Assembly (NCBI GenBank): GCA_021850485.1
Contig: JAJZLY010000009.1
Location: 1 to 64,000 of the forward strand
Direction: 5' to 3'
DNA: 64,000 bases
Source of the DNA: Bacillota bacterium
GTDB lineage: Bacteria > Bacillota > Sulfobacillia > JAJZYS01 > JAJZLH01
Made by a program: the position numbers and the translations under genes. Positions 1 to 64,000 of the stretch are shown one piece after another (the first letter of the stretch is position 1; every line of letters begins with the position of its first letter). The notes under the pieces are model-generated. The model was not told where the DNA came from. It ran no database searches and saw nothing but the letters and a program-made list of their open reading frames with translations.

Positions 1-184
1 GCGCTGCGATACGCTCATCCACACGGAAGCACTCCTTTTCTGTTGGCCAGTACCGCCAGATTTGGAGCTGCTTCCGCTATTTCCCCCCTCTCTCACCACT
101 CACCCCACAGGTTTCATCCTAGAGCCGGAGCCGAACCGTCGCCAACTGGGAAAATTTGGACGCCGGCAGTTAGGAGGAGCAGTC
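1..184. other. Unassigned stretch upstream of selB
   Basis: No gene is recognised here. One frame stays open from the window edge into selB, but the peptide is proline-rich, resembles nothing I know and is not needed for SelB, which has its own SD and ATG at 185. The end of an upstream gene such as selA could lie here or just outside the window. I could not fold a tRNA-Sec in it. Confidence 0.3.
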
Positions 185-2059
185 ATGGCCGAGCAGGGCA
201 CCGACACCCATCTGATCATTGGCACAGCTGGCCATGTGGATCATGGCAAGACCACCTTGATCAGGGCCCTGACCGGCCAGGACACCGACCGCCTGCCCGA
301 AGAGAAGCGGCGCGGTATTTCGATTGAGCTCGGTTTTGCGCCCTTTGTTTTGCCGTCTGGCCGCCGGGCCGGGGTGGTCGATGTGCCAGGTCACGAACGG
401 TTCGTGCGCCACATGGTGGCAGGTGCCTTTGGCATGGACGCAGTGCTGTTGGTGGTGGCGGCGGACGAGGGCATCATGCCCCAGACCGAAGAGCACCTGG
501 CGATCTTAACCCTACTCGGCCTAGGACGCGGTCTGGTGGTGCTGACCAAGACCGATCTGATCGGCACCGACCAACGGTTGGTGGTGGAACGGGAGTTGCG
601 GCGCGGCCTGGCCGAGACCTTTTTGAAAGATGCGCCGATCTTGCCCTTTTCGGCTCCGACCGGCCAAGGCTTGGCGGAGATTTTGGCGGCCATCGATCAG
701 CTGACCGCCAACTTGCCGGCGCGCCCGGCCAATGGACCGATGCGCCTGCCGGTGGATCGCAGCTTCGTGGCCAGCGGCTTTGGCACAGTGGTGACCGGCA
801 CCTTGTTCAGCGGACAGGTGGCGGTCGATGACCGGCTGCTGGCGGTCCCGGCCGCAAAGAGCGTTCGGGTTCGCCAGATCCAGGTGCATGGCGTAGGCCG
901 GAAAACCGCCCGGGCTGGTCAGCGGGTGGCGCTCAACCTGGTGGGCGCCGAGAAGGGAGAGCTGGGGCGGGGCAGCCTGGTGCTGGGCAGCGGCGGCGGC
1001 GACCGTACCGACACCATCTACGCCAGACTAAGCGTGCTAGCTGGCGAGCGGACGATTAAGACCGACCAGAGGCTGCACCTGCATGCCCTCACCTTTGAGG
1101 TGATGGGCCGGGTGGTGCTGCTGGACGGCGACCACTTGAGCGGCGGCCAATCGGCGCTGGCCCGCATCCGGCTGGAACACCCGCTGTGGCTGTTACCCGC
1201 AGATCGCATCGTGCTGCGCCAAGTGGCGCCAGCGGCCACCGTTGGCGGGGGTGTGGTGATCGCCACCAGCGGCCACTTTCGCCGGCACCACCGGCAGGAT
1301 CTGGCCGACCTCAGGCAGATGGAGACCGGCGGTGTTGGCGGTCGGTTGGAGGTGGCAGCCAGCCGACTTCTGCGTGTGGATCCGGGTGCGGAGGCTTCTG
1401 CGGAATTACTGGCCGAGCTGACGCGGCGCAAGGTGCTGATCCGAGTTGGCGGCCAGTACTTGGGCGAGGTGGTGCTGCGAGCCCGCCAACAGGCGCTGGT
1501 CGGGTACCTGAGGCAACTTGGCCGGGAGCATCCGGAGCGCCTTGGTGAACGGGCAGAAACCCTGCGCCAGCGGTTTTTCAAAGAACTAGACGGCCACACC
1601 TTCGCACAGCTTCTGGCGGCCTTGGAGCAATCGCATACTGTCCGCCTCGGCGACGGGCTGGTCGGGTTGCCCGAGGTGAAAGCCGACCTGGACAATCCGC
1701 TGGAGGCGCCGGCTCGCCTGTTGCTGGAACGACTGGCCAAGTCCCCCTTCACGCCACCGAGCGCCGCGGAGCTGGGCCAGGCCATGGGTGTTCCAGAGGC
1801 CCAGGTGGATCGACTGGGCCGCTATCTGGCGGCCAACTCAAGAGTGGTGCGCGTCGGTGCCTGGCTGTTTACCGCAGGTGCCTTAGAAGAGGCGGCTGCT
1901 CGGGTGGCGCAGTGGTTTGCCAGCCACCCGCAGATGACGGCCGGGGAGTTTCGCGATCTGCTTGGCACCTCGCGCCGCTATGCCATTCCGCTCCTGGAGT
2001 ACTTCGACAACCGGCGGCTGACCAGACGGGTCGGAGAGGTCCGGGTGCCGTATCGCTAA
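185..2059 (+). CDS. selB: Selenocysteine-specific translation elongation factor SelB
   Basis: SelB is a GTPase that carries selenocysteyl-tRNA to the ribosome and binds the mRNA SECIS hairpin, so that UGA is read as selenocysteine. The 624-residue product has the G motifs in order: GHVDHGKTT near residue 15, RRGISIELGF, DVPGHERF and LTKTDL. EF-Tu-like barrel domains follow, and then a long C-terminal part of the size and position of the winged-helix SECIS-binding domains. The length is normal for the family. ATG 185 is chosen because GGAGGAG lies just upstream; the frame is open further upstream but lacks family similarity. Its presence implies that the genome encodes selenoproteins, and one candidate lies at 42813-43058. 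Confidence 0.95.
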   Translation: MAEQGTDTHLIIGTAGHVDHGKTTLIRALTGQDTDRLPEEKRRGISIELGFAPFVLPSGRRAGVVDVPGHERFVRHMVAGAFGMDAVLLVVAADEGIMPQTEEHLAILTLLGLGRGLVVLTKTDLIGTDQRLVVERELRRGLAETFLKDAPILPFSAPTGQGLAEILAAIDQLTANLPARPANGPMRLPVDRSFVASGFGTVVTGTLFSGQVAVDDRLLAVPAAKSVRVRQIQVHGVGRKTARAGQRVALNLVGAEKGELGRGSLVLGSGGGDRTDTIYARLSVLAGERTIKTDQRLHLHALTFEVMGRVVLLDGDHLSGGQSALARIRLEHPLWLLPADRIVLRQVAPAATVGGGVVIATSGHFRRHHRQDLADLRQMETGGVGGRLEVAASRLLRVDPGAEASAELLAELTRRKVLIRVGGQYLGEVVLRARQQALVGYLRQLGREHPERLGERAETLRQRFFKELDGHTFAQLLAALEQSHTVRLGDGLVGLPEVKADLDNPLEAPARLLLERLAKSPFTPPSAAELGQAMGVPEAQVDRLGRYLAANSRVVRVGAWLFTAGALEEAAARVAQWFASHPQMTAGEFRDLLGTSRRYAIPLLEYFDNRRLTRRVGEVRVPYR

Positions 2060-2101
2060 GGGCGTTCTTCCGCCGAGGCTGGTGGTAGGCGCTGAGTGTT
2101 C

Positions 2102-2110
2102 TGATATAAT
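2102..2110 (+). promoter_or_regulatory. Extended -10 promoter candidate for secDF
   Basis: The sequence TGATATAAT is a perfect TATAAT preceded by TGN, the extended -10 form. It lies 57 bases upstream of the secD start, between selB and secD. No good -35 is visible, which is usual for extended -10 promoters. Confidence 0.5.
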
Positions 2111-2166
2111 CCCCGTGGCCATCTCGTTTGGTGCCGGCTCATTCACATTGACCAGGGAGGTCTCCC

Positions 2167-3372
2167 ATGACAGGCAGGGGAATCAGCGGGCTGGTCGCCA
2201 TCTTGGTGCTGCTGGTGGGTGTGGCCTTTTACTTCACCAGCGTCAATCCGGTGCTGCGCTACATCAAACAGGGCCTCGACCTTCAGGGCGGTGTGCAGGT
2301 CGTTTTACAGGCGACCAAGCCGGTGACCGCTGCCGACATGCAAAAGGTCGAGAACATCATTGCCTTTCGGGCCAACGGCTTCGGCGTCTCCTCTCCGAGT
2401 ATCCAAATCCAAAACCAAAATCAGATCGTGGCTCAGTTGCCTGGTATCAAGAACCAGCAGCAGGCAATCACCGCCCTGGGCCAAACTGCCCAGCTGGAGT
2501 TCAAGGGACCCAAGGGCCAGCCGATCTTGTCCGGTGCCGATCTGGTCTCGGCCCAGGCTGCCCTGGCCTCAACGGGAGGCAGCGGAGCGGTGATCAATCT
2601 GACCTTCGATGCCGCTGGCACCAAGGCATTCGCGGCCGCTACCCAGGCCTATCTGCACCAGCAGATCTCGATCTTTCTCGACGGCAAGAACATCGAAACC
2701 GCCACCGTCCAGGCGGTGATCAGCAACGGAAACGCCCAGATCACCGGCATTGGCACGTTGCAGCAGGCCCAGCAACTGGCCACATTGCTCAGTTCCGGTG
2801 CCTTGCCGGTGCCGCTTAAGATCATCGAGGCGACGGCCGTGTCCGCCACCTTAGGGGCATCGTCCATCCACGCGTCGGAAGTGGCTGGGCTGGTGGCGAT
2901 GGCGCTGATCGGACTCTTTATGGTGATCGCCTACCGCTTCGCTGGCTTTTTGGCCGATATGGCTTTGTTCTTTTATCTGATGTTGTTTGTCGGCATCTTG
3001 GTGGCAGTCGGGTTCGTGATGACTCTGCCCGCCGTGGCCGGGGTTATCTTGTCTGCTGGCATCGCCGTTGATGCCAACGTCATCATCTTCGCTCGGGTGC
3101 GAGAGGAGCTGCGGGCCGGCCTCAGCATCAAGACTGCACTCGACAAGGGGTTCAGAAACGCCTTTCGCGCCATTTTGGACTCCAATGTATCGACCGTCAT
3201 CGCGGCGATCGTGCTGTATTATTTTGGCTCTGGGGATGTGCGCGGATTTGCAGTCACCCTGGGCCTGGGCGTGGCGATCAGCTTTTTGACCGCCATCTTG
3301 TTCACACGCTACCTGCTGCGTCTGGCTGAGGACTCGGTGTTGGTCAGCAACCTGAAAGTCTTTCTAGGATAG
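2167..3372 (+). CDS. secD: Protein translocase subunit SecD
   Basis: SecD works with SecF in the membrane to help pull exported proteins through SecYEG using the proton motive force. The 401-residue product has one N-terminal membrane helix, the LDLQGG motif near residue 38, an extracytoplasmic domain, and a C-terminal block of five or so membrane segments with the GIAVDANVIIFARVREE motif typical of the SecD/SecF (RND-like) fold. AGGGAGG precedes ATG 2167. secF follows after 15 bases, so the two form an operon, encoded as separate proteins rather than the fused SecDF of Bacillus subtilis. Confidence 0.95.
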   Translation: MTGRGISGLVAILVLLVGVAFYFTSVNPVLRYIKQGLDLQGGVQVVLQATKPVTAADMQKVENIIAFRANGFGVSSPSIQIQNQNQIVAQLPGIKNQQQAITALGQTAQLEFKGPKGQPILSGADLVSAQAALASTGGSGAVINLTFDAAGTKAFAAATQAYLHQQISIFLDGKNIETATVQAVISNGNAQITGIGTLQQAQQLATLLSSGALPVPLKIIEATAVSATLGASSIHASEVAGLVAMALIGLFMVIAYRFAGFLADMALFFYLMLFVGILVAVGFVMTLPAVAGVILSAGIAVDANVIIFARVREELRAGLSIKTALDKGFRNAFRAILDSNVSTVIAAIVLYYFGSGDVRGFAVTLGLGVAISFLTAILFTRYLLRLAEDSVLVSNLKVFLG

Positions 3373-3387
3373 GGGCGGTCAATCGGT

Positions 3388-4398
3388 ATGCGCTTTAACT
3401 TTGACTTCATCGGCCGTCGCCGCCAGTTTTACGTACTGTCGGCAGTGATCCTGGTCGTGGCTGTCGGTGGCTTTTTCCTGCGCGGATTGAATCTGGGCAT
3501 CGATTTCAGCGGCGGCATCCAGATGCAGGTGCACTTCCAAAAGCCAGTGCAATTGACGGCTGTCGACGCCACGCTGCGCAAAGATGGCATCAGCAACTAC
3601 TTCGCGGTGTACCTGGGCAGCGGCAAGCAGAATATTCAGATCTCGATGCCAGCCGTTTCGGAAACGCTGCGGGCGACGGTCGACCAGAGCCTGACCAAGG
3701 ACGTGAGCCCGTATACCATCACCAGCTTCACCAAGGTGACCGGCAGCTTCTCGTCCCAGGTGGTGCGCGGTGGCGTGATCGCCGTCTTGCTCGCCTCGCT
3801 CGGCATCATCTTGTACATGATGATCCGCTTCGATCTGCGCTTTGCCATCTCCGGCATCTTTGCCGTGTTCTGGGACGCCTTCGTCTCGCTGGGCCTGGTC
3901 GCTCTCATCCACTTCACGGTCAACGCCCCGTTCGTGGCCGGCGTGCTGACCATCATCGGCTACTCGATCAACGACCGCATCATCATCTTTGACCGGGTGC
4001 GAGAGAATCTCAAAAAGCGGGGCAAGGAGAGTTTGGCTGAGATCGTCAATCTCAGCTTGAACCAGACGCTGGGTCGGTCCATCGCCACCGCCACGGTGGT
4101 GGTGATCGCCATGCTGGCGATCTTGATCCTAGGCGGCGCCACCACCCAAGACCTGGCCGCCACCGTGGTGATCGGCGTGGTGTTCGGTGCCTACTCCTCG
4201 ATCCTGCTGGCCTCGCCGATCTGGTACGAGTGGGTGTTCCGAGTGGAGGCCCAGGCGGCGGCCACCGCCGTGCGGGTGGGACGCGCCCCTGCCCCTAAAC
4301 GGCAACAGGCGGTGGCGGACCCCGAGGCAGAGCAGGCCGTGCGCAGGCAGTCGGGAGCAAATCGCCCGCGCGGGCGCAAGAAGCGCCGGCGCCGCTAA
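3388..4398 (+). CDS. secF: Protein translocase subunit SecF
   Basis: Partner of SecD in the accessory Sec complex. The 336-residue product starts with an N-terminal helix and the LGIDFSGG motif (near residue 30), followed by a short outer domain and the membrane block with GYSINDRIIIFDRVRENL. The last 40 residues form a strongly basic cytoplasmic tail ending in KKRRRR, longer and more charged than in many SecF proteins; such tails could contact ribosomes or lipids, but that is inference. The gene starts 15 bases after secD and is followed by a GC-rich hairpin. Confidence 0.95.
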   Translation: MRFNFDFIGRRRQFYVLSAVILVVAVGGFFLRGLNLGIDFSGGIQMQVHFQKPVQLTAVDATLRKDGISNYFAVYLGSGKQNIQISMPAVSETLRATVDQSLTKDVSPYTITSFTKVTGSFSSQVVRGGVIAVLLASLGIILYMMIRFDLRFAISGIFAVFWDAFVSLGLVALIHFTVNAPFVAGVLTIIGYSINDRIIIFDRVRENLKKRGKESLAEIVNLSLNQTLGRSIATATVVVIAMLAILILGGATTQDLAATVVIGVVFGAYSSILLASPIWYEWVFRVEAQAAATAVRVGRAPAPKRQQAVADPEAEQAVRRQSGANRPRGRKKRRRR

Positions 4399-4418
4399 TG
4401 ACCGATCCATCGATCTTC

Positions 4419-4444
4419 AACGCCCGGCCGAGCGGCCGGGCGTT
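4419..4444 (+). terminator. GC-rich hairpin after secF
   Basis: The arms AACGCCCGGCC and GGCCGGGCGTT are perfect complements around a 4-base loop, 20 bases after the secF stop. No T-run follows, so this is a terminator-like hairpin rather than a textbook intrinsic terminator. Confidence 0.5.
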
Positions 4445-4548
4445 GTCATGGACGCTCCGATCCACCCAGTGCACTGGCACTCCTGCACCTACGCAGACAG
4501 GTAGGCTCAGATCAGGGGAGAAGTACCTATCTTAAGGGGGAGTGGTTC

Positions 4549-4887
4549 GTGCGAAGCATGATTGTCGGGTTGGTGCTGGCGATTTTGGTGGCCGTCTTCG
4601 CCGTGCAAAACTCCCAGGCCGTGACGATCCAGGCCTACTTTTGGCACCTGCCGCAGGTCAGCCTAGTGCTGGTCATCTTGCTCTCAGCCCTGGTGGGCGT
4701 GGCGCTGGGGGCACTATTTGGCGCCAGCCGGATGTGGAAGATGCGCTACAGCCATCGCCAGGAGATGAAGCAGGTGAAGGCGGAGCGTGACGCGGCGGTA
4801 AGCGCCCATCAGGAAGCAATGAAGAAAGCGGCGGCAGCGACGCCTCCGGAGTCAAGCTCACAACAGCCACCCGTCTCCGGGCAGTGA
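4549..4887 (+). CDS. LapA-domain (DUF1049) small membrane protein
   Basis: The 112-residue protein has two N-terminal membrane helices (about residues 5-22 and 38-60) separated by the AVQNSQ...YFWHLP-type linker characteristic of LapA/DUF1049 proteins. A cytoplasmic coiled-coil tail rich in Lys, Glu and Ala follows, ending in a Pro/Ser-rich stretch. In E. coli the family member LapA acts in envelope assembly with LapB, but its role in Bacillota is unclear. GTG 4549 is chosen because AAGGGGG lies 8 bases upstream. The stop overlaps the recJ start by 4 bases (GTGA), so the two are co-translated. Confidence 0.75.
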   Translation: MRSMIVGLVLAILVAVFAVQNSQAVTIQAYFWHLPQVSLVLVILLSALVGVALGALFGASRMWKMRYSHRQEMKQVKAERDAAVSAHQEAMKKAAAATPPESSSQQPPVSGQ

Positions 4888-7121
4888 CCGTCCCAGTTGG
4901 GTTTCAGCTGGCCCCGGTTTCCCGGGACCTGGTGGCGGCGTTTGCCGCCGAGACTGGCCTCAGCCAGCCGCTGGCGGAGGCGATGGTGCGGCGCGGCTTC
5001 AGCGCCGAGTCATTCACCCAGGAGATTGCCGAGCCACAACCGCCGACCTGGCCGCAATTTCTCAGCGAAGCTCAGCGTCAGCTTCTGTCCCAGGCCGTGC
5101 GCGGGCGGTCTGTTCTGGTGTTTGGGGACTACGATGTGGATGGCATGGCGGCGACAGCCATCACGGTGTTGGCCTTAGAGCAGGTGGCTAGTAACGTCCG
5201 CTGGCAGCTCCCCAACCGATTTCAAGGCGGCTACGGGCTGTCGGCCACGGCCGTGCAAGACGCCTTCGATGCCGGGGTTGAGGTGCTGGTGGCCGTAGAC
5301 TGCGGCATTACCGCGACCGATGAAGCCGCACTGGCCGCCGAGCTGGGTCTCGTCATGGTAGTCGTGGACCACCACCTGCCCGGCGCAGTGTTGCCCCAGG
5401 CGGCGGTGATCATCAGCCCGATGGTTGCACCGGGGCGCCCGCCGTTGTGCGGCGCAGGCCTGGCTCTGATGCTGACCGAGGCCCTGGGTTTGGACGGACA
5501 CAGTGTCCTCGACCTGGCGGCTCTTGGTACGGTGGCGGACCAGGTGCCCCTGCGCGGTGCCAACCGCTGGATCGTCCAACAGGGCCTGCGCCAGATCAAC
5601 GTCAGTCCGCGCCCTGGCATCGGAGCCCTGCTTGAACAGGCGCGCGTGCGCCGGCCGGTCGACGAGCAAGACGTTGCCTTCCGCCTCGCCCCGCGTCTGA
5701 ACAGCCTGGGTCGAATGGGCTCCCCTGACGATGGCGTGCGCTTGCTGCTGGCCGAAAAAGACGACGCCAAGACGCTTGCCCAGCGAGTCGAGATGGTCAA
5801 CGCCGAGCGGCGTGAGGGTTTGGCGGCGATTGAGGCAGAGTGCGAGGCGGCTGTGGCCGCCAATCCTGAGGTCGGCCCGATCTTGATTTCCGGGGACGGC
5901 TGGTCGCCGGGTCTGATTGGCATCGTGGCCTCTAGGCTATGCGGTCGCACGGGACGGCCGACAGTGGTAGCGGCCGTGGCCGAGGATCAGGTCATTGGGT
6001 CAGCTCGAGGACCGATCGGGTCTGATGTCAGGCGGGCCCTGGGTGCGGCAGAAGGGTTGCTTTTGCGCTACGGTGGTCACGCCCAGGCCGCTGGTTTCGA
6101 AACGACGCGCACCGACTTAGCCCGTCTGTGGCAGATCTTGCGCCAGGAATTGTCGGATCAGACGGTGCCGGCGTTGTCGGTCGACGGAGTTTTGTCCGCC
6201 GCCACGGCACCCGTGGTGTTGGCAGCTCAAGATCAGCTGAAACCGTTTGGGGCGTCGTTTGAGGCGCCCTGCTGGCTGACGGCCAGCGGCCAGATCGGCG
6301 GCCTTCGCCAGATCGGAGATGGCGGGCGCCATCTGGCGTTTTCGGTCGACTCCTTGGCTGCCATCTGGTGGGGCGGTGGCGAGCAGGGCCCTCCGCCCCA
6401 GCTGGTCGACGTGGCCGGCGGTCTGGAGAATGATCCGTTTGTTCATCGCAGTCGCCTAGTGGTGGCAGCCCTGCGCCCGTCTCTATGGGCCGAGGCCGCC
6501 GAGATCTGGCTTGGCGCTGATAAAGACGGCGCCGTCGGGTCGGGTGAAGACGGCGGCGTCGACCTGACTCCGTGGCCGCTTGACTGGCAGGCACTGGCCG
6601 ACCAGGTGGGTCCGCTGTTGCTGGTGACCGCAGATCTGAAGACGGCCTGGGCTAGCCGCCAGTCGCGGCCCCAGGTGTTGCCCATCGGGCCGGGACTTAC
6701 TGAGGACAGGTTTCGCCAGATCGAAGCTGAGGGATGGGTCAGGGCCTGGCTCGGATATCTGCCGCCTCTTAAGCCGACGGGTCAGACTCTGGTGTTTTTG
6801 GATCCGCCGACGGTGCCAGAGATGCGCCGATGGCGACAGCGCGGCTGGCGGCAGGCGTACGCCATGACTGGGCCGGGGAAGGGGCCGCTGCTGGCGCGCC
6901 AAGATGTGGTCGCAGCCTGGCGACAGCGCAGCCAGCCCGGCATTTGGCCGCCCACCGATCCACTGACCCGAGTGCTCGCCGCCCAGGTTTTGGCGGAGCT
7001 CGGGCTGAGTGGATCCGAGGCGGTCGAAGAGAAGGTTGATCTCCTCTCCAGTCCTACGTTTGAGCGTTTTGGCGCAGAGCGCCGTTGTGTTACGGTAGGC
7101 GTGGCGGCTGATCCGCCGTAG
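4884..7121 (+). CDS. recJ: Single-stranded-DNA-specific exonuclease RecJ
   Basis: RecJ is a 5'-to-3' exonuclease on single-stranded DNA that acts in recombination and repair. The DHH-family metal motifs are present: DYDVDG near residue 73, AVDCG, VVDHH near residue 160, GIVASRL, and GGHAQAAGF (DHHA1) near residue 395. At 745 residues it is longer than the E. coli enzyme (577) and matches the Bacillota form with an extra C-terminal domain. GTG 4884 overlaps the upstream stop. The order recJ-apt-relA-dtd is conserved in Bacillota. Confidence 0.93.
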   Translation: MTVPVGFQLAPVSRDLVAAFAAETGLSQPLAEAMVRRGFSAESFTQEIAEPQPPTWPQFLSEAQRQLLSQAVRGRSVLVFGDYDVDGMAATAITVLALEQVASNVRWQLPNRFQGGYGLSATAVQDAFDAGVEVLVAVDCGITATDEAALAAELGLVMVVVDHHLPGAVLPQAAVIISPMVAPGRPPLCGAGLALMLTEALGLDGHSVLDLAALGTVADQVPLRGANRWIVQQGLRQINVSPRPGIGALLEQARVRRPVDEQDVAFRLAPRLNSLGRMGSPDDGVRLLLAEKDDAKTLAQRVEMVNAERREGLAAIEAECEAAVAANPEVGPILISGDGWSPGLIGIVASRLCGRTGRPTVVAAVAEDQVIGSARGPIGSDVRRALGAAEGLLLRYGGHAQAAGFETTRTDLARLWQILRQELSDQTVPALSVDGVLSAATAPVVLAAQDQLKPFGASFEAPCWLTASGQIGGLRQIGDGGRHLAFSVDSLAAIWWGGGEQGPPPQLVDVAGGLENDPFVHRSRLVVAALRPSLWAEAAEIWLGADKDGAVGSGEDGGVDLTPWPLDWQALADQVGPLLLVTADLKTAWASRQSRPQVLPIGPGLTEDRFRQIEAEGWVRAWLGYLPPLKPTGQTLVFLDPPTVPEMRRWRQRGWRQAYAMTGPGKGPLLARQDVVAAWRQRSQPGIWPPTDPLTRVLAAQVLAELGLSGSEAVEEKVDLLSSPTFERFGAERRCVTVGVAADPP

Positions 7122-7152
7122 CCTGACGGTCGCCGGTGAGGGGTGTGTCGGG

Positions 7153-7668
7153 GTGGATTTAGGCAGCAAGCTCAGGATCGTCCCTGACTTTCCACGCTCA
7201 GGCATCCAGTTCGTGGACATCACGCCGCTGCTGCAAGACGCCCAGGCCTTTCGGGAAGCCTTTGACGAACTGGTTGCGTGGGCCAGCGGGCTCGATTTCG
7301 ACCTGGTGGTCGCTCCGGAGGCCCGGGGTTTTTTGCTAGGGGCACCGCTGGCGCTGACCCTAGGCAAGGGCTTTATTCCAGTGCGCAAGCCGGGCAAGCT
7401 GCCGCATCACATCGAGCAAGGCGCCTACCAACTGGAGTACGGCGAGGCTAAGCTGGAGATCCACCAAGATGCCGTGGCAGCGGGGCAGAGGGTGCTGGTG
7501 GTGGATGACCTGTTGGCTACTGGCGGCACTGTGCTGGCGACCGCCGATCTGGTGCACAGACTGGGCGGACAGACCGTTGGGTTTGGATTTCTGGTCGAGC
7601 TCACCACTCTGGCCGGCCGGGCGGCGCTGGGCGAGGCGGCCGTGTTCGCGGTGCTCCACGTGAACTGA
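7153..7668 (+). CDS. apt: Adenine phosphoribosyltransferase
   Basis: Salvages adenine by joining it to PRPP to form AMP in the cytoplasm. The 171-residue length is normal. The PRPP-binding loop VLVVDDLLATGGT lies near residue 115, the PDFPRSGI(Q)F(V)DITPLL block is at the N-terminus, and the EARGF motif lies near residue 56, all typical of Apt. The start is GTG 7153. It sits between recJ and relA as in other Bacillota. Confidence 0.95.
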   Translation: MDLGSKLRIVPDFPRSGIQFVDITPLLQDAQAFREAFDELVAWASGLDFDLVVAPEARGFLLGAPLALTLGKGFIPVRKPGKLPHHIEQGAYQLEYGEAKLEIHQDAVAAGQRVLVVDDLLATGGTVLATADLVHRLGGQTVGFGFLVELTTLAGRAALGEAAVFAVLHVN

Positions 7669-7690
7669 GTGGGCGTTGGGAGGTGAGGAC

Positions 7691-9862
7691 GTGAAGGCGC
7701 AGGACGATCTGGCCAGTGGGCTGGATTACCTCTCTGCTCAAGATCGCACTCTGGTTGAGCGGGCAGTGGCGATGGCGAGTCGCGTCCATGAAGGTCAGCA
7801 CCGCAAGAGCGGAGACGCATTCATCACCCATCCCCTGGCCGTCGCCCAGATCTTGGCTGAACTCAGGATGGACGGCGTCACCCTGGCCGCGGCCATCCTC
7901 CATGACTCGGTAGAAGACACCAGCCTGTCTTTGGCCGAGATCGAACAAGAACTGGGCGCAGAGGTGGCCAGCTTGGTCGACGGCGTCACCAAGTTGACCC
8001 AGCTGGAAGACAGCACACATCTGGAAGCCGAGGCCGAGAACCTGCGCAAGATGTTTTTGGCCATGGCTCAAGATGTGCGCGTGATGATGATCAAACTGGC
8101 CGACCGGCTGCACAATATGCGCACCCTGAAGCCGCTCAGTCTGCCTCGCCAGAAGGCGATCGCCCAGGAGACGCTGGAGATCTTTGCCCCGCTTGCGCAT
8201 CGGCTGGGCATGAGCCGGCTGAAGTGGGAGCTGGAGGATCTGGCGCTCAGACACCTGGATCCAGTCGCCTATCGGGACATCGCGGACAAGGTGGCCGATA
8301 AGCGCAAAGAGCGTGAGGCGCAGATCGCCGCCATCGTTGGCGCCCTCACCGAAGCACTGGAACAGCACGGAATCCGGGCTGAGGTCCAGGGTCGGCCTAA
8401 GAGTTTTTATTCGATTTATCAAAAGATTAAGCGCGAGGGCCGGGACTTCAAGGAGATCTACGACCTGATCGCGGTGCGGGTTTTGGTGGATAGCGCCCGC
8501 GAGTGCTACGGCGTGCTGGGCATTGTGCACACGCTGTTCACGCCGATCCCGGGTCGGTTCAAAGATTATGTGGCGATGCCCAAGTCAAACCTGTACCAGT
8601 CGCTGCATACGACGGTGCTGGGAGCGGATGGGCGACCCTTCGAGGTGCAGATCCGGACCATGGACATGCACCATACCGCCGAGTACGGGATCGCTGCCCA
8701 CTGGATCTACAAGGAAGGCCAGACCGATCCCAGGTTCAACCAACGCCTGGCCTGGCTACGGCAGGTGCTGGAGATTCAGGGCGACGTCAACGAGCCGCAT
8801 GAGTTCTTCGAGAGCATGAAGGTCGATTTATTCTCCGACGAAGTGTTCGTGTTCACGCCCAAGGGCATGGTTCTGGAGCTGCCGCGTGGGGCAACCCCGA
8901 TCGACTTCGCCTACCGCATCCACACCGACGTCGGCCACCGGACGATCGGCGCCAAGGCCAACGGCCACATCGTGACCCTCGACTATCAGTTGCGCAACGG
9001 GGACATCATCGAGGTGATCACCTCCAAGACCGCCCGCGGGCCATCTGCGGACTGGCTGCAGTTTGCCAACACGTCCACGGCCAAAAATCGCATCCGCCAG
9101 TGGTTCAAGGTCAAAAACCGCGAGGAGAACGTGCGCCAGGGCCGTGACCTGCTGGAGCGAGAAGCAAGACGTCTGGGCCTGGACCCGGAGCTGGTGGTCA
9201 AGGAAGAGTGGCTGACCGAGATCGGCCGCCGCCACCGCTATGGGTCAGCCGACGACCTGTTGGCGGCCATCGGCTACGGCGGCTTTTCGGTCGGACAGGT
9301 GATCTCCAAACTGCGTGAGAAGCTGCCGCCGGCGCCCCCGGAATTGATCGCCGAGCCGGCGGTGGACCGAGTGCGCCGGCCGTCGAACGCTTCTTCCGGC
9401 ATCGTGGTGCAAGGAGCGGACAATCTGCTGGTGCACCTGGCGGGCTGTTGCTCACCCGTGCCTGGCGAGTCGATCGTCGGCTACGTCAGTCGTGGCCGAG
9501 GCATCACCATCCATCGCACGGACTGCTACAACCTGCGCCACCTGGAACAGGACTCGGGGCGGCTGGTAGAGGTCCACTGGGCCGGCGCCGCGCACAAGGA
9601 GGCGACAGGCAGTTACACCGTTGAGATCGAGGTCAGAGCCCTGGACCGCTCCGGATTGCTGGCTGATGTCGCCACCATCTTGGCGGCCAACCGGGTGAAT
9701 ATCCTCTCCGCCAGAGCCCGCGGCTACCGCAATGCCACCGCCGCAGTGACCGTCGTCGTGGAGATCAAGAACATCGGCGAGCTCTCCCGGCTGATCGAGC
9801 AGTTGGGCACCTTGCCGGAGGTGATCTCGGTGCAACGGGTGGCCCGCCAAAAGGCGACCTGA
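7691..9862 (+). CDS. relA: Bifunctional (p)ppGpp synthetase/hydrolase Rel
   Basis: Makes and degrades the stringent-response alarmone (p)ppGpp. Domains in order over 723 residues: an N-terminal HD hydrolase with HRKSG, THP and HDSVEDT (intact, so hydrolysis is likely); a synthetase domain with GRPKSFYSIYQK and YQSLHTT; a TGS domain near residue 400 (VFTPKG...LPRGATPIDFAY); and a C-terminal zinc-finger/ACT regulatory region with CCSPVPG and an ACT domain. GTG 7691 is preferred over TTG 7676 because GGAGGTGAG lies 3-8 bases upstream. The stop overlaps the dtd start (TGATG). Confidence 0.95.
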   Translation: MKAQDDLASGLDYLSAQDRTLVERAVAMASRVHEGQHRKSGDAFITHPLAVAQILAELRMDGVTLAAAILHDSVEDTSLSLAEIEQELGAEVASLVDGVTKLTQLEDSTHLEAEAENLRKMFLAMAQDVRVMMIKLADRLHNMRTLKPLSLPRQKAIAQETLEIFAPLAHRLGMSRLKWELEDLALRHLDPVAYRDIADKVADKRKEREAQIAAIVGALTEALEQHGIRAEVQGRPKSFYSIYQKIKREGRDFKEIYDLIAVRVLVDSARECYGVLGIVHTLFTPIPGRFKDYVAMPKSNLYQSLHTTVLGADGRPFEVQIRTMDMHHTAEYGIAAHWIYKEGQTDPRFNQRLAWLRQVLEIQGDVNEPHEFFESMKVDLFSDEVFVFTPKGMVLELPRGATPIDFAYRIHTDVGHRTIGAKANGHIVTLDYQLRNGDIIEVITSKTARGPSADWLQFANTSTAKNRIRQWFKVKNREENVRQGRDLLEREARRLGLDPELVVKEEWLTEIGRRHRYGSADDLLAAIGYGGFSVGQVISKLREKLPPAPPELIAEPAVDRVRRPSNASSGIVVQGADNLLVHLAGCCSPVPGESIVGYVSRGRGITIHRTDCYNLRHLEQDSGRLVEVHWAGAAHKEATGSYTVEIEVRALDRSGLLADVATILAANRVNILSARARGYRNATAAVTVVVEIKNIGELSRLIEQLGTLPEVISVQRVARQKAT

Positions 9863-10311
9863 TGCGGGCGGTGGTGCAGCGGGTGCGCTCTGCCTGGGTC
9901 GAGGTTGCAGGCGAGCGGGTGGCAGAGATCGGCGAGGGCCTGATTGCCTTCGTCGGGGTGGCGGCCAGTGATGATCTGAGCGCAGCGCCGCTGATGGCGG
10001 CCAAGATCGCCAAGTTGCGCGTTTTCGAAGATGACCGTGGAAAAATGAGCTGCAGTCTGAAAGATACCGGCGGCGCCCTGCTGCTGGTGCCGCAGTTCAC
10101 CGTGATCGGCGATGTGCGAGGTGGCAACCGGCCGGACTTTCACCGGGCCGCCGGCAAGGAGCAGGCGGAAACGATCTTGCGCCTGCTGGCCGCCGAGCTG
10201 GAGGGCGAGCGGGTGCCCGTTCGCCAGGGCGTGTTCGGTGCGATGATGAGGGTCGTCTCCGATGGCGTCGGCCCGGTGACCATCTTGATCGACAGCGAGC
10301 GTCAGTTCTGA
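9862..10311 (+). CDS. dtd: D-aminoacyl-tRNA deacylase
   Basis: Removes D-amino acids (and glycine from tRNA-Ala) wrongly attached to tRNA. The 149-residue length fits. The start MRAVVQRV, the FVGV block, RVFED, GGNRPDFHRAA and GVFGA near residue 122 are family hallmarks. The usual SQxT motif reads PQFT here (near residue 77), a Ser-to-Pro change, and the usual NDGPVT reads GVGPVT, which keeps the Gly-cisPro pair that reads chirality. The start overlaps the relA stop by one base. Confidence 0.92.
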   Translation: MRAVVQRVRSAWVEVAGERVAEIGEGLIAFVGVAASDDLSAAPLMAAKIAKLRVFEDDRGKMSCSLKDTGGALLLVPQFTVIGDVRGGNRPDFHRAAGKEQAETILRLLAAELEGERVPVRQGVFGAMMRVVSDGVGPVTILIDSERQF

Positions 10312-10340
10312 GCAGAGCTGATCTGGAGGAGTGAGTGGCA

Positions 10341-11387
10341 GTGGAGACGATGCAGGCAGTTGTGAAGACGGCTGCCCAGCCTGGAGCCGCCGTCGTGACG
10401 CGCCAGACGCCGCGGCCAGGCCCGGGTCAGGTGCTGATCCGGGTGCTGGCGGCGTCGATTTGCGGTACCGACCACCACGTGTATGCGTGGGATGACTGGG
10501 CGGCGCACCGGGTGCGGCCGCCTGTGACCATGGGCCACGAGTGCGCCGGCGAAGTGGTGGAGCTCGGATCGGGCGCCGGTGGTGTACAGGTCGGGGACCT
10601 GGTGTCGGTTGAGACGCATGTCACCTGCGGTGTGTGTTATCCCTGCCGCACCGGGCAAGAGCACATCTGCGAAAAGGTGTCGATTTTGGGCGTGGACCAA
10701 GATGGTGCCTTCGCCGACTACCTGGTGGTTCCGGCCAAAAACGCCTGGGTCAACGCCAAGGGAACTGACCCGGCCCTGGCAGCCATCCAAGAGCCTTTCG
10801 GCAACGCGGTGCACACCGCTCTGGCCACGCCGTTGATCGGCCGGCGGGTGGCGGTGATTGGGGTGGGCCCGATCGGTCTGATGGCAACTGCTATCGCCCG
10901 AGCGGCCGGTGCCGAGCAGGTGGTGGCGGTGGATCTCAGTGCCTATCGCTTGGAGATGGCCCAGCGGATGGGGGCAGACGCCGTCGTCGATGCCAGCCGA
11001 GAGGACAGCACCGAGGCGCTGCGCAGGCTGACGAAAAGTCGCGGCCTGGACGTGGTGCTGGAGATGTCCGGATCGGAACGAGCGCTTGACCAGGCACTGG
11101 CCGCCTGCGCCAACGGGGCGACGGTGGCACTGCTCGGCCTGCCGCCTGCGCCGATCCGCATCGACCTGGGAAACCGGGTGATTATGAAGGGCATCACGCT
11201 GCTCGGTATCACCGGTCGGCGCATGTTCGAGACCTGGTACCGGGGGCAGGCCCTGCAGGCCTCGGGACGGGTGGACCTGACGCCGCTGATCACCCATCGG
11301 TTGCCCCTGACCGAGGTGGCGCAGGCGATGGACCTGCTGGCAAGCGGCGACGCAGCGAAGATCGTACTGATTCCGGGAGGTGTCTAG
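10341..11387 (+). CDS. tdh: L-threonine 3-dehydrogenase
   Basis: Zinc- and NAD-dependent oxidation of threonine to 2-amino-3-ketobutyrate. The catalytic zinc site (CGTD, GHE) and the structural zinc cluster CxxCxxC...C ([15 protein letters not shown], near residue 95) are intact. The DxHxYxWDxWA-like segment is characteristic of Tdh among medium-chain dehydrogenases, and the Rossmann motif GVGPIG lies near residue 173. GTG 10341 is preferred because GGAGGAG lies 9 bases upstream; GTG 10335 and ATG 10350 are alternatives. kbl starts 2 bases after the stop, giving the two-step threonine-to-glycine pathway in one operon. Confidence 0.93.
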
Positions 11388-11389
11388 GC

Positions 11390-12568
11390 ATGGCCGGATT
11401 GGACTTTTTGAACCAGGAGATCGCTCAGCTGAAGGCGGACGGGCTGTTTCGGGCCAACCGGGTGCTCTCTGGCCCGCAGGGGGCCAGAGCGGTGATCGAC
11501 GGCCATGAGGTCGTCAACCTGTCTTCCAACGACTACCTGGGATTGGCCAACGACCCCCGCTTGAAGGAAGCGGCGATTGAGGGCGTCCGCAAGTGGGGGG
11601 CTGGCACGGCAGCGGTCCGGACCATCATCGGCACCATGACCATCCACCAGGAGCTGGAGGAACAGCTGGCCCGCTTCAAGCACACGCCGGCGGCCATTGT
11701 CTTTCAGTCTGGCTTCACCTGTAATTCAGGCGTGGTGCCGGCGATCGTCGGCGAGGGCGACGTGATCATCTCGGACGAGTTGAATCACGCCTCGATCATC
11801 GACGGCGCCAGACTGTCCAAGGCCGCCATCGTCCGCTACCGCCACCGGGACATGGACGATCTGGAGGCCAAGCTGCAGGCGGCAGCGGGAAGCCGCCGCC
11901 GGCTGGTGGCCACCGACGGCGTGTTTTCGATGGACGGAGATATTGCACCGCTGCCTCAGATCGTGGCCCTTTGCCAGCGTTACGACGCCATCAGCTACGT
12001 GGACGACGCACACGCTTCCGGCGTGTTGGGCGAGGCCGGACGAGGCTCGGTCAACCACTTTCATCTAGATGGTCAGGTCGACATCCAGGTCGGCACCCTG
12101 TCCAAGGCGGTGGGCGTGTTGGGTGGCTACGTGGCGAGTACCCAGAACGTGATCGATTGGCTGGTGCACCGGGGCCGGCCCTTTTTGTTCTCCACCTCGC
12201 ATCCACCGGCCGTAACGATGGCCTGTATCCAGGCGCTGAAGATCATGGAAGAAGAGCCCGAGCGCCACCGGCGCCTGTGGTCCAACACTGCCTACTTCAA
12301 GGGCAAGCTGCAGGCCCTGGGCTTTGACTGCGGCCATTCCGAGACCCCGATCACGCCGGTGATGGTCGGTGAGGGTAGCCGCGCCATGGAGATGTCCGAC
12401 CGCCTGATGGCGGAGGGCGTCTTCGCTCAAGGCATCGCCTACCCGACTGTGGCCAAGGACAAGGGGCGGCTGCGCGCCATTGTCACCGCCGGACACTCTG
12501 AACACGACCTGGACCAAGCGGTGGCAGCCCTTGGCAAGGTGGGGCGGGAGATGGGCCTGATCGTCTAG
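11390..12568 (+). CDS. kbl: Glycine C-acetyltransferase (2-amino-3-ketobutyrate CoA ligase)
   Basis: PLP enzyme that splits 2-amino-3-ketobutyrate with CoA into glycine and acetyl-CoA, completing threonine breakdown with Tdh. The 392-residue length fits. Seen in the sequence: [11 protein letters not shown] near residue 44, the [11 protein letters not shown] block, DDAHASG, and the PLP lysine in TLSKAVG near residue 240. GGGAGG precedes ATG 11390. An inverted repeat spans the stop codon. Confidence 0.95.
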
Positions 12569-12577
12569 GCGATCAGG
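12556..12577 (+). terminator. Inverted repeat across the kbl stop
   Basis: The arms CCTGATCG and CGATCAGG are perfect complements around a 6-base loop that contains the kbl TAG. No T-run follows. It is a probable hairpin at the end of the tdh-kbl transcript. Confidence 0.4.
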
Positions 12578-12651
12578 CAAGGGTAGCTCATAGGGGCCAG
12601 AGCCGACGTGCGCGTTCGAGGTCGGATCTGGGCTCGACTCCCAGGCGGCGC
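12577..12651 (+). other. tRNA-like remnant
   Basis: A D-arm-like hairpin (GCTC at 12586, loop ATAGGGGCCA, GAGC at 12600, preceded by TA) is followed 24 bases later by a T-arm-like hairpin (CTGGG, loop CTCGACT, CCCAG at 12628-12644). The spacing is close to that of a real tRNA. No acceptor stem pairs and the anticodon stem is poor, so this is at best a decayed tRNA fragment; chance resemblance is possible. Confidence 0.2.
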
Positions 12652-12690
12652 TGTGATCGTATGGCCGAACGGTGACACGAGGTGACTTTG

Positions 12691-12936
12691 ATGATTCGCA
12701 AGCAGATTTTCCTACCTGCGGAACAGGATGAAGCACTGAAACGGCTGTCCAAGCGGACCGGACGGTCCGAAAGTGCGCTGGTGCGCGAGGGAATCACCCT
12801 TCGGCTTCGCCAGGAAGAGATCGCTGAGACGGATTGGGACGCGCTACTGCTCGAGTGGGCTCAGCGAGGGGTGGACGCTCAGCCCAGGAGCTGGCGCCGC
12901 CAGGACCTATACCAGGACCCCATCGGCGGCTTATGA
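12691..12936 (+). CDS. Ribbon-helix-helix (CopG/VapB-type) antitoxin
   Basis: An 81-residue protein. Its N-terminus has the ribbon-helix-helix pattern: a beta strand (RKQIFLPAEQ) and two helices (EALKRLSKRTGRS and ESALVREGITLRL), as in CopG/Arc-like DNA-binding antitoxins. The C-terminal half would bind the toxin. ATG 12691 is preferred to GTG 12682 because GAGGTGA lies just upstream. The stop overlaps by ATGA the start of a broken VapC-like toxin, the classic antitoxin-toxin coupling. It is probably now an orphan antitoxin. The location between metabolic operons suggests past acquisition. Confidence 0.75.
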   Translation: MIRKQIFLPAEQDEALKRLSKRTGRSESALVREGITLRLRQEEIAETDWDALLLEWAQRGVDAQPRSWRRQDLYQDPIGGL

Positions 12937-13148
12937 TTACCCCTCTGGTCGACACCAACGTGGTCGTATAGGCGGCCGGAGGGAACACAAATCAGGCGCC
13001 TCAACGAATGACCCTGGGGTCACTCGGGCGAGTTCGCCCGGTCGGCGCCCTAGCCGTCCAGGTATTGACCGAGTTTTCCACCATTCTCAGCGAAGAAGAC
13101 CTGAGTGGGCGCCTGATTGGTGGCATCCGATACGCGTCGCCGTTTTGA
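12933..13148 (+). pseudogene. Broken VapC-like PIN-domain toxin
   Basis: From ATG 12933 the frame reads MITPLVDTNVVV, the start of a PIN ribonuclease with its first catalytic Asp (VDTN), and then hits TAG at 12969, where VapC proteins usually have Tyr. In the same frame the reading continues with a PIN-like segment (ALAVQVLTEFSTIL, with the conserved Glu) and ends GRLIGGIRYASPF, very like a VapC C-terminus. The whole is only 71 codons, against about 130 usual. A nonsense codon and an internal deletion that removed the middle Asp region have therefore both occurred without a frameshift. It should not make active toxin. Confidence 0.75.
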
Positions 13149-13363
13149 GGACGGAGATGAACTGGCGGGCGTGGGTCCGACACGAGCTGTGGACATCGCT
13201 GCATGATGATCGCGAGATGGGCAGGCGTGGTTGCCCATTCACGAGCCTTGCCACTGAAAGTGTCCCGATCGGCGCGACCTACGGGCCATCACCGGACCAT
13301 GCGGGGTGACGACAAAACTCCTTGGGCGCTGAGCCCGGGGCCCATCAACCACCGAAGATCGTT
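13149..13363. other. Intergenic stretch with no gene seen
   Basis: I see no coding pattern, RNA or repeat between the broken toxin and the suf promoter. The open frames here lack a good start or any recognisable protein. It is probably remnant DNA of the decayed module. Confidence 0.4.
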
Positions 13364-13392
13364 TTGACAACCTCATCTTCTGCGCCTATACT
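13364..13392 (+). promoter_or_regulatory. Strong housekeeping promoter of the suf operon
   Basis: Perfect -35 TTGACA (13364-13369), 17-base spacer and -10 TATACT (13387-13392). It lies about 60 bases before sufC and is one of the two best sigma-A type promoters in the window. Confidence 0.85.
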
Positions 13393-13410
13393 CCCCATGG
13401 AATCCTGAGC

Positions 13411-13426
13411 CAATCACTCATGATTG
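13411..13426 (+). promoter_or_regulatory. Inverted repeat in the suf leader, possible regulator site
   Basis: CAATCA and TGATTG are perfect 6-base arms around CTCA, 18 bases after the -10 and upstream of the sufC SD. The position suits repression of suf by the Rrf2 protein encoded at the end of the operon. That link is inference. Confidence 0.35.
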
Positions 13427-13453
13427 ACCTAACCCTTGAAGGAGGCTATGCCG

Positions 13454-14218
13454 GTGCGACCCAGCCTCGAGATTCGGGACCTGCACGTGTCGATCGACGA
13501 CAAAGAGATCCTCAGCGGTGTCAACCTGACCATCCAAGGTGGTGAGGTGCACGCCATCATGGGGCCGAACGGCACTGGCAAGAGCACCTTGGCGTCGACC
13601 ATGATGGGCCACCCTCGCTATCAGGTCACCCAGGGCGAGATCTTGATCGACGGCGAGAACATCGTCGGCATGAAGCCGGATGAGCGAGCCCGCAGGGGCC
13701 TGTTCTTGGCCATGCAGTACCCACAGGAACTGTCCGGTGTGACCACGGGAAACTTCCTGAGGACAGCGGTGAACAGCCTGCACCCGGAGCATCCGATGCC
13801 GGTTTTGCAGTTTCACAAGTTGCTGACCGAGAAGATGAAGTTACTCGACATTGAGCCAAACTTCGCCCAGCGCTACCTGAACGAAGGCTTTTCCGGCGGC
13901 GAGAAAAAGCGCAACGAGATCTTGCAGATGGCGGTTTTGGCGCCCCGTCTGGCGGTGTTGGACGAGATCGATTCCGGGCTCGACATCGACGCCGTGAAGA
14001 TCGTCGCAAACGGCGTGAACACCCTGCTTGGCGAGAACATGGGGGTGATGATCATCACCCACTACGAGCGCATCTTGCGCTACGTGCGGCCGCATTTCGT
14101 CCACATCTTGCTCGGCGGCAAGGTGGCGGTTTCCGGCGGACCGGAACTCGCGGACGAGCTGGAAGCCCGCGGTTACGACTGGATCAAGACCGAGGCTGAC
14201 CCCGCCCTCGCCGAATAG
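13454..14218 (+). CDS. sufC: Fe-S cluster assembly ATPase SufC
   Basis: ABC-type ATPase of the SufBCD scaffold that builds Fe-S clusters. It has Walker A GPNGTGKST near residue 36, the ABC signature SGGEKKR near residue 144, Walker B LAVLDEIDSGLD and the switch His in ITHYERIL. AAGGAGG ends only 2 bases before ATG 13448 but 8 bases before GTG 13454, so GTG 13454 (254 residues) is the better start; the ATG would add two residues. First gene of sufC-D-S-U-B, behind a strong promoter. Confidence 0.95.
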   Translation: MRPSLEIRDLHVSIDDKEILSGVNLTIQGGEVHAIMGPNGTGKSTLASTMMGHPRYQVTQGEILIDGENIVGMKPDERARRGLFLAMQYPQELSGVTTGNFLRTAVNSLHPEHPMPVLQFHKLLTEKMKLLDIEPNFAQRYLNEGFSGGEKKRNEILQMAVLAPRLAVLDEIDSGLDIDAVKIVANGVNTLLGENMGVMIITHYERILRYVRPHFVHILLGGKVAVSGGPELADELEARGYDWIKTEADPALAE

Positions 14219-14230
14219 GGGGCAAGACGA

Positions 14231-15487
14231 ATGGCACAGACTCTACTCCACAATGCCTATCTGGATGCCTGTCGACAGCGCGGCGAACCGGCCTGGCTGT
14301 TGAGTCGGCGAGAAGAGGCCTGGCAGGTTTCCGCAGAGTTGCCGCTCCCCAGACCAGAGAAAACCTCGATCGACCGCTGGGGACTCGAGAAGGCCCTGCC
14401 CGGGGCGATCCCCGAGGACGCCGTGCTGCCGGCCATGGACGGCGAGGCCAGCGCCAGTCTGGTCACGGTCAACGGGTTCGAACAGGCAGCCCACATGGAC
14501 CCAGCACTGGCCGCCCAGGGCGTGTTGCTGACATCGTTGGATCGCGCCATCGCCGAACACCCAGATCTGATCGAACCATACCTGCTGTCCCATCTGCTTG
14601 AGCCTGACCATCTGCTGGCAGCGTTGCACCGCACCTACCTCCAGGGCGGGCATGTGCTTTATGTGCCGGCCGGTGTGGAGATCGAGATGCCGCTGGAGAT
14701 CGTGTCTGGACTCGGCTATCAGGACGCCTATCCGCACACTTTGGTCGTCTTGGCGCGAGGTGCCCGGGCCACCTTGGTGCACACCGAACTGTCGGTCGAC
14801 GACTCGACGATGCGCGTCAACTCGGCGTTTGAGGCGTTCTTGGGCGAAGGAGCCTTCTTGCGGTACGCCGTGGTGCAAAAACTGGGCAGCCAGGTGCGCG
14901 CCTTTCAGCCGCGCCTCGCCCGCCTGGACCGAGACGCCCAGATCGAGTGGATCGTGGTCCAGGCCGGCGGCGGCCGGGTGGTCACCACAAATCAGACCTT
15001 GCTGGTGGGTGAAGGCGCCAGTGCCGAAAGCTACGCCGTGTTCTTGGGTGCTGGCGATCAGATCTTGGACTTCCAGACCAAGATGAACCACTGGGCTTCT
15101 CACACCACGTCGGACATGGACTCCAAGGGTGTGATGACCGACCGGGCGAAGGGGGTCTATACCGGCTTCACGGAAATCAAGAAGGGCGCCCACGGATGTG
15201 CCAGCTGGCAAAAGGAAAAGACCCTGATGCTCAGTGACGACTGCCGGGTGGACCTGATCCCGGCGCTTTGGATCTACGACGACGACGTGCAGAAGGCCGG
15301 GCATGCCGCCGCTGCCGGACAGGTGAATCAGGAGCAACTCTATTACCTGATGAGCCGTGGCATCCGGGAGAAAGATGCCCTGTTGCTGCTGGTGACCGGG
15401 TTCTTGGCCACCATCTTGGACCGCATCCCGCTACCTCAGGTCCGCGATGAGATCGCCAAGCTAGCGGCGGAGACCCTCTCCCGATGA
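14231..15487 (+). CDS. sufD: Fe-S cluster assembly protein SufD
   Basis: Scaffold partner of SufB and SufC. The 418-residue product has the SufBD beta-helix core, with LYVPAGVEIEMPLEI near residue 145, FQTKMNH (near residue 285), TSDMDSKGV and the C-terminal QLYYLMSRGI segment shared with SufB. It starts 12 bases after sufC, and its stop overlaps the sufS start (ATGA). Confidence 0.93.
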   Translation: MAQTLLHNAYLDACRQRGEPAWLLSRREEAWQVSAELPLPRPEKTSIDRWGLEKALPGAIPEDAVLPAMDGEASASLVTVNGFEQAAHMDPALAAQGVLLTSLDRAIAEHPDLIEPYLLSHLLEPDHLLAALHRTYLQGGHVLYVPAGVEIEMPLEIVSGLGYQDAYPHTLVVLARGARATLVHTELSVDDSTMRVNSAFEAFLGEGAFLRYAVVQKLGSQVRAFQPRLARLDRDAQIEWIVVQAGGGRVVTTNQTLLVGEGASAESYAVFLGAGDQILDFQTKMNHWASHTTSDMDSKGVMTDRAKGVYTGFTEIKKGAHGCASWQKEKTLMLSDDCRVDLIPALWIYDDDVQKAGHAAAAGQVNQEQLYYLMSRGIREKDALLLLVTGFLATILDRIPLPQVRDEIAKLAAETLSR

Positions 15488-16710
15488 GGGGCGAGATGGA
15501 CCTGCGCCAAGACTTCCCACTGCTGGTCACCCCAGAGGGCAAGCAGCTGACCTACCTGGACTCGGCGGCAACGGCGCAAAAACCTGAGCTGGTGCTGCAG
15601 ACGCTGGACCACTACTACCGCCATGACAACGCCAATGTCTATCGCGGTGTCTACAGCCTCGCCGCCCGTGCCACCGCCGCCTTCGAGCAGGCGCGAGAGA
15701 AGGTGGCTTCGTTCATCCACGCCGAGCCGGACGAGGTGATCTTTACAAGCGGTACCACCGAATCGGTCAATGCTGTGGCCTGGGCCTGGGCCAGGGCAGA
15801 GCTCAAGCCCGGCGACGAGATCTTGACCAGCGAGGCAGAGCACCACTCGAATCTGGTGCCATGGCAAGAAGCCGCCCGTGCGACCGGCGCCAAACTTACC
15901 TTTGTGCCGCTGGACGAAGATAAGCTCGTGACCACTGAGGCGGTCCTGGCGGCGATTACCCCCCGCACCAAGATCGTAGCCCTGGCCCAGGTCTCCAACG
16001 TGCTGGGAAATCTGCCGCTCAACGTAGCCGCCATTTCCGATGCGGCGCACCGAGTGGGAGCGGTGGTCATCGTCGATGGCGCCCAGAGTGTGCCGCACAT
16101 GCCGATCGACGTGCACGCCATGGGTGCAGATTTCGTGGCATTTTCCGGCCACAAGATGATGGGCCCGACCGGTATCGGCGTGCTCTACGGACGGCGCCAG
16201 ATGCTGGCGGTGATGGCCCCGTTTCATTTCGGCGGGGAGATGATCAGCCACGTGGATGCGGAGTCGTCTACTTACAAAGACGCTCCGCAGAAGTTCGAAG
16301 GCGGGACGCCGCCGATCGCTCAGGCCATCGGCCTCGGTGCGGCCTGCGATTATCTGGAGAGGCTGGACATGTCCGAGGTGATGGCGCATGACCGCACTCT
16401 GGGTGAACAGGCGGCCAGCCGGCTACGCCGGGTGCCAGGTGTGACTGTCTACGGCCCAAGCGAGGGCCGCATGGGCGTGGTATCATTTAACCTTGAGGAC
16501 GTGCACCCGCATGACGTGGCGACCGCCCTCGACCAGCAGGGAATATGCGTCAGAGCTGGGCACCACTGCTGTCAGCCATTGATGCGCCAACTGGGGGTGG
16601 CCGCCACGGTCCGAGCCAGTTTCTATGCCTACAACACGGAAGCGGATATCGACAAGCTGGCTGCCGGCGTGATGTCGACCATGGAGTTTTTTCATCATGT
16701 CGCTCACTGA
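15484..16710 (+). CDS. sufS: Cysteine desulfurase SufS
   Basis: PLP enzyme that removes sulfur from cysteine as a persulfide and feeds SufU. It shows YLDSAATAQKP at the N-terminus, the PLP lysine in FSGHKMMGP near residue 225, and the active cysteine in RAGHHCCQPLM near residue 360, the group II (SufS-type) form. 408 residues from ATG 15484, which overlaps the sufD stop; ATG 15496 is a possible alternative. sufU starts 14 bases inside its 3' end. Confidence 0.95.
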   Translation: MRGEMDLRQDFPLLVTPEGKQLTYLDSAATAQKPELVLQTLDHYYRHDNANVYRGVYSLAARATAAFEQAREKVASFIHAEPDEVIFTSGTTESVNAVAWAWARAELKPGDEILTSEAEHHSNLVPWQEAARATGAKLTFVPLDEDKLVTTEAVLAAITPRTKIVALAQVSNVLGNLPLNVAAISDAAHRVGAVVIVDGAQSVPHMPIDVHAMGADFVAFSGHKMMGPTGIGVLYGRRQMLAVMAPFHFGGEMISHVDAESSTYKDAPQKFEGGTPPIAQAIGLGAACDYLERLDMSEVMAHDRTLGEQAASRLRRVPGVTVYGPSEGRMGVVSFNLEDVHPHDVATALDQQGICVRAGHHCCQPLMRQLGVAATVRASFYAYNTEADIDKLAAGVMSTMEFFHHVAH

Positions 16711-17134
16711 CCTGTACCGGGAGATCATCTTGGAACACGCCCGTCATCCGCACCACAAGGGACCGCTGGATGGCCCGGTGACGCTACAGGCTGGCCTTGA
16801 CAATCCGACCTGCGGTGACGAGGTGATCATCCAGGTGCGCCTTGGGCCAGGAGGCATCGTGGAGGCGGCGAAATTCGACGGCGTAGGCTGCTCGATCTCG
16901 ATGGCGGCCGCCTCGATCATGAGCGAGATGCTGATCGGACGCACCGTCGCTCAGGTCAAGGAGTTAACCGACAGTTACACGGCCATGGTTAGCGGCCAGA
17001 AGCCGCCAACCGACGACCTGGAAGATTTGGTGGCGTTTGCCGGTGTGGCCCAGTTCCCGATGCGGGTGAAATGCGCCGCCCTTCCCTTCCACGCACTCCA
17101 AAAGGGTATCAGCCGATATGAAGGGGGATCCTGA
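16697..17134 (+). CDS. sufU: Sulfur transfer/zinc protein SufU
   Basis: SufU takes the persulfide sulfur from SufS through a zinc-cysteine site and is the Bacillota partner of SufS. The 145-residue product has the three conserved cysteines, in NPTCGDE (near residue 40), GVGCSIS (near 66) and VKCAALP (near 127), with the Asp next to the first. The start lies inside sufS, and sufB follows one base after the stop. Confidence 0.93.
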
Positions 17135-17135
17135 G

Positions 17136-18536
17136 ATGGCCACACGGCAGTCCCACAGCGTCGAGGAGTACCAGTACGGCTTCCATGACGTGGATGTGTC
17201 TGTGTTCAGTTCCGGAAAGGGACTGAACCCGGACGTGGTGCGAGCGATCTCGGAGATCAAGCACGAGCCGAAGTGGATGCTCGACTTTCGGCTGCGTTCA
17301 CTGGACATCTTCTTCAAGAAGGGCATGCCGAACTGGGGCGGCGACCTCAGCCAGTTGGACTTTGACTCCATCACCTACTACGTGAAGCCGACCGAGCACC
17401 AGGGCAAGACCTGGGACGACGTCCCGGAGTCAATCAAGGACACCTTCGAGAAACTGGGCATCCCACAGGCAGAGCGCAAGTTCCTGGCCGGCGTGAGTGC
17501 ACAGTACGAATCCGAGGTCGTCTATCACAGCCTGAAGAAGGAGCTGACCGACCAGGGCATCATCTTCCTGGACACGGACAGCGCTCTAAGAGAGCACGAA
17601 GAGCTGTTTCGCGAGTACTTCGCCACGGTCGTACCGCCGGAAGACAACAAGTTCGCTGCCCTCAACTCAGCCGTGTGGTCCGGCGGGTCGTTCATCTACA
17701 TTCCCAAGGGCGTGAAGAGCGACATTCCGCTGCAGGCCTACTTTAGGATCAACGTTGAGAACATGGGCCAGTTTGAGCGCACCTTGATCATCTGCGAGGA
17801 TGACAGCTTCGCCCACTATGTGGAAGGATGCACCGCACCCATCTACTCCACCGACTCCCTGCACTCGGCGGTGGTGGAGATCATCGTCAAGAAGGGCGCA
17901 CGCTTCCGCTACACCACCATCCAGAATTGGTCGAACAACATCTACAACCTGGTGACCAAGCGGGCGATGGCCCACGAGAATGCCACCATGGAGTGGGTGG
18001 ACGGCAACATCGGGTCGCGCCTGACCATGAAGTACCCTTCGGTGTTCATGGTCGGTGAGGGTGCCAAGGCCCACGTCTTGTCCATTGCCGTGGCCGGCAA
18101 GGGCCAGCACCAAGACGCCGGAGCCAAGGTCATGCACCTGGCCCCCAACACCACCTCCACCATCATCTCCAAGTCCATCTCCAAGGGCGGCGGCAAGACG
18201 ACCTACCGTGGGCTGGTCCACTTCGCCGAAGGCGCCTTTGGCTCCAAGTCCAAGGTCAACTGCGACACCTTGATCTTCGATGCCGAGTCGACCTCGGAAA
18301 CTCTGCCGTACAACGAGGTATTGGACAGCCGGGTGACCATGGAGCACGAGGCGACGGTGTCCAAGGTCTCGGAGGATCAGCTGTTCTACCTGATGAGCCG
18401 TGGGCTGACCGAGGAAGAGGCCACCCGCATGATCGTGATGGGCTTCATCGAGCCCTTCACCAAGGAGTTGCCGATGGAGTACGCGGTGGAGATGAACCGC
18501 CTGATCAAGATGGAGATGGAAGGGTCGGTCGGCTAA
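17136..18536 (+). CDS. sufB: Fe-S cluster assembly protein SufB
   Basis: Main scaffold subunit of SufBCD on which the cluster is built. The 466-residue product carries the SufB marks [30 protein letters not shown] (the conserved cysteine), [16 protein letters not shown] and [13 protein letters not shown] 17136 is preferred to ATG 17118 because AAGGGGGA lies about 8 bases before it. It is followed after one base by a Rieske gene. Confidence 0.95.
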
Positions 18537-18537
18537 G

Positions 18538-18852
18538 TTGGCCTTCCAGCCTTTGTTCGAGGTCTCTGAGGTGCCGCTCGGCGAAGGCCGGGCCAAGGAT
18601 GTCGACGAGGAGCGCACCGTCGCTGTGTTCCACCTAGCCGACGGATTTTTCGCCATCGACGACACCTGCTCGCACGCCCAGGCCTCGCTCAGTGAGGGCG
18701 AGGTGGTCGGCCACACGGTCATCTGTCCGCGTCACGGCGGGCGTTTTGACCTGACCACTGGCAGACCAACCGGACTGCCCGCCACTGCCAAGGTGGCGTC
18801 TTACCCGGTGCAGCTGGCGGACGGTCAGATCCTGGTCGACTTAGGGGGTTAG
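18538..18852 (+). CDS. Rieske [2Fe-2S] ferredoxin-like protein
   Basis: A 104-residue soluble Rieske protein. The cluster ligands are visible as CSH (near residue 45) and CPRHG (near residue 64), the Cys-x-His...Cys-x-x-His pattern of NirD/BphF-like small Rieske ferredoxins. TTG 18538 starts one base after the sufB stop, so translation is probably coupled. Its place at the end of suf suggests a role as client, electron donor or sensor for Fe-S assembly; the exact role is unknown. Confidence 0.85.
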   Translation: MAFQPLFEVSEVPLGEGRAKDVDEERTVAVFHLADGFFAIDDTCSHAQASLSEGEVVGHTVICPRHGGRFDLTTGRPTGLPATAKVASYPVQLADGQILVDLGG

Positions 18853-18857
18853 GCACC

Positions 18858-19286
18858 ATGCGGCTTTCTGCTCGCAGCGAGTATGGTCTGAGGGCGCTGG
18901 CCGCCCTGGCTGGGCGCGAGGCGGCGGAGCCGGTGCCGCTGCGCGAATTGGCGCACACAGAGGGGCTATCGGAGCAGTTTTTGGAGCAGATCTTCATGGA
19001 GCTGCGCAAGGCCGGCTTCGTCTCCTCCACCCGCGGCGCCCATGGCGGGTACACGCTTGCCCGGCGGCCGGAGGAGATTTTGATTTTTGACCTGCTGGAG
19101 ACCTTGGAGGGAGACTTGGCACCTTATGAGTGCGTAGCCACGGATCAGCCGGAGTGCGTGCAGGTCCCCTTCTGTGTCACCCGTCAGGTGTGGTTGAAAC
19201 TGCGCGAATCGATGCAGCAGGCGATTGGCACCATGACGCTGGCCGAGATCGCCAGCACCCGGACGTGGGAGACCGTCAGCCGGTAG
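18858..19286 (+). CDS. Rrf2-family Fe-S regulator (SufR/IscR-like)
   Basis: Winged-helix repressor of the Rrf2 family, 142 residues. The N-terminal helix-turn-helix (RSEYGLRAL, LSEQFLEQIF) is followed by the wing RGAHGGYTLAR. Three cysteines near residues 91-105 are spaced CX7CX5C, compatible with an Fe-S ligand set, although IscR uses CX5CX7C. As the last suf gene it probably controls the operon, possibly through the palindrome at 13411. A second Rrf2 protein is at 31036. Confidence 0.88.
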   Translation: MRLSARSEYGLRALAALAGREAAEPVPLRELAHTEGLSEQFLEQIFMELRKAGFVSSTRGAHGGYTLARRPEEILIFDLLETLEGDLAPYECVATDQPECVQVPFCVTRQVWLKLRESMQQAIGTMTLAEIASTRTWETVSR

Positions 19287-19321
19287 ATCAGGCGGCTTGG
19301 GTCAGAGGAGGCGGGCCGTCG

Positions 19322-19846
19322 TTGCTGATTGGTGACCGCGTGATGCTCAGAGAGGTGTCTTGGGGTGATCTGGCCAGCCGCCAGGAGTGGTTTGCCGACC
19401 CTGAGGTCACCCGCTATCTGGGCTGGCTGGACGGAGTGCCGGTGCCCTATCTGCAAGACGATACGCCAGGTGCGGTGGAGTGGACGGTTGCCCTGCGCGA
19501 GACCGGGGAGCCAGTCGGCATCGCCCAATTGGGCAAGCTGGATGTGGTCGGCGGTCAGGCCTCCTTTGGCATTGTCATCGGGCGCAAGGACCTGTGGGGA
19601 CAAGGTGTGGGCAGCGCCGTCATCCGATTGGTATTGGCTTACGCCTTTCAGGTGGCAGGATTGAACCGGGTGTGGCTGACCGTCGAGACCCGCCATCACC
19701 TCGCCGTACGGCTGTACGAACGGGAAGGCTTTCACCCCGAGGGCGTGTTGCGCCAGGCCAGACAGACCCAAGATGGCTTGCAGGACGTGAGCGTGATGGG
19801 CATCTTGCGCCAGGAGTGGGAGGCGCGCCAGAACCATGGTGCCTGA
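19322..19846 (+). CDS. GNAT-family N-acetyltransferase (RimJ/RimL-like)
   Basis: The 174-residue product has the acetyl-CoA fold: an N-terminal GDRVMLREV strand, a GKLDVVGGQASFGIVIG core, the acetyl-CoA loop KDLWGQGVGSA (near residue 92), and the C-terminal ARxLYEREGF-like motif (VRLYEREGFHPEGVLR). This arrangement resembles enzymes that acetylate ribosomal proteins or small amines; the substrate is unknown. TTG 19322 is chosen because AGGAGG lies 10 bases upstream and no ATG fits the N-terminal strand better. The 3' end overlaps the M28 peptidase start. Confidence 0.8.
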   Translation: MLIGDRVMLREVSWGDLASRQEWFADPEVTRYLGWLDGVPVPYLQDDTPGAVEWTVALRETGEPVGIAQLGKLDVVGGQASFGIVIGRKDLWGQGVGSAVIRLVLAYAFQVAGLNRVWLTVETRHHLAVRLYEREGFHPEGVLRQARQTQDGLQDVSVMGILRQEWEARQNHGA

Positions 19847-21053
19847 GCCGCCAGGGCGTCGTTCCTGGCACCTGCTCAGCGGCCTAAGCGCTCTCGGCCC
19901 GCGCCGAGCGGGCACGGCTGCCAGCGCCCGAGCCCTTGGCTGGCTCAACGAGCAACTGCAAGCAGCAGGCCTGGCGGTCGAGCGCCAGGCCTTTTTGGCG
20001 CCCAATCGGACGCTCTACTGGGGCCCGGCTGCCACCGGATTGGCCCTAGTCGCCCTGGCAATCGTCCAGCTGAGCGCCAGAGTGCTGGTCGGGGCGCTGG
20101 TGCCTTTTTTGATGTGGGTGGCCCTGGTGCCGTTGTGCGGTGAGTTGCTGGCACTGGGACTGAACTGCGACCTGATTTTGCCCCGCCTCATCACCTACAA
20201 CTTGGAAGCGGAGGTGGCCGGCAGCGGCCCGGGAGAAATCGTCCTGGTGGCGCACCATGACACCCAATGGTCGAGTTGGCTGTTTCACCCCAAGGTCGGG
20301 CTGCGGTTGCGCTGGTATTTTGCCGCCTTCTACCTCGGGCTGTTCGGGGTGCCTGCGCTATCCACGGTGGCTGCCTTCAACGGACACGCCGTGGTGCTCA
20401 TCGCCCTGCTTGGCCTATGTATTCTGCTGGCGGCAATGACCGCTTCCCTGTTGCTCGCCGCCATCTTCGGACGAGACGTGGTCGGCGCCAACGACAATGG
20501 ATCTGGGGTTGCGGTGGCGATCGCCCTGGCCCAGCGCGCCAAGCAGGCGGTGGTGGCCGGTGCGTGGCCAGCCGACGCGGCCAAACTGAGGCTGTTGCTG
20601 ACCGGCGGCGAAGAGGTCGGTGAGCGCGGCATGTTGCACTGGCTGAAGACCCACCGGCCCGACCCGGCCCAGGTGGTGTTCATCAATCTGGACAACGTGG
20701 CGGGAGGGTCTTTGCGCTACCTGGAGAGCGAGGGCATGGTCTTGCCGCTGCGCTACGCCCCAGCCCTGGTTCGGGTGGCTCGCGCCGTGGCGGTGAATGC
20801 CAAGGGCGAGCTCTTTCCAGGCAAGCCGCTGCTGCTTCCGACAGACATGATGTGGGCCGTCGCCCAGGGCTACGCCGCCATCACCTTCATCGGCCAGACA
20901 GACGACGGCGCCATCCCGAATTACCACTGGCCGACGGACACCTTGGCCGAGATCTCCGAGCAGCATCTGACCGACGTCGAGGACACCCTCTTCAGCTATT
21001 TGGCCGAGGTCTGGCAAGAGGCGGACCGCAGTGTGGCGAAGGCCCCAGCCTAG
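19836..21053 (+). CDS. Membrane-embedded M28-family zinc peptidase
   Basis: A 405-residue protein with the M28 metal ligands in order: His/Asp in VAHHDTQW (near residue 140), GANDNGSG, GGEEVGERG (catalytic Glu and ligand Glu), a later Asp, and the final His in NYHWPTD (near residue 370). Two blocks of membrane helices interrupt the fold, one before the first ligand (about residues 68-108) and one between the His and Asp ligands (about 160-205). It is therefore a membrane-anchored relative of aminopeptidases; the substrate is unknown. It overlaps the upstream acetyltransferase by 11 bases. Confidence 0.82.
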   Translation: MVPEPPGRRSWHLLSGLSALGPRRAGTAASARALGWLNEQLQAAGLAVERQAFLAPNRTLYWGPAATGLALVALAIVQLSARVLVGALVPFLMWVALVPLCGELLALGLNCDLILPRLITYNLEAEVAGSGPGEIVLVAHHDTQWSSWLFHPKVGLRLRWYFAAFYLGLFGVPALSTVAAFNGHAVVLIALLGLCILLAAMTASLLLAAIFGRDVVGANDNGSGVAVAIALAQRAKQAVVAGAWPADAAKLRLLLTGGEEVGERGMLHWLKTHRPDPAQVVFINLDNVAGGSLRYLESEGMVLPLRYAPALVRVARAVAVNAKGELFPGKPLLLPTDMMWAVAQGYAAITFIGQTDDGAIPNYHWPTDTLAEISEQHLTDVEDTLFSYLAEVWQEADRSVAKAPA

Positions 21054-21065
21054 GCAGTAGATACT

Positions 21066-21094
21066 TTGACAGGCCTCGGAGCCGACCCTAGAAT
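21066..21094 (+). promoter_or_regulatory. Promoter of hisS-aspS
   Basis: Perfect -35 TTGACA (21066-21071), 17-base spacer and -10 TAGAAT (21089-21094), 31 bases before the hisS start. I see no T-box leader. Confidence 0.82.
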
Positions 21095-21125
21095 GAGCGA
21101 ACCGAGTGGTTGAGGAGGATGTCTT

Positions 21126-22373
21126 GTGGTGCAGCGGCCTCGGGGCACCGCCGACGTGCTTGGCCCAGAGGCCCAGCGCTGGCAGCGGGTGGAGTCCTTG
21201 GCCCGCCGGGTCTGCGAGCGAGCGGGCTTTAGCGAGGTGCGCACCCCTACCTTTGAGGCCACCGAGCTGTTCACCCATTCCAGCGGTGAGTCCTCGGACG
21301 TGGTGCAAAAAGAGATGTACAGCTTCACTGACCGCGGCGGCCGGCCGCTGACGCTTCGTCCGGAGTCCACCGCGTCCGTGGTGCGCGCCTACCACGAGGC
21401 GGGGCTGAGCGGCGTGCATAAGTTTTACTACATGCAGGCGCACTTTCGTTACGAGCGGCCGCAGAAGGGGCGACTGCGCGAGCATCACCAACTGGGCTGC
21501 GAGATTTTGGGCACCGACGCGCCTTTGGCGGATGCCGAGTTGATCGCCGCCGCATGGACCTTTTTGTCTGCGGCCGGCCTGAGCGATCTGAGCGTATCGC
21601 TCAATTCCATCGGCGACCGTGTCTGTCGCCCAGCCTACCGTCTTGCCCTGCAGGCTTACTACAGGCCGCACCGGGACGAACTGTGCGCCGATTGCCAGCG
21701 GCGGCTGGAAGATAACCCACTGCGCCTTTTGGACTGCAAGCGGGAAAGCTGCCAGGCCCTGAAGCAGGCGGCTCCCAAGAGCCGTCAGCACCTGTGTGAG
21801 GCCTGCCAGCAACACTTCGCCCAGGTCTGCCAGCTGCTCGATGAGCTTGGTATTCGCTACCGCTTTGACGATCTGTTGGTGCGCGGACTGGACTACTACA
21901 CCCGCACCGTGTTCGTGATCACGCACTCAGCCTTGGGCGCCCAGTCGGAAGTGTGCGGCGGTGGCCGCTACGATCAGCTGTCCGAAGTGATCGGCGGTGG
22001 TGCGCTACCAGGGGTTGGCTTCGGACTCGGTCTGGAGCGGCTGCTGATCACGCTAGGTGAGGGCGATCAGCCAGCTGGGTCAACTCGGCTTTATCTGGCG
22101 GTGACCAGTCCACAGTTGCAGGGTCCGGCCCTGGCCCTGGCCATGCAGCTCAGAGGAGCCGGGCTAACGGTCGAGGTGGAACTTGCAGACCGGTCGCTGA
22201 AGGCTCAGTTTCGGCGGGCAGATAAAGAGGGATTCAGCCACGTGGCGGTTTTTGGCCCGGGTGAACAGGCCTCTCGTCACCTGACCGTTCGCCACTTGGC
22301 GGACGGCAGTGAGTCGACTGAGCCGATGGCAGACTTGGCAGGCATCTTGTTGAAACGGGGTAGCGGATTGTGA
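21126..22373 (+). CDS. hisS: Histidyl-tRNA synthetase
   Basis: Charges tRNA-His. The 415-residue class II enzyme has RGTADVLG at the N-terminus, motif 2 (YYMQAHFRYERPQKGR), the histidine A motif RGLDYYTRTVF near residue 258, CGGGRYD, and motif 3 (GVGFGLGLERLL). GTG 21126 lies 7 bases after GGAGG. The stop overlaps the aspS start by 4 bases, so both synthetases are co-translated. Confidence 0.95.
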   Translation: MVQRPRGTADVLGPEAQRWQRVESLARRVCERAGFSEVRTPTFEATELFTHSSGESSDVVQKEMYSFTDRGGRPLTLRPESTASVVRAYHEAGLSGVHKFYYMQAHFRYERPQKGRLREHHQLGCEILGTDAPLADAELIAAAWTFLSAAGLSDLSVSLNSIGDRVCRPAYRLALQAYYRPHRDELCADCQRRLEDNPLRLLDCKRESCQALKQAAPKSRQHLCEACQQHFAQVCQLLDELGIRYRFDDLLVRGLDYYTRTVFVITHSALGAQSEVCGGGRYDQLSEVIGGGALPGVGFGLGLERLLITLGEGDQPAGSTRLYLAVTSPQLQGPALALAMQLRGAGLTVEVELADRSLKAQFRRADKEGFSHVAVFGPGEQASRHLTVRHLADGSESTEPMADLAGILLKRGSGL

Positions 22374-24130
22374 CGGTGGACTGGACCCAGCGCAAATCGA
22401 CCGAGCAATTGGCCCAGATGGCAGCAGGCGAGACCGTCTTGATCGCTGGCTGGGTGCACCGCCATCGCCACCACGGTGGACTGGTGTTCTTCGATGTCAG
22501 AGATCGCAGCGGTGTGGTCCAGGTTGTGGTGCGTCCGGACAACCGTGCCTTTGCCTTGGCCGCCAGTTTGCACCCGGAGTGGGTGGTGCAGGTGCGCGCC
22601 GTGGTCCAGCACCGAGAGAAGGCGGCGGTGAATCCCAAAATCGCCACCGGCCACATCGAATTGATCCCTACGGAGCTTACGGTGCTGGCCGAGGCTCTAC
22701 CGCCACCGGTCTCGCCGGCGGACGAGGGAGAGGTCGACGAGAGCTTGCGCCTGCGCCATCGCTACTTGGATCTCAGACGTCCGGTCATGCAGCGAAACCT
22801 GGAGATCCGCCACCAGGCCCTGCAGACCGCCCGTCGCGTTTTGTCCGAGCAGGGCTTCTGGGAGGTTGAGACCCCCAATCTCACCCGCTCCACACCAGAG
22901 GGAGCGCGCGACTTTCTGGTCCCCAGCCGCTTGGCCAAGGGCCGCTTTTACGCCTTGCCGCAGTCGCCACAATTGTTCAAGCAACTGCTGATGGTCGCCG
23001 GCATCGAGCGCTACTTTCAAGTGGTGCACTGCTTTCGGGACGAGGACTTGCGAGCGGACCGGCAGCTCGAGTTCGTCCAGATCGACATCGAACAAAGCTT
23101 CGTCGACCGGCAGGACATCATGCGCTTAGGCGAGGGTCTGGCGGTGGCATTGGCCCGGGAGGTGGCCGGCTGGGCGGTGCCAGAGAGTTTCCCCCGCATC
23201 ACCTACCGAGAGGCCATGGACCGCTACGGGTCCGATCATCCGGACGTCCGGTTTGGCATGCCAATCGTCGACCTGAGCGAACGGGCAGCAGACGGCTGCG
23301 TGCCCTTCTTGGACCAGGCCGTGAAGGCCGGCGAGCGAGTTGTGGCCTTGCACTTCCCTGGGAGCCTCAGCCGCAAACAGGTGGAGGAGCTGAGTCAGGC
23401 CAGCGCCGTGGACCTGGCCTGGCTTACGGTCGAAGAGGGGCAGGCCAAGGGATCGCTCGGCCGCTTCTTCGATGCCGAGTCCGCCCAGCTCTGGGGGGCT
23501 GCGTCCGGGACATTGTTAATTGGCCACGGCGTCGGCGACGCGTTTTTGCAAAAAGTGGGTGCTCTGCGGCTGCGCCTTGGCCGAGAGGGCGATCTCATCC
23601 CCAGCAGGCGCCACGAGTTCGTCTGGGTTACGGACTTCCCGCTGCTGGACTGGAACGCCGAAGACGCCCGCTGGCAGGCCGTGCACCATCCCTTCACCGC
23701 TCCCTTGGACGAGGACGCACCGAACATCGAGCGCCATCCGGCCGAAGTTCGCTCCAAGCAGTACGATCTGGTCTTGGACGGGCACGAGGTGGCCGGGGGA
23801 TCGATCCGGATCCACCAGCGGGAGATGCAAGAGCGCATCTTTGCCCAGATCGGACTCAGTGCCGAGGAGGCGGCTGAGAAGTTCCAATTCCTGCTGGAGG
23901 CGTTTCGCTATGGGGCGCCGCCGCATGGTGGCATTGCCTTCGGTTTCGACCGACTGGTGATGCTGATGGCTGGCATGACCACCATCCGCGAGGTGATCGC
24001 CTTCCCGCTGCTTTCCAGCGGCGTGGATCCGCTGACCGGCGCCCCCACAGCCGTAGCGGAGTCGCAGCTGCGGGAACTTGGCATTGCCGTGCGGCCGCCG
24101 ACCGCTCCCGGACGGGGCGATCTGGCTTGA
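22370..24130 (+). CDS. aspS: Aspartyl-tRNA synthetase
   Basis: Charges tRNA-Asp, and perhaps also tRNA-Asn if the genome lacks a dedicated enzyme. The 586-residue product has the N-terminal OB domain (GWVHRHRHHGGLVFFDVRD), motif 1, LPQSPQLFKQLLMV, motif 2 FRDEDLRADRQ near residue 220, the bacterial GAD insertion domain (about residues 290-410), and motif 3 GFDRLVML near residue 525. A 6S-like RNA follows, as in Bacillus subtilis where bsrA lies beside aspS. Confidence 0.95.
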   Translation: MTVDWTQRKSTEQLAQMAAGETVLIAGWVHRHRHHGGLVFFDVRDRSGVVQVVVRPDNRAFALAASLHPEWVVQVRAVVQHREKAAVNPKIATGHIELIPTELTVLAEALPPPVSPADEGEVDESLRLRHRYLDLRRPVMQRNLEIRHQALQTARRVLSEQGFWEVETPNLTRSTPEGARDFLVPSRLAKGRFYALPQSPQLFKQLLMVAGIERYFQVVHCFRDEDLRADRQLEFVQIDIEQSFVDRQDIMRLGEGLAVALAREVAGWAVPESFPRITYREAMDRYGSDHPDVRFGMPIVDLSERAADGCVPFLDQAVKAGERVVALHFPGSLSRKQVEELSQASAVDLAWLTVEEGQAKGSLGRFFDAESAQLWGAASGTLLIGHGVGDAFLQKVGALRLRLGREGDLIPSRRHEFVWVTDFPLLDWNAEDARWQAVHHPFTAPLDEDAPNIERHPAEVRSKQYDLVLDGHEVAGGSIRIHQREMQERIFAQIGLSAEEAAEKFQFLLEAFRYGAPPHGGIAFGFDRLVMLMAGMTTIREVIAFPLLSSGVDPLTGAPTAVAESQLRELGIAVRPPTAPGRGDLA

Positions 24131-24156
24131 AGACCGCCTAGCGACAGGTGTAGAAT
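24127..24156 (+). promoter_or_regulatory. Promoter of the 6S-like RNA
   Basis: -35 TTGAAG (24127-24132), 18-base spacer and -10 TAGAAT (24151-24156). It begins at the aspS stop codon and would start transcription near 24163. Confidence 0.6.
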
Positions 24157-24162
24157 CACAAC

Positions 24163-24374
24163 GCAGACTAGAGCCCTGCCGTGTGCGTGTCTCCCTAGCG
24201 TTCGAGCCCAAATCGACGACAAGGGAGCCCACTTCTCCGGGCGGCGAGAGAAACTGTGCAATGCATGGGACTCGGTAACCATCTGGGAGGGCACCCACCT
24301 GCAATTGCAGGTTCTGAACCGGTCGGGATACGGCATGGTGGGGCAACGGATTTTGGGGGCTCGCCGGAGCCCCC
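24163..24374 (+). ncRNA. ssrS: Probable 6S RNA
   Basis: 6S RNA mimics an open promoter and binds housekeeping RNA polymerase. The segment folds as a rod: closing stem GCCC/GGGC (24173 and 24341) and TGCCGT/ACGGCA (24177 and 24330); a large central bubble; an apical stem GAGCCC/GGG-CTC (24204 and 24267); and, on the 3' side of the bubble, the small hairpin ACCTGC-AATT-GCAGGT (24297-24312), a typical 6S feature. It sits between aspS and the next gene, as in Bacillus. The ends are inferred from the promoter and the final hairpin. The length, about 212 bases, is slightly long. No covariance search was run. Confidence 0.75.
24355..24374 (+). terminator. 3' hairpin of the 6S-like RNA
   Basis: GGGGGCTC, loop GCCG and GAGCCCCC form a perfect 8-base stem preceded by TTTT. 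No T-run follows. It probably marks the RNA 3' end before the threonine aldolase gene. Confidence 0.55.
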
Positions 24375-24414
24375 TCGTCGCGCTTGGTGCTGGTCCCAAC
24401 TCGGCGAAGGGAAG

Positions 24415-25461
24415 GTGTGGGCCCTGATCATTGACCTGCGTTCAGATACGGTGACCCGCCCCACATCCGTGATGCGCCAGGCGATGGCGGTGGCGGAAGT
24501 TGGCGACGACGTCTACGGGGAAGACCCGACCGTCCGCCAGCTGGAGCAGCGGGCGGCCGACCTGACCGGCCAGGAGGCCGGACTGTTCGTTCCCTCTGGC
24601 ACCATGGGCAACTTGGTCGCTGCGATGACCCACCTCCATCCAGGCGATGAGTTGTTCGCCGAGGCCGAGGCCCACATCTTGTACTACGAGCAAGGCGGCT
24701 GTGCCCGGGTGGCGGGTGCCATGCCGCACCCGATTTCGGGTACGGCCGGGCGCTTTAGCGGTGACGATCTGCGCCGCCAGGTGCGGCCGGCGGACTTGCA
24801 CTTTCCGCACCCCGGCCTGGTCGCCCTAGAGAACACGCACAACCGCTCCGGCGGCGAGGTGTGGACGGTTGCGGAGACAGCCGACGTGCTGGCCGTGGCC
24901 AAAGAGCTGGGTCTAGCCACGCATCTGGACGGCGCCCGGCTGTTCAATGCCGCTACCGCCTTGGGGGTGCCGGCGGCGCAGTTGGCCGCTGGCTTCGATT
25001 CGGTGTCCATCTGCTTGTCCAAGGGGCTGGGCGCCCCAGTCGGCTCGGTGCTCGCAGGTTCTCGAGACTTCATCGCCCGGGCCCGCCGCAACCGCAAAGT
25101 GGTGGGCGGCGGCATGCGTCAGGCCGGAATCCTGGCCGCAGCCGGTCTCGCCGCGCTGACTGACGCAGTGGCCGGCCTGGCCGAGGACCACCGCCATGCC
25201 GCGCGGCTGGCCGAGGGTCTGTCCCGCCTGCCTGGGCTGCAGGTGGCCGCCGTGCGCCAGCGCACCAACATGGTGATGGTCGACGTAGCGGCACCGGCCG
25301 GCCTGTGGGTCCGACAGCTGAAAGAGGCGGACGTGCTGATCAACGCGGTCGGGCCGAACCGACTGCGCCTAGTCACGCACCTCGATGTGTCCGGGCCGGA
25401 TGTGGAACGGACGCTGGGCGTGTTTGCCCAACTGGCACCCGAGGCTGCTCAGTGGTCCTAA
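24415..25461 (+). CDS. ltaE: Low-specificity L-threonine aldolase
   Basis: PLP enzyme that cleaves threonine or allo-threonine to glycine and acetaldehyde. 348 residues from GTG 24415, starting at IDLRSDTVTRPT, the universal N-terminal block. Also seen: YGEDPT, ENTHNRSGG near residue 140, HLDGARLFNA, and the PLP lysine in CLSKGLGAP (near residue 203). The frame stays open upstream through the RNA region, but that extension has no family similarity. The stop lies 10 bases inside hutH. With tdh-kbl it gives a second route from threonine to glycine. Confidence 0.9.
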   Translation: MWALIIDLRSDTVTRPTSVMRQAMAVAEVGDDVYGEDPTVRQLEQRAADLTGQEAGLFVPSGTMGNLVAAMTHLHPGDELFAEAEAHILYYEQGGCARVAGAMPHPISGTAGRFSGDDLRRQVRPADLHFPHPGLVALENTHNRSGGEVWTVAETADVLAVAKELGLATHLDGARLFNAATALGVPAAQLAAGFDSVSICLSKGLGAPVGSVLAGSRDFIARARRNRKVVGGGMRQAGILAAAGLAALTDAVAGLAEDHRHAARLAEGLSRLPGLQVAAVRQRTNMVMVDVAAPAGLWVRQLKEADVLINAVGPNRLRLVTHLDVSGPDVERTLGVFAQLAPEAAQWS

Positions 25462-26939
25462 TCGATGACCGCCAGCTAAGCCTGGAGGACGCTTGGCGGG
25501 TGGTGACGGGGACCGAGGTGGCGCTTTCCACCAAGGCCCTGGAAAAGGTGTCGCGCAGCCGGGCCCTGATCGAGCAGATGATCGCCCGAGGAGACACCGT
25601 CTACGGGGTCACCACCGGCTTCGGGCACCTCGCCCAGGTCCCTGTGCCCAGCGAGGACGCGGCGGCGCTCCAGGAGGACCTGGTGCGCTCTCATGCCGCC
25701 GGGGTCGGCCCAGATCTCCCGACCGCTGTGGTGCGCAGCATGCTGCTGTTGCGCCTGAAGGCGCTGGCCCGGGGTAACTCTGGCGTGCGACCGATTGTCC
25801 TGGAGCGACTGATCGCCTTCTTAAACGCCGGGTTGCACCCCTGTATCCCCTCCCAGGGGTCGGTCGGCGCCTCTGGCGACCTGGCTCCGCTGGCGCATCT
25901 GGCGGCGGCCTTGCTCGGTGAGGGAGAAGCAGAGATGGGTGGCGTGCGGGCGCCGGTGCGCAGTCACCTGGCAGCATTGGGTCTGCCGCCTTTGACTCTA
26001 GCCGCCAAAGAGGGCTTGGCCCTGACCAACGGCACCCAGCTGATGGCGAGCTTGGCCCTGATCGCCTGGCATCAGGCGAAGGCCCAGTTGCAGGCGGCGG
26101 CCTTCGTGGCAGCGCTCACCGTTCAGGCCCTGGGCGGTATCGCGTCGGCGTATGATCCGGATCTGTTAGCGGCGCGCCCGCATCACGGCGCCCTGGCGGT
26201 TGGCGCCGAGATGCGCCGGCTGCTGGAGGGCAGTACGCTGGTCACCAAGGCCGGCCAGAGGCGGGTTCAAGACGCCTACAGCCTGCGCTGCATTCCGCAG
26301 GTACACGGCGCAGTGCTGGACGCCTTTCGCCATGTGGAGGCCATCTTACTGGTCGAGATCAACGCCGCCACCGACAATCCGCTGGTGTTTGCGGAGCGAG
26401 GCGAGGTGATCTCCGGCGGTAACTTTCACGGCCAGCCGATCGCCATCGCCCTCGACTACCTAGCGATCGCCCTCACCGAGCTGGGGTCGATCAGCGAACG
26501 GCGGACCGAGAGATTGGTCAATCCGGCTCTGTCCGGCCTGCCCGCCTTTTTGTCCAGCAAGCCGGGGCTGCGGTCAGGCTTGATGCTGGCGCAGTACACA
26601 GCCGCAGCCCTGGTCAGCGAGAACAAGACCTTGGCCCATCCGGCTTCGGTCGACTCGATTCCGACCTCTGCCAACCAAGAGGATTTCGTGTCGATGGGAG
26701 CATGGGCAGGCCTGAAGTTGCAGCAGGTGGTGGCCAATCTCTGGCAGGTGCTGGCGGCTGAAGCGCTGTGTGCAAGCCGGGCTGTCGCGTTGGCTGGCAA
26801 AGATGGCCTGTCGCCGGCGACTGCTCCCTTTTTTGCTGGACTCCAGGCCACAGTGCCGCCGGAGCCGGCGCTGCTCTCCAGCCAATTAAAGGCAAGTGCA
26901 GAGTTCCTCACTGAGTGGTTTGGGGGGCAGGACAGATGA
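25452..26939 (+). CDS. hutH: Histidine ammonia-lyase
   Basis: First step of histidine breakdown, histidine to urocanate and ammonia. The Ala-Ser-Gly triad that forms the MIO cofactor is in GSVGASGDLAPLAH near residue 143, with YGVTTGFG near residue 54 and the C-terminal SADSIPTSANQED-like motif (ASVDSIPTSANQEDFVS). 495 residues from GTG 25452, which overlaps the ltaE stop. The stop overlaps ftcD by ATGA. Confidence 0.95.
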   Translation: MVLIDDRQLSLEDAWRVVTGTEVALSTKALEKVSRSRALIEQMIARGDTVYGVTTGFGHLAQVPVPSEDAAALQEDLVRSHAAGVGPDLPTAVVRSMLLLRLKALARGNSGVRPIVLERLIAFLNAGLHPCIPSQGSVGASGDLAPLAHLAAALLGEGEAEMGGVRAPVRSHLAALGLPPLTLAAKEGLALTNGTQLMASLALIAWHQAKAQLQAAAFVAALTVQALGGIASAYDPDLLAARPHHGALAVGAEMRRLLEGSTLVTKAGQRRVQDAYSLRCIPQVHGAVLDAFRHVEAILLVEINAATDNPLVFAERGEVISGGNFHGQPIAIALDYLAIALTELGSISERRTERLVNPALSGLPAFLSSKPGLRSGLMLAQYTAAALVSENKTLAHPASVDSIPTSANQEDFVSMGAWAGLKLQQVVANLWQVLAAEALCASRAVALAGKDGLSPATAPFFAGLQATVPPEPALLSSQLKASAEFLTEWFGGQDR

Positions 26940-27859
26940 GGCTGATGGAGGCCATCCCCAATTTCTCTGAGGGGCGGCGACCTGAGGTGGTGGATCGGAT
27001 CGCCGCCGCTTTTCGCCGACCGGACGTGTTCTTACTCGATCAGGAGATGGATGCCACCCACAACCGGGCGGTGATCACCGCTGTGGGCGATCCCAACGCA
27101 CTGCGTCAGGCCTGCTTGGACGCCTGTGCCGTGGCCTGCGAGCTGATCGATCTCACCCGTCATCAGGGCGAGCACCCGCGCATGGGCGCCACTGACGTGA
27201 TTCCCTTCGTGCCGCTGGCTGGCACCACAAGCGAAGACGCGGTTTCGGTGGCTCGCCAATTGGCAGGAGAGATTTGGCAAAGGCTGGCGATTCCGACGTA
27301 TCTCTATGAAGATGCGGCCCACGACCCCAACCGTCGGTTGCTGCCGGCCATCCGCAAGGGTGGATTCGAGGCGCTGCGCGACGGCGCCATCCGGGAGGCG
27401 GGCCGGCTGCCAGATGTCGGTGGCCCTGACGTCCATCCCACCGCCGGCGTCACGGCGGTGGGTGCCAGAAAGCCGCTGGTCGCCTTTAACGTGAACCTGG
27501 CAACGACAGATCTGGAGCTGGGTAAGCGCATTGCCAGGGCAGTGCGCGAGTCTTCCGGCGGCCTGCCCAAGGTGCGAGCGATGGCCGTCGATATGCGCGA
27601 GAGCGGCCGGGTCCAGGTGTCGATGAATCTCACTGATACCGACACCACGCCCATCTTTCAAGCCTACGAGTTTGTCGCCCAGGCCGCCGCCGCCGAGGGT
27701 GTGGCCGTGGCGGAGTCAGAGGTGATCGGGTTAGTCGGCCTCGGCGCCTTGGCAGACGTGGCAAAAAGCGCCCTGCAGGTCGGTGCCTTCAGCACCGGGC
27801 AGGTGCTGGAGAACAAGCTGCTGGCAGTTCTCTCCGAGCAAACCCATGAAGCATCCTGA
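26936..27859 (+). CDS. ftcD: Glutamate formimidoyltransferase
   Basis: Transfers the formimino group of formimino-glutamate to tetrahydrofolate, releasing glutamate. The 307-residue product matches the N-terminal FTCD domains only: EAIPNFSEG at the start, the catalytic-site region HPRMGATDVIPF (near residue 82), DVGGP and HPTAGVTAVGARKPLVAFN. The cyclodeaminase half, fused in animals, is encoded separately at 29111. ATG 26936 overlaps the hutH stop. Confidence 0.92.
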   Translation: MRLMEAIPNFSEGRRPEVVDRIAAAFRRPDVFLLDQEMDATHNRAVITAVGDPNALRQACLDACAVACELIDLTRHQGEHPRMGATDVIPFVPLAGTTSEDAVSVARQLAGEIWQRLAIPTYLYEDAAHDPNRRLLPAIRKGGFEALRDGAIREAGRLPDVGGPDVHPTAGVTAVGARKPLVAFNVNLATTDLELGKRIARAVRESSGGLPKVRAMAVDMRESGRVQVSMNLTDTDTTPIFQAYEFVAQAAAAEGVAVAESEVIGLVGLGALADVAKSALQVGAFSTGQVLENKLLAVLSEQTHEAS

Positions 27860-29126
27860 CCTTTTGCTGTTCCATGGTCAGCTGCTCTCACCGCCGGCGG
27901 CGGCGGTAGCCCTAGGCCCGGACGTCTCTCTAAGCTCCATCCCCGACGGGGCGATCGTCGGCCACCGGGGCAAGATCGTCGATCTCGGACCAACCGCTGA
28001 GGTGCTGGAGCGAACCACGCCCGGCCCGAACACCCGGATGATCGACGCACAGGGCCGGGTGGTGCTGCCTGGTTGGGTCGATCCGCACACGCACATGCTC
28101 TATGCCGACGACCGCCTCGATGAGATGGAGCTGCGCCACCAGGGCAAAGGCTATCTGGAGATCTTGGCGGCCGGCGGTGGCATCTTGAAGTCGATGCGTG
28201 ACTTTCGGGCGGCCGCCGACGGGGTCTTGGCAGAGAGCCTGCTAGAGCGGCTCAAGGAGGCCGTGCAAAGCGGCACCGTGGCGCTGGAGGTGAAGAGCGG
28301 CTACGGGCTTAGCCTTGAGGAGGAGATGCGCGCCTTACGGGTCATCGACCGCATCGCCAAGGCGACCGGTGTGCCGATCACGCCGACCTTGATGGCTGCC
28401 CATGCGCTGCCGCCTGAGGTGGACCGCCAAGCCTATCTCAAGGAGTGCGACCTGGCGGCCACCCAGGCGGCCAAGGCAGGGCTGGCCAAGGCGGCAGACG
28501 TGTTTGTGGAAGAGGGCGTATTCACGCCAGAAGAAGGCCGCCGCCTGCTCACGCATGCCCGGCAGGCCGGTCTGACGATGCGCCTGCATGCCGACGAGCT
28601 GGCCCCCTCTGGGGGCGCCGAGCTGGCTGCAGAGCTGGGGGCAGCCAGCGCCGATCATCTGACCGCTGCCACTGCCGCGGGCCTCTTGCAGATGGCTGAG
28701 GCGGCCGTCAGCGCGGTGGTGCTGCCAGGGACATCTTTTTTCTTGCACCGACAACCGTTGGACGCCGAAAGGGTGCGCCGGGCCGGCCTGATAGCGGCTT
28801 TGGCCACCGACTGCAACCCAGGTAGCTCGCCCTTTCGATCGATGGCGATGATGGTGGCGCTGGCCTTTCATCAAAATCGGTTCACCGTAGCGGAGGCGAT
28901 CACGATGGCGACCATTAACGCCGCCCATGTGCTCGGCGAAGCGGCGACCCTGGGCAGCCTGACCGTGGGCAAGCGCTGCTCGCTGCTGGTGCTCTCGAGC
29001 CACGACGTTAGAGATCTGGTCTATCGGCCGGGTGCACAGATGACCTGGGCGGTGGTGGAGAGTGGCCGGGTGTTGATCTGGCAGGGAAGACCGACAGAGG
29101 AGGTAGAGGCATGGACGATTTCCTAG
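27846..29126 (+). CDS. hutI: Imidazolonepropionase
   Basis: Third step of histidine breakdown: hydrolyses imidazolone propionate to formimino-glutamate. Amidohydrolase fold, 426 residues, with metal ligands in DPHTHMLYA (near residue 79), later His residues in AAHALPPE and RLHADELAPSGGAELA, and the final Asp in ALATDCNPGS (near residue 320). ATG 27846 lies inside the end of ftcD. fchA starts 16 bases inside its 3' end. Confidence 0.93.
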   Translation: MKHPDLLLFHGQLLSPPAAAVALGPDVSLSSIPDGAIVGHRGKIVDLGPTAEVLERTTPGPNTRMIDAQGRVVLPGWVDPHTHMLYADDRLDEMELRHQGKGYLEILAAGGGILKSMRDFRAAADGVLAESLLERLKEAVQSGTVALEVKSGYGLSLEEEMRALRVIDRIAKATGVPITPTLMAAHALPPEVDRQAYLKECDLAATQAAKAGLAKAADVFVEEGVFTPEEGRRLLTHARQAGLTMRLHADELAPSGGAELAAELGAASADHLTAATAAGLLQMAEAAVSAVVLPGTSFFLHRQPLDAERVRRAGLIAALATDCNPGSSPFRSMAMMVALAFHQNRFTVAEAITMATINAAHVLGEAATLGSLTVGKRCSLLVLSSHDVRDLVYRPGAQMTWAVVESGRVLIWQGRPTEEVEAWTIS

Positions 29127-29650
29127 GCCAGTTGGCCGCTGCGACACCGGTGCCAGGTGGCGGCTCTGCCGCCTGCTACGCCGCCGCTTTGGCTGTGGCG
29201 CTGGGTGAGATGGTGGTGGGGCTGGGTGCCAAAAAACAGGGCATCCGCTCTCCGCTGAAGGTGTCCTTGGCAGCCCACCGCCGCTGGTTCAAGGCCGCCG
29301 CCAAGGCGGATGCGGAGAGTTTTCGGGCTGTGCTGGCTGCCTACCGCTTAGCCAAGGACGATGCCAAGAGGCCACAGGCCATTGGCGACGCCTTGCGAGG
29401 GGCCGCCCGCTCGCCGCTCAGCATGATGGCGCGGATGGTGCGCGCCAAGAGTGACATCTTGGCCAGCCGTGAGCTTTGCCCGAAAAGTGCGCTCTCCGAC
29501 TGGCGGGCCGCTTTGGTGCTGCTCAACGCCGCCTTAGCCGTGGCCGTGGAAAACGTGCGGGTCAACCTGGATGGTGCCAGTCAGCGCCAGGACCTAGAGG
29601 AGAGCCTGAACAATCTGCAGCGGGCCTACGGCCAACTGAGCGATGGCTAG
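29111..29650 (+). CDS. fchA: Formimidoyltetrahydrofolate cyclodeaminase
   Basis: Converts formimino-tetrahydrofolate to methenyl-tetrahydrofolate plus ammonia, feeding one-carbon units from histidine into folate. The 179-residue helical protein shows the family N-terminus TPVPGGGSAACYAAALA, followed by GLGAKK. GGAGG precedes ATG 29111. With ftcD it explains why no hutG (formimino-glutamate hydrolase) is needed. rarA starts inside its last codons. Confidence 0.9.
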   Translation: MDDFLGQLAAATPVPGGGSAACYAAALAVALGEMVVGLGAKKQGIRSPLKVSLAAHRRWFKAAAKADAESFRAVLAAYRLAKDDAKRPQAIGDALRGAARSPLSMMARMVRAKSDILASRELCPKSALSDWRAALVLLNAALAVAVENVRVNLDGASQRQDLEESLNNLQRAYGQLSDG

Positions 29651-30968
29651 ACCGCCTGCACCCGGTGCGCCGGGGCTGTTCACCGAAGGAGAGGGGAAGC
29701 GGCCGCTGGCCGCCCGCATGCGCCCGAACCAGCTGGCGGATCTGGTCGGACTGGGAGAGCTGCTGGCGGAGACGAGCTGGCTTAGGGCTGCCCTGGCTGC
29801 CGGCCGGTTGCCGTCGATGGTGCTGTATGGACCGTCCGGAACCGGCAAGACCACCTTGGCCAGGATTCTGGCTGCTGAGTCAATGTCAGCCTGGGTGGGT
29901 ATGAATGCCGTGACCGCCACCGTCCAAGACCTACGGCAGGTGTTGGCCGAATCTCGTCAGCGACTTGCGGTCGAAGGCAAGACCACTATTTTGTTCTTAG
30001 ACGAGATTCACCGCCTGAACCGAGCCCAGCAAGAGGTCTTATTGCCTGACGTGGAGGACGGCAGCGTGGTGCTGATCGGCACCACCGCCGGAAACCCTTT
30101 TTTTGACATCAGCCGGGCGCTGCTCAGCCGGGTCCGGACCGTGGCCTTCGTCCCGCTGGCCGACAAGGAGATTGCAGCCATCGTCGACCGGGCCCTGGCC
30201 GATCGAGAGCGTGGTCTCGGTGCCTGGGAGCTGACCCTGGAGCCGGCGGCCCGGGCCAGCTTGGTCCGGTTGAGCGGCGGTGACGGGCGGGTGGCGCTCA
30301 ACTTGCTGGAGGCAGCGGCGACCCGCCGTCACGCCGCCTCTGGCGGTGCGGTTTCGGCACAAGACGTCGAAGATGTGCGCCAAGGGGTGTACGCGCCCTA
30401 CGATCAAGCTGGCGATGAGCACTACCACACCATCTCTGCATTTATCAAGAGCGTGCGCGGCTCGGATCCGGACGCGGCCATGATCTGGCTGACCAAGATG
30501 CTGGAGCTGGGCGAAGAGCCCCGCTTCATTGGCCGCCGCCTAGTCATCTTGGCCGTAGAGGATGTCGGACTGGCCGACCCCGACGTCTTGCCCTACGTGA
30601 TGGCCGCGGCCCAGGGGCTGGAGCTGATCGGCCTGCCGGAGGGCGCCTTGCTGCTGGCCGCCGCCACCTTGCGGCTGGCGCTAGCGCCTAAGTCCAACTC
30701 GGCGACCATGGCTTTGGCCGCCGCACGCCAACTGGTGCAAGCCCACGGCCGGCTGACCGTGCCGGCACACCTCAGAAACCTGAGCGGGCAGGCCAAACGT
30801 GAGGCCGATGCTGCCGATTATCGCTACCCGCACAACTTCCCAGATCACTGGGTGGATCAGGACTACTGGCCAGAGGGTGTGCCGAAGACCGCCATCTATC
30901 CGCGGGTCGATGCTGGAGCCGAAGCGGCGCTAAACCGCCAAAAACCGGGCACCGGCCGCTCCCGCTAA
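29643..30968 (+). CDS. rarA: Replication-associated recombination protein RarA (MgsA)
   Basis: AAA+ ATPase related to clamp loaders that acts at stalled replication forks. 441 residues with RMRPNQLADLVG at the N-terminus, Walker A YGPSGTGKTTLA near residue 60, Walker B LFLDEIHRLNRAQQ near residue 120, sensor IGTTAGNPFF, and the C-terminal tetramer domain with DPDAAMIWLTKMLELGEEPRFI. The start overlaps fchA by 8 bases, so it is co-translated with the hut genes, though functionally unrelated. Confidence 0.93.
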   Translation: MARPPAPGAPGLFTEGEGKRPLAARMRPNQLADLVGLGELLAETSWLRAALAAGRLPSMVLYGPSGTGKTTLARILAAESMSAWVGMNAVTATVQDLRQVLAESRQRLAVEGKTTILFLDEIHRLNRAQQEVLLPDVEDGSVVLIGTTAGNPFFDISRALLSRVRTVAFVPLADKEIAAIVDRALADRERGLGAWELTLEPAARASLVRLSGGDGRVALNLLEAAATRRHAASGGAVSAQDVEDVRQGVYAPYDQAGDEHYHTISAFIKSVRGSDPDAAMIWLTKMLELGEEPRFIGRRLVILAVEDVGLADPDVLPYVMAAAQGLELIGLPEGALLLAAATLRLALAPKSNSATMALAAARQLVQAHGRLTVPAHLRNLSGQAKREADAADYRYPHNFPDHWVDQDYWPEGVPKTAIYPRVDAGAEAALNRQKPGTGRSR

Positions 30969-30971
30969 GCC

Positions 30972-31000
30972 TTGACACATGGGCGGCTGCCCTCTACCGT
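30972..31000 (+). promoter_or_regulatory. Promoter of rrf2-iscS-mnmA
   Basis: Perfect -35 TTGACA (30972-30977), 17-base spacer and weak -10 TACCGT (30995-31000). The weak -10 next to an operator-like palindrome suggests a regulated promoter. Confidence 0.6.
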
Positions 31001-31001
31001 T

Positions 31002-31022
31002 ATCTGATCGACATGATCGGAT
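31002..31022 (+). promoter_or_regulatory. Probable Rrf2 operator
   Basis: ATCTGATC and GATCGGAT, separated by GACAT, form an inverted repeat with one mismatch, directly after the -10 and before the SD of the Rrf2 gene at 31036. The position suits autorepression. That the adjacent Rrf2 protein binds it is inference. Confidence 0.5.
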
Positions 31023-31035
31023 ATGGAGGCAGCCG

Positions 31036-31449
31036 ATGATCTCGACCAAAAGCCGATACGGTGTGCAAGCAGTGGTCGACGTGGCGCGCAACGGTCTTTC
31101 GCACCCGGTCTCGATCCGAGCGATCGCCGATCGCCAGCGGCTGCCCGAGGCTTATCTCGAACAGCTGGTCGGGCCGTTGCGCAAGGCGGGGATCTTGCGC
31201 TCCGTGCGGGGTAATCAGGGCGGCTATGTGATGGCCAGGGCTGCGGAACGAGTGACCGCCCTGGACATCGTCACCGCACTGGAGGGGCCGCTGCGCATTG
31301 CCAGCTGCGCCTGCGGCGGTCGGGATCCAGATTGCTTGGAGCACAGTCTGTGGAGGCGCCTGGAGACGGCGATGGCCGGTGCGCTGGCCGAGGTGACAGT
31401 CGCAGATCTGGTGCACCAGTCAGTACCGCAGCCAGCGTACCGGATCTGA
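31036..31449 (+). CDS. Rrf2-family transcriptional regulator (IscR/CymR-like)
   Basis: A 137-residue winged-helix protein: STKSRYGVQAVVDVA and LPEAYLEQLVGPLRKAG form the helix-turn-helix, and RGNQGGYVMAR the wing. Cysteines near residues 92-101 are arranged C-A-C then C (CX1CX6C), a compact set unlike the CX7CX5C of the suf-linked paralogue at 18858. It probably controls the iscS-mnmA transcript. CymR, the cysteine-metabolism regulator of Bacillus, lies in a similar place. GGAGGC precedes ATG 31036; the upstream in-frame ATG at 30979 lies inside the promoter. Confidence 0.87.
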   Translation: MISTKSRYGVQAVVDVARNGLSHPVSIRAIADRQRLPEAYLEQLVGPLRKAGILRSVRGNQGGYVMARAAERVTALDIVTALEGPLRIASCACGGRDPDCLEHSLWRRLETAMAGALAEVTVADLVHQSVPQPAYRI

Positions 31450-31460
31450 GGAGGCTTCTC

Positions 31461-32621
31461 ATGCACTACCTGGACCACGCCGCCACCACTCCGCTTGACC
31501 CTCGGGTCAAAGACGCCATGTTGCCCTACTTGGACCATGCCTTCGGCAACCCTTCCAGCATTCACCGCTTGGGTCAAGAGGCCAAGCGGGCGGTGGAAAC
31601 GGCCCGCCGCCAGGTGGCCGAGTTGGTGGGGGCCAAGGCACCGGAGGTGATTTTCACCGGCAGCGGCACCGAGGCGGACAATCTCGCCCTGTTCGGCCTC
31701 ACCGAAGCCGACGGGCTGCAGGGCGCGCACATTGTCATCTCAGCGATCGAGCACCATGCGGTGCTGCATGCTGCCGACCGCCTGGAGCGGCTGGGGGCCA
31801 GTGTCTGCCGGGTCGGACCAGAGCGAGACGGCCGTCTCAGTGTGGATGCGGTGCTGGCAGCACTGCGCCCCAATACGCGTCTGGTCTCGGTGATGTGGGT
31901 GAACAATGAGACCGGTGTCGTGCAGCCGATCGCCGAGTTGGCCGCCGCTTTGCGGCAGCGTCACATCCTCTTTCATACGGATGCCGTGCAGGCTGCCGGT
32001 CACCTGACGATTCGCTTTTCCGACCTGGGCGTGGACGCCCTCAGTCTCTCCGCCCACAAGCTCAGCGGTCCCAAGGGCGTCGGGGCACTGGTGCTGCGAG
32101 GCGGCGTACCAGTCGACCCGCTGCTGGTCGGTGGTGCCCAGGAACGCAGTCGGCGGGCCGGCACCGAAAACGTGGCTGGCATCGTCGGTTTCGGCCAGGC
32201 GGCTGCGCTGTGGGGCTCGGAGCAATCGACGCGTCAGAGCCACCTGGAGGAACTGGCCAGGCGGCTGCGGCAAGGACTGGCGACGATTCCCGGGGCGCTC
32301 TTTCACGGAGCCACAGCCGAGAACGTCGGTCACATCGTGAACGTCCGTTTTGCCGATGTCGACGGCGAGGCCCTATTGTTGAATCTCGATTTGGCGGGCG
32401 TTGCGGCGTCGTCTGGATCGGCCTGTACGTCCGGCTCGCTCGATCCCTCGCATGTCTTGATGGCGATGGGCATGGACCGCCAGGAGGCGGCCGGGGCGGT
32501 GCGCTTTTCCCTGGGTGTAGCGTCGACGGAGCAAGATGTGGCGGCCGCCATCACGGCGACCGCACAGGCGGTGGAGCGGCTGCGGCATCTGGCCACATCC
32601 ACGGGCGAGGTGAGCAGATGA
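31461..32621 (+). CDS. iscS: Cysteine desulfurase (IscS/NifS-type)
   Basis: Group I cysteine desulfurase supplying sulfur for tRNA thiolation and possibly Fe-S clusters. 386 residues with YLDHAATTPLDP at the start, GSGTEADN, the PLP lysine in LSAHKLSGPKG (near residue 199), and the loop cysteine in GSACTSGSLDPSHVL (near residue 320). GAGGAGG lies before ATG 31461. The stop overlaps mnmA (ATGA), the usual pairing for making 2-thiouridine in tRNA. Confidence 0.94.
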   Translation: MHYLDHAATTPLDPRVKDAMLPYLDHAFGNPSSIHRLGQEAKRAVETARRQVAELVGAKAPEVIFTGSGTEADNLALFGLTEADGLQGAHIVISAIEHHAVLHAADRLERLGASVCRVGPERDGRLSVDAVLAALRPNTRLVSVMWVNNETGVVQPIAELAAALRQRHILFHTDAVQAAGHLTIRFSDLGVDALSLSAHKLSGPKGVGALVLRGGVPVDPLLVGGAQERSRRAGTENVAGIVGFGQAAALWGSEQSTRQSHLEELARRLRQGLATIPGALFHGATAENVGHIVNVRFADVDGEALLLNLDLAGVAASSGSACTSGSLDPSHVLMAMGMDRQEAAGAVRFSLGVASTEQDVAAAITATAQAVERLRHLATSTGEVSR

Positions 32622-33739
32622 GCCAGCGGGCTGTGGTTGCCATGTCCGGTGGCGTCGACTCTTCTGTGGCGGCGGCCCTGATGGTCGAGCAGGGATACGA
32701 AGTGATCGGTGTGACCATGGAGATTTGGCCGGAGATGACCCCACTGGCTCAGTCCCGCCATGCCGGGTGCTGCTCTCTGGCGGCAGTGGAAGATGCGCGC
32801 CAGGTTGCAGACCGGCTGGGCATTCGCCACTACGTCTTAAATCTGCGCCAGCGGTTTCAGGAGCAGGTGATCGACCCATTTTTTGCGAGCTACGAGTTGG
32901 GCCGCACGCCCAACCCCTGCATCAACTGCAATCATGGCGTCAAGTTCGATGTGCTGCTCAAGCGGGCCAGAGAGCTCGGTGCGGACAAACTGGCGACTGG
33001 CCACTACGCCCGGGTGGTCACCGAGGACGGTGGCCATCGCCTGCTGCGGGCTCAGACCCCAGATAAGGATCAGAGTTATGTGCTCTACCAATTGGGACAA
33101 ACAGAGCTCTCTCAGGTGACCTTTCCCTGCGGGGAGTTCGACAAGCCGACGATTCGCCAGAAGGCTCGCGACCTGGGTCTGGTCACGGCCGACAAGCCGG
33201 ATTCCCAGGACATCTGCTTCGTGGCAGACGACTACCGCCGGCAGCTGACGGACAGCGCCGGGGCGCCGGCCCGCTTCGTCGACGCGAGGGGAGTGGATCT
33301 TGGTCCTGCCCCGCCCATTTCGCACTTCACGGTCGGTCAGCGCAAGGGGATTTCCATCCCGCACCAACAGCCGCTGTACGTGGTCGCCTTGCGGCCCGAG
33401 CAACATCAGGTGGTGGTGGGGAGCGAGCAGGACTTGTTTCACCATCGCTTTTTGCTCGAACAGGTCAGCTATGTGGCGGGCGTCGTGCCCGATCAGCCTT
33501 TTTGGGCAGATGTGATGGTACGTTCGCATGCACCGGCGGTGCCGGCCCTGATCACCCCGGGCCGGGAGCAGCGGGCGGAGGTGGCGCTGACAGCTGCGAC
33601 CAGAGCCATTACGCCCGGCCAGGCGGCTGTCTTCTACCAGGGCGATGCCTGCCTGGGCGGCGGGGCCATCACCAGGGTTCTGGCCGATCAGGCCGCGGCC
33701 GTGCCGATCGCCCTCGGCGTCGGCCGGGAGACCTGCTAA
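32618..33739 (+). CDS. mnmA: tRNA-specific 2-thiouridylase MnmA
   Basis: Thiolates the wobble uridine of Lys, Glu and Gln tRNAs. The 373-residue product has the PP-loop SGGVDSS near residue 10, the catalytic cysteines in NPCINCN (near residue 100) and SQDICFV (near 198), and the C-terminal barrel domains. ATG 32618 overlaps the iscS stop, giving direct coupling with its sulfur donor. Confidence 0.95.
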   Translation: MSQRAVVAMSGGVDSSVAAALMVEQGYEVIGVTMEIWPEMTPLAQSRHAGCCSLAAVEDARQVADRLGIRHYVLNLRQRFQEQVIDPFFASYELGRTPNPCINCNHGVKFDVLLKRARELGADKLATGHYARVVTEDGGHRLLRAQTPDKDQSYVLYQLGQTELSQVTFPCGEFDKPTIRQKARDLGLVTADKPDSQDICFVADDYRRQLTDSAGAPARFVDARGVDLGPAPPISHFTVGQRKGISIPHQQPLYVVALRPEQHQVVVGSEQDLFHHRFLLEQVSYVAGVVPDQPFWADVMVRSHAPAVPALITPGREQRAEVALTAATRAITPGQAAVFYQGDACLGGGAITRVLADQAAAVPIALGVGRETC

Positions 33740-33742
33740 GAT
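33734..33742 (+). promoter_or_regulatory. Extended -10 candidate before alaS
   Basis: TGCTAAGAT has TGN followed by a TATAAT-like hexamer. It overlaps the mnmA stop and lies 32 bases before alaS. No T-box leader fits in the 35-base gap. Confidence 0.3.
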
Positions 33743-33774
33743 GCCCGCAGACGCGATCTAGCCAGGGAGGCAAC

Positions 33775-36429
33775 ATGAGTACGTCCGGCGACCTCAGACG
33801 AGCCTATGCGTCCTACTTTCAGGGTCTGGGCCACCAGGTGGTGGCGAGCGCACCGCTGGTGCCGCAGGGTGACCCCAGCTTGCTCTTCACCAACTCGGGC
33901 ATGGTGCAGTTCAAAAATGTCTTTCTTGGCCTGGAGAGGCGTCCGTACAACCGGGCGGTGAGTGCCCAAAAGTGCGTCCGGGCCGGCGGCAAGCACAATG
34001 ATCTGAGTGAGGTCGGCCGCACGCCGCGCCATCACGTCTACTTTGAGATGTTGGGCAATTTCAGCTTTGGCGACTATTTCAAGCCGGAGGCGATCGATTT
34101 CGCCTGGACCTTTTTGACCCGCGACCTGGGCATTGCCAAGGACCGACTGTACGCTTCCGTGTTCGAGTCAGACGAGCAGGCGGCGAAGCTGTGGCACCAG
34201 GTGGCAGGTTTTGGACCAGAGCGCATCGCCAGGTTCGGTGCCAAGGAGAACTTCTGGGAGATGGCCGATACCGGGCCGTGCGGACCCAACAGCGAGATCT
34301 TCGTGGATCTCGGCCCGGAGTTGGCCTGTTCGCCGGGCTGCCACTTTCCCTGTGACTGCGACCGCTTCGTAGAGGTCTGGAATTTGGTGTTCATGCAATA
34401 CGATCGCGGCCAAGACGGCCAGCTCACACCGCTGCCCCGCCCGTCGGTGGACACCGGGATGGGCTTAGAGCGGATGACGTCTGTCTTGGAGGGTGTGCGT
34501 TCCAACTGGCAGACCGACCTGTTTGTGCCGATCTTGGCGCGTATCGCTGACCTGGCTGGCCGCCCGTACCACGACGGCGAAGAGGGCTTTTCGATGCGGG
34601 TGGTGGCCGACCACGCCCGCTCCAGCATGTTTCTGATCGCCGACGGCGTGTTGCCTGCCAATGGTGGGCGGGGCTATGTGCTGAGACGGCTGATCCGGCG
34701 CGCCGTGCAGATGGGAGTCGGGCTGGGGCTTAAGTCTCCGTTCTTGCCGACGTTGCTGCCGGTGGTTGAAGGCACCATGGACGGTGGGCGGCCCGAGCTT
34801 AACGATCGGCGCAGTCTGATCGAAGGGGTGCTGGCCGCCGAGGAAGAGCGTTTTGCCAGAACGCTGGAGGAGGGAAATCGCCTGCTCAACCGTGAGCTCG
34901 AGGCAGTCACCAACGGCACCCTGGCCGGTAGTCAAGCCTTTTTGTTGTACGACAGCTACGGCTTTCCCATTGAGCTGACGGAGGAGCTCAGCGAAGCCGC
35001 CGGTGTCAGGGTCGACCGCGCCGGTTTTGACCAGCGCATGGCCGAACAGCGCCTGCAGGCGCGCGCTGCCCGCAGTGTGTCCGGCGGAGATGAGGCAGCC
35101 TGGGCCGCGGCCACCGACCAATTGCCGGCCACTGAGTTCGTCGGCTATGAGCGCCTGAGCGACGACTCTGTGGTGCTGGCCGTGCTGGTCGGCAACGCCC
35201 TGGTCCCAGCCGTCGGCGAAGGGCCGACGGCCGTGGTGGTGACGGCCGCAACGCCCTTTTACGCCGCCGGTGGTGGTCAAGCCGGGGATGTCGGCGTGAT
35301 CAGTTCGGTCAGCGGTCGAGCTCGGGTGCTGGAGACCAGGCGGCTGGCCGGCGACCGCATCGCCCATCTGGTCAGTGTGGAAGAGGGGGAGATCGCCCAG
35401 GGAGATGGCGTGCACCTGGCCGTCGATGCCGAGACCCGGCGGGCGACCGAGCGCAATCACACGGCCACCCATCTCTTGCACCGGGCGCTGCGCGACGTGC
35501 TCGGTGACCATGTGCATCAGGCTGGGTCGGTGGTGGATGCCCAGCGGCTGCGCTTTGACTTCACCCATTTCTCTCAGCCCGAGCCGGCCCAACTGGCGGC
35601 CGTGGAGCGCCTGGTGAACGGCTGGATTTTGGACGATCGGGCGGTGGGATGGCGGATCTTGGCGCGGCCAGAGGCGCAGGCCCTGGGCGCGATGGCCCTG
35701 TTCGAAGAGAAGTACGGCGATCAGGTGCGGATGGTCGAAGTGGAAGATTGCTCCAAAGAGCTGTGCGGCGGCACCCATGTCAGCCGCACCGGGCAGATTG
35801 GGCTGCTCCGACTGGTGGCCGAGGGATCGGTCGCGTCGGGTGTGCGCCGGATCACCGCGATCACCGGCTGGGAGCTTTTGGCCAGGCTCCACCAGCGCGA
35901 CGGTTTGGTCGAGACGCTGACCCATACCTTGAAGGTTCCAGACGAGCAACTGGCCGAGCGCGTGCAAGGACTGTTGGACGAGGCTGTGTCTGGAACAGAG
36001 GCGGCGTCGCGGGCTCGCCGGGCAGAGCTCGAGGCGCAGTGGACCCGCTTGCAGGGGCAGACTCGCCAGGTGGGTATCTTGCAGGTGATGGCAGCCGCCG
36101 TTGCCAACTGCTCGCTGGACGATCTCAGGTGGCTGGCCGGTCGCTGGCAGGAGACAAGAGCTGGCGGCGTCTTGGCCCTTGTGTCCAACCATGAGCAAAG
36201 AGTCCCTATGGTGGTAGCCGTGGACCAACAGGGCCAAGACCATGGTCTGGACGCCCGTCAGTTGATTGCGGTGATCGGCCAGCAGGTGGAGGGTCGCGGA
36301 GGTGGAAGGCTGGATTGGGCCCAGGGGTCCGGGCAACGGCCGGACGGGATCGGTGCGGCGGTGGACAGCCTGATCGAAGCCGTTCGCCAGCGACTCTGGC
36401 AAGTCCCGGAGTCAGGAGGAGGCAGGTAG
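33775..36429 (+). CDS. alaS: Alanyl-tRNA synthetase
   Basis: Charges tRNA-Ala and edits mischarged Ser and Gly. 884 residues: class II core with [15 protein letters not shown] and [14 protein letters not shown]-like blocks, editing-domain zinc motifs NHTATHLLH (near residue 560) and CGGTHV (near 664), and the C-terminal DHHA1-like region. AGGGAGG precedes ATG 33775. ireB follows after 2 bases, then ruvX, the DUF1292 gene and mltG, an order conserved across Bacillota. Confidence 0.95.
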
Positions 36430-36431
36430 CG

Positions 36432-36680
36432 ATGACCGATGACAAGACCCGGATCATTCCCCCGGAACCTAATCGGCCGGACCAGGTCGAGATGGTGCTG
36501 AGTCAGGTGCGCCAAGCGCTGGAAGAAAAGGGCTACCAGCCGGTGGTACAAATTTCGGGATACTTGCTGTCTGGCGATCCTGCGTACATCACGGCCCACC
36601 GCAACGCCAGGGAGGCCATTCGCAAACTGCCTCGAGATGAAATTATCGAGGAGTTGGTTCGCCGGTACCTGACGGATTAG
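36432..36680 (+). CDS. ireB: IreB-family regulatory phosphoprotein (DUF965)
   Basis: An 82-residue protein with the family core [30 protein letters not shown] and [12 protein letters not shown]. In Enterococcus IreB is phosphorylated by the PASTA kinase IreK and tunes cell-wall stress and cephalosporin resistance. Known Bacillota order alaS-ireB-ruvX is kept. ATG 36432 starts 2 bases after alaS. Confidence 0.93.
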
Positions 36681-36682
36681 GC

Positions 36683-37102
36683 GTGCAGATGCTTGGCATC
36701 GACCCAGGAGAGCGCCGTCTGGGTTTGGCGGTGACCGATGAGTTGGGTCTGATGGCGCATCCCCGTCCGGTGGTGCCGGCGGGTCCTGAGGCGGCAGATC
36801 AGATCGCCGCCATTGTCAGCGCACAGAAGATCGGCCGTGTCGTGGTGGGATTGCCGATTCGCACCACCGGGGCGGAGGGGCCAGAGGCCCAGGCGGCGCG
36901 CCAGTTCGCTGCCGACTTGGCAAAGCGCCTGCCATGCCCGGTTGTGATGTGGGACGAGCGACTGACCACGGTTCAGGCGAAAAGCATGCTTCGAGAGCAG
37001 GGAAGGTCCGGGGCTGGGAGAAAGGGAGGAGTCGACTCCCTGGCAGCCACCGTGATGTTGCAGGCGTACTTGGACCGTTCCCGAAAGCGAGATCAGGGCT
37101 AG
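36683..37102 (+). CDS. ruvX: Holliday junction resolvase-like protein RuvX (YqgF)
   Basis: RNase H-fold nuclease linked to pre-16S rRNA maturation and Holliday junctions. The 139-residue product starts MLGIDPGERRLGLAVTD, with the first catalytic Asp; VVGLPI lies near residue 54, and the later acidic motifs WDERLTT and GVDSLAA are present. GTG 36683 starts 2 bases after ireB. Confidence 0.93.
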   Translation: MQMLGIDPGERRLGLAVTDELGLMAHPRPVVPAGPEAADQIAAIVSAQKIGRVVVGLPIRTTGAEGPEAQAARQFAADLAKRLPCPVVMWDERLTTVQAKSMLREQGRSGAGRKGGVDSLAATVMLQAYLDRSRKRDQG

Positions 37103-37134
37103 ACGGCGATCAATGGAAAGGACGGCGGAAATCC

Positions 37135-37554
37135 ATGCCTAACCCGCGAGACGACCTTCCCTTCGACGAGGAGGAGGTCATCACGCTTACCGACGAAGAT
37201 GGCAGCGACCAGGACTTTATCTTTCTGGATGCCATCCAGGTTGGCACGAGCCGCTATGCCGTGCTGGTGCCCACCGGGCCGGTGCAGGCAAGCCCGGATC
37301 TTACCGGCGCTGCCGACAACGGGGATGATGAGGACGCGTCGGAGCCGGAGGCGGCAGATCTGTTGCCAAACCTCGCCCCTGCCGAGATCAGCGACGATGA
37401 CGACGAGGCCCTGATCTTGCGGATGGATACCGATGAGAACGGTGAGATGGCGCTGGTCGCCATCGACGACGAGGACGAGTGGCAGCGGGTTGTCGACGCC
37501 TGGGACCAGCTCTCCGACTTGGAAGAGGACGAGGACGAAGACGCTGACGAGTAG
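37135..37554 (+). CDS. DUF1292 acidic protein (YrzB-like)
   Basis: A 139-residue, very acidic protein. The N-terminal part (EEEVITLTDEDGSDQDFIFLDAI, then RYAVLVP) and the C-terminal ALVAIDDEDEWQRVVDAWD match the DUF1292 pattern. An Asp/Glu/Pro/Ala-rich linker near residues 58-90 makes it longer than the roughly 90 residues usual in Bacillus. Function unknown. It keeps its normal place between ruvX and mltG. Confidence 0.85.
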   Translation: MPNPRDDLPFDEEEVITLTDEDGSDQDFIFLDAIQVGTSRYAVLVPTGPVQASPDLTGAADNGDDEDASEPEAADLLPNLAPAEISDDDDEALILRMDTDENGEMALVAIDDEDEWQRVVDAWDQLSDLEEDEDEDADE

Positions 37555-37632
37555 GGCCAGCCAGCCAGCACCTGATCGTGATGGATGCACAGTCGGCCCT
37601 TGGGGCCAGCCGAGATCTGGGAAGTCTAGGCG

Positions 37633-38655
37633 ATGAGCCAACGGCTGACCCCGGGCGGCCGCAAACGAGCGGTCGCTTGGGTGGTGGGCTGCTTGCTGAT
37701 CGCCCTGGCCGTGGCCGCAGGCAGCTGGTGGGCGACGAGCGGCCAGCCGGTTGGTGGCCACTCCGGCGCCCAGCTATTCACCGTGCGTCCCGGCGAGACT
37801 GCGAGCGAGGTAGCGAGCGCCCTGGCCAGCCGGCACCTGGTGCGCAGCGCTCTCTACGTGCGGATCTTCAGCGGCATGGTCGGAGCCACCGGCCGTCTGA
37901 AAGCTGGCACCTATCTGCTCTCTGGACAGCTGAGCACCCGGGCCATCTTGGCTCTGATCGTCTCCGGTCAGGTGGCGAGTCGCCGACTGGTCGTGCCTGA
38001 GGGCTTCACCGTGCGCCAGATCGCACGGAGGCTGGGTCAACTGGGGGTCGTCTCAGTGACGAGCTTCATGGCGGTGGCGATGACCTATCACAACCCCTAC
38101 CTGCCGTCTGGGGCGGCCGTCTTGGATCCGGCAGAGGGCTATTTGTTTCCATCGACCTACCAGCTGCCCTATGGAGTCAGTGCCAGGCAGGTGTTCGCCA
38201 TTTTGGTGGCCACCTTCGACCAGAAGTTCACCGCCGCCTTGCGCCAAGAGGCGAGCGCTGAGGGCTTGAGCGTGAACCAAGTGGTCACCTTGGCGTCGAT
38301 GGTCCAGCAGGAGGCCTTCTTGGCCAAAGACATGCCACTGGTGGCGGCCGTGTTCCTAAATCGCCTGAAGGCACACATGCCGCTGGGGTCTGATGCCACC
38401 ATCTCCTATGCCCTGGGCGTGCCCGGCAACCAGCTGACCCGATCGGACTTGGCGTCCACCAGCCCCTACAACACGCTACACACGCAGGGACTGCCGCCTG
38501 GTCCGATCAGCAACCCAGGCCTGGCTACCATCTTGGCGGTGTTGCACCCGGCTCACGTCTCCTACCTCTACTTCTTCAGCCTGCCCAGTGGCCAGGAGAT
38601 TTTCTCGAATACCTACGCCGAGCAACAGGCGGCGCGTAAGGCAGCGGGCTACTAA
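37633..38655 (+). CDS. mltG: Endolytic murein transglycosylase MltG
   Basis: Membrane-anchored enzyme that cuts new peptidoglycan strands. The 340-residue product has one N-terminal membrane helix (about residues 12-34), a LysM-like domain (VRPGETASEVASAL), VPEGFTVRQIA, and the YceG core with the catalytic Glu in LASMVQQEA (near residue 228), FLNRLKAHMPLGSD and LPPGPISNPG. It lies at the end of the alaS-ruvX block, as in other Bacillota. Confidence 0.93.
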   Translation: MSQRLTPGGRKRAVAWVVGCLLIALAVAAGSWWATSGQPVGGHSGAQLFTVRPGETASEVASALASRHLVRSALYVRIFSGMVGATGRLKAGTYLLSGQLSTRAILALIVSGQVASRRLVVPEGFTVRQIARRLGQLGVVSVTSFMAVAMTYHNPYLPSGAAVLDPAEGYLFPSTYQLPYGVSARQVFAILVATFDQKFTAALRQEASAEGLSVNQVVTLASMVQQEAFLAKDMPLVAAVFLNRLKAHMPLGSDATISYALGVPGNQLTRSDLASTSPYNTLHTQGLPPGPISNPGLATILAVLHPAHVSYLYFFSLPSGQEIFSNTYAEQQAARKAAGY

Positions 38656-38659
38656 GGGG

Positions 38660-39280
38660 GTGAGTGCGATCGAGGCGGTGAGCCAGGAGATCTGGCGCTG
38701 GCAGGTGCCAGGCTCCGATCCGGACATGCCCGATCTGGTGGGCCACGCCATCTTGACGTCGGACGGCTGGCTGGTGTTCGACCCGCCGGCTGCACCGGGC
38801 GTGGTTGCCACCTTGCACGGCCTCGGTCCAGTCTGCTCCATTGTCTTGACCGGTGGCCACCACGATCGGGCAGCCGGTGCGCTGCGGGCGAGGGTCGGCA
38901 TGCCGCCGATCGCTGCCCCGGGCCGAGACCTGGACATGTTGATGCAAGGCGGCGTGCTGGTCGACCGGGCGCTGGCCGAGGGCGACCAGATCTGCGGCTT
39001 CGACGTGATCGACCTGCCGGCGGTGGGGAACTTTGCAGCGGAATTTGCCTTCTTCGAGCCCCAGCGGCGTATCTTGGTGATTTCGGATCTGGTGGTGGCC
39101 GGACCACGCCGGCTGATGTACTACGGCGAAGCCTTTGGTGTCGATGTCCCAGCCAGGCTGTTGCGACCGTATGTGCAACGGCTGGCCGAGCTGGCACCAG
39201 AGATTGTGCTGGCCGGACACGGGCAGGATGTGACCTCGGCTGGTGCCAGGCGGCTGGCCGAGCTTTGCGCCAGGGAGTGA
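38660..39280 (+). CDS. Degenerate metallo-beta-lactamase-fold protein
   Basis: A 206-residue protein with an MBL-like layout: a GWLVFDPP strand near residue 32, a putative metal loop reading TGGHHDRAAG (near residue 62) instead of THxHxDHxxG, ISDLVVAGP as the later Asp strand, and a C-terminal LAGHG. The first and last His of the HxHxDH motif are missing, so metal binding may be altered or lost. GTG 38660 is 4 bases after mltG, and a start at GTG 38678 is possible. Function unknown. Confidence 0.6.
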   Translation: MSAIEAVSQEIWRWQVPGSDPDMPDLVGHAILTSDGWLVFDPPAAPGVVATLHGLGPVCSIVLTGGHHDRAAGALRARVGMPPIAAPGRDLDMLMQGGVLVDRALAEGDQICGFDVIDLPAVGNFAAEFAFFEPQRRILVISDLVVAGPRRLMYYGEAFGVDVPARLLRPYVQRLAELAPEIVLAGHGQDVTSAGARRLAELCARE

Positions 39281-39292
39281 GGCGACCTGGGC

Positions 39293-40252
39293 ATGCGGAC
39301 CATGGCCCGACTCGTCGTCTTCACCCTGCTCGCTCTGGCGGTGGTTGTGGTGCGGCCGCTGCCCGTTTCGGCACCGACGGCGCCGGATCACCCGGCCAAG
39401 GCCGTGGCCGGTTTTGGCCAGGTGCATCACGTCTTTGTGATCGTCATGGAAAACCTCGGCTATCGGGCCGCCCTGGCGGTGCCGGAATTGAAGGCGCTGG
39501 CGCAGCGCTATGCCAGCGCCAGTCAGTACTATGCGACCACCCACCCCAGCTTGCCCAACTACATCGCGCTGACCTCGGGAGGCACCTTCGGCATCACCAC
39601 CGACTGCTGGTATTGCCAGGTGGCGGTGCCCAATTTGGGTCAGGAGCTCACCGCCAAGGGCGTGAGCTGGGGCGCCTACATGCAGGGACTGCCGGCTGAT
39701 TGCTGGCTGGGGCCGTGGTGGCCACCCGGCGACTACGCAGGAAAACACGATCCGTTTCGCTACTACCAGGGCATCGTCCAGTCCAAGGCGCTGTGTCAGC
39801 ACATCCAACCGCTGCACAACCTGACGGCTCAGCTGGCAGCTTTTGCCCCAGTGGTGCCCCGCTTCGTCTGGATCACACCAAACCTCTGCAATGACGGCCA
39901 TGACTGCCTGCCCAGTCAGGCAGCGCACTGGCTGGAGCTGGAGGTGGCGGCGATCACGGCCAGCGCCGCCTGGAAGGACGGCGGGCTTTTGGTGGTGACC
40001 TGGGATGAGGGAAACGGCAGCGACACCCGGGGCCTGAACCAGCGCGGCCAGGTGACCAGCGGCGCCGGCGGCGGGCACGTCCTGACCCTGGTCATCTCGC
40101 CGCTGGTCCGTCCCGGTCTGGTCATATCGACCCCACTTGACCATTTCTCGCTGCTGAAGACGGTGGAGGAGATCTTTCAGCTGCCGCAACTAGGTGCTAG
40201 TGCGTCACCTCGGCTGGCAGACTTCAGCGGGTTTTTGAGCGCTCGCCCCTAG
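39293..40252 (+). CDS. Secreted phosphoesterase-family (AcpA/phospholipase C-like) phosphatase
   Basis: A 319-residue product with an N-terminal signal peptide (Arg/Met start, hydrophobic stretch about residues 6-22, Ala-rich cleavage region). Family marks: HHVFVIVMENLGY (near residue 44), THPSLPNYIALTSG, KHDPFRYY and VTWDEGNG, as in bacterial acid phosphatases and phosphatidylinositol phosphatases of the PF04185 type. It probably acts outside the cell; the substrate is unknown. The 3' end overlaps the convergent thioesterase gene by 29 bases. Confidence 0.8.
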   Translation: MRTMARLVVFTLLALAVVVVRPLPVSAPTAPDHPAKAVAGFGQVHHVFVIVMENLGYRAALAVPELKALAQRYASASQYYATTHPSLPNYIALTSGGTFGITTDCWYCQVAVPNLGQELTAKGVSWGAYMQGLPADCWLGPWWPPGDYAGKHDPFRYYQGIVQSKALCQHIQPLHNLTAQLAAFAPVVPRFVWITPNLCNDGHDCLPSQAAHWLELEVAAITASAAWKDGGLLVVTWDEGNGSDTRGLNQRGQVTSGAGGGHVLTLVISPLVRPGLVISTPLDHFSLLKTVEEIFQLPQLGASASPRLADFSGFLSARP

Positions 40253-40703
40253 GTCGCTCCGACTCTTCGGAACGCTGCCGACTCACCACCGCTAGGGTGC
40301 AGCGGCTGGTGGCGATCAGCCGGCCCAGCTGGTCGGTGAGCGAAATCTGCCACACCATCGTGGTGCGCCCCACCCGCACCGGCGTTGCTTCCGCCCGCAG
40401 GGTGCCAGAGCGCATCGAGCGCAGGTGGGAGATGTTCAGCTCGATGCCCATCACGCCCTGGGTCTGCGGATCTGGCAGCGCCAGCTGTCCGCCGATGCTG
40501 GCCGCCGACTCTGCCAGCACCGCCGAGGCGCCGCCGTGCAAATAGCCAAAGGGCTGGTGCACCCGCCAGTCGACCGGCATGGTGAGGACGATGCGCGTCG
40601 CAGATGCCTCTTCAACACTGATGGCGAGCACGTCTAAAAGGGTCTTCACGCCAGGCTTGACCAAGCCCGCAAGGCGGGAGTGTGGGTCGTTTCCCGTCTC
40701 CAT
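40224..40703 (-). CDS. Hotdog-fold acyl-CoA thioesterase (PaaI/MenI-like)
   Basis: A 159-residue protein with the hotdog helix and active region PFGYLHGGASAVLAES (near residue 51), typical of PaaI or 1,4-dihydroxy-2-naphthoyl-CoA thioesterases, followed by GIELNISHLRS. It hydrolyses some acyl-CoA; the substrate is not evident. On the minus strand ATG 40703 is preferred because AGGAGG lies 7 bases before it. The C-terminal tail is basic and overlaps the phosphoesterase gene. Confidence 0.85.
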   Translation of the reverse strand: METGNDPHSRLAGLVKPGVKTLLDVLAISVEEASATRIVLTMPVDWRVHQPFGYLHGGASAVLAESAASIGGQLALPDPQTQGVMGIELNISHLRSMRSGTLRAEATPVRVGRTTMVWQISLTDQLGRLIATSRCTLAVVSRQRSEESERPRGERSKTR

Positions 40704-40794
40704 GACCACACCTCCTGGCGATCTCGGGAACTTTTGACGGATCGATCGGATTCTAGAGGGAAGGGGCCAGTCAAGAGTCAGCTGAGGAGTGGGT

Positions 40795-41520
40795 ATGGTG
40801 GATCAAGTGGCGAGATGGGGCTGGCTGGTCGCAACCGTGGCGGTGCTGGCAATGGGCGGGATAATCCTTGTGCGGGGAGGCGGTACCGGGCCGCCGCCAG
40901 CGATCACCGAAATTGGCACCAGCACGGTTCAGGCCTCGCCGGACACGGCCGTGGTCCAGCTCGGCGTGAACAGTGTGGGTGCCAGCGCCGAAAGCGCCAT
41001 CACCCACAATGATACCCTGATGGCGGCGGTGGAAAAGGCCATTGAGCAACTGGGACTTCCGGCATCGGATCTCCAGACCATCAGCTACAACCTGTATCCG
41101 CAGTATGGCGGCCAGGGCAAGGCTCAGGCGGGTGGCGCGCCGACCATCACCGGCTACAACGTCTCCGATACATTACAGGTCACGACCAGCAGGCTGCAAC
41201 TGGTCGGCCAGGTGCTCTCTGTCGGCATCGCCAGCGGCGCCAACAGCGTTCAAAACGTCCAGTACGAAGTGTTGAACCAAAACACGGCGCTGAGCCGGGC
41301 CGAAGGTGAGGCGATCGCCCAAGCCAAGGCCCAGGCGCAAACGGCGGCGTCCGCCATGGGCAAGGCGTTGGGGTCGGTGCTGTCGGTCGAGGAGATCGCT
41401 CCCAGCGCGATCGTGCCCTATGGCGTGCAGTACAACCCGGCCGCCAGCGGAGGCTCGCCGGTCTTGGCCGGCACGCAGCCAGTGTCGGTCACGGTCAAGG
41501 TGGTGTTCGCGGTCCGGTGA
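40795..41520 (+). CDS. SIMPL-domain (DUF541) exported protein
   Basis: A 241-residue protein with an N-terminal membrane anchor or signal helix (about residues 8-28) and a SIMPL domain: GTSTVQASPDTAVVQLGVNSVGASAE, then AIEQLGLPASDLQTISYNLYPQY-type and GYNVSDTLQV segments, as in the BP26/OMP28 family (shown here as separate short motifs). Ring-forming periplasmic or surface proteins of unclear role. GAGGAG precedes ATG 40795. The 3' end overlaps the convergent yitT gene by 26 bases. Confidence 0.8.
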   Translation: MVDQVARWGWLVATVAVLAMGGIILVRGGGTGPPPAITEIGTSTVQASPDTAVVQLGVNSVGASAESAITHNDTLMAAVEKAIEQLGLPASDLQTISYNLYPQYGGQGKAQAGGAPTITGYNVSDTLQVTTSRLQLVGQVLSVGIASGANSVQNVQYEVLNQNTALSRAEGEAIAQAKAQAQTAASAMGKALGSVLSVEEIAPSAIVPYGVQYNPAASGGSPVLAGTQPVSVTVKVVFAVR

Positions 41521-42442
41521 CTTCTTGGTCGGTGGCTTGAGAGCGCCGGCGCAGGCCGGGCTCAAACGGCATGAACCCCTCCCCCAACACCTCGTGGGCG
41601 TGGTGGATGATCAAGAAGGCGCCAGGGTCGATGCCGACCACCAGAGACTTGAGCCGCACGGTCTCCAGCCGAGAGACTGCGATCAGCAACACCGGCCGCT
41701 CCTCCTTGGAGTACATGCCCTGGCCCTGCAGGGCGGTCACCCCTCGGCCCAGCTCGGCCATCACCGCCTCGGCGATCTCGTCAGGATGCACAGAGACGAC
41801 CAGGGCCACGCGTTGCACGGCCAGGCCGTCGATCAGGAAATCGATGATCCGGCTGCCGACGAACAACGCCAGCAGGGAGTACATGGCCGGCTGCAGCCCC
41901 ATCACCACGGCAAACAGGGCGATCACCAAGGCGTCGGCGCCCAAGAGGCCGACCCCAAGCGGCAGATCCAGGTAACGCCGCAGCAGCCTGGCCAAAAAGT
42001 CCGTGCCGCCGGTCGAGCCACCCATCCTGAAGATCAATCCGACGCCAGCGCCGGACAGCAGCCCGCCATAGACGGCGGCCAGCAGCTGATCGTGGACCAC
42101 CGGATGGATCGGCAAGAAGGTCAGGGCCAGTGAGAAGAGCACGGTGCCGATGACCGTCCGGACCACGAACCTGGGCCCGATCGCCACCCAGGACAGGGCA
42201 ACTAGGGGCAAGTTCAGGAGCAATAACGTCGGCCCGACCGGGAGATGGAAGACGTCGTAGAGCAAGATGGCGATGCCTGTAAGACCGCCGTCAATCAGGT
42301 GGTTGGGGATCAGAAAGAAGTTCAACCCGACCGCACCGATCACGGCGCCCAGCACCATGCCGAGCGCCGACTCCATTCTGATTAGCCGCCCGGGGCTGGC
42401 CGCTTGGTTGATCGCCGCCTTCTCCTCCTTCCTTAGGCGCAA
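41495..42442 (-). CDS. YitT-family (DUF161/DUF2179) membrane protein
   Basis: Up to 315 residues with five or six membrane helices in the first 190 residues. Family marks are NHLIDGGLTGIA and MGGSTGGTDFLA, and a C-terminal soluble DUF2179 domain (GRGVTALQGQGMYS, then IDPGAFLII). Function unknown; transport is suspected. The start is uncertain: TTG 42442 lies inside a large hairpin, the best SD (GGAAGGAGGAG) lies just downstream of it, and the first ATG is 42376. Confidence 0.88.
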   Translation of the reverse strand: MRLRKEEKAAINQAASPGRLIRMESALGMVLGAVIGAVGLNFFLIPNHLIDGGLTGIAILLYDVFHLPVGPTLLLLNLPLVALSWVAIGPRFVVRTVIGTVLFSLALTFLPIHPVVHDQLLAAVYGGLLSGAGVGLIFRMGGSTGGTDFLARLLRRYLDLPLGVGLLGADALVIALFAVVMGLQPAMYSLLALFVGSRIIDFLIDGLAVQRVALVVSVHPDEIAEAVMAELGRGVTALQGQGMYSKEERPVLLIAVSRLETVRLKSLVVGIDPGAFLIIHHAHEVLGEGFMPFEPGLRRRSQATDQEVTGPRTPP

Positions 42443-42475
42443 GGCCCTGCACGCGTCCGCGTGCAGGGCCTTGCG
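42438..42475 (-). terminator. 18-bp perfect inverted repeat before yitT
   Basis: Arms at 42438-42455 and 42458-42475 are perfect complements (core CAAGGCCCTGCACGCG) with 2 bases between. It lies between the zinc-ribbon gene and yitT on the minus strand and reaches the yitT start. It is a probable terminator or attenuator, with no T-run. Confidence 0.6.
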
Positions 42476-42502
42476 GTTGTGTCTGTGTGCCGCCTGTGGC
42501 CC

Positions 42503-42811
42503 TCACACCGGCTGAGGTGGTTCTTCCAGGGCATAACTGCCAAAGGCATAGGTCAGGATGTACGGTCGCCCGTTGCAATGGTAGACAGTGCCCTCTGGGG
42601 TTCCGTGCACAATGTCCACCAACATCTCGGTGCCTGGGCAGCTGACCATCTGGATCCACGTCCAGTGCAGTTGGCCGTTTGTCTCGAGCAGGCGGAACAA
42701 GATGCCGGCGCAGTCCGGACACTCGACCAGGTCGTTGGCCTTGGCGTCAGCCGGTAGCGGGATGGTTCGCCCGCAGTCCGGGCAGATCAGCAGGTCCTCT
42801 GCAGGTGCCAT
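42503..42811 (-). CDS. Small zinc-ribbon protein, unknown function
   Basis: A 102-residue protein. The first half holds a zinc ribbon (CPDCG near residue 10 and CPDC near residue 30). The second half has two more cysteines (VSCPG and YHCNG) and aromatic residues. I do not recognise a family. ATG 42811 lies one base after the stop of the selenocysteine glutaredoxin gene, so the two are co-translated, which suggests a shared redox or metal role. A GTG start at 42835 is possible. Confidence 0.65.
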   Translation of the reverse strand: MAPAEDLLICPDCGRTIPLPADAKANDLVECPDCAGILFRLLETNGQLHWTWIQMVSCPGTEMLVDIVHGTPEGTVYHCNGRPYILTYAFGSYALEEPPQPV

Positions 42812-42812
42812 G

Positions 42813-43058
42813 TCACTTGAGCCCGAGCAATTCACTCACTTTGCCACGGTTGAAGCCTCTCAGCACCGTGCTGCCGATCACAATCACCGGCGTCCCCCGG
42901 ACGCCGCCAGTATGCGTCAGGAGTTCGTCAATCGCTCCCGGGTCTTCCACAACGTCACGTCCGACGAAGGGCACCCCCTGCGACTTCAAGAACTCCATCG
43001 CTTGATGGCAGGAACCTCAGCCCGGTGAATGGTAGACGGTCACCGCTGGATAGGCCAT
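42813..43058 (-). CDS. Selenocysteine-containing glutaredoxin-like protein (UGSC)
   Basis: From ATG 43058, which has GGAGGAGG 7-8 bases upstream, the frame reads MAYPAVTVYHSPG, then TGA at 43019-43017, then GSCHQAMEFLKSQG and the rest of a glutaredoxin: VRGTPVIVIG (the cis-Pro motif, near residue 55) and LRGFNRGKVSELLGL. TGA sits exactly at the first Cys of the CxxC site, giving UxxC at codon 14 of 81. Reading through is needed for the N-terminal strand and active site. A SECIS-like hairpin follows, and selB is at 185. Glutaredoxin-like selenoproteins are a known bacterial class. A gene finder would report only the fragment from 42998. Confidence 0.85.
42977..43012 (-). promoter_or_regulatory. 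Putative bacterial SECIS element
   Basis: Just 3' of the UGA, CCTGC (43012-43008) pairs with GCAGG (42981-42977), and TCAAG (43005-43001) with CTTGA (42990-42986). The 10-base apical loop starts with CG, 17 bases after the UGA. The loop size, distance and early loop G agree with the published general rules for bacterial SECIS elements as I know them. A shorter alternative stem, CCATC/GATGG, also exists. Confidence 0.6.
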
Positions 43059-43080
43059 GCAAACCACCTCCTCCAAGGTG

Positions 43081-43086
43081 ATTGTA
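43081..43086 (-). promoter_or_regulatory. -10 candidate for the selenoprotein operon
   Basis: On the minus strand TACAAT lies 22 bases before the ATG at 43058. No convincing -35 is visible. Confidence 0.35.
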
Positions 43087-43141
43087 ACCCAGCCGTCTTC
43101 GGACGACGACCGCCGGCGACGATGGGGAGCGGAGGTGCGCA

Positions 43142-43852
43142 ATGTCCGTGTGGGTGCGAGAGGCCGGGCCGCTGGTCAACACTGCGGCTGCGCTCGCCGG
43201 AACCCTGCTCGGGCTGATGCTGAGACGGATCCCGCCTGCCCTGCAAGAGGGCGTGACCAAGGCCATGGCCCTGGCTGTGATTGCGATTGGCCTGTCGCTG
43301 GCACTGGCGCATCTGGATCCGGTACTGCTCACCGCGTCAGCGGTGCTCGGTATGCTGATCGGTGAACTGACGCACATCCAAGAGGGATTCGACCGGGCCG
43401 GTGAATGGCTCAAGCGCATCTTGCACTCGGACGAGAGCCGGTTCGGCGAGGGGGCGGTCCTGGCCACTGTCGTCTGGTGCGTCGGTCCGCTGGCCATCAT
43501 CGGAGCAATCGACAGTGGGCTGCGGGGCCAAAATGCGATCTTGGACGCCAAGTCAGTCTTGGACGGCGTCTCGGCGATTTTTTTCGCCTCGACCTTGGGC
43601 ATCGGGGTGATCGTCGGCGTCGTTGCCCTGCTTTTCTACGAGGGCGGGATCGCCCTGGTGGCGACCGTGGCTGCGAGCCTGCTGACAGCGGCCTACATCT
43701 CGGCCATCTCCATGGTCGGTGGCGTGATCGTTCTGGCCATTGGCGTGAACATGCTGGGGATTTCCCGGATGAAGGTTGCCAATCTATTGCCGGCCCTGGT
43801 GGTGGCACTGGTGATCACCTGGCTGAAGGTGGCATTGCACCTACCGCTGTGA
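43142..43852 (+). CDS. DUF554 (YdfK-like) membrane protein
   Basis: A 236-residue protein with about seven membrane helices. Family marks: NTAAALAGTLLGLMLRR at the N-terminus, the KAMALAVIAIGLSLAL helix, GMLIGELTHIQ, GEGAVLATVVWCVGPLAIIGAI, and the C-terminal GVNMLGI-KVANLLPAL. Function unknown. GGAGG lies before ATG 43142, and the gene is divergent from the selenoprotein operon. Confidence 0.9.
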   Translation: MSVWVREAGPLVNTAAALAGTLLGLMLRRIPPALQEGVTKAMALAVIAIGLSLALAHLDPVLLTASAVLGMLIGELTHIQEGFDRAGEWLKRILHSDESRFGEGAVLATVVWCVGPLAIIGAIDSGLRGQNAILDAKSVLDGVSAIFFASTLGIGVIVGVVALLFYEGGIALVATVAASLLTAAYISAISMVGGVIVLAIGVNMLGISRMKVANLLPALVVALVITWLKVALHLPL

Positions 43853-43893
43853 CGACGAGAGCAAAGAAGGAGATGGAACGGTCGCCGAGAAGT

Positions 43894-43915
43894 CCCGACC
43901 GACCGGTCGGTTGGG
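43894..43915 (+). promoter_or_regulatory. TetR-type operator before the beta-oxidation operon
   Basis: CCCGACCGACC and GGTCGGTTGGG form a 22-base inverted repeat with one mismatch and a perfect core CCGACCGGTCGG. It overlaps the TTG start of the TetR gene. The ACCGACCGGTCGGT core resembles, from memory, sites of TetR-family fatty-acid-degradation repressors such as PfmR of Thermus. Autorepression and operon control are inferred. Confidence 0.7.
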
Positions 43916-44507
43916 AAGGGGCGTCGTCACGGATAAGCGGGTTGCCATCTACCAAGCGGCCAGCCGTCTGTTTGAGGAGTCCGGCTACCACGACACCTCA
44001 GTCGAGGACATCGCCACCGCCGTGGGATTGAGCAAGCCCAGTCTCTACCACTACATCAGTGGCAAGCAGGATCTGCTCTACGCCATCGCCAGGGAGACCA
44101 TTCAGGCCTTCCACGACGATCTTGACCGCCTTAGCCTTGCGCCGATGCCTGTTGCCGACCGCTTGATCCGGTGGGTGCGCGCACACGCCCTGCGCATGGC
44201 CGCCGAGCGCGAGACGGTGGCTGTCTTGTTTCGCGAAGGCCGCCATCTGACGGGAGACGAGCGGCGCCTAGTGGCCGAGCTCGCCGACGCCTACGTCTTG
44301 AAAGTGCAGCAGATGATCGAACAAGGCGTTTCCGAACAGGTGTTTTCAGTCGCTGATTGCCGGGTGGCTGCGCTGGCCATCTTGGGCAGCCTGAACTGGA
44401 TGAACACCTGGTATCGGCCTGGTGGCCGCCTGGGTGCTGAGCAAATTGCCGATCAGATGGCACACATGGCCCTGGCCAGCCTCCGATCAGCCACGGTCTC
44501 GGGGTGA
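43911..44507 (+). CDS. TetR-family transcriptional repressor of fatty-acid degradation
   Basis: A 198-residue protein with the TetR helix-turn-helix near residues 14-58 (AIYQAASRLFEESGY, TSVEDIATAVGLSKPSLYHYI) and an all-helical ligand domain. It heads a beta-oxidation operon, so acyl-CoA is the likely ligand, as for FadR-type TetR repressors. TTG 43911 is the only standard start and lies within the operator, which would tie translation initiation to the repressor site. The stop overlaps the next frame. Confidence 0.88.
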   Translation: MGRGVVTDKRVAIYQAASRLFEESGYHDTSVEDIATAVGLSKPSLYHYISGKQDLLYAIARETIQAFHDDLDRLSLAPMPVADRLIRWVRAHALRMAAERETVAVLFREGRHLTGDERRLVAELADAYVLKVQQMIEQGVSEQVFSVADCRVAALAILGSLNWMNTWYRPGGRLGAEQIADQMAHMALASLRSATVSG

Positions 44508-44536
44508 GTCCCACCAGTCGAGAGGAGGGCGCCAGT

Positions 44537-45508
44537 GTGAATGACGGAGCAGAAGAGTTACTCGTCTCGGTGCGGGAGTTGGCCAAATCCTTGGCACAGA
44601 CCAGCCTGAGGGAAAAAGGGCGTCAGGCCGAAGCGGACCGCGTTGTACCTCAGGCCCTGAGGGACGCCTTTGCCCAGACCGGACTGGACCTGACGGCCGA
44701 TCCAGAGCCAGAAGGCGCCGGTCTCGGCGTGGCGGGACTTTATGCGGTCACCCGGGAGTTGGCCGAAGGCGACCCTGCCTTGGCTGGCGCCCTTCTGTTG
44801 CCGGCGTGGCTCCGCCACCTCGGACGGATGCTCAGCCAGCCTGTGGCGGCGGTCAGTTTTGACCCCGGAGCACTCGACAAGGAGCTGACCAATGACTTAG
44901 TGGCCCTGCGATCGACGGACGACGGGGCCACATTGTTCTTGTCGCCTCAGGCGTCGGCGCTCGCCGAGATGCCCCACCAGCCGTCAGAATATAGCGTGGG
45001 CCTCAGCGCGGCCGGACTGACCCGCCTGGGCAGGCCAGTGCTGACGGCCGCCAGCACTGGGGAAGAAGCGCAGGCGATGTGGCGGGAGGGCGTGCTCTTG
45101 CCCATCGCCCTGATGCTGGGTGCCGGCTGGGCTGCGTTGCACACGGCGGTGGCGTACGCCCTCACCCGTAAGACCTTTGGCCAGCCCCTGACCACCTACC
45201 AGGGTGTGGCTTTTCCCCTGGCCGATGCCGCCACTTGGATGGAGGCAGCGCAGGCGTTGGTGGAAAGAGCGATGTGGCTCCATCAGAGTGGACAGCCAGG
45301 TGCCCAGCAGGCAATGCTCAGCGCGCTGGTTGCCAGTCGTCAAGCCGCCTTCAAGGCCGGGGACGAATCGGTTCAGACTCTGGGTGGGGCTGGCTTTGTA
45401 TCGGAGTTCCCGGTGGAAATGTGGTTTCGCGATGCCGTGGCCGCCGGTGCACTAACCGGCCGACTGGACCACTACGCCCTGCTGATCGGCGAGGAGGTGG
45501 CGTCTTGA
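44537..45508 (+). CDS. Divergent acyl-CoA dehydrogenase subunit lacking the catalytic Glu
   Basis: A 323-residue protein of the acyl-CoA dehydrogenase fold, shorter than the usual 380. The N-terminal helical part and GAGLGVAGLYAVTRELAEGD are recognisable, as is the FAD-binding segment RKTFGQPLTTYQGVAFPLAD (near residue 215). The C-terminal YEGT motif with the catalytic Glu is absent. GTG 44537 has GGAGGG 7 bases upstream. It is coupled to a complete paralogue at 45505, suggesting a heteromeric enzyme in which this subunit is structural. Confidence 0.78.
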   Translation: MNDGAEELLVSVRELAKSLAQTSLREKGRQAEADRVVPQALRDAFAQTGLDLTADPEPEGAGLGVAGLYAVTRELAEGDPALAGALLLPAWLRHLGRMLSQPVAAVSFDPGALDKELTNDLVALRSTDDGATLFLSPQASALAEMPHQPSEYSVGLSAAGLTRLGRPVLTAASTGEEAQAMWREGVLLPIALMLGAGWAALHTAVAYALTRKTFGQPLTTYQGVAFPLADAATWMEAAQALVERAMWLHQSGQPGAQQAMLSALVASRQAAFKAGDESVQTLGGAGFVSEFPVEMWFRDAVAAGALTGRLDHYALLIGEEVAS

Positions 45509-46728
45509 ACTGGGAGTGGACGCCTCAGATGCGTCAGGTCCGGGACTTCTTGCACTACTTTGCGCAGACCGAAATCCGACCGATCTCCCGGGCTGCAGAT
45601 ATCGCCCACGAAGTGCCACTTGCCTTTCTGACCAAGGTGAAGGCGCTGGGCATCTCGATGGAGCCGATCCCGGCGTCTGTCGGTAGCGCTGGCGGTGGCG
45701 AGGGCGTGGGCGAAGAAGAGGACAGTAAGCGCGTCCGCCAGACCAATCGGATTGCCGTGGTGGCGGCCGAGGAGATGGCCTGGGGCGACGCGGCGGTGAT
45801 CATCACGCTGCCTGGGCCCGGACTGGGCGGACCGCCCGTGGCGGCGACCGGAACGGCTGAGCAGAAGACGCGCCTATTCGGTGTCTTCAGTGCGCCAGAA
45901 CCGAAGTGGGGGGCCTATGCCCTGACCGAACCGGAGGCTGGATCAGACGCCTCGGGCGTCCAGATGACCGCTGCCCAGACTTCAGGCGGCTACATTTTGA
46001 ACGGCACCAAGACATTTATCACCAACGGGGCGAGGGCAGAGTGGATTGTGACCTTCGCCACTGTTGACCGCGCACTGGGACGGCGTGGTCAGCGGGCGTT
46101 TGTCGTCGAAAAGGGCCAGCCGGGGCTGGAGCCCGGCCGCATCTTCGACAAGATGGGATTGCGGGCATCTGAGACCTCCGAGTTCACCCTGGTCGACGCC
46201 TTCGTTCCCGACCACAACCTGCTGGGAGGCGAGTCCTACTACCAAGAGCGTCAGGCCAAAGGCTTCAGAGTAGCGATGGCGACTTTTGACTCAACAAGAC
46301 CCCTGGTGGCGGCCATGGCGGTTGGCATTGCCCGGGCGGCCCTCGAGGAAGCGACTGATCGTCTCACCCAGAATTCCGCCCTTTCCCTGGCCACCCCACT
46401 GGCGGGGGCGACCCGAGCCCGGCTGGGGCAGATGGCAGTGGAGTTGGAGATGGCTCGAGCCCTCGTCTTCGAGGCTGCCAGCATGGCTGACGCCCGCCAA
46501 CCCAATGCCAAGATGGCGTCGATGTCGAAGGCATTTGCGGGACAGGTGGCGATGGCCATTTGTCGCCAGGCCATGGATCTCGTTGGCAGTGTCGGTGCCC
46601 TTGGCGATTCGCTGCTCGAAAAGTGGTACCGGGATATCAAGGTGTTCGACATCTTCGAGGGCACCGGGCAGATCCAACGTATCGTCATCTCCCGACGACT
46701 GTTTGAGGAGGCTGGCGCGGCGAACTAA
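45505..46728 (+). CDS. Acyl-CoA dehydrogenase (catalytic subunit)
   Basis: FAD enzyme for the first step of beta-oxidation, acyl-CoA to trans-2-enoyl-CoA. The 407-residue product has YALTEPEAGSDASG (near residue 140), ILNGTKTFITNGARAEW, the KMASMSKAFAGQVA helix, and the catalytic Glu in FDIFEGTGQIQRIVISR near the C-terminus. TTG 45505 overlaps the upstream stop (TTGA) and has GGAGG 7 bases before it. It probably forms a complex with the truncated paralogue. Confidence 0.9.
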   Translation: MNWEWTPQMRQVRDFLHYFAQTEIRPISRAADIAHEVPLAFLTKVKALGISMEPIPASVGSAGGGEGVGEEEDSKRVRQTNRIAVVAAEEMAWGDAAVIITLPGPGLGGPPVAATGTAEQKTRLFGVFSAPEPKWGAYALTEPEAGSDASGVQMTAAQTSGGYILNGTKTFITNGARAEWIVTFATVDRALGRRGQRAFVVEKGQPGLEPGRIFDKMGLRASETSEFTLVDAFVPDHNLLGGESYYQERQAKGFRVAMATFDSTRPLVAAMAVGIARAALEEATDRLTQNSALSLATPLAGATRARLGQMAVELEMARALVFEAASMADARQPNAKMASMSKAFAGQVAMAICRQAMDLVGSVGALGDSLLEKWYRDIKVFDIFEGTGQIQRIVISRRLFEEAGAAN

Positions 46729-46740
46729 GGGGGGCTGGGA

Positions 46741-48420
46741 ATGGAACTCGAGCAACTGGAGGAGAGGTGGCAGGCGGCCTATCCGCCCGATGTGCAGCGC
46801 CACCTGCACTATCCAGAAATCAGCCTAGATGCCATGCTCCGGCAATCCGGGCGGGAGCTGGCCGATCAGCAGGCGCTGCTCTTTTTAGGATCGACCTGGA
46901 CGTGGCGGCAGCTGACCGAACTGGCTGGTCGCTGGGCGGCGACGATCAGTAGCCTGGGGATCAGCCGCGGCGAACGGGTGATGATTATGCTGCCCAACTG
47001 CCCGCAGGCGGTCTGTGCCTTCTATGGGACGCTGTGGGCCAGGGCTGTGGCAGTGATGGTCAACCCTTTGTACGTGGAGCGAGAGATCACAGAGATCCTT
47101 ACCGACTCTGGTGCATCACTGGTCTTGGCCCTCGACCGTCTGGCGCCCCGCCTGGACAGTGTCTTGCGCGATCACCCGCAGGTGAAGGTGATCTACACCC
47201 ACATCACGGACCTGCTGCCGGCGCCTAAGCGCCAGGTGGCACAGGTCGTGGCCAAGCGCCACGGTCAGTGGAAAGACGTTCCCACGAACCAAAGCTGGCG
47301 GCACAACTTAGCGACGCAGACCCTGGCCGTCCAGCCGGTGGAGCCGGAGGAGCTGGCGGCACTGCAGTATACCGGCGGCACCACAGGCACCCCAAAGGCG
47401 GTGATGCTCAGCCACCGCAACCTGATGGCCAACGCCGTCCAGACCATGGTCTGGTCTCGGCGCAAACCAGAGGCCGGTGCCCGGGTGGTCGGGGTGCTAC
47501 CCTTCTTCCATGTCTACGGCATGACCGTGGCGATGAACCTGGCGCTGGTGTCCGGAGCAGCCTTGATTGCCGTGCCGCGGTTTGATGCCAAGGAGCTGGC
47601 CGACGCGTTGATCGCCTATCGGCCGCGGTTTTTTCCGGCCACCCCGACCATGTACGTGGCAGTGACGCGGGAGGCCACAGGGCGCCAGCTCGACCTCTCG
47701 TTCATCTCAGCGTGCATCTCGGGGTCGGCGCCGTTGCCTTTGGCCGTACAAGAGGAGTTTGAGGCGCTGACCCATGGCTATCTGGTCGAGGGTTACGGCC
47801 TGAGCGAGGCGTCGCCGGTCACCCACTGCAACCCACTCAGCGAGCGCAGAAAGGTGGGCACAGTGGGGATCCCGTTCCCAGACACTGACGGTGTCGTGGT
47901 GAACGATCAGGGGCGGATCGCCGAGGTCGGCGAGCGGGGTGAGATCTGGGTGCGCGGTCCGCAGGTGATGCTTGGCTATTGGCAGCGGCCGGAGGAGACT
48001 GCCGCCGCCATCACCAGCGAAGGGTGGCTGAAAACCGGCGACATCGGCGTGTTGGACGAGGATGGATTTTTGCAGGTGGTCGACCGGCTGAAGGATCTGA
48101 TCATCGCCGGCGGCTACAACATCTATCCACGTGAGGTCGAAGAGGTGCTCTATCGCCACCCCCTCGTGGCAGAAGCAGCTGTGTTCGGCGTGCCAGACGC
48201 CTACCTGGGTCAGACCGTACGCGCCGCCGTGGTGGCGAAGGGAGATGCCCAGCTCAGCGAGGCGGAACTGCGCGCCTACTGCGAGACCGAGCTGGCTCGC
48301 TACAAGGTGCCCCGCTCGTTTGAGGTGTGCGCGAGTTTGCCCAAATCCGTGATCGGTAAGGTCTTGAAACGAGTTCTGACCGAGCAGTTTCAACAGGCGA
48401 CTGAGGAGGACAAACATTGA
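46741..48420 (+). CDS. fadD: Long-chain fatty acid-CoA ligase
   Basis: ATP-dependent activation of fatty acids to acyl-CoA. The 559-residue product has the AMP-binding motif YTGGTTGTPKAV near residue 209, VEGYGLSEASPVTH near residue 345, LKTGDIG, the hinge DRLKDLIIAGGYNIYPREVE (near 440) and the C-terminal Lys region SVIGKVLKR. AAGGGGGG precedes ATG 46741. The stop overlaps the thiolase start. Confidence 0.92.
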   Translation: MELEQLEERWQAAYPPDVQRHLHYPEISLDAMLRQSGRELADQQALLFLGSTWTWRQLTELAGRWAATISSLGISRGERVMIMLPNCPQAVCAFYGTLWARAVAVMVNPLYVEREITEILTDSGASLVLALDRLAPRLDSVLRDHPQVKVIYTHITDLLPAPKRQVAQVVAKRHGQWKDVPTNQSWRHNLATQTLAVQPVEPEELAALQYTGGTTGTPKAVMLSHRNLMANAVQTMVWSRRKPEAGARVVGVLPFFHVYGMTVAMNLALVSGAALIAVPRFDAKELADALIAYRPRFFPATPTMYVAVTREATGRQLDLSFISACISGSAPLPLAVQEEFEALTHGYLVEGYGLSEASPVTHCNPLSERRKVGTVGIPFPDTDGVVVNDQGRIAEVGERGEIWVRGPQVMLGYWQRPEETAAAITSEGWLKTGDIGVLDEDGFLQVVDRLKDLIIAGGYNIYPREVEEVLYRHPLVAEAAVFGVPDAYLGQTVRAAVVAKGDAQLSEAELRAYCETELARYKVPRSFEVCASLPKSVIGKVLKRVLTEQFQQATEEDKH

Positions 48421-49604
48421 GTGGGATCGTGATCGCGGGGCTGGCCCGGACAGCGGTGGGAGCCTTCGGTGGGAATCTTAAAGACGTGTCGGCGACGGCC
48501 CTGGGCGTGGCTACCGGCCAAGCCACACTAGCCAGGGCAGGGCTGGATCCGGCCGCCGTGGACGAGTTGATCTGTGGCAGTGGCGGCCAACCCATCGCCG
48601 AGGCCAATGTCGCCCGCCAGATCGGTCTGCGGCTAGGTCTTCCAGAAAGCACGCCAGCCTTTTCGGTGCAACGCAACTGCGCGTCTGGACTGCAGGCACT
48701 CACTTCGGCCGCCCAGTCGATTGCCGCCGGTGATGCCCAGGCGGTACTGGCCGTGGGTGCGGAGAATATGAGCCAAGCGCCCTACCTTACCTATGGAGCC
48801 AGATGGGGCCTGCATCTGCGCCATCAGGAATTGCGCGATGCGATCTGGGAGGGTTTGACCGATGCGTATAGCGGCCTGCTGATGGGCGAGACGGCTGAAA
48901 ACCTGGCCGAACGCTATCAACTGAGCCGCCAAGCCCAGGACGCCTTTGCCCTAGAGAGTCACCGCCTAGCCTATCAGGCGAGCCGAACCGGGTTGTTCAA
49001 AGCGGAAATTGCTCCAGTGCAGGTGGCCGCCCGGCGCAATGACCCAGCGGTCGAGATCAGCCGGGACGAGGGTCCGAGTCCGGCATTGTCCCCTGATCGG
49101 ATGGCGATGGCTCCGACCATCTTCAAAAAAGGCGGGACTGTGACGCCGCTCAACTCTTGCCCGCTGAACGATGCGGCCGCCAGTTGCCTGGTGATGTCAG
49201 AGCAGGCAGCCAAGGACCGTGGCATCACCCCACAGGCGCGCCTGCTGGGCTACGCCTACGCAGGGTGCGATCCCAAGATGATGGGGTTGGGGCCGGTGCC
49301 GGCCACCCAAAAACTGCTCAAGAAGCTTGGTCTGCGGCTGGATCAGATCGATCTGATCGAGATCAACGAGGCGTTCGCCGCACAGGTGCTGGCCTGCCAG
49401 CGGGAGTTGGACTACGACCCGGCCCGGGCGAACGTCTCGGGAGGGGCGATTGCACTCGGCCATCCAATCGGTGCCACCGGACTCAGGCTGACCGCAACCT
49501 TGGTCCATGCGATGGCCCGTCTGAACGCTCGCTTGGGGCTGGTTACGCTGTGCATCGGCGGCGGCCAGGGGGCCGCCGCCATCTTCGAGAGGTGGGAGGC
49601 CTGA
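48417..49604 (+). CDS. fadA: Acetyl-CoA acyltransferase (thiolase)
   Basis: Last step of beta-oxidation, splitting 3-ketoacyl-CoA with CoA. The 395-residue product has the acylated Cys in QRNCASGLQAL (near residue 87), NGGTVTPLNS-like GGTVTPLNSCPLNDAA, the catalytic His in GGAIALGHPIGATG (near 350) and the second Cys in CIGGGQGAA. TTG 48417 overlaps the fadD stop, with GAGGAGGA upstream. Confidence 0.93.
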   Translation: MSGIVIAGLARTAVGAFGGNLKDVSATALGVATGQATLARAGLDPAAVDELICGSGGQPIAEANVARQIGLRLGLPESTPAFSVQRNCASGLQALTSAAQSIAAGDAQAVLAVGAENMSQAPYLTYGARWGLHLRHQELRDAIWEGLTDAYSGLLMGETAENLAERYQLSRQAQDAFALESHRLAYQASRTGLFKAEIAPVQVAARRNDPAVEISRDEGPSPALSPDRMAMAPTIFKKGGTVTPLNSCPLNDAAASCLVMSEQAAKDRGITPQARLLGYAYAGCDPKMMGLGPVPATQKLLKKLGLRLDQIDLIEINEAFAAQVLACQRELDYDPARANVSGGAIALGHPIGATGLRLTATLVHAMARLNARLGLVTLCIGGGQGAAAIFERWEA

Positions 49605-49605
49605 C

Positions 49606-50478
49606 ATGTTTGTGCTGAAGGCCGGTGTGGTTGGAGCCGGGACGATGGGCGCCGAGATCGCCCAGGTGATTTCCTTTGCCGAAGTTCCGGTGGTGTTGGT
49701 GGACATCTCTGCTGCGGCGATGGAACGGGGCAGAAAGCGCGTCGAAGAGATTTATCAGCGCCGAGTTGATCGCGGCAGAATGACCTCGACCCAGGCCCAA
49801 GATCGGCTCAGTCTCCTCACCACTTCCACAGATCTGGCGGCCCTACACGATGCCGACCTGGTGATCGAGGCGGTGCCAGAGACGATCGATCTCAAACGGC
49901 AAGTGATCCAGGCACTGGACGCTGTCTTGTCGCCATTGTCGGTGATCGGATCCAACACCTCCGCCCTGTCCATCACGGCCATGGCTGAGGGCAGTCGGCA
50001 GCCAGGACGAGTCGCCGGTGTCCACTTCTTTTTCCCGGCGTCGGTGATGCGGCTGGTGGAGGTGGTCAGCGGCGAGGCCACCACCGCTGACACCGTGGAG
50101 ACGGTGGTCAGCTTTGTGACAGACATCCGCAAGATTCCGGTACGGGTCAAGGAGTGCCCTGGCTTTGTGGTCAATCGAGTTCTGATGGCGGCCATGTCCG
50201 AGGTGTTGCGCTTCCAGCAGGAGACGGGAGCGAGCTTCGCCGATCTGGACCGGGCCACGCTGGAGCAGGGCCTGGTCCCGATGGGGCCGTTCGGACTTGC
50301 CGATCAGCTCGGCTTGGACATCGTCAAGGAGGTCCAGGCGACCTTGGCAGCGGCCTATGGTCCCCGTTTCGGGGGCGGATCAGCGGTGGCCGAGCGTGTG
50401 GCCAAAGGAGCCCTCGGTGTGAAGACGGGGCACGGATTTTACGATTACACGGGGGGCGGTGCGGACGATGGCCGATGA
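49606..50478 (+). CDS. 3-hydroxyacyl-CoA dehydrogenase, NAD-binding protein
   Basis: Oxidises 3-hydroxyacyl-CoA to 3-ketoacyl-CoA. The 290-residue product has the Rossmann motif GVVGAGTMGAEIAQV at the N-terminus, the catalytic His in GVHFFFPASVMRLVEVV (near residue 140; the usual HFFNP Asn is Phe here), KECPGFVVNRVL, and one helical C-terminal domain. A second helical domain is encoded separately by the overlapping next gene. Confidence 0.9.
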   Translation: MFVLKAGVVGAGTMGAEIAQVISFAEVPVVLVDISAAAMERGRKRVEEIYQRRVDRGRMTSTQAQDRLSLLTTSTDLAALHDADLVIEAVPETIDLKRQVIQALDAVLSPLSVIGSNTSALSITAMAEGSRQPGRVAGVHFFFPASVMRLVEVVSGEATTADTVETVVSFVTDIRKIPVRVKECPGFVVNRVLMAAMSEVLRFQQETGASFADLDRATLEQGLVPMGPFGLADQLGLDIVKEVQATLAAAYGPRFGGGSAVAERVAKGALGVKTGHGFYDYTGGGADDGR

Positions 50479-50752
50479 TCTGGCGAGCGGTGTGGAGCGC
50501 TTTACCCTAGCCGCTTTTCAAGAGGCGTGCCGGATTGTGGCGGAAAATGTGGCCACCGTGGCTGACGTCGACATCGCGCTGCGGGCTGGAGCTGGCTTCA
50601 AGGAGGGGATCTTCACCTGGGCGGACCAGCAAGGATTAGCCCAGCTTCACCAGCGCCTGGAGCAGATGGCCCAGTTCCATGGCGAGTGGTTTGCACCATT
50701 GCCGCTGCTCACCCAGCGCGTCGCCAGCGGGCGAGGGTTCACCGATGTCTGA
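50468..50752 (+). CDS. Stand-alone 3-hydroxyacyl-CoA dehydrogenase C-terminal domain
   Basis: A 94-residue protein that matches only the helical 3HCDH C-terminal domain: VATVADVDIALRAGAGF, KEGIFTWADQQGL and the C-terminal LPLLTQRVASGRGF. In many enzymes this is a second repeat fused to the dehydrogenase; here it is a separate gene overlapping the end of 49606-50478 by 11 bases. It probably completes the dimer interface of that enzyme. An ancestral fusion broken by a frameshift is possible, but ATG 50468 and the overlap look functional. Confidence 0.72.
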   Translation: MADDLASGVERFTLAAFQEACRIVAENVATVADVDIALRAGAGFKEGIFTWADQQGLAQLHQRLEQMAQFHGEWFAPLPLLTQRVASGRGFTDV

Positions 50753-51521
50753 GGCCGAAGGCCCGGTCGTTGTCCGAGTTGAGGCTAAGATTGCCTGGCT
50801 GACCATCACCAACCCGCCTGCCAATGCGCTGGCGCCAGCTGTCTTGGAGGCATTGGACGCGGCGCTGGCCGCCGTGGACAAGGACCCGGCCGTGCGGGTG
50901 GTGGTGCTCACCGCAGCTGGGCCGCACTTTTTCTCAGCCGGAGCCGACCTCAAGGGCGCGATGGGCATTGACCTACCCGCCTATTTGCAGCGTGGACAAG
51001 CCCTGTTTTCGCAGCTGGAGACATTGTCGCGTCCGACCTTGGCCATGATCCAGGGCACAGCGCTGGGTGGTGGCTTGGAATTGGCCATGGCCTGTGACAT
51101 CCGCCTATGTGCCGACAGCGCACGCCTTGGCCAGCCCGAGACCACCTTGGGCATCATCCCGGCCTGGGGCGGCACCCAGCGGCTGCCCCGGCTGGTGGGG
51201 AGAGGGCGGGCGCTTGAGATGATCCTGACTGGCGCTGTGATCACGGCCGAGCAGGCCGAGAACTGGGGACTGGTCAATCGCAGTCTGCCGCCGGACCAAC
51301 TTGTCGACTTTACCCGGAACCTAGCTGGCCGCCTCGCCCAGCAACCGCCGATTGCCTTGGCAGAGGCCAAGGCGGCAGTACACCAGGGGTTGAGTGATGG
51401 CATCGCCGCCGGCATGATCGCGGAGCGCCAGGCGATGGCCCGGGTCATGACTTCCGATGACGCCAGAGAGGGGCTTGTTGCATTTTTGGAGAAACGGAGG
51501 CCACACTTTCAGGGGCGTTAG
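50745..51521 (+). CDS. Enoyl-CoA hydratase
   Basis: Hydrates trans-2-enoyl-CoA in beta-oxidation. The 258-residue crotonase has the oxyanion-hole segment FFSAGADLKG (near residue 63), GTALGGGLELAMACDI with the first catalytic Glu (near 106) and LGQPETTLGIIPAWGGTQRL with the second. ATG 50745 overlaps the upstream stop. It is the last gene of the operon. Confidence 0.93.
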   Translation: MSEAEGPVVVRVEAKIAWLTITNPPANALAPAVLEALDAALAAVDKDPAVRVVVLTAAGPHFFSAGADLKGAMGIDLPAYLQRGQALFSQLETLSRPTLAMIQGTALGGGLELAMACDIRLCADSARLGQPETTLGIIPAWGGTQRLPRLVGRGRALEMILTGAVITAEQAENWGLVNRSLPPDQLVDFTRNLAGRLAQQPPIALAEAKAAVHQGLSDGIAAGMIAERQAMARVMTSDDAREGLVAFLEKRRPHFQGR

Positions 51522-51551
51522 GTCCTAGGCAAGAAAAGGGGAGCGTGACCA

Positions 51552-52199
51552 ATGGCCAGACGCCACCCGGTGACGCTCTCGCTCTTGGTTGCCATTGCCG
51601 TCCTCTGGGTGCTGGAGGGCGGGTTGGCCATCGGCGGAGGGACCATCTCGCTCGCTACCGCCGTGGCCCTCGGTGCCCAGTACACACCGCTGGTGCTGGC
51701 TGGCCAGCCATGGCGACTTGTCACGGCAATGTTCATCCACTGGTCCTGGCTGCACGTCTTGCTCAACGGCTGGAGTCTGTACATCGTGGGCACGGTGGTT
51801 GAACCGGTTTACGGCTCGTGGCGTACGCTGGGCATCTACCTGCTGGGCGGCCTGTTAGGTGGCGTGGCCACCTTGGCTCTGATGCCTCAGAATGTGATCT
51901 CTGCTGGTGCCTCCGGCGCCATTTTCGCCCTGCTGGGGGCGGTGCTGGTGGTGGCGATTGTGGCCAGGAAGCGGATCGGTTCTTCGCTGCTGTGGTGGGC
52001 CGTCGGCATCGTGGGCATCAACCTGCTGTTTGATCTCTACAATCCGCAAATCGCCATCTGGGACCACCTGGGCGGGTTTTTAGGCGGCATTCTCGCCACC
52101 TTGGTGTGTGGTCTACCGGGGCGCCGCTGGTCGTGGATGAACGCACTGGCCGGTGCGCTCCTGATTGGACTGGGCGCAGGACTGTGGATGATCGCCTAG
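51552..52199 (+). CDS. Rhomboid-family intramembrane serine protease
   Basis: A 215-residue protein with six or seven membrane helices. The catalytic Ser is in GASGAIFALLG (near residue 120) and the catalytic His in WDHLGGFLGG (near 176). HVLLNG supplies the conserved Asn of the second helix, and WRLVTAMFIH the family segment before it. It cleaves membrane proteins within the bilayer; the substrate is unknown. It ends at a bidirectional hairpin. Confidence 0.9.
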   Translation: MARRHPVTLSLLVAIAVLWVLEGGLAIGGGTISLATAVALGAQYTPLVLAGQPWRLVTAMFIHWSWLHVLLNGWSLYIVGTVVEPVYGSWRTLGIYLLGGLLGGVATLALMPQNVISAGASGAIFALLGAVLVVAIVARKRIGSSLLWWAVGIVGINLLFDLYNPQIAIWDHLGGFLGGILATLVCGLPGRRWSWMNALAGALLIGLGAGLWMIA

Positions 52200-52214
52200 G
52201 GGTGCACGGTGCAC

Positions 52215-52247
52215 GCGCAGGAGGCGGCGATCCGCCGCCTCCTGCGC
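52215..52247. terminator. Bidirectional terminator-like hairpin
   Basis: GCGCAGGAGGCGGCG and CGCCGCCTCCTGCGC are 15-base perfect arms around ATC, midway between the convergent rhomboid and ferredoxin genes. TTT lies a few bases downstream on the plus strand only. Confidence 0.65.
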
Positions 52248-52268
52248 AGGTTTACGTCAGTGTGACCG

Positions 52269-52526
52269 TCAGCTGTTCAACGAGTCCAGTCCGAAGAACG
52301 TGCGGTTGATATCGATAAAATTCAGCCACTTGTCCGGCAGCACCGACTCCTCGAAAATGGCCGACACGGGGCACACGGCCTCGCAGGCACCGCAGTTGAT
52401 ACAGTCGTCCGGGTTGATGAAGTACTGCTTGGCATCGTCTGTGGAGTGAATGCAGTCGACCGGACAGACATCCACACAGCTGTGATCCTTCACCCCGATG
52501 CACGGCTCGGCGATAATGTAGGCCAA
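52269..52526 (-). CDS. fdxA: 7Fe ferredoxin ([3Fe-4S][4Fe-4S])
   Basis: An 85-residue electron carrier. The first cluster motif is EPCIGVKDHSCVDVCPVDCIH, given here as CIGVKDHSC and CPVDC; its wider Cys spacing indicates a 3Fe-4S/4Fe-4S FdxA-type protein. The second is CINCGACEAVCP, a standard 4Fe-4S set. TTG 52526 has GAGGAGG 7 bases upstream, and an extended -10 lies further up. Possible redox partners nearby include the acyl-CoA dehydrogenase system, but no direct link is shown. Confidence 0.9.
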   Translation of the reverse strand: MAYIIAEPCIGVKDHSCVDVCPVDCIHSTDDAKQYFINPDDCINCGACEAVCPVSAIFEESVLPDKWLNFIDINRTFFGLDSLNS

Positions 52527-52577
52527 CTGGTTGCCTCCTCGGATTCAGCATGAGTGGCGGATTCGAGGCCAGATTTA

Positions 52578-52586
52578 TGATAGCAA
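52578..52586 (-). promoter_or_regulatory. Extended -10 promoter of the ferredoxin gene
   Basis: On the minus strand TGCTATCAT is an extended -10 (TGN plus TATCAT), 51 bases before the ferredoxin start. Confidence 0.45.
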
Positions 52587-52651
52587 ACCCACCGCCAGCA
52601 GGCCAGAGGCGAGGGTGGAGTTGATCGACATCCGGCATGGAAGGGGCTAGG

Positions 52652-53200
52652 ATGAGGTCGATGTCAACGCACAATCAGTTCACCCCCAAGCGCACAGGCT
52701 TCAGCCCGAGCCAGCAGGTCCGGCATGTCAGCGCGATCGACCTGGAGTCTTTGCGACAAAGTGGCATCCGCATGCTGTTGATCGACTTTGACAACACCCT
52801 GATCGCCCGCCACGAAGCGCGGCCATCGGCTGCGGTTTTGGCTTGGTTGGAACGCGCTCGCCAAGCGGGCATCGAAGCTGTCGTGTTTTCAAACAACCGC
52901 TCGCGCCGGGTCAGTAGAATTGCCGGAGAACTCCGCCTACGCTGCTTTACGGGTGTTGGCAAGCCTGCTCTCTCGGCGTACCGCACGGCCTTGGATGCCT
53001 GCGGCCAGACGCCTGCCACTGTCGTCGCCATCGGAGATCAGGTCTTTCGGGACATCTGGGGTGCCAACCGCAGTGGGGTCCACAGCATTTTGGTTGAGCC
53101 TCTGGACCGGAGAGAGTTCTTGCCCATCCGTCTGATCCGGCCGATCGAGCGCCTGGTGCTCGCATCTCTGCGCGAACGCCAACTGCGCAACGTCGGTTGA
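52652..53200 (+). CDS. YqeG-family HAD phosphatase
   Basis: A 182-residue HAD-superfamily protein: motif I LLIDFDNTLI near residue 45, motif II VVFSNN near residue 77, a Lys in GKPALSAYRTAL, and motif III VAIGDQVFRDIWGANRSG (near 128). YqeG proteins of Bacillota resemble mitochondrial phosphatidylglycerophosphatase GEP4, but the activity here is inferred. ATG 52652 is preferred because AAGGGG lies 5 bases upstream; ATG 52637 and 52661 are also in frame. Confidence 0.88.
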   Translation: MRSMSTHNQFTPKRTGFSPSQQVRHVSAIDLESLRQSGIRMLLIDFDNTLIARHEARPSAAVLAWLERARQAGIEAVVFSNNRSRRVSRIAGELRLRCFTGVGKPALSAYRTALDACGQTPATVVAIGDQVFRDIWGANRSGVHSILVEPLDRREFLPIRLIRPIERLVLASLRERQLRNVG

Positions 53201-53208
53201 TTTAGGCG

Positions 53209-55071
53209 TCAGGCTCCGGGTCCACCTAGCCCTGGGAAGGTCATATAGACGATCAGCTCCGGTAGCCGACCGGCGGCGTCGACGCGCTGGACCAGGGCGG
53301 CGTCGATCATCATATCCTTGGCGGCCAGCAGCTCTCCAGCAGAGTTGTAGATGTCTTGCCCAACGACCTTGCCTTCCAGAAAGGCCAAGACATCGACGGC
53401 ACCACCCGAAGACGCTGCACCCATCTCTGGTGTTGGCTGCGGTCTGGTGGGCGGTGGCACCACTGGCCCTGGCGGCGGGCTAGGTGCCTGGCTGACTGGC
53501 GCTGCAGGCATCAGAGGTGGTGCCGCCGACGGCATAGGCGACTCCAGAGTCATCGGCGGCGGCACCGGCAGTGGCACACTCGTCTCTGCGAGGAGGTCGC
53601 TGCCAGCGACTGCGGCTGGAACGTCCACTTGCCACGAGGGCGGCGGCAGCAAGCCTGCCAGCTCAGCGAGGCTGGGTGCGGCTCTTGGGGGGACGGCCTG
53701 GGCGACTTGGGCGGCTGCGGCTGCGGCTGGGGATGGAACTACAGCCGGTGGTGTCGCCTGGATCGAGCGTTGAGGCGTGGCCGTGGTCTCCAAGATAGCG
53801 TCTGCTGGCGCCCGTTCGGCGGGTGTGGCAGGCGTCGGCTCGCCAACCCGTGCGTCGGGCGCGGACGTTGGTTGACCACCGCTGTCCTGGGCCGTAGATA
53901 CGACGGTTGCGGCCGGTGTTTCCTTCGGCCCCGTTGCCTCACCAGTGGACTCTGGAGTCAGGTCCGCTGGACTGGTGGCCGGAGTCGGCGCAGCGGCCTT
54001 GTCCGTATCCGGCAACGACTGAGGCAACGGGGGGAGCCCGTCGGTGGGCTGAGGTTCAGGTGCTGGCTGCGCAGGGGGGGCTACCTCGGCCGGGAGGAGC
54101 TGCGGCTGGTCGACCGAGCCCGCAGGTGGAGCGACCACATCGCTGGCAGTCACCTTTGGCGCGGCCATCCCAAGCGAAGAGGTTTCGGTCAGAGCTGCGG
54201 CGGCCTGCCCGATCGACTCCAGGTCGGGAGCTGCGAGCCGGGTGACAGCGCGCAGGGCTTGCCCTTCCGGTACCTCCGGCAAGTCCTCAAGGCTCATCAG
54301 GCGGGCGTCCGGCTTGACCATGACCGTATGTTGGCCGATGGCGACGACGTCGTCGGCGGGCAGTGCCCGCTCCGCCTCGTCGGTCGAGCCAACGACATAC
54401 CCAAGAACCCGCGGCGGAAGCCCCGTCACGACGATTCCGGTCACAGAACCATTCAACTTTCCGTCTCGGCTCTGCACGCGCAGTCGGTCGGGAGGCACAT
54501 CCAGACGGGTGCGATTTGCGGGCAGAGGCCGGGCGGTGACCTGAGACGCGTCGAGTTCCGAGCCGAACAGGACTGGAGCGACTGCAGCGAACTGAGCATC
54601 GTGATCAATGCCGGACTGAATCGCCGCCGTCGTCTGCAACATGGTGTCCCGGATGGTCGCCATCATCTGACGCAGGCCCTGGTCGATTTTCTGCCGCTCA
54701 CGGTCGATGGCCGGGACCAGCTGTGCGAGCTGCTCGCGCCGCAGTTGGTAGATTTGCTCCAGGCGGTAGATCTCGTGCTGGGCACCGACATCCAGCAGTT
54801 CGGCTGAAGCCTTAGCAGTACTGACCTGGGCCTCCAGCATCACCGTCTCGCGTTCGAGGTGGTGAAGGAGATCGCGCATCGTCATGGCCCGCTCGCGCGC
54901 TCTGGCGACGGCATCGCGCTCCAACTCCAGGGCGCGCGTCCAAATCTCTAGAGCGGCACGCTCAGAGCCCTCCAACTCCGCCAGATAGGCCTGCACATCG
55001 GCACGGTTATAGCCAAACAAGCCGACCCGTAGTCTGCGGGAGGGGAGTAGCCGGGACGAACTGCCCGGCAT
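53209..55071 (-). CDS. Large DivIVA-like coiled-coil protein with PRC-barrel-like domain
   Basis: 620 residues, not assigned to a named family. Order: a DivIVA-like N-terminus (GYNRADVQAYLAELE near residue 20, as in FxGYxxxEVxxFL); a coiled coil to about residue 160; a PRC-barrel-like domain (about 190-265, SRDGKLNGSVTGIVV, LPADDVVAIGQHTV); a low-complexity Pro/Ala/Thr linker (about 270-555); and a C-terminal module with GKVVGQDIYNSAGELLAAKD. No signal peptide. It is probably a cytoplasmic scaffold at the septum, pole or membrane. The gene starts at the stop of the smaller DivIVA-like gene. Confidence 0.65.
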   Translation of the reverse strand: MPGSSSRLLPSRRLRVGLFGYNRADVQAYLAELEGSERAALEIWTRALELERDAVARARERAMTMRDLLHHLERETVMLEAQVSTAKASAELLDVGAQHEIYRLEQIYQLRREQLAQLVPAIDRERQKIDQGLRQMMATIRDTMLQTTAAIQSGIDHDAQFAAVAPVLFGSELDASQVTARPLPANRTRLDVPPDRLRVQSRDGKLNGSVTGIVVTGLPPRVLGYVVGSTDEAERALPADDVVAIGQHTVMVKPDARLMSLEDLPEVPEGQALRAVTRLAAPDLESIGQAAAALTETSSLGMAAPKVTASDVVAPPAGSVDQPQLLPAEVAPPAQPAPEPQPTDGLPPLPQSLPDTDKAAAPTPATSPADLTPESTGEATGPKETPAATVVSTAQDSGGQPTSAPDARVGEPTPATPAERAPADAILETTATPQRSIQATPPAVVPSPAAAAAAQVAQAVPPRAAPSLAELAGLLPPPSWQVDVPAAVAGSDLLAETSVPLPVPPPMTLESPMPSAAPPLMPAAPVSQAPSPPPGPVVPPPTRPQPTPEMGAASSGGAVDVLAFLEGKVVGQDIYNSAGELLAAKDMMIDAALVQRVDAAGRLPELIVYMTFPGLGGPGA

Positions 55072-55586
55072 TACTCGCCTTGGGCAGCGGCTCCGCTGGA
55101 GCGGGACTGAACGATGATCGGAGCTTGGATCTCAGAAGTGCCCATCTCCGAGACCGTAACGGGCAGCTGCTGAGTTGCAGTTAGCGCCGCCAGAGTTTTT
55201 TCGATCAGGGCGAGAACGCCGGCCCGGAACTCCTCCATCAAACGGCCGGTATGGGACAGCATGCTCTCGCGTCGGGCCAGCACAGCCATGCGCTGGGCGT
55301 CCTCTTGAGTCATCCGCTCCTGGGCTTCTTGAACCTTGCGCGTGCCCTGTTCTGACAGCACTGTCAGGGTAGACCGCAGGGCGCTCTGTGCCTGCTCGTG
55401 ATGCTGGATCGCCTGTTCGATCGTTTGAACATCTCGCTGGAACCCCTCTAGTTCCTGGTGCAGCGCAGAGATCTGAGCCTCCCTGGCCTCCCGGCGAGCC
55501 TGTACTTCCTGCTCGACATGGGTCAGAAACCGCTCCGTGGCCGCGATCTTATAGCCAATCAGACTGCGCTTGAGGTCACGGTCCAT
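55071..55586 (-). CDS. Small DivIVA-like coiled-coil protein
   Basis: A 171-residue protein starting MDRDLKRSLIGYKIAATERFL, reported here as its GYKIAATERFL core, the same DivIVA-like pattern as its neighbour, then a long coiled coil (about residues 25-110) and a second helix. The C-terminus is Ser/Ala-rich. It is likely to oligomerise with the 620-residue protein, with which it shares a one-base stop/start overlap. The 146 bases before it hold a few short stems but no clear promoter. Confidence 0.62.
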   Translation of the reverse strand: MDRDLKRSLIGYKIAATERFLTHVEQEVQARREAREAQISALHQELEGFQRDVQTIEQAIQHHEQAQSALRSTLTVLSEQGTRKVQEAQERMTQEDAQRMAVLARRESMLSHTGRLMEEFRAGVLALIEKTLAALTATQQLPVTVSEMGTSEIQAPIIVQSRSSGAAAQGE

Positions 55587-55732
55587 GGGACGCCTCCGAT
55601 CGCACTACTTCCCCTTGGCAACGGTCAATTGGGCTAGGTATCCGCAGATACACGAAGTCGAGTGAAACACTAGCACGCCAGCAGTGGCGCGCGCAAGAGG
55701 CTTGAGTGCTTTTTTGAGTTTCGCGTCCACGG

Positions 55733-57466
55733 CTAGGCCGAGGTGGATCGAACCGCCTCGAGGTGGTTCAGAAGCCAGGCACTGACCATGTGTCTGAGCC
55801 CTTGCTCCGTCTGCCCCAGAGAGCGCTCGAGTTGCGCCATCTGGGCCATCAAGAAAGCCGCCATGGGGTTGTTGGCATTAGCAGCGATCACGCCTCTGAG
55901 CTGATCCAAGGCCGGGGCGGCGAGGCCAACTCGCATCAGCGCGTAGGCCCGGTCTAACGCCAAGAGTTGTTGGCGTTGGGCATCGGCAGTCCGAGGACTC
56001 ATACCAGCCAGGCGCATGTAGGTGTCCTGGTACAGGCGGATCGTTCGGGCGACGGTGAAGAAGTTAAGCGCACGCTCTCTAGCCGCTTGGCCGAGTCGTT
56101 CGCGCAGCGCCCGGTCCTGGGCCAACACGATCAGTGCCAACGCCAGGCGAGCGGGATCACGTGCTGGCACCAAGAGTCCGGTGTCCCCAATCGCCTCCCT
56201 GGTGCCCCCGACGTCGGTGGCGACCACAGGTACCCCGCTCATCATGGATTCGATCACCGAATAGGGAAAGGCTTCGGAGACGCTGGACTGAACCACGATG
56301 TCTGCCCCGCGATACGACTCAGCGATGTTGGTGGTGGCACCCGGGAAGTCGACGACCTTGCCCAGTTCCAACTCCGAGCGCAGGTCGAGCAACTTCGCAT
56401 GATACTCAGGCACTGACACCGCGCCGCGCACCACAAATCGCACACCGCCGATCTTTTGTTCGACGATGGCGGCGGCGTGGAGCAGGCTCTCCAGGTCCTT
56501 GTTCGGGTCGGACCTGGCCACACACAGCACTTCCAGCTTGTCTCCGCCAGGTGGTTCAGCCGCGGGCGTGAACACCTGGGGGTCGACGCCGTTGTAAATG
56601 ACACGAATGCGTCCCGGATCGGCTCCAAGCAGGCGCTCCCAGCGGGCGTTGAAGGCACAGACCGGTGAGAGTTCATCGGCGTAGTGCAAGTTCGCCCGGA
56701 CGATGGTCTGAATCAGCGAGATCAAGAAGCGCTTGGCAAAGCCCGACATGTTGCTACGTCCGACCGAGAGATATTGCTCGCGCAGGTAGACCCCGTGCTC
56801 GGTGAGGATGTAAGGCGAGCCGAACTGGATCTTGGAGACGATGCCGGCCATACCACAGAAGGCCGCAGCCGACGAGTGGACCAGGTCCACCTCTGGAAGG
56901 GTTGTGTTTAGGACGGTGAAGAAGTGGTAGATCCAGCCCAGCGACTGGACAGCCTCAAAGACCGTCGGTGAGTCCCACAGACCGTCTGCAGCGGCGGCGA
57001 CCACCCACTCGCGGTAGTGGTCCCAGACCACCGGATTCTTAAAGGACATCTGGTAGTCGTACACCTGGAAATATCTGTACAGACCGGCCAGTGCCTCACC
57101 CACCACCTCAGGATCCTCAGCGTTCGCCCGCATCTGGGCGAGGACTTGGTCGAATAGTGGGATAAACAGGCGCTCAATTTCGGCGGCCGTTGTCCGTTGC
57201 TTGCGCAAGAAGATCTGCGAAAAGGCCGCGTCTTGCCGATGCTCTGATGGGTCCTGGGTGCCCCACAACGGAATAGTGACGACAGATTGGACGTGGCTGG
57301 GCATCGAGAAGCGGATGCTGACATAAGGGTTCATGGCGACAGCGAAGACGATGAAATCCACATCTGGCATCCGGTGGATCAAGGTGTCGCACCAGGTGCT
57401 GACGCCGCCGGGATGGAACGGGTAGGTCCCTTCGGTCGCCAGAAGGACCATCGGTCTGCGTGCCAT
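55733..57466 (-). CDS. pelF: PelF-type GT4 glycosyltransferase
   Basis: A 577-residue cytoplasmic glycosyltransferase. The N-terminus LATEGTYPFHPGGVSTWCD is the DUF3492 mark of PelF, which polymerises the Pel exopolysaccharide from UDP-sugars. The GT-B donor domain has VARSDPNKDLESLL (near residue 318), and the EX7E motif in SEAFPYSVIE (near 415), then MSGVPVVATDVGGTRE. The last 90 residues are helical and TPR-like, an extra part. GGGAGGTGATGGG precedes ATG 57466. It is divergent from the PelG-like gene, unlike standard pel operons where both are in one transcript. Confidence 0.85.
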   Translation of the reverse strand: MARRPMVLLATEGTYPFHPGGVSTWCDTLIHRMPDVDFIVFAVAMNPYVSIRFSMPSHVQSVVTIPLWGTQDPSEHRQDAAFSQIFLRKQRTTAAEIERLFIPLFDQVLAQMRANAEDPEVVGEALAGLYRYFQVYDYQMSFKNPVVWDHYREWVVAAAADGLWDSPTVFEAVQSLGWIYHFFTVLNTTLPEVDLVHSSAAAFCGMAGIVSKIQFGSPYILTEHGVYLREQYLSVGRSNMSGFAKRFLISLIQTIVRANLHYADELSPVCAFNARWERLLGADPGRIRVIYNGVDPQVFTPAAEPPGGDKLEVLCVARSDPNKDLESLLHAAAIVEQKIGGVRFVVRGAVSVPEYHAKLLDLRSELELGKVVDFPGATTNIAESYRGADIVVQSSVSEAFPYSVIESMMSGVPVVATDVGGTREAIGDTGLLVPARDPARLALALIVLAQDRALRERLGQAARERALNFFTVARTIRLYQDTYMRLAGMSPRTADAQRQQLLALDRAYALMRVGLAAPALDQLRGVIAANANNPMAAFLMAQMAQLERSLGQTEQGLRHMVSAWLLNHLEAVRSTSA

Positions 57467-57718
57467 CCCATCACCTCCCGGTGCGCTCAGGGTCTGATCA
57501 ATCAGTCGGCGCCTAGCCGTGGTCTACTATATAGTGGTTCCGATCACCTTTGGACCAAGTGGCGAGCGGGGAAGGCGATGAACCCCGTAACTGGCGATCG
57601 CGACGTGCCAGCGGCCGAAGCGCCATCATGAACAGCCCGCCTTGAGCCTGGATATGCAGGATCGGGAGGCCCTCCCAGGGAATTCGAAAGCGGCCGTTAT
57701 GTCTGCCTGTGAGGACCG
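57467..57718. promoter_or_regulatory. Divergent control region of the Pel-like locus
   Basis: The 252 bases hold the perfect palindrome ACTATATAGT (57526-57535), which offers a TATAGT -10 on both strands. They also hold three hairpins on the plus strand: CGGGG/CCCCG (57567-57587), CTGGC/GCCAG (57591-57611) and GGGAG/CTCCC (57664-57676). The long leader before pelG could be regulatory. I could not match it to a known riboswitch. Confidence 0.45.
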
Positions 57719-59347
57719 ATGGTGGCGATGGACCACTCTGTGCCGTTGCATCCATTGCCCTCTCGTCGCCTGGCTCCGGGCCGCGACGATGGCTACGAGC
57801 GCCTGATGCGGCAAGTGATGGAGGCCAACCCGGACGTTCAGGACACCATGGACGTAGCGGCGGTGATTGAGTCCACCGGCTGGACCGACCAGCGCGTCGA
57901 GTCGGCGTTTGGCTACGCCAGCGTGTTTGAGCTGGCGGAGCAGATGTATCTGGACATCAAGCGGTCGGTTGGTAGCCAACCGATTCCACCCAAGGTGGAG
58001 ATCCCATTGTCGGTGCTTCTGGTGCAGACCATCCGGCAGGTTCTGCACGGGTTCACCTTCGCACTGCCGATGGCTGTATCCGTGCTCAGCATGATCTTGT
58101 TGCATATCTCGGTCGCATCCTACCTCTACTTCAGCGTCTATCAGGCCACAGCGCTGGCGTTGGCCACTTTCTTGAGCTTCATCGCCACCGGCGGATTCTC
58201 GCAGGCGATGGCCAACACCTACTACCTTTTGGTTGGACTTCAGGAGACGTCGATGGTGGAGCGCACCATGTACCTGATCATGCGCTGGGGCTTTGTCTTT
58301 TCGGTCATCGTCGCCCTCACCGTATTGCTCCTCGACACCATCTTCCCCTTGATGCCGATTTCGCTGGTTTTGTTTATGTGCATCTACACGGTGATGCTGT
58401 CCATGCTTTGGCTGTCGTTCTCGGGCCTATACGTGCTACGCCGGGAGTACATCTTGACCTTGGTCACCGCCCTCGCCATCTTGATCGCCTATCTGATGTG
58501 GACGCACGGATTTCCGGTCGTGGTGGCGCAGGTGGTCGGGATCTTCGCGGCCACAGTGGTCACCGTAGTGGTGAGTATCGTGATCTTGCGCAAGAGCCTC
58601 ATTGGTACCAAAGACGGCGGCCGCATCATCAAAACCAGGATGTCGCAGTTGGCGTATACGACCTGGCCCTATTTCATCTACGGCATCCTCTACTTTGTGT
58701 TTATCTTTGCCGATCGCCTGATCGCCTGGTCGACGAACACGGTGTTCTTGCCCTACGACATCTGGTTTCGGGGTCAATACGAATTGGGCATGGACTGGGC
58801 ACTGGCGGCGCTGATTGTTCCTCTGGCCGCGGCCGAGGCGATGATCAATTATGTGATGCGGCGGATGCAAACCGACGAGCACGAGATTGGCCAGCAGGAC
58901 GTGGTGGTGCTGACCGCCCGCATGCGCCGGGTATACATGACAGGAGTGGCGATTTTCCTGGGGGTGGCAGTGCTCGGCTGGGCGGCAGCGCACGTCATGT
59001 TGCTTCTGGTACTTCACCTGCCTGGCATGCAGAACGCGATTCCGGTCCGCGGCGTCGAGCCCTTTGTGTTGGCCTGGGCAAGCTGGGCGTATGTGTTTCT
59101 GGCCATCTGCCTGTTCAACATCCTGTTGCTGTTCACCCTCTCTCAGCCCATCCCAGCCCTGCGCGCCATGATGACCGCGGTGGCCGTCGACTTGGTGGTC
59201 GGCTTGGTGGCCACCCGGGTGTTCGCAGCCTACCAATTCGCTGTGATTGGGCTGGCAGTGGGTGTGGCCTATTTGCTGATCGCCAGTTCAGCCGAAGTCT
59301 GGCGCACCCTGTCTCGAATCGACTACATGCTGTTTAGGATCGCGTAG
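57719..59347 (+). CDS. PelG-like polytopic membrane protein (MOP-type exporter)
   Basis: 542 residues: a cytoplasmic N-terminal helical domain (about 1-105, with VIESTGWTDQRVESAFGYAS) and then about 12 membrane helices. SFIATGGFSQAMANTYY and the FADRLIAWS segment in the middle resemble PelG, the flippase-like Pel exporter. The N-terminal domain is not part of ordinary PelG (about 456 residues). Its neighbour is the pelF gene. The start is uncertain among ATG 57719, GTG 57722 and ATG 57728. The next gene follows after 9 bases. Confidence 0.6.
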   Translation: MVAMDHSVPLHPLPSRRLAPGRDDGYERLMRQVMEANPDVQDTMDVAAVIESTGWTDQRVESAFGYASVFELAEQMYLDIKRSVGSQPIPPKVEIPLSVLLVQTIRQVLHGFTFALPMAVSVLSMILLHISVASYLYFSVYQATALALATFLSFIATGGFSQAMANTYYLLVGLQETSMVERTMYLIMRWGFVFSVIVALTVLLLDTIFPLMPISLVLFMCIYTVMLSMLWLSFSGLYVLRREYILTLVTALAILIAYLMWTHGFPVVVAQVVGIFAATVVTVVVSIVILRKSLIGTKDGGRIIKTRMSQLAYTTWPYFIYGILYFVFIFADRLIAWSTNTVFLPYDIWFRGQYELGMDWALAALIVPLAAAEAMINYVMRRMQTDEHEIGQQDVVVLTARMRRVYMTGVAIFLGVAVLGWAAAHVMLLLVLHLPGMQNAIPVRGVEPFVLAWASWAYVFLAICLFNILLLFTLSQPIPALRAMMTAVAVDLVVGLVATRVFAAYQFAVIGLAVGVAYLLIASSAEVWRTLSRIDYMLFRIA

Positions 59348-59356
59348 GAGCGCTGC

Positions 59357-61351
59357 ATGGCACTTCCCCTCTGGTTGATCCTCGAAACGCTGGCTCGGCT
59401 GGCGGTTGGCGTGGTGGCCGTGTTCATCTGGTGGCCGACCTACGCTCTGCCGCAATACCCGGCGATGGCCCGTATCGATCGGCTGGCGGCCAATGCCACC
59501 CAGATGGTGCTCTTTCTGATCGTGGTCGGCTATCTCCTCACCGCCGCCCACCTGCTGTATTGGGTGCCGCTGGTGGTCCTGATCTTCTTCCTGCGGTTCA
59601 CGGTACGCCCGGCATACCGCAGCCGCTATGAGCTCTCGACCAACTCGCGCCTGGCGGCCATTTTTCTGGCTGAACTGGACCGCTTAGCAACCACACCTCA
59701 TCGCCTGGCTCAGGGCTTGGTGGGCGGCTGGAACCGTTTCTGGCACAGCCTACGACTACCTTCACTCTACGGCTTGGTGGCAGCGTTCACGACTCTTGTG
59801 GTGGTCTCGGTGGCTGCCTGGAGCCGCTTTTGGGGCAACTGGACACACGCTGCGCTGACCTATTCCGACGCCTATGTGGTGATCGTCTGGATGAAAGAAA
59901 TCCTGGCTCAGAACCTTTTTGTAAACGGAATTTACCCACGGGGCTTCCACTTGGTCCTAGCTCAGATGGACAAGCTGACCCTGGCCAGCCCAGTCGTGTT
60001 CGAGAAATTCTTCGGACCGGCCGTTGGTGTGGCCATGGTGCTGAGCGTCGGCTACTCGGCCTGGAGACTCACCGGCCGGGTGGCGCCGGGCATCGTGGCC
60101 ATGGCCCTATACGGCACCATGTTCTTCTTATTCCCCTACGTCGCTGACCGCCAAGCCGCCACCGATAGCCAAGAGTTCGGCAACATCTTTGCCCTGCCCA
60201 CGGCCTACTTCGTCTATCAGTCCTGGGTGGCGCCCCAGGAAAAGGGCTGGCGCTGGATTGCGGTCTGCCTGTTGGCGATTGCCGGGCTGGTCCACCCCAT
60301 CCCACTGCTCAACGCTGTCATCGCTGCCGTCGCCGGAACGGTGGCAGGGTGGATGGCTGCAGGCGTCGACCGCAAGGTGCTCGGCTGGTATAGCCGCTGG
60401 ATTCCGCTGGCCGCCCTGGTCGTGATCTTGCCCGTGGCGGTGCCCTACGCTCTTGGTATTCCGCTGTACGGCTCCGCAGCCAGCTTCCTTACTGCCAAAG
60501 GCACCTTGCCGCTGCTGAGCATTAGCCCGGTGGCCGAAGTGGCCGCCGCCAGTTGCGTACTGCTGTTCTTGTTGCGGCTGATCCGCCGCCAGGACGGTAC
60601 CCGGATCGGGGCGCCCCTAGTAGCGCTGTTCGTGCTGGCGGGCGCCGTGGCGGTGCAGCAGCTGCCGCACTTCGGCATCGACTCCGCCTTGCTCACCACC
60701 AGGAGTGGCGAGTTCGTGGCTTTTGCCGAAGCACTGGGGCTGGCCATGGGCTGGTGTCTGATTGAGGAGCTGATCGGCTGGGTGGTGCGAGACAGGGCGG
60801 CGACCTGGCTGTCGTTGCTGTCTGCGCTGGTGCTGACGGGGTATGCATGGCTGGTGTTCCCGCCGCCAGCGCTGACCCCTTATTCAATGACTTCCGATGC
60901 CTACGTTTACGCTTTTGAGAAAATTGCCACTACCCAGACGAGTGGCTCCTGGCTGGTCATCTCCAATAACTTTGGCTACTCGCTGGCGCTCGACCAGGGA
61001 TTTCAAATCGACATCCCCACCTTTGTCAGCCACGTTTCGGCCTCAAGTCCCTTCCGCTGGCCCCACTACGCGCCCGGCGGTGGGGTCAAGCCCTACCCGC
61101 TGGCCCAAAGTGAGATCTTCTTATTTGTTAACCATCACTACCATATGGCGCCGGCCGCGGTGTCAGGGCCCCTTTACGCCGCCATCGACCGTCACGACAG
61201 CGCCTTGATCGCAGCCTGGCTGCGCACCTGGGATGCGACCCATCGCCCGGCGACCGTGTTCTTCACCAGCCCGGAGCTCACCGTTTATGAGCTGACGCTG
61301 CAGACATCTACAACTGCCACCACCGGTCGAACCGTGAACGGGGGCGGTTAG
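59357..61351 (+). CDS. Large polytopic membrane protein, GT-C-like (paralogue 1)
   Basis: 664 residues with about a dozen membrane helices and a C-terminal extracytoplasmic domain (about 535-660). After a helix near residue 150 comes the loop SDAYVVIVWMKEILAQ, then GIYPRGFHLVLAQMDKL. The acidic residue in the first outer loop and the yP-GfH motif resemble GT-C glycosyltransferases such as polyprenyl-sugar-dependent enzymes. The next gene has the same layout. I do not recognise a named family, and the role in polysaccharide assembly is inferred from pelF and pelG next door. Confidence 0.55.
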   Translation: MALPLWLILETLARLAVGVVAVFIWWPTYALPQYPAMARIDRLAANATQMVLFLIVVGYLLTAAHLLYWVPLVVLIFFLRFTVRPAYRSRYELSTNSRLAAIFLAELDRLATTPHRLAQGLVGGWNRFWHSLRLPSLYGLVAAFTTLVVVSVAAWSRFWGNWTHAALTYSDAYVVIVWMKEILAQNLFVNGIYPRGFHLVLAQMDKLTLASPVVFEKFFGPAVGVAMVLSVGYSAWRLTGRVAPGIVAMALYGTMFFLFPYVADRQAATDSQEFGNIFALPTAYFVYQSWVAPQEKGWRWIAVCLLAIAGLVHPIPLLNAVIAAVAGTVAGWMAAGVDRKVLGWYSRWIPLAALVVILPVAVPYALGIPLYGSAASFLTAKGTLPLLSISPVAEVAAASCVLLFLLRLIRRQDGTRIGAPLVALFVLAGAVAVQQLPHFGIDSALLTTRSGEFVAFAEALGLAMGWCLIEELIGWVVRDRAATWLSLLSALVLTGYAWLVFPPPALTPYSMTSDAYVYAFEKIATTQTSGSWLVISNNFGYSLALDQGFQIDIPTFVSHVSASSPFRWPHYAPGGGVKPYPLAQSEIFLFVNHHYHMAPAAVSGPLYAAIDRHDSALIAAWLRTWDATHRPATVFFTSPELTVYELTLQTSTTATTGRTVNGGG

Positions 61352-61355
61352 GCAG

Positions 61356-63344
61356 ATGGTGCTGGCTTCGCTCGGAACTCTACTGCAGACACTGATCGGC
61401 TTTGTCATCGCCGTCTTGATCCTGCCGTCTATGGCCTTAGGCGGCCGCTCAGACGAAGGGGCGCTGGTCAGACTCAGCAGCGTGCTGGTGGCAGGCGTGG
61501 CGTTTTGGACGGCTGTCACGTTTACCCTCACGCTGGCTCGCAGCGTGGAGCTCGCCACCATGGTGGCCGCGGCTGTGATCGGCGTGGCGGTGATCCGCAC
61601 CCGTGGCCGCCGGCCTGCGACCAGAGATGAACGTGCGGCGGGAGCCACGAAGGCCAGCCGATTTTGGGACGTCTTGGACCCGGGGAGCGGGCACGGACTT
61701 TTGTGGTTCATCTGGACCTACCTCGCCGAGCTGGTGAGTGCTGTACGACGGGCCTTGCTCGGGCTGCGACAACCCCTGGTGCTCGGTTCGGTGGTCGCCA
61801 TCTTGATCACATTCGGGTGGCATCTGTGGGGGCCGTTAAACCAGGTAGCTCCTGGAACTGCCGAGGGCTATGTTGATCTTTTGGCCGTGAAGGAGATCGC
61901 TCTCAACCAGGGTCCGTTTGCAGTTGGCCTTTTCCCCGAGGGGTTGCATGTCCTGGTGGCGGCCCTCTCCACCCTATTTCTTAATAACTCGCTGCTGGTC
62001 TTCCGTTTTTGGGGTGCCCTGACTGCGGTGATGATCGTGCTGGGCGCAATGGCGCTGGCCTGGGAGATCTCTGGTGGCAGTCTGTGGGCGATCTTTACCA
62101 CGGCCGTCATGGTCGGCCTTACCACCTTGCCGACGGCGGGCGGCGTGCCCTGGCATCTGACCACGCCGATCGCCGTGAAGATGGGCCTGGCCTTTTTGCT
62201 ATTTGGGTTGGCCTTTGCCCTGCGCTGGCTGCGGGATGGCGAGCGGCGGGACCGCATGATCATGATATCGGCCGCAGTGGTGGTGACCCTGGTCGAACCG
62301 TTGCTGGTGCCGTATTTGCTGGCCGGCGTGGTCATGCTGGCCCTAAGTTGGGCGTCGTTGGTGGCCGGTACTTGGAAGCGGGCGATCAGTGCCGTGTTTG
62401 TCACGCTGGTGGCCATCGCGGCCAGCCTGATCCCGATCGCGGGTGGGCTGCTGCTGAAGGTCGCACCACTAACCATCTTGTGGACAATGCGCATTCCCTA
62501 TCTGCCGCCGACCGGGCTGACCATGTGGTTGACTGGCCCCAGGGCACCGCTCCTGATCGGCGCTGTGGTGGCAGGGCTGCTGGTGCAAACGATACTGGCC
62601 TTTCGCAATTCCCGCAGCTGGTCCGCCGTCACCTTGGGCATGGCCCTGGCCATTGCCAGCTGCTGGGGACTGACCAAGCTAGGCCCCATCGGACTGTATG
62701 ACGTGGGCGGAGCCGGCCTGGCGGCCGATGTGGTCGGGGCGCTCTTGATCACCACCTTTTTTGGATGGGCGTATATGGGAGCGCTCAAGCTGCAGGAGAA
62801 CCGGGCGGTGGCTGTGATCCTGGCCCTGGTCACCCTCGCCCCTGGCCTCTATCTGGCACCGCTCAAGCCGCAACCGCTACATCGCTTCGAGGCAGTGGGC
62901 TCGGGCCAAGTCTACTTGCGGGTCAGCACCACCTTTCCGGCGTATACGTGGACCTTGATCTCTCCGACGCAACAGTACAGCGAGGTGCTGGGCACGGGAT
63001 GGCACGTGGAGCTGATCACCTTCGTCGGCAGTGCTCTGCTGGCGCAGGCCAAGAACCGCGACTTCAGGCCCAAAGATGCCCGCCATTTGGCGATCTTGAC
63101 GCCAGACATCTTCCTCGACATTCCGCTCAAGGTGCCAGGTTTCCCACACCCGATCACGGTTCAAGATGCCAGTCTCAAGTTGCCCGTCGGCGGTGGCTCC
63201 TTGGTCTACACCGGCACGGCAGGAGCGGCCGTCAGCGGCCGGGCTTTGGTCTGGGGCCTGGCCTACTTAAAGTCTCATCCCAAGACGGCCAGCGTATACT
63301 TCCACAGTAGCCAGCTGCTGGTGATCTGGATTCAACAGCCATGA
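61356..63344 (+). CDS. Large polytopic membrane protein, GT-C-like (paralogue 2)
   Basis: 662 residues with about a dozen membrane helices. The first large outer loop reads EGYVDLLAVKEIALNQ then GLFPEGLHVLVAALSTL, matching the paralogue upstream in spacing and residues (Y, K-E-I, P-G-H-L). The C-terminal 130 residues are extracytoplasmic, also as in the paralogue (TWTLISPTQQYSEVLG versus SWLVISNNFGYSLALD). It starts 4 bases after the upstream stop. An unnamed membrane enzyme or polysaccharide-handling protein. Confidence 0.55.
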   Translation: MVLASLGTLLQTLIGFVIAVLILPSMALGGRSDEGALVRLSSVLVAGVAFWTAVTFTLTLARSVELATMVAAAVIGVAVIRTRGRRPATRDERAAGATKASRFWDVLDPGSGHGLLWFIWTYLAELVSAVRRALLGLRQPLVLGSVVAILITFGWHLWGPLNQVAPGTAEGYVDLLAVKEIALNQGPFAVGLFPEGLHVLVAALSTLFLNNSLLVFRFWGALTAVMIVLGAMALAWEISGGSLWAIFTTAVMVGLTTLPTAGGVPWHLTTPIAVKMGLAFLLFGLAFALRWLRDGERRDRMIMISAAVVVTLVEPLLVPYLLAGVVMLALSWASLVAGTWKRAISAVFVTLVAIAASLIPIAGGLLLKVAPLTILWTMRIPYLPPTGLTMWLTGPRAPLLIGAVVAGLLVQTILAFRNSRSWSAVTLGMALAIASCWGLTKLGPIGLYDVGGAGLAADVVGALLITTFFGWAYMGALKLQENRAVAVILALVTLAPGLYLAPLKPQPLHRFEAVGSGQVYLRVSTTFPAYTWTLISPTQQYSEVLGTGWHVELITFVGSALLAQAKNRDFRPKDARHLAILTPDIFLDIPLKVPGFPHPITVQDASLKLPVGGGSLVYTGTAGAAVSGRALVWGLAYLKSHPKTASVYFHSSQLLVIWIQQP

Positions 63345-63374
63345 GTGCGGCGGAGAGCGGATCGGAGGTGCCTA

Positions 63375-64000
63375 ATGGATAGCCTAGCGTGGATCTGGCT
63401 CGCAAGCGTGGGCCTAGGGCTGTTCGGGCGGCGTCCGGCGCAGCAGGGAACGGTCGATCAGGCGTGGCAGGACGTCCTGGACGCCATCAAGCCGCCCTAT
63501 GATCTGCAGACCACACTGTTCGCAGCTCTCACCGGGCTGGGCAAGCTGGTGGAGGCGTCTGGCTACTACGCCTACGCTGCTGACGATGCCTCAGGGCCGC
63601 TGCTCCTGAAGGCGACCAGAACGGCCACCGGCACGCCGACGATTGGCCCCAACTACGCCGGTTTGGTGGGCGGGGGTCCGATCCGCCAGGCGCCGCTTGA
63701 CCTGGAGATTCCCAAGGATCCGATGCAATTGGTGGTTGATGGCACCAAGGTCGAGCCGTATGTGAGCTTGAGTTGCGGCGAGGCCGTCATGCTCAGAATT
63801 GCGGTCCCGGCCCGCTATCGTCTGGACGACGCGGATCGGCGGCAGCTGCTGGCTTATGCCTATCGGCTGCGGCCCCTGCTGGCGGTTGTGCTGTATGCCG
63901 ATCGATTGGAACGGCGGGCAGACGAGAGCCGCCTGGAGGCGACCACCCAGCAGCGAGCCTTGGAACTGGTGCTCCAGGTTGACGAGGTGCTGCGGCTGGT
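63375..64000 (+). CDS. GAF-like sensor protein, 5' part only (runs off the window)
   Basis: The frame is open from ATG 63375 (CGGAGG 7-10 bases upstream) to the window end, 208 codons. A short N-terminal hydrophobic segment (about residues 4-16) is followed by a GAF-like domain (about 40-165), a helical linker and the start of another domain (QRALELVLQVDEVLRL). The output domain lies outside the window. In Pel systems PelD has a GAF domain and a degenerate GGDEF that binds cyclic di-GMP, so a signalling role here is plausible but unproven. Confidence 0.55.
   Translation, partial: MDSLAWIWLASVGLGLFGRRPAQQGTVDQAWQDVLDAIKPPYDLQTTLFAALTGLGKLVEASGYYAYAADDASGPLLLKATRTATGTPTIGPNYAGLVGGGPIRQAPLDLEIPKDPMQLVVDGTKVEPYVSLSCGEAVMLRIAVPARYRLDDADRRQLLAYAYRLRPLLAVVLYADRLERRADESRLEATTQQRALELVLQVDEVLRL

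Follow-up and report, generated by a model that had tools for sequence, protein, structure and literature searches.

The window, by which we mean the whole stretch of 64,000 nucleotides analysed here, contains on its minus strand a short gene for a predicted glutaredoxin with an in-frame TGA at codon 14. This gene lies between genes for a small zinc-ribbon-like protein and a membrane protein, and a gene for a selenocysteine (Sec)-specific elongation factor is found in the same window:

42813-43058, minus strand: predicted Sec-glutaredoxin gene with the motif U14-G-S-C17; 81 residues, Sec at 14; coordinates include the TGA stop
43017-43019, minus strand: in-frame TGA, codon 14, proposed Sec codon at the catalytic N-terminal CxxC position; read directly, with TGA or Cys at this column in all aligned relatives
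43008-43010, minus strand: TGC, codon 17, resolving Cys of UxxC; invariant in alignment A1
42885-42893, minus strand: Thr56-Pro57-Val58, TPV cis-Pro loop; P57 at least 90% conserved in alignment A1
43066-43074, minus strand: GGAGGAGGT, Shine-Dalgarno-like site 7 nt before ATG 43058; read directly
43081-43086, minus strand: TACAAT, -10-like hexamer upstream of the start codon; read directly, in all three congeneric genomes
42975-43016, minus strand: expected bSECIS stretch, first 14 codons past the TGA; weak candidate hairpin with apical loop GGA
42503-42811, minus strand: small zinc-ribbon-like protein of 102 aa that begins directly behind the glutaredoxin stop; order kept in both congeners
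41495-42442, minus strand: YitT/DUF2179 membrane protein; the gene that comes next downstream in all three congeners
43142-43852, plus strand: DUF554 membrane protein, divergent neighbour; divergent also in the congener locus L055
212-2038, plus strand: selB, Sec-specific elongation factor (region matched); 353 bits, cut-off 242

Read directly on the minus strand, the frame that opens at ATG 43058 gives, with read-through of the TGA, a product of 81 residues, MAYPAVTVYHSPG-U-GSCHQAMEFLKSQGVPFVGRDVVEDPGAIDELLTHTGGVRGTPVIVIGSTVLRGFNRGKVSELLGLK-stop, and is terminated by a second TGA at 42815-42813. The original prediction had proposed this start with a good Shine-Dalgarno sequence, and indeed the strong ribosome-binding site GGAGGAGGT is located 7 nt before the ATG; its AGGAGGTGG occupies the same position in the two congeners. 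A consensus promoter scan upstream of the gene did not return a full sigma-70 site. As had also been predicted, the TGA at 43019-43017 is codon 14 and coincides with the first Cys of the CxxC motif (UGSC). ORF calling without read-through yields the frame 42998-42813 alone, and this 61-residue product lacks both the first strand and the active site, a loss that had been anticipated. One might argue that this shorter protein, initiated at ATG 42998, is the real gene product and that the upstream frame is a leader peptide ending at the TGA. The internal ATG exists, and several close homologues share Met21. However, Met21 is not conserved, with Ala or Gln found around this position in the homologues L027, L029 and L031, the upstream 12 codons, which specify the first strand, show conservation at the protein level, and the strong ribosome site belongs to ATG 43058 rather than to ATG 42998. 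The resulting product would be devoid of strand 1 and of both active-site residues, and we regard initiation at the internal ATG as very unlikely.

The read-through product has the features of a complete glutaredoxin. With Sec written as Cys, residues 6-64 match the Pfam glutaredoxin family PF00462 with an E-value of 7.5e-14 and 52.1 bits (gathering score 22.9), and the top PDB match by sequence is cGrx1 (7c10, E 1.1e-9). In the AlphaFold model of the 81 residues (mean pLDDT 90), the order beta-alpha-beta-alpha-beta-beta-alpha is complete and U14 immediately precedes helix 1 (residues 15-26). The claim that the frame runs on through the whole glutaredoxin fold, including TPVIV, is thus upheld by the Pfam match and the model. 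As expected for the glutaredoxin domain family, the alignment, the model and the Foldseek comparison show a thioredoxin fold with UxxC where helix 1 begins and with the proline of the TPV loop. The TPV cis-Pro loop of glutaredoxins faces the active site, its cis geometry being family knowledge. Foldseek retrieved the thioredoxin-like protein BC3987, A. fulgidus Grx-1, C. oremlandii cGrx1 and NrdH redoxins at TM scores of about 0.8, and the dithiol cGrx1 structure 7c10 matched with TM 0.83-0.85 and 38-39% identity.

The genome encodes the machinery required for Sec insertion. That selB lies in the same window had been noted originally and is confirmed by the match at 212-2038, and selA, selD and the gene for tRNA-Sec, for which a search had been suggested, were all found. 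The selA gene (487 bits) is located directly upstream of selD (L020, 57266-58189, 348 bits) on contig C20 of the genome G000, and a single tRNA-Sec with the anticodon TCA (UCA) scores 72.7 bits, all three being above their curated cut-offs. The selD gene itself contains an in-frame TGA and reads SGUGCK, a known Sec site of SelD, so that selD is a selenoprotein gene as well. In addition, a second glutaredoxin-like paralogue (L002, contig C25, 87118-87339) has a TGA at the first active-site position, where it reads MANVVIYTTST-U-PWCHVAKEFL with the motif UPWC.

Among 300 related genomes, the ten best-scoring loci all have TGA at the codon-14 column. These are the own genome, two congeners with 93% and 84% identity to the glutaredoxin, and G096, G110, G138, G122, G133, G151 and G107 with 48-57% identity, and the motif HxPG-U-xx-C is found in the translations of nearly all of them. 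In alignment A1, more distant homologues have either TGA or Cys at this column, and the second Cys of UxxC does not vary over the 28 aligned rows. In the tree, there are clusters of Sec forms and of Cys forms, but neither form makes up a single clade, and several deep forks are left open. A comparison with phage records gave no match. Between the own gene and that of the nearest congener, we counted 23 synonymous and 4 nonsynonymous codon changes, of which 2 and 0, respectively, fall into codons 2-13 and 21 and 4 into codons 15-80 (dN/dS 0.029/0.600, approximately 0.05); the other two pairs of the genus trio have dN/dS ratios of 0.15 and 0.26. This substitution pattern indicates that both sides of the TGA are protein-coding and constrained, and hence under purifying selection within the genus. 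The original prediction would have been undermined by relatives with a normal stop and no conserved upstream peptide, but the TGA and both of its flanks are kept.

These data also bear on the usual interpretation of a TGA within a frame, according to which the gene is a pseudogene, here a glutaredoxin whose active-site Cys codon has been lost to a nonsense mutation. There is an N-terminally truncated homologue, L034 in the genome G008, which would suit such a scenario. Against this, the TGA is retained in three species and ten divergent homologues, dN/dS is 0.05-0.26 over both sides of the TGA, no codon is altered other than the proposed Sec codon, and the full Sec machinery is present in the genome; decay of the gene is therefore highly improbable. 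Two homologues are noted here as observations in their own right. L034 (contig C53) has no first strand or active-site motif in any nearby frame and is possibly a decayed copy. In L050 (G137 contig C26, 24590-24814), TGA occupies the Sec position, the second Cys is replaced by Arg (URGR) and the TPV loop is disturbed to TAV; this gene may be decaying or may represent a monothiol form of the UXX-star type.

We also compared the occurrence of TGA-containing homologues with that of selA. Among the matches listed from the 300 related genomes, 63 genomes have a TGA-containing homologue and 59 only Cys homologues, and a strong selA match is present in 61 of the former and 28 of the latter (Fisher p 2e-10, a value that overstates the evidence as the genomes are related and the association is not phylogenetically independent). 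Family f9 contributes many of the Cys-only genomes without selA, and the position of the TGA was confirmed residue by residue for the fetched loci only. The two TGA genomes without a strong selA match are G110 and G139. G110 has a completeness of 97% and several TGA-containing homologues but no selA match, while its congener G122 has selA, and the absence of selA from G110 is probably due to an assembly gap. This distribution is relevant for the possibility that the TGA is decoded without Sec, either as another amino acid or through near-cognate read-through. A SECIS element is not shown for the glutaredoxin gene, which would fit such decoding; yet TGA is also an ordinary stop here, as it ends the glutaredoxin gene, and is thus not a general sense codon, and at the column in question it is almost confined to selA-bearing genomes, with Cys found otherwise. 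We give such Sec-independent decoding very little credence. That a TGC or TGT was turned into TGA by an error in sequencing or assembly is the least probable reading of all, since, although the window stems from a draft genome of 33 contigs, the identical TGA recurs in independent assemblies, namely those of two congeners (isolate YP3.bin27; MAS3.bin100) and seven other genomes.

Taken together, the gene at 43058-42813 on the minus strand very probably codes for a Sec-containing glutaredoxin. The original prediction of a glutaredoxin selenoprotein with a UGSC site is supported by the TGA in relatives, the conservation of its flanks and the Sec machinery. As judged from the sequence, this is one conserved glutaredoxin gene with TGA at the catalytic Cys position in a genome that encodes the whole bacterial Sec pathway.

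The published bSECIS model describes a loop of 3-9 nt in which a G comes early, a stem of 4 bp or more and a spacing of 16-37 nt, and some bacterial SECIS elements deviate from it (PMC13188914). Downstream of the TGA, the candidate hairpin TCAAG-C-GAT-GGA-GTT-CTTGA, whose loop lies 20 nt after the TGA, fits this model in form and spacing, but it is weak at -1.5 kcal/mol and is not well kept, the same pairing having +0.4 kcal/mol in the third species. Free folding of the 45 nt past the TGA gave a z near 0 for the glutaredoxin gene, and in a bSECIS-constrained hairpin search it was no better than synonymous-codon shuffles (z 0.23; 1.07 and 0.57 in the two congeners). The same search returned z values of -1.3 to -2.7 for L002, L038, L040 and L041; in the latter three, GTT stands near the apex of a strong hairpin, and the paralogue L002 has the stronger hairpin GCGAAAGAGTTTCTTTCGC 15 nt after its TGA. 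Near the TGA, we found no significant constraint on synonymous sites (p 0.05-0.76). A convincing SECIS hairpin was hence not shown for the glutaredoxin gene by free folding, constrained search or comparison within the genus. Because some bacterial SECIS elements fall outside the bSECIS model, we consider this result inconclusive rather than contrary. Most of the clade of TGA-bearing homologues is without a convincing SECIS hairpin whereas clear hairpins are seen in the sister UGSC/KEF clade, a difference that bears on the requirements of SelB.

UxxC glutaredoxin-like selenoproteins had been called an established class, and the literature agrees, with Sec-glutaredoxins carrying UxxC listed in published tables (PMC13188914, PMC9312934, PMC1088965) and cGrx1 of Clostridium oremlandii described as a native selenoprotein whose active site reads U/CPxC (PMC7642778). 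The finding is for this reason less novel than originally rated. The experimentally studied cGrx1 (PDB 7c10, 7c12, 7c13) resembles the protein described here in its size of approximately 80 aa, Sec as the first residue of U/CxxC, the resolving Cys and the fold (PMC7642778). The two proteins are 38-39% identical and differ in the motif, which is UPxC in cGrx1 and UGSC here, and in two residues inserted in the GG loop of the protein studied here. Ten UXXC glutaredoxins from the Sargasso Sea (COG0695) share the domain, the motif and the route of prediction; that set is marine and has predicted SECIS elements, whereas no convincing one is seen here (PMC1088965). The best NCBIfam profiles are the YruB family (TIGR02196) and Uxx-star (NF041212, NF041211, NF041114, NF047338), the latter named as (seleno)proteins. 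Although nearly the whole length is covered, the product scores under their curated cut-offs, with 66.2 bits for TIGR02196 (trusted cut-off 88.55) and 58.6 bits for NF041212 (trusted cut-off 66). The NrdH redoxins (TIGR02194; PDB 4hs1, 4f2i, 1h75) have the fold and CxxC in common but lack Sec, and the score for TIGR02194 is 34.7 bits (cut-off 85.75). As the product is under the cut-off of every model in the NCBIfam profile search, no family could be assigned by this route; it is a divergent relative of YruB and Uxx-star, which those models would probably fail to label as a selenoprotein. We also rejected membership in the separate selenoprotein family of UGSC-containing proteins (NF041046; PMC13188914), which is absent among the NCBIfam profile matches and shares only the motif letters by coincidence.

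On sequence grounds, we therefore place the protein as a divergent new member of the known Sec-glutaredoxin/Uxx-star/YruB kind. The HxPGU-xx-C clade, comprising the genus together with f47, f48 and f10, three families from its class, might even represent an undescribed Sec-redoxin subfamily with a conserved zinc-ribbon partner in the genus and an atypical, weak or absent SECIS hairpin, but we consider this doubtful. Sec-glutaredoxins are a known class but easily missed; with scores under all NCBIfam cut-offs, routine annotation likely leaves a 61-residue fragment without the active site, which makes the original label of an unannotated selenoprotein plausible. A new profile could be built from the clade of TGA-bearing homologues assembled here.

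We propose that SelA and SelD charge tRNA-Sec, which SelB would then deliver at codon 14, resulting in a product in which Sec14 is the attacking selenolate. On the analogy of cGrx1 and thiol redoxins, this residue could reduce a disulfide, a selenenylsulfide or another oxidised target and Cys17 could resolve the mixed intermediate. In the next step, the oxidised Se-S bond would be re-reduced, probably by a flavoprotein of the thioredoxin reductase type and not by glutathione. This is the likelier route because a thioredoxin reductase is present in the genome (358 bits), whereas no match was found to the gamma-glutamylcysteine ligase families PF04107 and PF04262 in this 97% complete genome. A classical glutathione-dependent glutaredoxin would call for a host that makes glutathione, which the search with these two families does not indicate here, but the host may still import glutathione from outside. 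NrdH redoxins are commonly reduced by thioredoxin reductase. As a default guess, we predict a role in general thiol-disulfide or peroxide defence.

In all three congeners, the glutaredoxin gene is followed by a gene for a zinc-ribbon-like protein of 102-103 aa and then by one for a YitT-type membrane protein. The zinc-ribbon ATG is located one base past the glutaredoxin stop in the window, and the two genes are therefore probably co-translated. We know of no functional link for the zinc-ribbon, YitT or DUF554 partners. An inverted repeat of 18 bp, CGCAAGGCCCTGCACGCG, is located between the zinc-ribbon and YitT genes at 42438-42475 of the window; it is perfect and its arms are 2 nt apart. At the corresponding place, L056 has a similar inverted repeat of 15 bp and L055 has none. 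Elsewhere in the window, a 6S RNA (RF00013, 71 bits) is located at 24170-24348.
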